Program-made: the position numbers and the translations under genes
Source of the DNA: an uncultured Bacilli bacterium
Lineage (GTDB): Bacteria; Bacillota_I; Bacilli_A; RF39; UBA660
Reading direction: 5' to 3'
DNA length: 34,640 nt
Assembly: GCA_947628365.1 (NCBI GenBank)
Contig: CANQZN010000003.1
Coordinates: 1-34,640, forward strand
Part shown: positions 1 to 34,640 of the stretch, piece by piece
Position numbering within the stretch: position 1 is the stretch's first letter
Layout: each line of letters opens with the position of its first letter
The notes under the pieces: generated by a model
What the model was told of the DNA's origin: nothing
The model's input: only the letters and a program-made list of their open reading frames with translations
Database searches by the model: none

Positions 1-58
1 TCTTTTTGGCATGGGTTTCTTTCCAATTTATAACTTTCTATTAAAAATATCTTGACTT

Positions 59-1165
59 TTAATAGTTAGTCACCTCTTTAAAATATGTATCGGGATGATT
101 TTTATCAAATAATTCATTACACCAAATAGCAAGAATCATTTCATCATCACCAATATTTTCTATATTATGGGTATATCCAACAGGAATTGTAATAATTTTT
201 ATTTCATTATCATCTACAATAAATGAATATTTATCATCATTTATAATACTTTTAAAACTAATCTTAGCCTTACCTTTAATTACAATAAATCTTTCCATTT
301 TGGTGTGATGATAATGATTTCCTCTTACTATACCTGGTTTACTAAATGAAACTGAAAATTGACCATTTTCTTTAGTTCTAACTAGTTCAATAAATGCTCC
401 TCTTTCATCTGTATTTTTAGTTGCAGTAACAGCCATATTTTCTAATTCCATATAACTTACAAAAGTAGCAAATAATTTTTTAATAAAATCATTACCTGTA
501 TTTGGTACATATATTGAATTCATATTTTCTTTAAATTCATATAATTTATCTTTTATGTAACCTAATTTAACTTTATATCTTGGATTAATGTAACAAATAT
601 TATCTATTTTTTCATCTGGTTTATTGCCATTTAATATTCTTATAAATTCTTCACATATATCATCTATATAAATTAATTCTAATTCCGTTTCTGGATTATC
701 AACTTTTATTTCTAAATCATGAGTTATATTGTAACAAAATGTTGCTATTACAGAATTGTAATTAGGTTTACACCATTTACCAAATACATTATGTAAGCGA
801 TAAATATAATAATTTGTTAAATTATCCTTTATATAATCTTCAGCTAATTTTTTACTTTTACCATAATCATTATCTTTAATAGCTTGAATACTTGAAGTAA
901 TTAACAAAGGAATATTTTTATCTTTGATTAAATCTACTATTTTTTTGGTTAAATCACTATTTCCTTCATAAAATTCTTTAGGATCAATAGGTCTATTAAT
1001 TCCTGCTAAATGGAAAATAAAATCTACACTTTCAATATTATCTTCAATTTTTTTAAATTCATCTTCTCTATCAAATGTTACAATTTCTATATTTTCCATT
1101 TCTTGTAAATGTGAAATTAAGTTTTTACCAATGAATCCATTGCTTCCGGTTACTAATACTTTCAT
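59..1165 (-). CDS. capF: CapF-like NAD-dependent epimerase/reductase with C-terminal cupin domain (capsular FucNAc pathway)
   Basis: N-terminal MKVLVTGSNGFIGKNL Rossmann motif; C-terminal cupin-like GIVRGNHYHHTKMERFIVIKGKAKI; immediately downstream of a CapE-like gene. Confidence 0.85.
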   Translation of the reverse strand: MKVLVTGSNGFIGKNLISHLQEMENIEIVTFDREDEFKKIEDNIESVDFIFHLAGINRPIDPKEFYEGNSDLTKKIVDLIKDKNIPLLITSSIQAIKDNDYGKSKKLAEDYIKDNLTNYYIYRLHNVFGKWCKPNYNSVIATFCYNITHDLEIKVDNPETELELIYIDDICEEFIRILNGNKPDEKIDNICYINPRYKVKLGYIKDKLYEFKENMNSIYVPNTGNDFIKKLFATFVSYMELENMAVTATKNTDERGAFIELVRTKENGQFSVSFSKPGIVRGNHYHHTKMERFIVIKGKAKISFKSIINDDKYSFIVDDNEIKIITIPVGYTHNIENIGDDEMILAIWCNELFDKNHPDTYFKEVTNY

Positions 1166-1173
1166 CGTATCTC

Positions 1174-2202
1174 CTATTTACAATCTTTAAATAAGTCTAA
1201 TTTCTTTAATAATTTTTTCATTCCTTCAATATCTAATCTTTTAGTATTATGGGAATTATATTCTTCTACTTTATTTAAATCAGCATTTCCTTCATTAAAA
1301 TATTTTTGATAATTTAAATTTCTATTATCTGCTGGGATGCGATAATAATCTCCTAAATCTTCTGCATTTACCATTTCTTCTTTTGTTACTAATACTTCAT
1401 ATAACTTTTCACCATGTCTTGTTCCTATACAATTTACTGGTACATCACTATGTTTTAACTCTTTTATTGCTTTTGCTAATGTATCTATTGTTGCTGCTGG
1501 GGCTTTTTGAACAAATAAATCTCCTTGTTTTCCATGTTCAAATGCATATATTACTAAATCTACTGCATCTTCTAGTGTCATCATAAATCTTGTCATCTCA
1601 GGATTAGTTATTGTCAATGGTTTTCCTTCACTTATTTGTTCACAGAATAATGGTATTACTGAGCCACGACTAGCCATTACATTACCATATCTGGTTCTAC
1701 ATATTACAGTTTCGCCTTCTTTTAAATCTCTTCCTTTTGCTACTGCTACTTTTTCCATCATAGCTTTACTCATTCCCATTGCATTGATTGGATAAGCTGC
1801 TTTATCTGTACTTAATACTATTACTTTCTTTACTTTATGATTTATTGCTGCTTCCAACACATTATCTGTTCCGAGTATGTTTGTATTAACTGCTTGAATT
1901 GGAAAAAATTCACATGATGGTACTTGCTTTAATGCTGCTGCATGAAATACATAATCTACTCCATCCATTGCGTCATCTATACTTCTAAAATCTCTTACGT
2001 CTCCTATATAAAACTTGATCTTATCATTTTTATATTTGATTCGCATATCTTCTTGTTTCTTTTCATCTCTCGAAAATATTCTTATTTCTTTCAAACTGGA
2101 ATTTAGGAATCTTTCTAATACTGCATTGCCAAATGATCCTGTTCCTCCTGTTATCATTAACACTTTATCTTTAAATATATCTTTATTTTCCATTTTCATC
2201 AC
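1174..2202 (-). CDS. capE: CapE/FnlA-like UDP-N-acetylglucosamine 4,6-dehydratase/5-epimerase
   Basis: MITGGTGSFGNAVLERFL, FHAAALKQVPSCEFFPIQAVNTNILGTDNVLEAA, STDKAAYPINAMGMSKAMMEK motifs of this SDR family. Confidence 0.88.
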   Translation of the reverse strand: MMKMENKDIFKDKVLMITGGTGSFGNAVLERFLNSSLKEIRIFSRDEKKQEDMRIKYKNDKIKFYIGDVRDFRSIDDAMDGVDYVFHAAALKQVPSCEFFPIQAVNTNILGTDNVLEAAINHKVKKVIVLSTDKAAYPINAMGMSKAMMEKVAVAKGRDLKEGETVICRTRYGNVMASRGSVIPLFCEQISEGKPLTITNPEMTRFMMTLEDAVDLVIYAFEHGKQGDLFVQKAPAATIDTLAKAIKELKHSDVPVNCIGTRHGEKLYEVLVTKEEMVNAEDLGDYYRIPADNRNLNYQKYFNEGNADLNKVEEYNSHNTKRLDIEGMKKLLKKLDLFKDCK

Positions 2203-3409
2203 CTATAAATCTTTCTAACTTCTTAACTGAATCTTTAACATCCAAATTATTAATTAAATAATTATAACCATTATCACCCATTTTTTGTCTAAGTTCAGTA
2301 TTTTTTATTAAAGTATTAAATTCCTTTCTAAAATTTATTATATCACCATTTTCAACCCACAAACCACAATTTTCATTAATAAGAAACGAACCATAATCTG
2401 TATTTTTATCAATTGATGCCATTATTGGTAAATGACAGTTTAAATATGATAAAGTTTTTGACGGAAAATTAGGAATTGTAAATCTTTTATCTAAAAAGAT
2501 TAAACCAATATCACATGCCTTCAATAATTTTTCATAATCAATTCGGGGAATATAATCAAACATTAAAATATTACTATATCCTTTTGTCAATTCTGAGACT
2601 TTCTTTTTTTCAGTTCCTTTACCAACTAAAACAAATTTAATATTCGTTTTATCTTTATATTCTTCAAAAATATCTTTTAAGAAATCCAAACCTTGCGGTT
2701 TACCAAAATTACCACCATATATAGCTACTATATCATTATTTTTTAAATTATATTTTTTCCTTATTTTTTCTTTTTCTTTTAATGTCAGTGGTTTGTCTTT
2801 TAAAATTTTCATAGTATTAGGAAATAATTCTAATTTTTCTCTATTTAAAAACTTATTATGTTTAAGTAAATATTCTAAATTGCCTTGTGACATACATCCT
2901 ATTTTAGTGCTTATTTTATATAACTTTTTTTCTCTATATCTAAAGTACCAATATATAGGGCTATTTTTACTATATAATCCTATATCAACACCATTTTGGG
3001 GAAAAATATCTTTCATCATTAAATAAGAGGGAGCATGATATTTTTTCATTGCCCACTTAACAGTACTAGCCATAGTTAAAGGTGGAGATTCAAACAAAAT
3101 CAGATCAAATTGTTCATTATTAAAATATTTTTTTATATCTTTTTTCAAATATTTATTTATAGATAAAATAGTAAATGCTTTTTCAACTAAATTTACTTCA
3201 TAAAGATTTCCTATCTTAACCCTTAATACTTCTAAACCTCGTTCATGATATAATTTTGTTTCTTTAGCTTGTTTCTTTTCTTCTGTAACAACAACTTTAA
3301 CGTCATGTCCGTTTGCTTTTAATTCTTCGGCTAAATCAGTATAAATATTAGAACCATTTTCTGGCTTCATATAATCAGATGTTATAAATAATACTTTTAT
3401 GTCTATCAC
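2183..3409 (-). CDS. GT4-family glycosyltransferase (WbuB-like)
   Basis: GT-B layout; N-terminal MIDIKVLFITSDYMKPENGSNIYTDLAEELKANGHDVKVV, C-terminal donor-site region NFPSKTLSYLNCHLPIMAS; 20-nt overlap with the next gene. Confidence 0.75.
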   Translation of the reverse strand: MIDIKVLFITSDYMKPENGSNIYTDLAEELKANGHDVKVVVTEEKKQAKETKLYHERGLEVLRVKIGNLYEVNLVEKAFTILSINKYLKKDIKKYFNNEQFDLILFESPPLTMASTVKWAMKKYHAPSYLMMKDIFPQNGVDIGLYSKNSPIYWYFRYREKKLYKISTKIGCMSQGNLEYLLKHNKFLNREKLELFPNTMKILKDKPLTLKEKEKIRKKYNLKNNDIVAIYGGNFGKPQGLDFLKDIFEEYKDKTNIKFVLVGKGTEKKKVSELTKGYSNILMFDYIPRIDYEKLLKACDIGLIFLDKRFTIPNFPSKTLSYLNCHLPIMASIDKNTDYGSFLINENCGLWVENGDIINFRKEFNTLIKNTELRQKMGDNGYNYLINNLDVKDSVKKLERFIGDENGK

Positions 3410-3472
3410 TTCCTAACTAACCTACAAAATAATTTTAACATATTATCTCTTAATAACCAATAAAAAAAGGAA

Positions 3473-4921
3473 TTAAACTCCCTCTTTTATCGCTTTAATC
3501 TTATCTTTAGCAGTTATAATTGTTTCTTCTTTTGGAATCATAACATATAATTCCATATTTGGTACACTATAAGTAATTTCATAACTATCAGTACCATCTA
3601 AACTAATATTTTCAATCTCCCATTTAGGCATTTTATCAAGTTGCATATTAATCATACTTGTTATTGAATCCATATCTATATTAGTAATAAAACTTCCTTC
3701 TATAGCTTCTAACATATCACCATATTTAACTAGAATTGCTGGAGATATTGCTTTATCCATAATTGCTTTAATCATTCTTTGTTGATTTTCTCCTCTAACA
3801 CGGTCCCCTTGAATAAATGCTTTTCTTGTTCTAACAAATTCTAGTGCCGCTTTACCATCAACTTTGTTGTAACCTTTATTATAATGAATATAATAAAAAC
3901 CACTTGTAAAATCATATTCTGAATATACTTCCACTCCACCTAAAGCATCTACTAAATTAATTAAGGCATTATAATTTACTTTTATATAATAATTTATATC
4001 AATATCGAGTAATTTTTCAACAGTTTTAACACTAGTATCAATACCATATATACCAGTATGCGTGAGTTTATCTTTATCTCCATTTGCATTTAAAGAAACA
4101 TAATAATCTCTTGGAATATTAATAAGTAATACTTTATGAGTAGTTGGATTAACACTTATAATTATATTAACATCACTTTTTGCTTTATCAGTAACACTAC
4201 CGTATGAATCAGTACCAGATAAATAAATGGTAAATGGTTCTTTTGTTACATTAACCTCTTTACTAATATTATTTACTTTTTCTTTAACTTTAAATTGATA
4301 AATAATTTTAGTTCCGATTGTAACATCATTAGTTTCATCTTCTTTTAATAAGTTATAAATACTATCAACCATTAAGATACTATCAATAGTTTTATTCTTT
4401 AAATTTTCAAATAAATGTTGATATCCTTCTTCATTTTGAAAATCTAATTTTACTTTTTTGCCTAAATCATCTATGGCATCATCCATACTATTATCTAAAC
4501 CTTTAGAATAACCAATTGTTTTATTATTTAAATCTTTTAAAGTATTATATTTATTTTCATCTAAGACTATTACATAATAATTTTTAGTTTCATAATCAAG
4601 TCCACTTGAAAAATTATTTAAAAAGTCAAAAGTTTGATTCAAGTAAAGGAAAACAATTATAAGTATTACAATATAAATTATTTCAAATACTGTTATAGTT
4701 TTCCGTACACCAGCCTTTGGTCTTCGAAGAAGCGAAAAATAAATCAAAAATAATGGAATTAAGATTACTATTAATATATATATTATTAAATATTTAATTG
4801 GTAAAACATTATATTTAATTATTAAATAAGAATTTATATATACAGAAATTAATAAAATTATAGCTAAAATAATTTTTAATATTTTTACTATTTTTTTTGT
4901 TTTACTTTTACTTGTTCTCAT
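3473..4921 (-). CDS. LytR-CpsA-Psr (LCP) family protein; start probably internal (MRTSKSK) relative to the longest ORF (4969)
   Basis: LCP motifs DVNIIISVNPTTHKVLLINIPRDYYV, DKLTHTGIYGIDTSVKTVEKLLDIDINYYIKVNY, FVRTRKAFIQGDRVRGENQQRMIKAIM; several N-terminal TM segments; AGAGGTAG RBS before the internal ATG at 4921. Confidence 0.85.
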   Translation of the reverse strand: MRTSKSKTKKIVKILKIILAIILLISVYINSYLIIKYNVLPIKYLIIYILIVILIPLFLIYFSLLRRPKAGVRKTITVFEIIYIVILIIVFLYLNQTFDFLNNFSSGLDYETKNYYVIVLDENKYNTLKDLNNKTIGYSKGLDNSMDDAIDDLGKKVKLDFQNEEGYQHLFENLKNKTIDSILMVDSIYNLLKEDETNDVTIGTKIIYQFKVKEKVNNISKEVNVTKEPFTIYLSGTDSYGSVTDKAKSDVNIIISVNPTTHKVLLINIPRDYYVSLNANGDKDKLTHTGIYGIDTSVKTVEKLLDIDINYYIKVNYNALINLVDALGGVEVYSEYDFTSGFYYIHYNKGYNKVDGKAALEFVRTRKAFIQGDRVRGENQQRMIKAIMDKAISPAILVKYGDMLEAIEGSFITNIDMDSITSMINMQLDKMPKWEIENISLDGTDSYEITYSVPNMELYVMIPKEETIITAKDKIKAIKEGV

Positions 4922-4988
4922 AATACTACCTCTAAAAACAATTATATTATAGTTTACTCTTTTAAACAAATATAATTAAAAAACAGCA

Positions 4989-5022
4989 AATATTTTGTCG
5001 CTAAATTGACACAATATTTACT
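4989..5022 (-). terminator. Possible terminator downstream of the 205-aa ORF
   Basis: Imperfect hairpin AAATATTTTGTC/GACACAATATTT (one mismatch), followed on the minus strand by GCTGTTTTTT. Confidence 0.5.
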
Positions 5023-5053
5023 ATTTATAGTATTACCAAATAAATTATAATTA

Positions 5054-5671
5054 TTAACCGGTAATGTAAAATAAAATACTTTTAGTTAAATCAGAGCAAT
5101 CTTGAAAATAACTAACTTTAAATTTATTTAAAAACCATAATAGTGTAGTTTCGTCTTCTGCCACCATTTTGTTCACGTCAAACCAAATCATTGCGTAATG
5201 TATATGTATTTCAACATCTCCCATATTGTCTTCAAATGAAAACCAATCTTCCGTATAATAGCCCACGTCTAATTCATTAAATGAATCATTAACTAAAATA
5301 CCACTCTGGTTATTTTCTTTATCATAATTATAAACTAATTCCATTTTAAACTGATTGGAATCTAAATGATTTAGAAAATCATAATCACCAGCATAATTAC
5401 TATCATCAATAAGATAAGTAAGAAAATTTACATTAGTTAATTTGTAAAATTCTCTAAAGGTATTATATATTTCTTTATTGAATATTTCTGGTTTTAGAGA
5501 ATAAACAAAGCCATCATCATATGGGTTAACATTATACAAATCTAATTTTACATATTTGTTTAAAGTGGTCTTTAAAGTATCAAGTTTTGATTTATCAGTA
5601 TCTCCATCTTTTAAATACACGTTAATTTTAACTGGTACACCAACTGCTAAATTTCTACCCATAATTTTCAT
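5054..5671 (-). CDS. Hypothetical protein, 205 aa
   Basis: Open ORF with upstream AAATGGAGGAATG-type RBS; no family recognised. Confidence 0.6.
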   Translation of the reverse strand: MKIMGRNLAVGVPVKINVYLKDGDTDKSKLDTLKTTLNKYVKLDLYNVNPYDDGFVYSLKPEIFNKEIYNTFREFYKLTNVNFLTYLIDDSNYAGDYDFLNHLDSNQFKMELVYNYDKENNQSGILVNDSFNELDVGYYTEDWFSFEDNMGDVEIHIHYAMIWFDVNKMVAEDETTLLWFLNKFKVSYFQDCSDLTKSILFYITG

Positions 5672-5782
5672 TCCTCCATTTCTTTGGGTTAATTTAAATA
5701 AAAAATCAATTACTTCTCATTTTTAAATTTCCTCCTTCTACTTTATATATAGAACTTTTTTCTTCCATTTCCTTTTTTCCCA

Positions 5783-5808
5783 TAAAAAAAATTCACTATT
5801 CAAGTGAA
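5783..5808 (-). terminator. Rho-independent terminator of galE
   Basis: TTCACT-tgaat-AGTGAA hairpin followed on the minus strand by a T-run. Confidence 0.75.
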
Positions 5809-5809
5809 C

Positions 5810-6814
5810 TTATTTATTTTTAATCATAAAGTTATAAGCATCTTTACACATATCTTCTAGATTATACTCACAATGCCATTCTAAATCTTTATTAGCTTTA
5901 GAAGAATCAGCATAACACTCATCAATATCGCCACTTCTTCTTTCAGCGATTTTGTAAGGTATTTTAATATCATTAGCCTTTTCAAAAGCATTAATTATTT
6001 CTAAAACACTATAACCTTTACCAGTACCTAAATTATAAATATAAAGGCCATTTTCCGAATTTTCTAATTTTTCAATTCCTTTAACATGAGCTTTAGCTAA
6101 ATCAATAATATGGATATAATCTCTTACACCAGTACCATCTTTAGTTTTATAGTCATCACCAAAAACATTTAAATGGTCTAACTCTTTAGTTGCAACCTTA
6201 CATATATAAGGCATTAAATTGGCTGGAATACCTAGTGGATCTTCTCCAATTAAACCAGATGGATGAGCACCGACTGGATTAAAGTATCTAAAGATAATTA
6301 TTTTAAATTCTGGATCAGCAATTTCTAAATCTTTTAATATTTGCTCTACAAATAATTTACTGGTTCCATAAGGATTAGTAGTATGTCCTACTTCACACTC
6401 TTCAGTTATTGGTACAATTTTTGGATTACCATACACAGTAGCACTACTACTAAAAACTAATTTTTTAACATTATGTTCTTTCATAACTGTCAAAAGAGTT
6501 AAAACACTACTAACATTATTAATATAATATTCTACTGGTTTTACAACACTATCACCAACAGCTTTATAAGCCGCAAAATCGATAACACAATCAATATTAT
6601 TTTTAGTAAATATTTCATCTAATAACTCTTTATCAAGCATATTACCTTCATAAAAAGTAATATCTCTACCAGTTATTTCTTTAATTTTAGTTAAAACACT
6701 TTTCTTACTATTACTAAAATTATCAAGACCTACTACTTCATAACCTTTTTCTAATAATTCCACACAAGTATGACTACCAATATAACCACAACAACCTGTT
6801 ACAAATATTTTCAT
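5810..6814 (-). CDS. galE: UDP-glucose 4-epimerase
   Basis: MKIFVTGCCGYIGSHTCVELLEKGYEVVGLDNFSNS, SSSATVYGNP, NPYGTSKLFVEQIL, RYFNPVGAHPSGLIGEDP motifs. Confidence 0.95.
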   Translation of the reverse strand: MKIFVTGCCGYIGSHTCVELLEKGYEVVGLDNFSNSKKSVLTKIKEITGRDITFYEGNMLDKELLDEIFTKNNIDCVIDFAAYKAVGDSVVKPVEYYINNVSSVLTLLTVMKEHNVKKLVFSSSATVYGNPKIVPITEECEVGHTTNPYGTSKLFVEQILKDLEIADPEFKIIIFRYFNPVGAHPSGLIGEDPLGIPANLMPYICKVATKELDHLNVFGDDYKTKDGTGVRDYIHIIDLAKAHVKGIEKLENSENGLYIYNLGTGKGYSVLEIINAFEKANDIKIPYKIAERRSGDIDECYADSSKANKDLEWHCEYNLEDMCKDAYNFMIKNK

Positions 6815-7872
6815 TTCTTCTTCTCCTTCTTTTTATGATCATATAATATATCTGTTTTTAAAATCATAAATAGTAATAATATCATTAATATTGAATATAT
6901 AATCATTGCTTCTTTAACATGCCCCATGGTATAAAATATAGAAACAGAAGAAAACAAAAGATTAATTAAATAGATAACTAAAACACTCATGGCTGGCGTA
7001 AATTTTAATTTTAATAATTGATGATGAAAATGTTCTTTATCAGGAGCACCGATATTTTCTCCTTTTAAAATTCTTCTAAAAATAGCAAGTGCTGTATCAA
7101 AAATAGGGATAGCCAAAATCACTAAAGGAATTATTAGTGATGTTAAAGTCGCTACTTTAAAGCTCATTAAAGCACTAACGGCAATCATGAAGCCTAAGAA
7201 TAAACTACCAGAATCTCCCATAAATATTTTAGCTGGGGGAAAATTATGAACTAAGAAACCTAAAGTAGAACCAAACATAATTAAAGATATAATAATATCA
7301 AGACCATTAAATTTACCTAATATTATAGCAATAATACTAATAGTTAAGAAATATATTGAACTAACACCACCGGCAAGACCATCTAAACCATCAATTAAAT
7401 TAATTGCGTTAGATATAGCGACAATAAATAATGTTGATAAAAAGTAACTTGTTAACAAATTAAATTTTAAATTAAGACCTAAAAAAGTTATTTCTGTAAA
7501 AAATACTTGACCATATATAACAACAATTAAAGCTGCAATAGTTTGCACTAAAAATTTATAACGGGCTTTAATTGGATTAATATCATCAAAAACACCAATT
7601 AAAAAGATAATAAAAGAACCAATTAAAATTGATAACATTTGGGTAGTAAGTTCACCATATAAAATATAACCAAATAGAAAAGATATAAATATAGCAAGAC
7701 CACCTAATCTAGGCATTGGTTTTGTATGTACTTTTCTTTCATTAGGCATATCAATTGCTCCAACGTGATGAGCAATCTTTTTAGCTATTGGTACTAATAG
7801 TAAACTTGTAATAAATGTTACTAAAACAATTTCTACTATATTATGATTGTTAATAATCCATTTCATTTCCAA
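6811..7872 (-). CDS. tagO: MraY/WecA-like undecaprenyl-phosphate GlcNAc-1-phosphate transferase (TagO-like)
   Basis: MPNERKVHTKPMPRLGGLAIF, NAINLIDGLDGLAGGVSSI, FPPAKIFMGDSGSLFLGF, HFHHQLL motifs; ATGA overlap with galE. Confidence 0.85.
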   Translation of the reverse strand: MEMKWIINNHNIVEIVLVTFITSLLLVPIAKKIAHHVGAIDMPNERKVHTKPMPRLGGLAIFISFLFGYILYGELTTQMLSILIGSFIIFLIGVFDDINPIKARYKFLVQTIAALIVVIYGQVFFTEITFLGLNLKFNLLTSYFLSTLFIVAISNAINLIDGLDGLAGGVSSIYFLTISIIAIILGKFNGLDIIISLIMFGSTLGFLVHNFPPAKIFMGDSGSLFLGFMIAVSALMSFKVATLTSLIIPLVILAIPIFDTALAIFRRILKGENIGAPDKEHFHHQLLKLKFTPAMSVLVIYLINLLFSSVSIFYTMGHVKEAMIIYSILMILLLFMILKTDILYDHKKKEKKK

Positions 7873-7885
7873 AACACCTATTCTT

Positions 7886-7891
7886 ATTATA
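7886..7891 (-). promoter_or_regulatory. Possible -10 (TATAAT) for the tagO-like gene
   Basis: Minus-strand GGGTATAATAAG between the terminator and the start codon; no clear -35. Confidence 0.35.
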
Positions 7892-7897
7892 CCCTAC

Positions 7898-7944
7898 AAA
7901 AAGAAAAAAGAAAAGAAAACTCTATCAATGATAATAAAGTTTTC
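7898..7944 (-). terminator. Rho-independent terminator between the tandem pseudoknots and the tagO-like gene
   Basis: Minus strand GAAAACT(7944-7938)...AGTTTTC(7921-7915), followed by TTTTCTTTTTTCTTTTT. Confidence 0.7.
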
Positions 7945-7957
7945 TCAATATTTTCAT

Positions 7958-8043
7958 TTGGGATAATTTATTACTCGCACCACCCAAGAGCGAGAAACAT
8001 TGTCGTCCAGAATAATTTATTACTCGCGCCATCTGGGAGCGAG
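7958..8043 (-). ncRNA. Two tandem H-type pseudoknots (structured RNA; attenuator, riboswitch-like or antitoxin-like)
   Basis: Minus strand copies: CTCGC-TC-CCAGA-TGGC-GCGAG-TAATAAATTAT-TCTGG (8043-8007) and CTCGC-TC-TTGGG-TGGT-GCGAG-TAATAAATTAT-CCCAA (7994-7958). P1 = CTCGC/GCGAG in both; P2 = CCAGA/TCTGG versus TTGGG/CCCAA, i.e. compensatory changes at four of five pairs, with loops conserved. Confidence 0.7.
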
Positions 8044-8066
8044 AACATTTTCTTAAATGCAATGAT

Positions 8067-8096
8067 AATATACTATAAATTCCTATCAAAAGTCAA
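8067..8096 (-). promoter_or_regulatory. Predicted sigma-A-type promoter upstream of the tandem pseudoknots
   Basis: Minus strand TTGACT (8096-8091), 18 nt, TATATT (8072-8067). Confidence 0.5.
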
Positions 8097-8115
8097 TAAC
8101 TCTTAATAATAACTC

Positions 8116-9597
8116 TTAACTATCATCTTCACTATTCTCTTCTTCTGTTTCCTTCTTTTTACTTTTTCTTTTATTTTTCTTTTTTGGCTTTTCAATTATT
8201 TCTTCAGCCTCAGTTTTATTATCTTCTGTTTTTTCTTCTTCTTTTTGTTCTTCTATTTTATTTTCATCATTTTCTTCTTCTTTAAAAATATCTGCAAATT
8301 CACTTTCTTTTTTTACTGGTACTTTTTTCTTTTTCTTATGACACATAGAAATCATACAAATTAATGATAAGAATAAAGAAATACCAAAAGCTATAATAAT
8401 ATATAGATAAACTTGATTTAATTTCAATACTTCATCAAGTTCACTACGATCATATAAACTAAATGTTTTATTGACTGTATCATAAAGATAGAAATTTTTA
8501 TCTCCTGTTTCAACATTTATACCATATACGACAAAGTTAGTTGAATTATCATTAATTTTAAAACCATCATATTCTTTGTCATTAATCATAACTTTGCTTT
8601 TAATTAAATTGTCTATTTCATCTTTATAATCTAACACTACTATTTTTAAACTAGTACCAACTTCTTCATTATATTTAGTATAGTTACCATTATCATAAAC
8701 AAAACTTTCAACATTACCTTCTTCAGTTTTTAAACCAACTAAAGTATAATTTATTTTTTCATTATAACAAGCAGGTATAGTAATATCATTGATAGTAATA
8801 TCTTTTTCCGTATATAATGTTGGACAATTAAAATTATTTCTTAATTTAATAACAGTATAATTAACGTTATTATAAGTTACATTTATTGGGTTTTGATCTA
8901 TAACATTAACTGTAATAGTATAAGTTTTTTCACTACCATTTTCTGCTCTTACAACTACCTTTAAATTATTAGTGCCTTCTGATACAGAAATAGCTCCATC
9001 ACCACTTACAGAAGCTTTACTATCATTTTCTAAAGCTTTAATATTAACACTATTAGTGCCTTCTGGCACAGTTACAGAATAATTTAAAGTATCTTTATCA
9101 AATGCTGGAGTTAATTCATAACCTTCAACACTTAAAGATTTTAAATTATTATCTTTTGAATAACTAGCTTCTAATTCTTTTTGCGTTATAATTTTGATTG
9201 TTTTACTACCGCTTGTAAGATTTATTTCACTCATATCTGCAAAAGCATAAGCAAGATAACTACCAACAGATACTTTAGTAGAACCAGTTTTTAAAGTTTT
9301 AAAAGTAAATGTGTATTTTTTTGACTTAATTCCTGTGGAAGAAGAGGAAGCCATTCTTACTCCCCCACCTTCACTATTAGTACTTGTAAGTTGCAAATAA
9401 TTTTTATCATAATTAAGTTGCATTTGCCAACTACCAATTGCTGTACTACTAGATAGGGTAACTGTAACTGTAACTTTATTACCCACTACTACTTGAGAGG
9501 TACTAGTTACAGAAATATTACCTGAAGTAGCATAAACAAAATTGGGTATTAATAATAAACTAATTAATGTTACAATCCATAATTTTAATTTTTTCAT
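8116..9597 (-). CDS. Surface protein with signal peptide, cohesin-like domain, cadherin-like beta-sandwich domain, C-terminal TM and charged tail
   Basis: Signal peptide MKKLKLWIVTLISLLLIPNFVYA; cohesin-like VVVGNKVTVTVTLSSSTAIGSWQMQLNYDKNYLQLTST; LKSLSVEGYELTPAFDKDTLNYSVTVPEGTNSVNI...ENGSEKTYTITVNV beta-sandwich repeat; TM VYLYIIIAFGISLFLSLICMISM, then K/E-rich tail. Confidence 0.75.
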   Translation of the reverse strand: MKKLKLWIVTLISLLLIPNFVYATSGNISVTSTSQVVVGNKVTVTVTLSSSTAIGSWQMQLNYDKNYLQLTSTNSEGGGVRMASSSSTGIKSKKYTFTFKTLKTGSTKVSVGSYLAYAFADMSEINLTSGSKTIKIITQKELEASYSKDNNLKSLSVEGYELTPAFDKDTLNYSVTVPEGTNSVNIKALENDSKASVSGDGAISVSEGTNNLKVVVRAENGSEKTYTITVNVIDQNPINVTYNNVNYTVIKLRNNFNCPTLYTEKDITINDITIPACYNEKINYTLVGLKTEEGNVESFVYDNGNYTKYNEEVGTSLKIVVLDYKDEIDNLIKSKVMINDKEYDGFKINDNSTNFVVYGINVETGDKNFYLYDTVNKTFSLYDRSELDEVLKLNQVYLYIIIAFGISLFLSLICMISMCHKKKKKVPVKKESEFADIFKEEENDENKIEEQKEEEKTEDNKTEAEEIIEKPKKKNKRKSKKKETEEENSEDDS

Positions 9598-9614
9598 TTA
9601 CATTTTCCTTTCTT

Positions 9615-11336
9615 TTATTGAACTATTGTATATGTTCCTAAAATACTTTTTTGAATTTGTAATAAATCAAGAGCATTAATTATACCGTCATCAGATGTAT
9701 CACCAGCTAAATTATAGACACCATTTAAACTAAAAGTGCCTAGGATATTTTTTTGCACTTGTAATAAATCAAGAGCATTAACCATACCATCACCTGAGGT
9801 ATCACCATTAATTATTACTGTTAATGTTTCACTATTAGTGGTATTTTGAATAGTAACTTTATAACCAGTACCAATTAAACCATCAGTGACAAGTGTATCG
9901 TTTGCATTAGTTATTTTAACATTACCATAACCAGCAATACTTTCTAAATTACTTTTAACAGTTTCTATATTTGTTTCTGGACTAATACCTAGTATTTCAC
10001 CACTTGCATATTTATAACCACTACTAACAACTATAGTATTAATTGGCATCTCAGATGGATCAGTATTTCCTGGTGTATCAACTGCTCCATTATTTTCCAA
10101 GTATGTTGAATCATCCATATTATTATAGACAGGTATATAAAAAGCAAAAACATTATTAATTAATCCTAAATTGTTATAAGTATTATAAGTTGTCTTAGAT
10201 TCACTTGATGGTGCTTGAATATTTGTCATATATTGATGACTATATAACCTATTACTTTCAGTTGGTACAACATTATATTTTTGTAAATAACCAGTATATT
10301 GACCTTTAGCTATATAAGAACTAGCAAGTTCTAATGCCCCACCTTTAATAGCTTCTTGTAAACCATACCATTTAGATTTTTTAGCATATTCTAACCCACA
10401 AGCAGTTGGACCACTAGATGTTGCACAGGAATCAGTTACTCCAAAGTTATAAAAATTATAATATCCTTCATAATTAGGATAAACACCACTATAAAGGTTA
10501 TATAAAGATGTACTACTACCCATTTCTTGTAAAATTCTCGATGCAATAAATATTGGACTAACATTAACTTCTTTACTAACAATATTGATAATATCACCTA
10601 GATTGTTATTCAAAGAATAATGATACTTATAAAATTCAGCATGATCTATAACATCGGTAGTAGCAGATGCATATAAAGTCGCTAAATTATCATCATATTT
10701 TAAATATTCAAATTGAAAAATATATTGATCAGTAAAGAAATTACGTGGATCCATATAATAGGCTACGGCTGTTGCCGATGCTGGATACCAAGTTTTTGTA
10801 TATTGATTATGACAAGTATTATCAATATTAGTAGGTATAGTACTTGCTATATAACTTGTTCCACACGCGCTTTCATTTTCAACTGCACTACTCCAGTCAA
10901 GGCCAGTAAATATTGGTTGAAATTGCCAATTAGGATGACTTTCTTTTAGGGAACATATACCAGGCCAATAACTTGCTGGAAAGCCAGCTTCTTGTAAAGA
11001 TTTTTCACAATCATTATTTGGATTTGTATTATATTCTAAACTAGAAATACTCATATAATCACTACAAACATAACCAGAAGCACTACCTTCATAGTATAGT
11101 TTATACCAACCATTCGCACAATCTTTTTCACTAGGATATTTATTATTACTTACTAAATTATATTCTGCTCCATTAGTAAGAGTTTTTAAAGTATCATAAT
11201 TAGTACCAGGGCCACTTCTTAAATAAACACCAGTTCCATTAATTCTTCCCCGATAAATAGTAGCATGACAAAAATTCATTTTAACAATGAATAAGAAAAA
11301 AAATACTAACAAATATTTATAATATTTATTTTTCAT
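9615..11336 (-). CDS. Secreted SH3-domain N-acetylglucosaminidase-type autolysin with C-terminal dockerin
   Basis: Signal peptide; bacterial SH3 GRINGTGVYLRSGPGTNYDTLKTLTNGAEY; glucosaminidase-like YYMDPRNFFTDQYIFQFEYLKYD...ILQEMGSS; C-terminal two-fold dockerin GDTSGDGMVNALDLLQVQKNILG / GDTSDDGIINALDLLQIQKSILG. Confidence 0.85.
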   Translation of the reverse strand: MKNKYYKYLLVFFFLFIVKMNFCHATIYRGRINGTGVYLRSGPGTNYDTLKTLTNGAEYNLVSNNKYPSEKDCANGWYKLYYEGSASGYVCSDYMSISSLEYNTNPNNDCEKSLQEAGFPASYWPGICSLKESHPNWQFQPIFTGLDWSSAVENESACGTSYIASTIPTNIDNTCHNQYTKTWYPASATAVAYYMDPRNFFTDQYIFQFEYLKYDDNLATLYASATTDVIDHAEFYKYHYSLNNNLGDIINIVSKEVNVSPIFIASRILQEMGSSTSLYNLYSGVYPNYEGYYNFYNFGVTDSCATSSGPTACGLEYAKKSKWYGLQEAIKGGALELASSYIAKGQYTGYLQKYNVVPTESNRLYSHQYMTNIQAPSSESKTTYNTYNNLGLINNVFAFYIPVYNNMDDSTYLENNGAVDTPGNTDPSEMPINTIVVSSGYKYASGEILGISPETNIETVKSNLESIAGYGNVKITNANDTLVTDGLIGTGYKVTIQNTTNSETLTVIINGDTSGDGMVNALDLLQVQKNILGTFSLNGVYNLAGDTSDDGIINALDLLQIQKSILGTYTIVQ

Positions 11337-11393
11337 GCATACCTACCTTTTATATAATTTTACCATATATTCCTATGAATTTATTAATATCAT

Positions 11394-11431
11394 AAAAAAA
11401 TAATGTCAAATTAAGTTAACTTGACATTATT
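11394..11431 (-). terminator. Terminator of the 179-aa lipoprotein gene
   Basis: AATAATGTCAA/TTGACATTATT 11-bp stem, followed on the minus strand by a T-run. Confidence 0.8.
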
Positions 11432-11435
11432 ATTC

Positions 11436-11975
11436 TTAATCTAGATTAGGATTATATATTCCATGAATTTTTTCTAAATCATTATCAGTAGGTTGAACAA
11501 CAACATATTTATCATCTTCTTTATTTACTGTAAATATAATTGTATATTCAATTTTATCATTCATATTTTGCATTTTATCTAATTTATAAGAAGTAAATTT
11601 ATCTTGATCATAAACTCCATTTTCATCATTAAATTCATCACGATGATTTTCTAAATAAACTGTGGCATCTTTTTGGGCTTTATATAAATCATATACTTTA
11701 ATTTTAACAGTTACATAACCAATATCTCCATCATATTCTTCATCAACAATTTCAAATTCTAAATCTTTATATTGTTTCTTTAATACATCCCTATATTTAT
11801 CTTGTTCCTCTTCATCTAAGTTTTCTTTTTCAATGACACTTTCTAAATCCACTAAAACTTCACTATCTAAAGTTTTATATTTCTTTAAATAAGTAGAAAC
11901 TGCATTACTAGCACTATTCATACCACATCCTGTAACCATTAACATTACCAATAAACAAACTATAATCTTTTTCAC
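11436..11975 (-). CDS. Predicted lipoprotein, 179 aa
   Basis: MKKIIVCLLVMLMVTGCGMNS signal with lipobox VTGC. Confidence 0.75.
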   Translation of the reverse strand: MKKIIVCLLVMLMVTGCGMNSASNAVSTYLKKYKTLDSEVLVDLESVIEKENLDEEEQDKYRDVLKKQYKDLEFEIVDEEYDGDIGYVTVKIKVYDLYKAQKDATVYLENHRDEFNDENGVYDQDKFTSYKLDKMQNMNDKIEYTIIFTVNKEDDKYVVVQPTDNDLEKIHGIYNPNLD

Positions 11976-12014
11976 ATAATCACCTATTTCTATTATTTCT
12001 AATTTAACTTTATT

Positions 12015-12647
12015 TTATACATTATTATAAGATAATTTTATTAATTCATAGATACTATATTCTTTTTCAGTTAATTTATCATTTAATTTATTTAACATAT
12101 TTTGATACATTAAATTAATATTATCTTCAAGTTTATTAAACCATTCTAAATAAATATATTTAAGTTTACTATTTTCTTTATTTTGATACATTTTTTCTAC
12201 TTCTAATTTAATTAATTTTTTTATTTTTAATTCTTGTCTTGTTTCTTTAGTTACTTTAACTTTATCTTTTATTTCATAATCTATTTTACTTATCACTACA
12301 TTATACATAAATTCATTAACACTAAGTTCATCTTCTAATATTAAACTACTTTTATTAATAACTACACCATCATCATTAAATTCTAAAGCTAAAGCATTTT
12401 TACCATCACTAAAAATACTTGTATATTTTAAATAATTATTTTGTTTTAATTTAGTTTTATTTTCTATTTTCTTTAAAAATTCTTTATCTACTACTAAAAC
12501 TTTACTTATCATATTTAATATAGTTTTAGAATCAACATGTATTAAAGGAATTTTCTTAACATACTCAATTGTATCATCTTCATCCCACTCATAAAACATA
12601 TAATAATTATCTTGAAAATTTAATAACACATCATAGTAGTAATCCAT
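12015..12647 (-). CDS. Hypothetical protein, 210 aa
   Basis: Open ORF, nearly adjacent to the following small membrane-protein ORF. Confidence 0.65.
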   Translation of the reverse strand: MDYYYDVLLNFQDNYYMFYEWDEDDTIEYVKKIPLIHVDSKTILNMISKVLVVDKEFLKKIENKTKLKQNNYLKYTSIFSDGKNALALEFNDDGVVINKSSLILEDELSVNEFMYNVVISKIDYEIKDKVKVTKETRQELKIKKLIKLEVEKMYQNKENSKLKYIYLEWFNKLEDNINLMYQNMLNKLNDKLTEKEYSIYELIKLSYNNV

Positions 12648-12648
12648 T

Positions 12649-12846
12649 TTATCTTTTCCTTCCTATACTATAAAATATTAAAAATACCCCGACAAAAAAT
12701 AAATCACAATAAATGCTTCTAATAATAAAATAAACAAATTCAAAAAAAGTATACCCAATAACAAACAAATTTAAGTATAAAAGAATAAAAAATAAACCGG
12801 TAGTAGTAAAAAAGAAACCTAGTCCTAATAAAAATAAATTTATCAT
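12649..12846 (-). CDS. Small membrane protein, 65 aa
   Basis: Two hydrophobic segments; adjacent to the 210-aa ORF. Confidence 0.5.
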   Translation of the reverse strand: MINLFLLGLGFFFTTTGLFFILLYLNLFVIGYTFFEFVYFIIRSIYCDLFFVGVFLIFYSIGRKR

Positions 12847-12911
12847 ACTTCTCTTTATATTTTATTTATAAATATTTAAAAATATTATATAATTAATTAG
12901 GTGATTAGTTT

Positions 12912-13721
12912 ATGAATTATATTATTTGTTTAATTTTAGGGTTAATTCAAGGGATAACTGAACCTTTACCAATTTCATCAAGTGGACATGTTTTCTTATT
13001 TAAGAATTTATTTAACACTACTATTTTTGATAATTCTCTAAATTTTGAAATCATTTCTAACTTTGGTTCATTTTTAGCTATTCTCTTTATCTTTAGAAAA
13101 GATATTATGGAATTAATTAAGAATTTCTTTGGTTTTATTTTTAATAGTAAACATCGTAAGAATAATAAAGATGGTTTTATGTACATCATAAAGTTAATTA
13201 TAAGTACTATACCTGTTGGTATTACTGGTATTTTATTTAATGATTACTTAGAAGAACATTTTAATTCTCTTAATTTACTAGCATTTACTTTTTTATTCAC
13301 AGCATTAATGTTATTTATTGTTAGAAATATTAAAGGTACTAAAGATAGTAAAGATATTACATTTACAGATGCAATAATCATTGGTTTATTTCAAGCTATT
13401 ACTATTATTCCTGGTATAAGTCGTAGTGGTACTGTTTTAGTAGCATGTCTAATTTGTAAATTAAAAAGAGATGATGCTTTAAAATATACATTTATGTTAT
13501 ACTTCCCAGTTAGTGCTGGTACTATGTTACTTAAAGCTCCTGAATTACTTAATACCACAACTGATTTATTATTACCATATTTATTAGGTATGATTGTAGC
13601 TTTAGTTATTACATACTTCTCTTATAGATGGTTAAGTAGTATCGTAAAAAAAGGAAAACTTTGGAAGTTTTCCATCTATTGCTTATGTTTAGCATTATTT
13701 ATATTTATATATTTTAGATAA
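12912..13721 (+). CDS. uppP: Undecaprenyl-diphosphatase (BacA/UppP)
   Basis: LGLIQGITEPLPISSSGHVFL and PGISRSGTVLVACLICKLKRDDALKYTFMLYFPV motifs. Confidence 0.95.
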   Translation: MNYIICLILGLIQGITEPLPISSSGHVFLFKNLFNTTIFDNSLNFEIISNFGSFLAILFIFRKDIMELIKNFFGFIFNSKHRKNNKDGFMYIIKLIISTIPVGITGILFNDYLEEHFNSLNLLAFTFLFTALMLFIVRNIKGTKDSKDITFTDAIIIGLFQAITIIPGISRSGTVLVACLICKLKRDDALKYTFMLYFPVSAGTMLLKAPELLNTTTDLLLPYLLGMIVALVITYFSYRWLSSIVKKGKLWKFSIYCLCLALFIFIYFR

Positions 13722-13748
13722 AATCTCGAAGAGAGATTTTTTTATTTA
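13721..13748 (+). terminator. Terminator of uppP, possibly shared with the convergent paralog gene
   Basis: AAATCTC-gaaga-GAGATTT followed by a T-rich tail. Confidence 0.8.
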
Positions 13749-15050
13749 TTCTTTTATTAAGAAAGGATCTGTTATTGTACCACTTCCACTTAATAATTGC
13801 TCGGATGAATCGATATAGAAGACAGGCCTAATACAATATTTTGTTGATGATACCCAAGTATTAGTATAGCCTTCAGAACGAATATAAAAAAACGCATATA
13901 CACCCCAACTTGTGTTCCAGCCATTACTCGTCATTGTCCACTCGTGAGCTTCTGTATCATTTTTACTTAAGTGCATCCAACTATTTTTACAATTAGTACC
14001 ATCAGTTGCAAATGGATTACAAATAGCATCATCACTTAAAGCATAGTAGTAATCATGTAAATACATTAGACTTACTTTACCATTAAAAGTTTTTGCCCAT
14101 TTTTCATTCTTATGACGTATATAATAAAATGTTTGATCTTCATACTGTCCATATTGAACTACATATGGTTGTGCTCCCAAGTCTCCTTGATTTGCTTTTA
14201 CATCCCATACCGTTCCTTTTTGCCCAGTTTCGACCAAATATAATTCTTTTCCTATTTGTTTTGCACCAGCATTATCATTTTCTAACATATCTCCATATGT
14301 CCATGTATTAGTTGCTATCTTTTCTTCCCAGCCTTTGGGTACAAAATCAGGATTTTCTAAAAAGTCACTTCCACTTATTGCTTTATATATATTACTTTCT
14401 GGAAATGTTATATCTGTATCATAATCTGTATACCATTGATATAATCCATTTTCTGTTTCTTTTAATGCTTCTTTTTTTATTACTTTTACTCTTCCTGTTT
14501 CTGCTTCTATTCCTATTATTCTATACATATAATGATTTGTATCTTTTGTACAAGTATCTTTATCACTTGTCCCAAAACATATATAGTTATCTACTAGTTC
14601 ATTTCCATTTTCATCTTTTGCTTGTCCTTGAAATCGATACATTTCTCCTCGTACTTTATCTGTACTTAATCCTTTGGGTTCTTTTTCTTTTATTTCTAGT
14701 CCCAAACTCTTATCAAAATATAAATAACAATAGGTTGTATTTCCACTGGATATTGTTACTGAATTATTTTCATAGCTTAGTACTCCACTTAATTCATTTC
14801 CATTATTGTCTATACATTTACTTTCCTTAATATTTAAGACATATCCTTCTGGAAATTTATTACCTTCAACTGGTACATAATTATTTTCACTTTCTTCTTT
14901 ATACATTGCAAATGTTTTATTATTTACTTCTTGTTTCAATATGACATTATCTAATTGTATATTTTCTTTCGGCTTAAATATTATGACACCGGTTAGTATT
15001 ACTCCTACCAAAAGTATTATTAATAAATATTTTTTGTTAATTATTCTCAT
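13746..15050 (-). CDS. Membrane-anchored (probable surface) protein, paralog family copy 1, with C-terminal SWMHLS/EWTM...IRPVFYI module
   Basis: Shares N-terminal MRIINKKYLLIILLVGVILTGVI, YICFGTSDKDTC, YMYRIIGIEAETGRVKVIKKEAL, KVSLMYLHDYYYALSDDA, SWMHLSKNDT, HEWTM, IRPVFYI with the ORFs at 20477 and 27432. Confidence 0.85.
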   Translation of the reverse strand: MRIINKKYLLIILLVGVILTGVIIFKPKENIQLDNVILKQEVNNKTFAMYKEESENNYVPVEGNKFPEGYVLNIKESKCIDNNGNELSGVLSYENNSVTISSGNTTYCYLYFDKSLGLEIKEKEPKGLSTDKVRGEMYRFQGQAKDENGNELVDNYICFGTSDKDTCTKDTNHYMYRIIGIEAETGRVKVIKKEALKETENGLYQWYTDYDTDITFPESNIYKAISGSDFLENPDFVPKGWEEKIATNTWTYGDMLENDNAGAKQIGKELYLVETGQKGTVWDVKANQGDLGAQPYVVQYGQYEDQTFYYIRHKNEKWAKTFNGKVSLMYLHDYYYALSDDAICNPFATDGTNCKNSWMHLSKNDTEAHEWTMTSNGWNTSWGVYAFFYIRSEGYTNTWVSSTKYCIRPVFYIDSSEQLLSGSGTITDPFLIKE

Positions 15051-15079
15051 AAAATATCATTCCTTTATTTTATAAGATA

Positions 15080-15106
15080 ATTATATATTACCCCCCCCGG
15101 TGTCAA
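15080..15106 (-). promoter_or_regulatory. Promoter of paralog copy 1 with G8 tract in the spacer
   Basis: Minus strand TTGACA (15106-15101), CC, G8 (15098-15091), TAATA, TATAAT (15085-15080): 15-nt spacer, or 17 nt if TAATTA (15083-15078) is the -10. Confidence 0.7.
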
Positions 15107-15124
15107 GTTTATTTCAAAAAAATG

Positions 15125-15153
15125 TTGTTAACTTCCAACATTTAGGTTATAAT
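15125..15153 (+). promoter_or_regulatory. Predicted promoter for the candidate ncRNA
   Basis: TTGTTA (15125-15130), 17 nt, TATAAT (15148-15153). Confidence 0.45.
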
Positions 15154-15159
15154 TTATTT

Positions 15160-15364
15160 AGGAAGTGTGAATTTCATGCCACCTAATTTAATTAAGCTAT
15201 TAATTCAAATATTTTAACGGTGTCTTTTAAAGTTATTATAATTAATAATAGTAAAATAATTACTCACAAAAACTATATTTTTAGGGGATAAAATTCAACA
15301 CTTCGACTTACTGTTAAAATGTAAAACATACCCCTTGTAAAGGAGGTATGTTTTGTTTTATTTT
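15160..15364 (+). ncRNA. Candidate rod-like non-coding RNA, possibly 6S-like
   Basis: Closing helix GAAGTG-TGAATTT (15162-15174) / AAATTCA-a-CACTTC (15291-15304); inner helices CCTAA/TTAGG and AAATAT/ATATTT; upstream -10; downstream strong terminator; no plus-strand ORF. Confidence 0.45.
15323..15364 (+). terminator. Rho-independent terminator
   Basis: AAAACATACC...GGTATGTTTT stem followed by GTTTTATTTT; no plus-strand CDS upstream. Confidence 0.75.
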
Positions 15365-15391
15365 GTCGAATAGAAAGAAAGTAAATCATTA

Positions 15392-16126
15392 TTACTTCTT
15401 AGATAATTTAGTTAATTTCTTTAAATGAGAATCGTCTTTATGTTGTAAATAATATTCAGGATTTAACCAAACACTTTTAAAATTTTCCCATTTATTTTTA
15501 CCAGTAAATTTAATTGGTTCTTCTTTTTTATCTTCTACTAAAATATCAATATTTTGGGGAGTAAATATTTCCATTAAATAACTAAGAAGTGTTAGAGCTT
15601 CCATAATTATTGCTGGAAGTAACAAATAGAAATATAAACTAGTTGTTGTCACTTTTTCAATCATTTCCTTAATACCAAGAGGCAAAAATGTTAGTCTATT
15701 CATATCACTAATAAAGAAAGTTGCTACTACTGACATAGCTAAAATCCAAACTTTAGATTTGCCAATTATATTAGATTTAATATTTAAATTACGACGATAT
15801 TTAATAAATTGAACTAAAACAATTAATAATTCAAAAATAATTGGAATTAAAGCATAAGGTGTAATTAAATATAAAACAATAAAGTTAACAATTGTAAATA
15901 ATTTATCAGCAGTTCCATCAAATAAAGCGCCAAAGAAAGTTGATGCTTTAAAATGTCTTGCAAGTATACCATCTATACTATCTGTTAAATAACAAATAAG
16001 TGATAATATACCAGCAGCAAAGCCACCTAAATTATTATAGATGGGCACTAAAATAATTGTTCCGATTACTCTTATTAATGTTAAAAAATTAATTATAAAT
16101 AATTTTAAAGTCATAAAACACCTCAA
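15392..16126 (-). CDS. CDP-alcohol phosphatidyltransferase family protein (PgsA-like)
   Basis: FLTLIRVIG..., DSIDGILARHFKASTFFGALFDGTADKLF matches the CDP-OH-P signature; start may be M5. Confidence 0.8.
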   Translation of the reverse strand: MRCFMTLKLFIINFLTLIRVIGTIILVPIYNNLGGFAAGILSLICYLTDSIDGILARHFKASTFFGALFDGTADKLFTIVNFIVLYLITPYALIPIIFELLIVLVQFIKYRRNLNIKSNIIGKSKVWILAMSVVATFFISDMNRLTFLPLGIKEMIEKVTTTSLYFYLLLPAIIMEALTLLSYLMEIFTPQNIDILVEDKKEEPIKFTGKNKWENFKSVWLNPEYYLQHKDDSHLKKLTKLSKK

Positions 16127-16156
16127 ATCAAAGTTACTACTATCTTATCATAAATA

Positions 16157-17068
16157 TTATTTATTTAAAATATCTCTTTTTCCATTTAAATAACTTTTAA
16201 TATCCATTATATTTTTACCAACTGGTTTAATTTTATCAAAATAAATTATTCCATCTTTTGCTCCAATACCTAATTCATTATTTTTCAAATAAATTTTATT
16301 TATCTCACTTTTTTCATTAGTATAATGAGCAGATACTATTTTAACCTCTTCATTATTTATTAAAGTTTTAGTTAAGGGATAAGGACTAAAAGCTCTTATT
16401 TTATTAAATATATTTCTTGCATTATCATTAAAATCTAATACTTCCATATCACTTGTTATTTTAGGAGCATAAGTAGCATCATTATCATTTTGTTTAATTC
16501 TCTTAACATTACCAGTAATAATAGAATTTAAATTTTTAAGTAATAATTCACTACCAATAACACTTAATTTATCATGAATAGTTCCTAAATCATCATTATC
16601 ATTTATAGGTATTCTTTGAATATCTATTATATCCCCTGTATCCATAAATTCATCCATATACATAAGAGTTACACCAGTTTCATCATCACCATTTATAATA
16701 GCCCATTGCATTGGGGCAGCCCCTCTATATTTAGGTAAAATAGATGAATGAATATTGATACAACCATATTTAGGATAATCGATTAATTCTTTCGGAATTA
16801 TTTTACCATAAGCACAAGTTACAATTAGATCAGGTTTAGCATCTATTACAGTCTGATATTCTTTTTTGATACTTTCTGGAGTAAAGACTGGAATATTATT
16901 TTTTTCCGCTAACACTTTAACTGGTGATGGTGTTAGAATTTTTTTTCGACCAACCAAAGCATCTTTATTGGTTACAACTAAAACGACATTAGTATTTTTT
17001 ATTAATACTTCTAAAGGTTTTAAAGAAAACTCTGGCGTTCCCATAAATACTACACGAATATCTTTCAT
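16157..17068 (-). CDS. fmt: Methionyl-tRNA formyltransferase
   Basis: VVFMGTPEFSLKPLEVL, NIHSSILPKYRGAAPMQWAIINGDDETGVTLMYMDEFMDTGDI. Confidence 0.95.
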   Translation of the reverse strand: MKDIRVVFMGTPEFSLKPLEVLIKNTNVVLVVTNKDALVGRKKILTPSPVKVLAEKNNIPVFTPESIKKEYQTVIDAKPDLIVTCAYGKIIPKELIDYPKYGCINIHSSILPKYRGAAPMQWAIINGDDETGVTLMYMDEFMDTGDIIDIQRIPINDNDDLGTIHDKLSVIGSELLLKNLNSIITGNVKRIKQNDNDATYAPKITSDMEVLDFNDNARNIFNKIRAFSPYPLTKTLINNEEVKIVSAHYTNEKSEINKIYLKNNELGIGAKDGIIYFDKIKPVGKNIMDIKSYLNGKRDILNK

Positions 17069-17112
17069 ATTTAGTCACCTAGTAAATATTATAAAATAAA
17101 TTTAATAATAAG

Positions 17113-17136
17113 AAAAGAGTGTTTTAACTACACTCT
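17113..17136 (-). terminator. Terminator of ileS
   Basis: GAGTGT/ACACTC hairpin followed on the minus strand by TTTTCTT. Confidence 0.65.
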
Positions 17137-20100
17137 ATTTAGCTTTTTCAATACTTACTAATACTTTAATACCATTAACATTAATTTCTTCTGTAGCATT
17201 ATTATCATTCTTAATTTCTTTAGCTAAAGTTTCATTTTTAATATAATCACTAAATTCATCTAAAACTTTAGTGAATTCTTCACTAGAATAATAAATATTA
17301 ATGCGGTCACTAACATCATAACCATTAGATTTACGCATATTTTGAATTTTAGAAACGAATTCACGAGCATGACCTTCATTAATTAAATCATCTGTTAAAG
17401 TTGTATTTAAAATAATGAATAAGTTATCTAATACCCCAACATTAAAGCCTTCTTTAGAAGAAATCTTAATTTCATACATATCTTTAGTAATTGTTGTATC
17501 TTCAAATTTTACCTCTTTACTAGTTAATTCTTGTAAAGTAGTATTTTGTAAAAAGTTTTCATATTCTTTAATTTTAGAACCGAATAGACGACCTACTTCT
17601 TTATAATTTGGTTTTAGAGTAACATTCATATATTTATTTAAATCATTTTCGGAAATAATTTCTTTAACATTTAATTCTTCAGCAATTAAAGGAATTAAAT
17701 TATTAATTTTTTCATAGACACTTGTTTCAATGATAGCTTCTTTTAATGGTGTTCTTACCTTTATTTTCGCTTCTTCTCTTACCATTCTTCCTAAAGAAAT
17801 TAAATTTCTAACATAATCCATTTTTTCTTCTAGGGCTGTATTTATTAATTCTTCATTGGCAATTGGATAGTTAGCTAGATGAACAGATTCTTCACCAGTT
17901 AAATTACGATACATCTCTTCACTTAAGAAAGGTACAATTGGAGCCATTAATTTAGATAGTCCCACTAAAACTTCATAAGTTGTAATATAAACAGATTTCT
18001 TAGAATTATCTAAAGAACTACCCCAGAAACGATTACGACATCTTCTAATATACCAGTTAGATAAATCTTCAGAAACAAAACTAGTTAAATATTTAACAAC
18101 TTTATTTAAGTCATATTCTTCAAAAGAATTAGTAACATTTTTAACTAAAGTATTATATTTAGATAATAACCATTTATCTATTTCTTCTCTATCATTAACT
18201 GATACATTACATAAATCAGTATCTATACCGTCAACATTAGCATACATACAGAAGAAATTATATGTATTTCTTAGAGGGTTAAAGAATTTTGAATAAACTT
18301 CTTTTAAACCATCAATATCAAATTTTAATGGTGTCCATACTGGTGATACATAAGGTAAGTAAAATCTAACTGTATCTGCCCCATATTCTTTAATTGTTGT
18401 AAATGGTTCAACAATATTACCACGGCTTTTACTCATTTTCTTACCTTCAGCATCAAGTAATAAATCGTTAACTAAAACATTTTTAAATGGACTACAACCT
18501 TTTACAAATACAGAAATAACCATTAAAGTATAGAACCAACCTCTAGTTTGATCTATTCCTTCACAAATAAAGTCAGCTGGAAATTGAGTTTCCCAAAATT
18601 CTTGATTTTCAAATGGATAATGATATTGAGCAAAAGGCATTGAACCTGAGTCAAACCAACAATCTAAAACATCTGGTATTCTCTTCATTTCGCCACCACA
18701 TTTTGGACATTTCAAATAAACATTATCTATATATGGTTTATGTAAATCTAAATCATCACCAAGAGGTTTAGTAGACATTTCCTTTAATTCTTCAATTGAA
18801 CCAACCATATGATTATAGCCACAAGAACATTTGAAGAAAGGAATTGGACTACCCCAATAACGACTTCTTGATACATTCCAATCTTTAGCATTAGCTATCC
18901 AATTAGCAAATCTCTTTTCACCAACATAATCTGGATACCATTTAACACTTTTATTGGCTTCGACCATTTTATCTTTAAAAGCAGATACTTTAACATAATA
19001 ACTTGGCATAGAGTAATAAATAAGTGGTGTATGACAACGCCAACAATGTGGATAATCATGCATTATTTTTTGACGTTTAAATAATTTATTATTAGCTTTT
19101 AAATAATCTACTACTTCTTCATTAACATCGAAAACAAATTTACCTTCCCATAATCCTTCTGTGTAACAACCATCTTTACCTACGGGATTAATTGTTGGTA
19201 ATTCATATTTTCTTCCTACATTAGCATCATCTTCACCAAAAGCTGGAGCAATATGAACAATACCAGTTCCATCTGTCATCGTAACATAATTATCACAAGT
19301 AACATAGAAAGCTTTATCTTTAACATTAATTTCTGGAATTAATTGTTCATATTCAGTATATTCTAAAGTTTTACCCTTAAATGTATCTAATATAGTTGCA
19401 TCTTCTCCTAAAACATTACTAACTAAAGATGTCGCAAGTATAAACTTATTTCCTTTAGACTCTACTAGTGAATAATCTTCATCTGGATTAACACATAACG
19501 CTACATTAGCAATAAGTGTCCATGGTGTTGTTGTCCAAACTAAGAAGTATACATCTTCTCCCTTTTTCTTAAAAGGAACATATACAGTTATAGCTTGTTC
19601 ATTTACATATTCTTGGGCTACTTCATGAGATGCAAGACCAGTTCCACAATGAGGACAATATGGTACAACTCTTGTTCCTTCATAGAATAAGCCTTCTTCA
19701 TAGAATTTCTTTAAAATCCACCATTCAGTTTCAATATATTCATTTTTATATGTTAAATATGGATTTAAAACATCAATAAATTGGCCCATTTTACTTGTTA
19801 AATCAGTGAAAGCACTTTCATTTTCTCTAACACTTTTACGACATTCAGCATTAAATTTATCAACACCTAGGGCTTCAATTTCTTTTTTAGATGAGATACC
19901 TAATTTCTTTTCAACATGATTTTCAATAGGTAATCCATGAGTATCCCAACCTACTTTACGGATAACTTTATATCCTTTCATTACTTTATACTTACAAATA
20001 GAATCTTTTAAATTCTTTGATACCATATGGTGTAATCCTGGAAATCCATTAGCAAATGCTGGGCCATCATAAAAGACAAAAGTTTCACTATCTTTTCTAT

Positions 20101-20206
20101 TTTCAATTTGTCTTTTTGTTATCTCATTAATGTCATGCCAAGAGTCTAAGATACTTTGTTCTACTTCTTGATAAGGTCTTTTGTCAAGTTCTTTAAAATT
20201 TTTCAT
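17135..20206 (-). CDS. ileS: Isoleucyl-tRNA synthetase
   Basis: DGPAFANGFPGLHHMVSKNLKD (HIGH-like), GWDTHGLPIE, DAEGKKMSKSRGNIVEP (KMSKS). Confidence 0.97.
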   Translation of the reverse strand: MKNFKELDKRPYQEVEQSILDSWHDINEITKRQIENRKDSETFVFYDGPAFANGFPGLHHMVSKNLKDSICKYKVMKGYKVIRKVGWDTHGLPIENHVEKKLGISSKKEIEALGVDKFNAECRKSVRENESAFTDLTSKMGQFIDVLNPYLTYKNEYIETEWWILKKFYEEGLFYEGTRVVPYCPHCGTGLASHEVAQEYVNEQAITVYVPFKKKGEDVYFLVWTTTPWTLIANVALCVNPDEDYSLVESKGNKFILATSLVSNVLGEDATILDTFKGKTLEYTEYEQLIPEINVKDKAFYVTCDNYVTMTDGTGIVHIAPAFGEDDANVGRKYELPTINPVGKDGCYTEGLWEGKFVFDVNEEVVDYLKANNKLFKRQKIMHDYPHCWRCHTPLIYYSMPSYYVKVSAFKDKMVEANKSVKWYPDYVGEKRFANWIANAKDWNVSRSRYWGSPIPFFKCSCGYNHMVGSIEELKEMSTKPLGDDLDLHKPYIDNVYLKCPKCGGEMKRIPDVLDCWFDSGSMPFAQYHYPFENQEFWETQFPADFICEGIDQTRGWFYTLMVISVFVKGCSPFKNVLVNDLLLDAEGKKMSKSRGNIVEPFTTIKEYGADTVRFYLPYVSPVWTPLKFDIDGLKEVYSKFFNPLRNTYNFFCMYANVDGIDTDLCNVSVNDREEIDKWLLSKYNTLVKNVTNSFEEYDLNKVVKYLTSFVSEDLSNWYIRRCRNRFWGSSLDNSKKSVYITTYEVLVGLSKLMAPIVPFLSEEMYRNLTGEESVHLANYPIANEELINTALEEKMDYVRNLISLGRMVREEAKIKVRTPLKEAIIETSVYEKINNLIPLIAEELNVKEIISENDLNKYMNVTLKPNYKEVGRLFGSKIKEYENFLQNTTLQELTSKEVKFEDTTITKDMYEIKISSKEGFNVGVLDNLFIILNTTLTDDLINEGHAREFVSKIQNMRKSNGYDVSDRINIYYSSEEFTKVLDEFSDYIKNETLAKEIKNDNNATEEINVNGIKVLVSIEKAK

Positions 20207-20224
20207 AATTACCTACTTTCTTTA

Positions 20225-20450
20225 AATAAAAAAATTCATAACATAAGGACGAGTATTACCCGTTGTACCACCTTATTTTATGAATTTAATTCACCTTTAA
20301 TATGTATAACGCCATAAACGGATTATTTTTAATAATCACTCCCAAGTGATATAAATTAAAATTCCTTTATTAGTTTGCACCAACCACTAACTCTCTTGAA
20401 ATTCCTTTTAATTTACTTGTCTTGTTCAACATTTATACTTTAAATTATAT
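20225..20450 (-). promoter_or_regulatory. T-box riboswitch leader of ileS
   Basis: Minus strand AGAGAGTTAGTGGTTGGTGCAAACTAA distal stem I; candidate specifier ATC (20350-20348); T-box AAGGTGGTACAACGGG; terminator hairpin with T-run before ileS. Confidence 0.85.
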
Positions 20451-20476
20451 GCAAAATGAATTTAGAAGTCAACAAT

Positions 20477-21826
20477 TTATTTTATGATTTTATGATAAAA
20501 GGGATTGTCTATTGTACCTAACCCACTAGATATTGTTTGTAATGATTCGATATAGAAGACTGGTCGAATGGACCAATCATACGTAAAAACACTAATATGT
20601 ATATTGCCTTCTTCAGTCACAAAAAAGCCAACTAAACCACCATGCCAAGTTCCCCATCCAACACGTGACATTGTCCATTCATGTGGACTTGGTGCACTAG
20701 TATCATTTTGACTTAAATGCATCCAACTATCCTTACATTTTGAGTACTCTGATTTGCCAAATTCAGAGCTGCATTTAGCATCATCACCTAGGGCATACGA
20801 ATAATCATGTAAATACATTAAACTTACTTTTCCAGTAAATGTATCTGTCCAATTTCCGGATTCTGTCTTATAGTATAATATTGTTCCTTGTTTATATTTA
20901 TCATTTTCAGCCCATTGTACTTGGTATGCTGTTCCCCCAGCTTCTTGAGTGGATTTTACATACCAGATAGTTGGTTTATTTCCAGCTTCTATATCATATA
21001 ATCCTATTCCCAATTGTTTTGCTCCTAATTCACTATCATATCGCATATTTCCATATAGCCAATCATTATCATCTATCTTATCCTTCCATTCTGTTGTAAT
21101 ATATGATTGATTATCTAAAAAATCAGCACCATTTATTGCTTTAAAGAATACGCTATCCGGCAGTTTAATATCTGTTACATAATCTGTATCCCATTGGTAT
21201 GTTTGATTTAAAGCTTCTTTCTTAATTACTTTTATTCTACCAGATTCTTCTATTCCTATTATTCTGTACATATAATGATCTTTATCGTTTACACATGTGT
21301 CTTTATTACTTGTTCCAAAACAGATGTAATTATTATCTACATCTGTTGCTTGCCCTTGATATCTATACATACCACCTTTTGTTTCATCTGATAAATTATC
21401 TATTGTTTTGATTTTATTTAATTTATCAGAATTACCCATACATTCTTGCATTGTACTTCCATCACAGATAGTGCCTAAGTTTTCTTTTTCATCAAAGTAT
21501 AAATAACAATAAAATGATTTATTACTTTTTACTCCTACTTGATTATTTTTTGTATATAATGCATTTTCTATTTCATTACCGTCTTTATCTAAACATTTAC
21601 TTTTATCTAAATTGAGTTTATATCCTTTGGGAAAATCATTTTCTTCATATTCTTCATATCCATTTTTTGTTTCTTTGTACATTGCAAACATATTATTACT
21701 TATTTCTTGTTTTAATATTACATTATCTAATTTTACTTCTTCTTTTGATTTAAACACTATGACACAAGTTAATATTACTCCTACCAATAAGATTATCACT
21801 AAATATTTCTTGTTAATTATTCTCAT
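20477..21826 (-). CDS. Membrane-anchored (probable surface) protein, paralog family copy 2
   Basis: Same N-terminus MRIINKKYLVIILLVGVILTCVI and modules YICFGTSNKDTC, GKVSLMYLHDYSYALGDDAKC, SWMHLSQNDT, HEWTMSRVGW, IRPVFYI. Confidence 0.85.
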   Translation of the reverse strand: MRIINKKYLVIILLVGVILTCVIVFKSKEEVKLDNVILKQEISNNMFAMYKETKNGYEEYEENDFPKGYKLNLDKSKCLDKDGNEIENALYTKNNQVGVKSNKSFYCYLYFDEKENLGTICDGSTMQECMGNSDKLNKIKTIDNLSDETKGGMYRYQGQATDVDNNYICFGTSNKDTCVNDKDHYMYRIIGIEESGRIKVIKKEALNQTYQWDTDYVTDIKLPDSVFFKAINGADFLDNQSYITTEWKDKIDDNDWLYGNMRYDSELGAKQLGIGLYDIEAGNKPTIWYVKSTQEAGGTAYQVQWAENDKYKQGTILYYKTESGNWTDTFTGKVSLMYLHDYSYALGDDAKCSSEFGKSEYSKCKDSWMHLSQNDTSAPSPHEWTMSRVGWGTWHGGLVGFFVTEEGNIHISVFTYDWSIRPVFYIESLQTISSGLGTIDNPFYHKIIK

Positions 21827-21855
21827 AAAATAACTCTCCTTTATTTTATAAGATA

Positions 21856-21881
21856 ATTATATATTACCCCCCCGGTGTCAA
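21856..21881 (-). promoter_or_regulatory. Promoter of paralog copy 2 with G7 tract in the spacer
   Basis: Minus strand TTGACA (21881-21876), CC, G7 (21873-21867), TAATA, TATAAT (21861-21856): 14-nt spacer (16 nt to TAATTA). Confidence 0.7.
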
Positions 21882-21890
21882 GTTTAACTT

Positions 21891-21921
21891 AAAAAAATGT
21901 TGAGAATAACTTCCAACATTT
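21891..21921 (-). terminator. Terminator downstream of leuS
   Basis: AAATGTTG/CAACATTT hairpin followed on the minus strand by T7. Confidence 0.75.
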
Positions 21922-21922
21922 T

Positions 21923-24325
21923 TTACTTAACAACAATATTAACAATTTTATTTGGAACAACAATAGTTTTAACTATTTCTTTTCCTTCGATATGTCTTTG
22001 AACATTTTCTTCTTTTAAAGCTTTTTCGATAACACTATCTTTATCTTCATCCAAATTAATTTCAATTGATGCTCTTAACTTACCATTAACTTGAACACCT
22101 ATTTCAATAGTATCATCTATTGTTTTACTTTCGTCATATTTTGGCCATGGTTCATAGGCAATTGTCTTATTATGTCCCAACTTTTCCCAAATTTCTTCTG
22201 TAATAAATGGTGCAATTGGATTTAATAGTTTTATGAAATCTTCAGCCATATATTTTGGATATTTATCTTCTTTAGTAACAGCATTAATAAAAATCATCAT
22301 TTGACTTATTGCGGTATTGAAATTTAAACTTTCAAAATCTTCAGTAACTTTTTTTATTGTCTTATGGTAAATTTTTTCTAGATTTTTATTATCTTCATCT
22401 GTTATTTTATTTTCATTTACATATAAATTCCATACTTTATCTAAGAATTTTTTAGAACCAATAACACCATTATTATTCCAAGGTTTATCTGCTTGTAAAG
22501 GTCCCATAAACATTTCATAAAATCTTAATGTATCAGCACCATATTCATTAACTATATCATTTGGGTTAACTGAATATTCTGGATATCTTTTACCCATTTT
22601 AATACCATTAGATCCTAAAATCATACCTTGATGAACTAATTTTTTAAATGGTTCTTTTACTGGTACTAATCCTTTATCATATAAGTAATTATTCCACATT
22701 CTTGAATATAATAAATGACCAACAGCGTGTTCTGGACCACCAACATATAAATCAACTGGCATCCAATGTTCTAGTAATTTATAACTAGCAAATTCTTTAT
22801 CATTATGAGGATCAATATATCTTAAGAAATACCAAGAAGAACCAGCTGAACCAGGCATTGTAGATGTTTCTCTTACACCTTTAATACCATCTATAGATAC
22901 ATTTAACCAATCAGTTGCTTTTTGTAATGGTGATTCACCAGTTTTAGATGGTGAATAGTCAGCAAGTTCAGGTAAAATAAGAGGTAAATCTTTATCATCT
23001 AAGGCAACATCTTTACCATTTTCCAAATGAACAATTGGAATAGGTTCTCCCCAATATCTTTGACGAGCAAATATCCACTCTCTTAAACGATAATTAACTT
23101 TTTTACGACCAACTTTTTTTTCTTCTAAAAATTCTAACATTTTATTAATGGCATCTTCTTTATTTAAACCATTTAAAAATTCAGAATTAATATGAGTTCC
23201 ATCGCCAGTAAAGGCTTCTTTAGTAATATCTCCACCCTCTAGAACTTGAATAATAGGAATATTATATTTAATTGCAAAAGCATAATCTCTATCATCATGT
23301 GCTGGTACTGCCATTATTGCTCCTGTACCATAACTTTTTAAAACATAATCACTTATATAAATTGGAATATTTTGATTATTAACAGGATTAATAGCATAAG
23401 CCCCAGTAAAGACACCAGTTTTTTCTTTATTAAGTTCAGTTCTTTCTAAATCTGATTTACTAGCGCATATCTTTTTATATTCTTGCACTTCTTTAAGTTT
23501 ATCTTTAGTTGTAATTTTATCTACTAATTCATGTTCTGGTGCTAAAACACAATATGTTGCTCCGAATAAAGTATCACATCTAGTTGTAAATACAGTAAAA
23601 TCATATGGAGTATCTAAAACTTTAAAGATAACTTCTGCTCCAATACTTTTACCAATCCAATTTCTTTGAATTTCCTTAGTAGACTCTGGCCAATCCACCT
23701 CATCAAGACCTGCAAGTAATCTTTCAGCATATTTAGGAATATCAATAACCCATTGTTTCATATTTTTACGAACAACAGGAAATCCTCCTCTTTCACTTTT
23801 ACCATCAATAACTTCATCATTAGATAAAACTGTACCTAATTCTTCACACCAATTTACTGGCATATCAATATATTTACATAAACCATCTTCATATAATTTT
23901 TTAAATATCCATTGAGTCCATTTATAATAATCAGGAGAAGATGTTGATATTTCTCTATCCCAATCATAAGAAAAGCCTAACATTTTTAATTGACTTTTAA
24001 ATGTTTCAATATTTTCATTGGTAAATTTAGCGGGATGATTACCTGTTTTTATCGCATATTGTTCAGCAGGTAATCCAAAAGAATCAAATCCCATTGGATG
24101 AAGAACATTATATCCTTGCATTCTTTTCATCCGACAAACTATATCAGTTGCAGTATATCCTTCTGGATGACCAGCATGTAATCCTACTCCTGATGGATAT
24201 GGAAACATATCTAAACAATAATACTTAGGGCGATTAAAATCATTAATATCGGTTTTAAATGTCTTATTTTCTTCCCAATATTTTTGCCATTTCTTTTCTA
24301 TTTCTTTAGTATTCATTTTTATCAT
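21923..24325 (-). CDS. leuS: Leucyl-tRNA synthetase
   Basis: [47 protein letters not shown]-type [35 protein letters not shown]. Confidence 0.97.
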
Positions 24326-24701
24326 AACCTTTCTTAACTAAATATCTGCCAAATAATTCATATAATGAATAAATGAGGGCAAATAATAAAATAAAACTAA
24401 TTATTAATTGTAATATTATATGAACTTTTAAAAGTAAAACTGATATTGCTACAATAGAGATAATTAATGCATTAATTAATGACACTGCTAACAATATTTT
24501 TTTATTTAAGAGCCTTTCTTTTTTTAATTTAAACTTACCTACTAAGTAACTAATTTCAGTTAAATCTTGTCTTTTTTTCTTCTTCTTTTTCTTTTTATTT
24601 AAACTATATAAATAACTTAATTTAATAAAGATATAATCAAATAAAAAGATAACAATAAATAAAATACAAAATAATATTAATCCTGCTTCTAATTTAGTCA
24701 T
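24306..24701 (-). CDS. Small membrane protein, 131 aa, co-transcribed with leuS
   Basis: N-terminal TM, K8R basic patch, two further hydrophobic segments; overlaps the leuS start by 20 nt; lies between the T-box leader and leuS. Confidence 0.65.
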
Positions 24702-24717
24702 AAAACCTCCTTATAAA

Positions 24718-24895
24718 ATAAAAAAGGTAATACCTAAAGGGCGAATTATCGCGGTACCACCTTTTTTTCTCTCTTTTATCTTTAATGGGACTAACCAACA
24801 AAATATCCAAAAGCAAGTTCATAACTATGATATATTAGTTTTCATCAACCACTAACTTTCTTTAAAATATCATTATTATTACTACTCTTTTTTCA
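24718..24895 (-). promoter_or_regulatory. T-box riboswitch leader of the orf131-leuS operon
   Basis: Minus strand AAGTTAGTGGTTGATGAAAACTAA distal stem I; candidate specifier CTT in GAACTTGC (24817-24815); T-box AAAGGTGGTACCGCG; terminator GGTATTACCTTTTTT. Confidence 0.85.
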
Positions 24896-24926
24896 CCTAT
24901 TTTTTTCCTTTATTAGCCTTATTATA

Positions 24927-27341
24927 TTAGATTTCGCCAATATATTCAAGAAGTTTAATAAACATTTGAATAAATATTTGATTAAGACCTGAACTTCTAA
25001 GTTTTCTTATAGCAATTCTCTTTTTATTAATTGGTAAATCACTAAAGAAAACTGCCGCTATTTTTTCTTTTAATAATGTATCTACTTTTAAATCACTAAT
25101 AATGCCATTAATATCTTCATTAATAATTCTAACTGCATCAATTTCAATATTAGTTCCTGTACAATTGATAACAAGTTGTCTTCTTGTATCTACATTATCT
25201 ACTTCTACTACTAAATCATTATCTGATTCATAGAATTTACAATTTTTAACTGGACTATTACTAATTAATGCTTCTACCTTCTCAGGTAAGCGAGTATTTC
25301 TAAATCTAATACGATAATCTCTTTTATCGGGAATTAAACCAGTTTTACCTTCAACTGGGTGAATTGTTAAGATATAACCATCTTTTGTATAATTAAAATC
25401 AAATGCTGTTATTATATAAAAACCTTCTTCATATAAAGAAGATACACCATCATCTTCATATAATTTATAAACATTACTACTACCTGGAAATATATCTATT
25501 TCCATAACTTTAGGTGGGTTTGTATTATTTATATCTTCTCCTAATTTAGCCATAGGAATAATTGAACCAGCTTTAGCAAATACAGGATAATCTTCATCTT
25601 TATAGAAAGCTACATAACGTTTATTACCAACAAATTTCTTACCAGTTTTAAAATCATACCAAATACCTTTTGGTAAGAATATTTTTTCTACTGATCTATT
25701 CATAACTCGATCTTTTGGTTTAGTTATTGGGGCAACTAAAAGTTCTGTCCCAAAATAATATTCATTTTTATAATTTGGTTCATCAACAAGTTCAGGATAA
25801 TAATAATAAAGTGGTTGGACTATTGGTAAATAAGTACTATGATATTTATAATTTTCTGTATATATATATGGAATTAATTTATGTCTTAATTTACAATAAT
25901 CTTTAACTATATTATATGTATTATAATCCCAACGCCATGGTTCTCTTTTATAATATGCTCCTCTTCTAGCACTAAATCTAAAGATAGGACTAAATGTTGA
26001 AAATTGAGCATATCTTAGATATAATTCGCCATCTTCAATACCATTTTTATAACCACCAACATCATGACTCCACCAAGACATGCCAATATTACTACTAGTT
26101 GAATCAAAGTATGGTAAATATTTTAAAGTATTCCAACCAACTTTAGTTTCACCAGAATAATGAACAGGATATAAATGTGAAGCTTTACCACCATTACGAG
26201 ATAAAATCATACCTCTTTTATCTTTAAATTGTTTAAAATCATTAAAATGATAGTAATTTAAGGCTCTAATAGTTATTTCATCTTTAGTATCTATCCAAAA
26301 GAAATCGACACCTAAATTATATAAAGGGGCAATTAATGTTTGTAAATAACTAATAATAAAGTTTTTATCTAATACTTTAAAAGGAATAATTTTATCAGTA
26401 GGATAATTAAGTTCTGTACACATATCGATATAGCGATCATTTAATGGACCAATTCCTTCACTTCCATCAATATTTAAACCAACTTTTATTCCTCTTTCAT
26501 GCATATATTGCGTAAATTCTTTAGGTTCTGGAAATAATTCATTACTAAATGTATAACCAGTTTTATGTAAATTATAATTTTCTTTATCTTTGGTATGCCA
26601 AAATTCACCAAGTAATAAAACTGATAATGGTACACCATTTTTATTAAATGCTTGCACTAATTTTTTCGTATCTTCAAAAGAATATATTTGATCTCTATTC
26701 CACCAAATACCTAAAGCATATCTTGGTATCATCGGAGCAGTACCAGTTAAAGTAAAATAATCTTTTAAACACAAGCCAAAATCTCTTCGATACATAAATA
26801 AATAGAAATCGATTCTTTTATCTTTACTTGGGTGCATATAGCCATCTTCATCTATTAAAAGTGAACTAGAGTCATCTAATGTAGCAAAGCCATCTGTTGA
26901 ATATAAACCATTTGACAAAGTTGTTTTATCGCCAAAATCTTCAATACTAAAAGCACTGCCTTTAAAGTTTCTGGCTTCTGGATGACCATAATACCACATT
27001 TTATCAGTATTAACTAATTTAACTTTTAAGTTAGTATCTGGTGCAAAAGATGGACCTTTAAATGGTTTTTCTTTGGCATATTGGAGTATAAAATATTTAG
27101 TAGAAATAACTAAAAAGTTGGCATCTTGTTCTACTTTAATCTTAGGAGCAGGAAATTTTCTATTATGGACTATTTCAGTCGCACCATCATAAAATCCACC
27201 TTTTATGGCATATTCAAAACGTATTAATCTATCGCTTAATACTGTAATTCGATAATTTACGCCTTGAAAAACAGTTTTTGGTTCACTAACAAGGTTACTT
27301 TGATTAATTTTAAAATGTTCTCCTAAACTAGCCATAACCAT
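24927..27341 (-). CDS. Glycoside hydrolase family 31 alpha-glucosidase-type protein
   Basis: PRYALGIWWNRDQIYS, GVDFFWIDTKDE, YPVHYSGETKVGWNTLKYLPYFDSTSSNIGMSWWSHDVGGY motifs. Confidence 0.88.
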   Translation of the reverse strand: MVMASLGEHFKINQSNLVSEPKTVFQGVNYRITVLSDRLIRFEYAIKGGFYDGATEIVHNRKFPAPKIKVEQDANFLVISTKYFILQYAKEKPFKGPSFAPDTNLKVKLVNTDKMWYYGHPEARNFKGSAFSIEDFGDKTTLSNGLYSTDGFATLDDSSSLLIDEDGYMHPSKDKRIDFYLFMYRRDFGLCLKDYFTLTGTAPMIPRYALGIWWNRDQIYSFEDTKKLVQAFNKNGVPLSVLLLGEFWHTKDKENYNLHKTGYTFSNELFPEPKEFTQYMHERGIKVGLNIDGSEGIGPLNDRYIDMCTELNYPTDKIIPFKVLDKNFIISYLQTLIAPLYNLGVDFFWIDTKDEITIRALNYYHFNDFKQFKDKRGMILSRNGGKASHLYPVHYSGETKVGWNTLKYLPYFDSTSSNIGMSWWSHDVGGYKNGIEDGELYLRYAQFSTFSPIFRFSARRGAYYKREPWRWDYNTYNIVKDYCKLRHKLIPYIYTENYKYHSTYLPIVQPLYYYYPELVDEPNYKNEYYFGTELLVAPITKPKDRVMNRSVEKIFLPKGIWYDFKTGKKFVGNKRYVAFYKDEDYPVFAKAGSIIPMAKLGEDINNTNPPKVMEIDIFPGSSNVYKLYEDDGVSSLYEEGFYIITAFDFNYTKDGYILTIHPVEGKTGLIPDKRDYRIRFRNTRLPEKVEALISNSPVKNCKFYESDNDLVVEVDNVDTRRQLVINCTGTNIEIDAVRIINEDINGIISDLKVDTLLKEKIAAVFFSDLPINKKRIAIRKLRSSGLNQIFIQMFIKLLEYIGEI

Positions 27342-27406
27342 TTCCTTCTTCTATCTTACTCTATAATATAGAATACCAAAATTCTAATGGTTTTTCAATT
27401 AAAATA

Positions 27407-27430
27407 GTTGAAAACAATTAAGTTTTCAAC
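27407..27430 (-). terminator. Terminator of paralog copy 3
   Basis: GTTGAAAAC/GTTTTCAAC hairpin with a moderate T-rich tail. Confidence 0.55.
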
Positions 27431-27431
27431 A

Positions 27432-28712
27432 TTATTTTATTATAAAAGGATCTTCAGAAGTTCCAGTTCCACCCGCTAATTGGTTCACAGATGCGAGATA
27501 GAAGACTGGACGGATATGATGATAGCCATCTATTTCCCAATTGTTAGTATTCCCAGGATCACTCACAACAGATCCAACATATAAACCAGTACCAGGATCC
27601 CAACCAGTACGCGACATTGTCCATTCATATGGATTTAAAATTGTATCATTTTGACTTAAATGCATCCACCCGGATCGACATATTTCATAATCGCCTTCAT
27701 TATATTGGCAATTTGCATCATCACTTACGGAATAATGATAGTCATGAAGATACATTAAACTTATCTTACTATCAAAAGTATTTATCCATTTACCACTTTC
27801 GTTTATAAAGTAAATTGTATCTCCTATATACGGGGAATTTTCATTATCTACTACCCCTTGTTTTGCACCTGGAGTATCTTTTGTTGCATAAATATCCCAA
27901 TTTGTCTCTTTTTTCCCTGTTTCTACTAAATATAAACCTTCTCCAGTTTGACGAGCTCCTAAATAATCATCGCTTAACATATCTCCATATGTCCAGACAT
28001 TATTAGCTATCTTCTCTTCCCAACCATTTGGAATATATTGCTTGTTTTTTAAAAAATCTTCTCCATTTATCGCTTTATAAATATTACTTTTAGGAAATTC
28101 TATATCATCATCATAGTTATCCCACCAATTTATTGTTTTATTTAATGCTTCTTTTTTTATTACTTTAACCCTTCCGGTTTCTGCTTCGATTCCTATTATT
28201 CGGTACATATATTTATCTGTATCACCTTTACAAGTATTTTGATCACTTGTTCCGAAACAAATATAGTTTTCTACATTTTCGTTTTGTTGACCTTGAAATC
28301 TATACATAGCTCCTTTGATTTCCGCGCTTAATTTATTTGGCTCCTTTTCTTTTATTTCTTCGCCTAGACTTTTATCAAAATATAAATAACAATATATTGT
28401 ATTTCCACTTGTTATTGTTACTTTATCATTTTCATAACTTAGTACTCCATTTAATTCATTACCATTATTATCTATACATTTTGATTTTTCTATATTAAGT
28501 ACATACATATCTGGAAATTTATTATCTTTAACTAGAACATAATTATTGTCATCTTCCTCTTTATACATGGCAAATGTTTTGTTATTTACTTCTTGTTTTA
28601 ATATGACACTATCTAGCTTCACTTCTTCTTTTGATTTAAAAAATATAACACCGGTTAATATTATTCCTACCATAATTATTATCAATAAATATTTTTTGTT
28701 AATTATTCTCAT
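27432..28712 (-). CDS. Membrane-anchored (probable surface) protein, paralog family copy 3
   Basis: N-terminus MRIINKKYLLIIIMVGIILTGVI and shared modules YICFGTSDQNTC, YMYRIIGIEAETGRVKVIKKEAL, KISLMYLHDYHYSVSDDANC, GWMHLSQNDT, YEWTMSRTGW, IRPVFYL. Confidence 0.85.
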   Translation of the reverse strand: MRIINKKYLLIIIMVGIILTGVIFFKSKEEVKLDSVILKQEVNNKTFAMYKEEDDNNYVLVKDNKFPDMYVLNIEKSKCIDNNGNELNGVLSYENDKVTITSGNTIYCYLYFDKSLGEEIKEKEPNKLSAEIKGAMYRFQGQQNENVENYICFGTSDQNTCKGDTDKYMYRIIGIEAETGRVKVIKKEALNKTINWWDNYDDDIEFPKSNIYKAINGEDFLKNKQYIPNGWEEKIANNVWTYGDMLSDDYLGARQTGEGLYLVETGKKETNWDIYATKDTPGAKQGVVDNENSPYIGDTIYFINESGKWINTFDSKISLMYLHDYHYSVSDDANCQYNEGDYEICRSGWMHLSQNDTILNPYEWTMSRTGWDPGTGLYVGSVVSDPGNTNNWEIDGYHHIRPVFYLASVNQLAGGTGTSEDPFIIK

Positions 28713-28741
28713 AAAATAATTCTCCTTTATTTTATAAGATA

Positions 28742-28768
28742 ATTATATATTACCCCCCCCGGTGTCAA
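28742..28768 (-). promoter_or_regulatory. Promoter of paralog copy 3 with G8 tract in the spacer
   Basis: Minus strand TTGACA (28768-28763), CC, G8 (28760-28753), TAATA, TATAAT (28747-28742): 15-nt spacer (17 nt to TAATTA). Confidence 0.7.
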
Positions 28769-28882
28769 GTTTTTGGAAGAAAAATGTTGTTAACTTTTCA
28801 AAATTTGAAATTTATTATTTTACTCTATATAAGATATTGAAAAATAATATTATAATATACATATGCAAAGGAGAAATTAGTT

Positions 28883-29554
28883 ATGAAAAATAAATTTAAT
28901 TTAACTAGAGAGCAAAATATATTTGTAGCCAAAAGAAATATAGTTGATTATATTTGGAAAAGTGCTAATTTAGAAGGTATAAAAATATCATATTCTGAAA
29001 CACAAGCAATATATGATGGTGGTATAGTAAATGGTTTAACTGTTGATAACATAATTGCTATTAACAATTTAAAATACTCTTGGCAATTTATACTTGAAAA
29101 TGATGATATTGATTATGATTTTAAAGCATTATGTCATTTACATAAATTAACTTGTGATAAATTAGTTTTAGATCAAAATTTAGGTAAACTAAGAACAACA
29201 CCAGTAAATATTGGTGGAACTACATGGAAACCTCAATTTCCTATAGAAAGTCAAATTAAAGAAGAATTAGAAGAATTACTTAATCAAAATGATAAAACTA
29301 AAACAGAAATTGCCATTGAAATAATGTTATGGATTATGAGAAAGCAAATGTTCATTGACGGAAATAAAAGAGTTGCTATGTTATTTGCTAATAAAATAAT
29401 GATAGACAATGGTTGTGGAATAATAACTATTTCTCAAGAAAATCAACCAACATTTTTTGAAAAATTAATCAAGTTTTATGAAACCGGTGATAATGGAGAT
29501 TTAAAAAATTGGCTTTATGAAACAAGTATTGATGGCATTGATTTAAATAACTAA
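28883..29554 (+). CDS. Fic-like protein with N-terminal SANLEG motif and variant active-site motif QMFIDGNKR
   Basis: (S/T)xxxE(G/N) inhibitory-type motif SANLEG at aa 27-32; Fic core QMFIDGNKR at aa 155-163; RBS AAAGGAG upstream. Confidence 0.75.
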   Translation: MKNKFNLTREQNIFVAKRNIVDYIWKSANLEGIKISYSETQAIYDGGIVNGLTVDNIIAINNLKYSWQFILENDDIDYDFKALCHLHKLTCDKLVLDQNLGKLRTTPVNIGGTTWKPQFPIESQIKEELEELLNQNDKTKTEIAIEIMLWIMRKQMFIDGNKRVAMLFANKIMIDNGCGIITISQENQPTFFEKLIKFYETGDNGDLKNWLYETSIDGIDLNN

Positions 29555-29592
29555 AAAATAACACCTCTTATGCATCTAGTAGGTGTTATTTT
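29555..29592. terminator. Bidirectional terminator between the Fic-like gene and tyrS
   Basis: AAAATAACACCT...AGGTGTTATTTTT inverted repeat between convergent genes. Confidence 0.8.
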
Positions 29593-29595
29593 TAA

Positions 29596-30837
29596 TTATT
29601 CAAAAATTACAATATAATATTTTTTCTTACCCTTTTTAATTAAATATACTTTTTCATCTATTGCATTTTCTTTAGTTACCATATACATATTATCAGTAAT
29701 TTTTTTATTATTTAAACTAATTGCATTACCACTTATAAGTTCCCTAGCTTCTCTTTTAGATGTGCAAATATGAGTATTTACTAATAAATCTTCTAAAGGT
29801 AATTCTTCACTAATCTTTATTTGTTCCATATCTTTAAAGTTATTAATAATATCTTCATAAGATAATTTATTAATATCTTCTGAGAATAAAGCATTACTCA
29901 TCATTTCAGCTTTCTTATATTCTTCTTCACCATGTAAATCAGTAATAATACATTTAGCTAAAGTTTTTTGACCAATTCTTAAATGTGGTTCTTTATTATG
30001 TTTTTCAACAATATCCATTATTTCTTCAGGAGTTAAAAATGTAAATACTTTTAAATAATGCTCTACTAGGGAATCATCAGTATTAATTAAATATTGATAT
30101 AATTCATAACTAGTAGTTTTATTTAAATCAAGCCATAAAGCATTACCTTCACTTTTACCAAATTTATGACCATTGGCATCTAATATAAGTGGCATTGTAA
30201 AGGCATAAGCTTCTTTATTATCTATTTTTTTAATTAAATCTACACCAGTTGTAATATTTCCCCATTGATCACTACCTTCAACTTGCATAATACAATTATA
30301 TTTACGATATAAATTTAAAAAATCATAACCTTGAATTAACATATAACTAAATTCAGCATAAGTAATACCAGTTTCTAATCTTCTATTAATGATGTCTTTA
30401 TTAAGCATATAATTAACATTAATATATTTACCTATATCTCTTAGAAAATCTAAAAATTCATAACCTTGAAACCAATCATAGTTATTTACAAGTTGGGCTT
30501 TACCATCAAATATTTTATCAATTTGTTTTCTAATACACTCAATATTGTGATTTAAATCTTCAATACTAATTATTTCTCTTTCACTAGTTGGTCTAGGATC
30601 CCCAATTCTACCAGTTGCACCACCACATAAAAGAATTGGTTTATGGCCCATTTTCATTAATCTTTTAGCAGTTACTAATGAAGAATAATGACCTAAATGC
30701 AAACTATCTGCAGTTGGATCTGTTCCCCAATAAAAAGTTACACTCTTATTATTAATTAAATCTTCAATACCTTCTTCACCAGCAACATCTTTAACAAGAC
30801 CACGCCAATTTAATTCTTCCCAATTTGTCATTTTCAC
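29596..30837 (-). CDS. tyrS: Tyrosyl-tRNA synthetase
   Basis: YWGTDPTADSLHLGHYSSLVTAKRL, MQVEGSDQWGNITTGVDLI, HKFGKSEGNALWLD, C-terminal S4-like region. Confidence 0.96.
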   Translation of the reverse strand: MKMTNWEELNWRGLVKDVAGEEGIEDLINNKSVTFYWGTDPTADSLHLGHYSSLVTAKRLMKMGHKPILLCGGATGRIGDPRPTSEREIISIEDLNHNIECIRKQIDKIFDGKAQLVNNYDWFQGYEFLDFLRDIGKYINVNYMLNKDIINRRLETGITYAEFSYMLIQGYDFLNLYRKYNCIMQVEGSDQWGNITTGVDLIKKIDNKEAYAFTMPLILDANGHKFGKSEGNALWLDLNKTTSYELYQYLINTDDSLVEHYLKVFTFLTPEEIMDIVEKHNKEPHLRIGQKTLAKCIITDLHGEEEYKKAEMMSNALFSEDINKLSYEDIINNFKDMEQIKISEELPLEDLLVNTHICTSKREARELISGNAISLNNKKITDNMYMVTKENAIDEKVYLIKKGKKKYYIVIFE

Positions 30838-30849
30838 TTTTCTCCTTTT

Positions 30850-31015
30850 CTAATTAAAAAAAATTCAAAAAATAAGGATAAGGACGAGATAACCCGCGGT
30901 ACCACCTTATTTTATGAATTAATCATACACTTTAATACTTATATCGTAAGTAAACGCTTTAGCTCCAGAGTCGTAAATTCCTTCATCACTAACAATTAAA
31001 TTATAAATGATTTTT
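30850..31015 (-). promoter_or_regulatory. T-box riboswitch leader of tyrS
   Basis: Minus strand AATAAGGTGGTACCGCGGGTTATCTCGTCCTTATCC then terminator with T-run; TAC codons in the stem I region are specifier candidates (exact one not resolved). Confidence 0.8.
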
Positions 31016-31034
31016 CATAATATAGCAAATTATT

Positions 31035-31757
31035 TTATAATTCTACATCAACATTATGATATATTTCAGTTACATCATCTATTGCATCAAGCATATTATA
31101 TAATTTTTTAAATGTTTCTAAATCTTCACCCTCTAAAGTAATTTTATCTTTAGCAAACATACCTACTTGATCTATTTCATAATCAACATTAGGAATTATT
31201 TTTTCAACAATATCTTTTACTTTATCATGAATATTTGGATGCATTGTAATAGTTACTTCACCATCTTCTTCTTCAAAATCAATTATATCAACACCAGCAT
31301 TTAATAATTCTTCAAACATGGCATCACTATTATCACATTTAAAAGTTAATACTCCTAAATAATCATAATTATAAGAAACTGAATTAGTAACTCCTAAACT
31401 TTTATTAACTTTATTAAAAGCAGCTCTTACTTCTCCGACTGTTCTATTAACATTATCTGTTAAGCATTTAATAATAAGTGTTGATGCACCGGGACCAAAT
31501 CCTTCATAAGTAACCTCTTCATAATCTTCGCCACCAACACCTTTAGCTTTATCAACAGCTCTATTAATAATATCACTTGGTACTTGTTGCTTTTTAGCTT
31601 TTTCAATTATTCTTTTTAAACTAATATTAGCATCTGGATCAGGTAAACCTTTTTTAGCTGCTAAATATATTTCTTTTGCAAAAGTTGTATAAAGCTTTCC
31701 TCTTGCAGCTCCTGTCTTTTGAATACTATACTTTCTTACTTCATATGCTCTTCCCAT
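31035..31757 (-). CDS. yebC: YebC/PmpR family protein
   Basis: MGRAYEVRK...KLYTTFAKEIYLAAKKG, YEGFGPGASTLIIKCLTDNVNRTVGEVRAAFNK. Confidence 0.93.
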   Translation of the reverse strand: MGRAYEVRKYSIQKTGAARGKLYTTFAKEIYLAAKKGLPDPDANISLKRIIEKAKKQQVPSDIINRAVDKAKGVGGEDYEEVTYEGFGPGASTLIIKCLTDNVNRTVGEVRAAFNKVNKSLGVTNSVSYNYDYLGVLTFKCDNSDAMFEELLNAGVDIIDFEEEDGEVTITMHPNIHDKVKDIVEKIIPNVDYEIDQVGMFAKDKITLEGEDLETFKKLYNMLDAIDDVTEIYHNVDVEL

Positions 31758-31765
31758 AAATCCTC

Positions 31766-32809
31766 CTATAAAATTCTTAAACTACGGACAAATTCATAAA
31801 CAAATTGTTTACTATCCGTCTTCTTTCTAATATTTTTAATCTCTTTAAAAATACTATGTATGTGAAAATATGTCTTATCTTCTTTCATCATAACATATTC
31901 TAAGGCTTTTATTATTGTTGCTTTATTATCTTTGGTATTAAAATATCTCTTAACTTTTTTAAATAAATCAACATTAACTTTCCTTGCCAACATATTATAA
32001 CAAAAGTTAGGTATATTTTTAAAGATAAAATTATATCCTGTATAATTCTTTAATACTTTTAGGGTATCATAATAACCTAATTTAATATTTTCATTAATTT
32101 TTTCTTGATTAACATTTAAGGTACTTCCTAAAAATCTTGATGGAGTAATTTTAACTACTTTATTTTTATCTTTTATTTTTCTACTAAAACCCATACCTTG
32201 TATTTCAATTAAATAGACTTTATCATACCCTTTATTTAATAACATATTAACTGGGTTATTATCATAAAAACCACCATCAATATAATATTTATCATCAATA
32301 AATTTTTCTGCTTTAAATACTGGTAAATTACAACTAGCTAAAATATATTCGGGTATTTTACCCTTCTTCATATCTTCTTTAAATAAATATAAAGGTTTTA
32401 AATCATTTACTCTAACTGTAACTAACCCAAAATCCATTTTACTTTTTCTAATTTTCTCTTCATCAATCATTTCATCAAGTAAATCTTTTAAATGATGATG
32501 ATCTATGCCTTTATTTTTAACAATTAAAGTCATTTGTTCAATACCATAAATAAGTTCTTTAAAAATGTCTTTATCATTAACACTTTTTACATATTTAGAA
32601 TTAAAATCTAATAATTCCCCAACATTAACATTTTTCCAAAATTCATAAAGTTCTTGTTCTTTTCCACTAGCTATCATCGCTGCATTAAAAGAACCAATAG
32701 ATGTACCTACAACACCATCTATTTTAATATTACATTTTTTAAAAGCTAAATATGCCCCAATTTGATAAGAACCTTTAACTCCACCACCAGCTAAGACTAG
32801 TCCATTCAT
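31766..32809 (-). CDS. Patatin-like phospholipase family protein
   Basis: GLVLAGGGVKGSYQIGA oxyanion loop, GTSIGS nucleophile elbow (GxSxG), YYIDGGFYDNNPV (DGG). Confidence 0.92.
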   Translation of the reverse strand: MNGLVLAGGGVKGSYQIGAYLAFKKCNIKIDGVVGTSIGSFNAAMIASGKEQELYEFWKNVNVGELLDFNSKYVKSVNDKDIFKELIYGIEQMTLIVKNKGIDHHHLKDLLDEMIDEEKIRKSKMDFGLVTVRVNDLKPLYLFKEDMKKGKIPEYILASCNLPVFKAEKFIDDKYYIDGGFYDNNPVNMLLNKGYDKVYLIEIQGMGFSRKIKDKNKVVKITPSRFLGSTLNVNQEKINENIKLGYYDTLKVLKNYTGYNFIFKNIPNFCYNMLARKVNVDLFKKVKRYFNTKDNKATIIKALEYVMMKEDKTYFHIHSIFKEIKNIRKKTDSKQFVYEFVRSLRIL

Positions 32810-32824
32810 CTTTATACCCCCACT

Positions 32825-33760
32825 TTATTTTGTTTTAAAATAGATAATTGGTTTAGCTAAAGTTTTTTGAATAACTCTTTTTTTACCAATTCGCTCTAAT
32901 CTTCTATAATAATTATATAAAGAATCATTACGATAATGAATTATATTATCAAGTTCATCACTATCTCTTAAGATAGGACTTTTATAACTCTTTTCTAAAA
33001 ATATTCTTGATAAAATATATCTCATACTAATACCATAATATTTTAAAATATTAGTAAGTATTTCATCATATTTAACTACACCAGTTTGACCTAAACCAAT
33101 ATTAAATGTTTTTTTATTTAACTTATCTAAGTACTTAAGACTTTGGACAAAAGCGTAAGCTGCATCAATATTAGTAGTAACTTCAATGATACTATCTTTT
33201 TTAACATTATAAATAAATGGTTCTTTTTTAATATTACCAAGAACAAGTGGTACTCTTAAAATAGTATAATGTTTTAATCGTTTACTAATTAAATTTTCAG
33301 CATTATATTTATTTAAACTAAAATTATCTAACCCTTTTACTTTAATTCTTTCTTTAACACTACCAGTTAAACTTTCATCATAAACTGAGGTAGTTGAGGC
33401 ATAAATTAAATGACAATTTTCATTATAATAATTAATTGTTTTAATAACATTTTGTATACCTTGATACTCTACTAACTCACCTAGTTTAATACTAAATTCA
33501 CCTAAAGGAGGCATAACTGATGCTAAATAAATTATATAATCATGATCTCTTACTAAAGATGTCATTAATAATTCATCTGTAACATCACCATAAATTATAT
33601 TAATTCTTCTTTGATATCTTTTTAGGTTATTTATACTCTTTTTATTCTTTAAATCTAAAGCTGTTATTTCATATTTTCCTTCACTAAGTAAATACTTAAT
33701 AACATTTAAGCCAATACTACCGGATGCTCCAGTTACTAATACTTTTTTCATATTTTTCAC
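32825..33760 (-). CDS. NAD-dependent epimerase/dehydratase family protein
   Basis: KKVLVTGASGSIGLNVIKYLL Rossmann motif, LIYASTTSVYDES; SDR extended fold. Confidence 0.8.
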   Translation of the reverse strand: MKNMKKVLVTGASGSIGLNVIKYLLSEGKYEITALDLKNKKSINNLKRYQRRINIIYGDVTDELLMTSLVRDHDYIIYLASVMPPLGEFSIKLGELVEYQGIQNVIKTINYYNENCHLIYASTTSVYDESLTGSVKERIKVKGLDNFSLNKYNAENLISKRLKHYTILRVPLVLGNIKKEPFIYNVKKDSIIEVTTNIDAAYAFVQSLKYLDKLNKKTFNIGLGQTGVVKYDEILTNILKYYGISMRYILSRIFLEKSYKSPILRDSDELDNIIHYRNDSLYNYYRRLERIGKKRVIQKTLAKPIIYFKTK

Positions 33761-34486
33761 CTACACTAGAAAAGTAATAATTACTATTACTATACCTATA
33801 ATTATACCATAGATAACTTCTTTTTTCCTAAAAGATGATTTAATTGTCGCAAATAATTCAAATAATAAGATATAAAGAAGCATACCAAATGTTAAAGAAA
33901 TTAAGATACTTATAATAATTTCATTTATATTACCAAAGAAAATAATAATTAAAGCCCCTAAAAAAGCACTGATAAATAGCAAAAACATCATTAAATAATT
34001 TTTATGATTATTTTTAAGTGCGTTACCTATTTGAAAACCTAATGGTAAATTATGTAAAGATATACTTATAGTCATTAATATACCACTAGTAACACTATTT
34101 AAAGTTACACTATATAAAGTTAAGCCCTCCAATAAATTATGAATAAACAAAGCTATAATGGTAATAATGCCCATATGGCTTAAATGTAGTTCATGATCTT
34201 CTTTATCATCATGTTTTTCTTTATGATTATGATGGTGATGAGGAATTAATTTATCTAAGAGAATAAAAGACAAAAAGCCAATAATACTAGGTATTATGAG
34301 TAATAAGTTATGATAAGAAATAATTTCTGGTAATAAATCAAAAAGTAGTAAACCAAGCATTACAACAAAAGCTAGTGAAATAGTAAAAAGTTCAATACTT
34401 TCTTTATTTTTAGTATGATTTAATACTATAATTCCTACTCCCAAAAAAGCTCCTGTTAAGATTGTTAAAATTAAACCGATAAACAT
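33761..34486 (-). CDS. ZIP family metal transporter
   Basis: Multi-TM; His-rich loop HHHHNHKEKHDDKEDHELHLSH; HNLLEGLTLY and HNLPLGFQIG ZIP motifs. Confidence 0.88.
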   Translation of the reverse strand: MFIGLILTILTGAFLGVGIIVLNHTKNKESIELFTISLAFVVMLGLLLFDLLPEIISYHNLLLIIPSIIGFLSFILLDKLIPHHHHNHKEKHDDKEDHELHLSHMGIITIIALFIHNLLEGLTLYSVTLNSVTSGILMTISISLHNLPLGFQIGNALKNNHKNYLMMFLLFISAFLGALIIIFFGNINEIIISILISLTFGMLLYILLFELFATIKSSFRKKEVIYGIIIGIVIVIITFLV

Positions 34487-34538
34487 TTAATCACCTTTTT
34501 TAATTGTATCACTTATTTACTAGAAGTTAAAGTTTTAA

Positions 34539-34562
34539 AAAATAGAGATTGCTCTCTATTTT
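34539..34562 (-). terminator. Terminator of an upstream minus-strand unit outside the window
   Basis: Minus strand AAAATAGAGA-gcaa-TCTCTATTTTTT. Confidence 0.65.
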
Positions 34563-34640
34563 GGGTTCTAGAATTCCTGGTGTGAAGTAAATTTTAATAA
34601 AACTTAGGTAAAATCTAATAAAAACAGGTATTTTTAATGT

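Follow-up and report, generated by a model that had tools for sequence, protein, structure and literature searches.

Tandem RNA pseudoknots upstream of tagO in an uncultured Bacilli bacterium: a probable solitary CptI-type antitoxin

What are two RNA-like repeats doing between a surface-protein gene and a tagO-like gene in the genome of an uncultured Bacilli bacterium? The window, i.e., the whole stretch of 34,640 nucleotides analysed here, carries on its minus strand two 37-nt units with a 49-nt period, and both their coordinates and their sequence, given in a first-pass annotation, were verified. The features of the locus, from upstream to downstream on the minus strand, are the following:

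8116-9597, minus strand: gene for a surface protein with cohesin and cadherin-like domains (PF12733, PF00963), upstream neighbour
8095-8119, minus strand: two copies, in tandem, of the 12-mer TTAAGAGTTATT (repeat family D3)
8067-8096, minus strand: array promoter, TTGACT, 18 nt, TATATT (consensus scan)
8007-8043, minus strand: putative antitoxin repeat 1, read from 8043 to 8007 as CTCGC TC CCAGA TGGC GCGAG TAATAAATTAT TCTGG, with P1 CTCGC/GCGAG and P2 CCAGA/TCTGG (sequence, covariation and an identical unit in the toxin-linked locus L146)
7958-7994, minus strand: putative antitoxin repeat 2, read from 7994 to 7958 as CTCGC TC TTGGG TGGT GCGAG TAATAAATTAT CCCAA, with P1 CTCGC/GCGAG and P2 TTGGG/CCCAA (sequence; the nearest toxin-linked arrays have TCGGG/CCCGA)
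7897-7946, minus strand: Rho-independent terminator, with a 15-bp A/T-rich stem (7913-7946) and a T tract (folding)
7886-7891, minus strand: tagO's own -10, TATAAT (conserved upstream of tagO in array-less relatives)
6811-7866, minus strand: tagO/wecA-like glycosyltransferase family 4 gene (PF00953, E 1e-40), a neighbour outside the antitoxin

The two stems interleave as a-b-a'-b', as had been proposed, and P1 and P2 are both Watson-Crick at 5/5 positions in each unit, which makes 10/10 P2 pairs over the two. Four of the five P2 pairs differ between the units, each difference being compensated, and the loops are as alike as the annotation had them, L1 and L3 being the same in both units with a C/T change only, at the junction. 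L1 is 2 nt long; L3, UAAUAAAUUAU, is 11 nt long and largely conserved across the aligned units, as read from sequence only.

Interleaved stems are frequent by chance in a window as A/T-rich as this one, so that one unit alone carries little weight: with the same loop ranges, about 24 single a-b-a'-b' sites per strand occur in simulated sequence, and 31 and 47 on the strands of the window. Two such sites in tandem that agree in P1 and in loop lengths are found once in the window and in none of 40 simulated strands. The decisive support for an RNA structure is the comparative covariation of both stems. Indeed, when 32 units from the window and from toxin-linked loci are aligned, 93% of the cells pair and double changes are seen at 7 of the 10 pairs; in the control, where the partners were slid by 1-3 columns, only 29-48% of the cells of these 32 units pair. 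On such comparative evidence, the window element is best described as a selected H-type RNA pseudoknot on the minus strand, which is what the annotation had argued from the two units and what covariation over the 32 related units bears out.

The class of the element had not been recognised, and this holds for Rfam: the units are outside Rfam 15 families, no match above the gathering threshold was obtained for the window stretch or for the toxin-linked arrays, and the candidate families (riboswitch, ToxI, others) were rejected, as gathering and relaxed thresholds gave only unrelated sub-threshold matches. The class itself is nevertheless a known one, CptI, through toxin-linked copies; ToxI and CptI had both been suggested for comparison, and CptI proved the right kin. 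A pattern for the array unit, run over the genome itself (1.10 Mb, 88 contigs), revealed one more array, on contig C32, where a promoter, two repeats and a terminator are followed by a gene for a protein of 159 aa. This protein matches NCBIfam NF047359 (CptIN family toxin, E 5.9e-43) and the CptN chain of PDB 4RMO (E 1.3e-16), and the array-linked toxins matched no Pfam family, were not recognised by PADLOC and hit CptN alone among the type III toxins of the PDB. By profile search, 20 of 100 relatives have CptN, with the same arrays read at those loci; in this genome, the profile detected two CptN genes only, on contigs C15 and C32. No CptN match or toxin remnant was found in the window, in a draft genome that is 92% complete and could hold a group-A toxin (see below) elsewhere. 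Because this genome and its relatives hold copies next to toxin genes, we assign the window unit to CptI, as a predicted antitoxin of this type that is a variant with a longer repeat.

CptI antitoxins are tandem pseudoknots with a very short L1 and a long A-rich loop across S1 that holds a kink U; in E. rectale CptIN, the endoribonuclease CptN cuts the precursor RNA, and the single pseudoknots hold CptN inactive in a closed complex (PMC4627078). The window shares with CptIN (E. rectale, PDB 4RMO, NF047359) the tandem H-type repeats, the short L1 and the A-rich loop across S1, as well as the promoter-array-terminator layout, the terminator after the array being at the same position and of the same sequence type, and homologous arrays precede CptN genes. 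It differs by its period (49 nt versus 45 nt in E. rectale CptI), its L3 (11 nt versus 9), its L1 of 2 nt and TGGY junction, and by a locus without a toxin gene downstream, where tagO is found instead. When 400 genomes of the phylum were searched with the toxin of E. rectale, a single relative was obtained, L206. Its toxin shares 71% identity with the query, and its array, with a 9-nt loop, served as a reference; the window shares with this E. rectale-like array the CGCT...GCG and ATAAnT core. ToxIN and AbiQ also have a tandem-repeat RNA pseudoknot antitoxin followed by a terminator. Membership in ToxIN was ruled out, as the window has 49-nt repeats and CptN-type linked toxins, whereas ToxI repeats are 36 nt long (PMC3475682).

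How, then, did such an array come to stand before tagO? A TTGACN...ATAGTATATTA..TTGCA block is present upstream of most toxin-linked arrays and also in the window promoter. The array terminator (fold of -15 kcal/mol, z -4.9) was missed by a G+C-based scan, being A/T-rich, and was found by folding; its GAAAACTT..GATAGAGTTTTCTTTT sequence is also found between array and toxin in complete systems, and the toxin slot between this terminator and tagO is empty here. The tagO gene is core in the genus (33/38 genomes), with a cohesin-like surface-protein gene upstream in many array-less relatives too, and a GGTATAAT..TAGGTGTTTTAAATG-type sequence is kept before tagO in relatives without an array. In array-less relatives with the same upstream gene, the end of this gene is followed by a T tract and by tagO's own TATAAT promoter. 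Among the 30 tagO loci read, the array is present at one, that of this genome, and its absence at the 29 others indicates an insertion between two neighbours, not a tagO leader. A cis-regulatory leader or riboswitch of tagO, a tie that the first-pass annotation had implied and that the location of the array, immediately before tagO and in the same orientation, would favour, is rejected by this comparison as a most improbable reading, all the more so because a terminator and tagO's own promoter intervene and because the array unit elsewhere precedes CptN. As a side observation, the tandem 12-mer TTAAGAGTTATT coincides precisely with the upstream insertion junction and is a possible trace of the event.

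Toxin clade and antitoxin signature largely correspond. Arrays of the window type, which we call group A (CTCGC-TC ... TAATAAATTAT), go with toxins such as those of L014, L131, L136 and L146. The last of these, from an uncultured Bacilli of rabbit gut, is the nearest complete array: it has an intact toxin and a repeat 1 identical to that of the window, with repeats 96% identical overall, a leader 59% and a terminator 81% identical. Its repeat 2 has TCGGG/CCCGA as P2 versus TTGGG/CCCAA in the window, and the difference between window repeat 2 and the nearest toxin-linked arrays comes down to one compensated C-G to T-A pair in P2. The two resident CptN toxins fall into two other clades and share 44-69% and 50-60% identity with group-A toxins, and the window RNA is, on this clade assignment, without a resident toxin partner of its own group. 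The presence of two CptN genes in the same genome could suggest that the array serves as an extra antitoxin for them in trans, but both toxins have their own arrays in addition to being of other clades, and published CptI did not cross-inhibit toxins of 35-44% identity (PMC4627078), the values here being 44-69%; we consider such a role quite unlikely.

Very probably, the window locus is a solitary CptI-type (type III) RNA antitoxin, most simply read as the remnant of a CptIN module without its toxin. This reading takes in what the sequences establish on structure, family link, layout, missing toxin and insertion with respect to other species. An array of the CptI type acquired without any toxin would leave the same picture. 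A CptIN module of specificity group A would have been inserted between the cohesin-like gene and tagO, and the toxin would have been lost before the antitoxin, because losing the antitoxin first would be lethal. Recombination at TTTTCTTTT-like runs, in the array terminator and in the ancestral tagO upstream region, is a conceivable route for this loss. The array promoter would drive a short RNA made of two pseudoknots and ending at the terminator; if still transcribed, this RNA may neutralise any group-A CptN that a phage or gene transfer brings in.

The covariance-model search that the annotation had advised was run on 38 genomes of the genus, the loci being read and spurious matches removed; units were found in 23 of them. 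Loose unit matches with unpaired stems (e.g., poly-G promoters, window 8915-8955) were discarded. The genus has 17 toxin-linked and 19 solitary arrays, which puts the toxin-less state on a par with complete systems; one of the 19 is followed by a further array and another is preceded by a toxin gene. Of the remaining arrays, 3 are stacked ahead of another, 1 has a toxin fragment and 1 lies at the end of its contig. An exact pattern run over GTDB genomes gave 98 contigs, nearly all titled uncultured Bacilli or Clostridia, and these plus one viral contig yielded 110 arrays: 59 with a full CptN within 900 nt downstream, 14 with a fragment, 25 solitary and 12 at contig ends. At L022 (2030-2470, minus strand), L013 (1069-1410) and L012 (2261-2644, minus strand), arrays of mixed specificity stand in series before one CptN gene, L022 having six repeats of three kinds upstream of one toxin.

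CptI units are also found in viruses. Complete CptIN modules are present on the IMG/VR viral contigs L205, L211 and L213, and toxin-less CptI-like units in phages L208, L209, L210, L212, L214 and Geobacillus virus E3, several of them near tRNA clusters. In the complete genome of Geobacillus virus E3 (L215 2453-2547; KP144388.1, about 7491-7585), two successive units with perfect P2 stems lie unannotated between a PhoH-like gene and gp7, and L208 (61 kb; 14 tRNAs in the stretch read) combines at about 2701-2798 a window-like unit and an E. rectale-like one. The phage units covary with the toxin-linked units, and no CptN match was found in the phage records that carry them (L208, L209, L210, L212, L214 and E3); some viral matches of one unit only were obtained with a short degenerate pattern and carry less weight than L208 and E3. 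The viral match L207 was discarded as a chance pattern match with no repeats, and no credible match to the window array was obtained when collections of phages and plasmids were searched with blastn. These phage units are possible RNA antidotes against CptIN defence. Phage PhiTE, the known precedent for mimicry of this sort, carries such a toxin-less antitoxin-like RNA, pseudo-ToxI, which is able to neutralise the host toxin and whose 1.5 repeats in the wild-type phage are expanded in escape mutants (PMC3475682). Both PhiTE pseudo-ToxI and the window array are toxin-less, but the former is of the ToxI type, whereas the latter is chromosomal, of the CptI type, and has two full repeats.

Could the window array be retained because it is an antidote (anti-addiction) to CptIN modules entering by gene transfer or phage? 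Type II systems offer a parallel, in which orphan (anti-addiction) protein antitoxins are kept on chromosomes without their toxin; both cases are chromosomal antitoxins without a toxin, a protein in type II and an RNA here. In favour of an antidote, the genus has as many solitary arrays as complete ones (19 versus 17), many of the solitary ones being intact, and arrays are also present in genomes where no CptN was found, such as G031 and G014 (each 94% complete). At L022 and L013, arrays that differ in specificity follow one another ahead of a single toxin, the presence of CptIN on some viral contigs means that the toxin travels, and phages have toxin-less units of their own. Passive loss of the toxin first nevertheless predicts much the same pattern, and we regard maintenance as an antidote as possible rather than probable.

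The other reading is that of a decaying relic, in which loss of the toxin has left the RNA without a function and a future collapse by recombination between the repeats is to be expected. As the search pattern leaves P2 free, P2 pairing is a fair read-out of decay: P2 is broken in 1/112 toxin-linked units and in 3/11 single solitary ones (Fisher p 0.002), but solitary arrays with several repeats are in no worse state than toxin-linked ones (1/28 units broken, p 0.36). Stages of decay are visible, from broken toxins (L161, L137/L076, L171, L182) to single hybrid repeats with an unpaired P2 (L058, L066, L118, L150, L163); as single units are often repeat 1/repeat 2 hybrids, collapse between repeats is a visible decay route. 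Single repeats resembling such fusions, mostly with a poorly pairing P2, were seen at L058, L066, L072, L118, L150 and L163. Within this range, the window array stands at the intact end: it keeps its promoter, its terminator and the two repeats, with P2 paired at 10/10 positions, which speaks against decay. So do solitary arrays common to one site in different species (L141/L203, 96.5% over 1.6 kb; L064/L070/L072, 87-95%), since they indicate that a toxin-less state can last. We still lean, if only mildly, towards a relic, which is more likely than an antidote because losing the toxin before the antitoxin needs no selection. Arrays, solitary or complete, also have the same conserved flanks in different species (L059, L062, L109, L111, L188; L064, L065, L070, L072), which suggests preferred or long-held sites.

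Other features of this genome deserve mention. A promoter of the form TTGACA-CC-G(6 to 10)-TAATA-TATAAT, with a spacer poly-G tract of varying length, is present in 39 exact copies in the 1.1-Mb genome and was absent in the two genus members tested; these promoters look like a genome-wide phase-variable set. Those of the window lie just upstream of ORFs without a Pfam match:

15080-15106, minus strand: poly-G promoter (sequence match), upstream of ORF 13746-15050
21856-21881, minus strand: poly-G promoter (sequence match), upstream of ORF 20477-21826
28742-28768, minus strand: poly-G promoter (sequence match), upstream of ORF 27432-28712
20242-20438, minus strand: T-box leader (Rfam RF00230), upstream of a 1023-aa ORF (17135-20206)

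The CptI family is known; its solitary (orphan) state is apparently undescribed, no description of solitary CptI arrays being found in the literature searched, whose coverage is incomplete. Type III systems are catalogued mainly via their toxins, so that toxin-less antitoxins are missed, and Rfam holds no model detecting even the toxin-linked arrays tested here. With a covariance model of the unit, toxin-less arrays match complete systems in frequency in one gut genus. Tentatively, solitary type III RNAs might be recurrent, selected antidotes, with bacteria keeping, and at times stacking, toxin-less CptI arrays of several specificities against incoming CptIN and the units of phages, often near tRNA clusters, disarming CptIN. 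Orphan RNA antitoxins may thus be a protection against new toxins or phages, or else the debris of lost modules.
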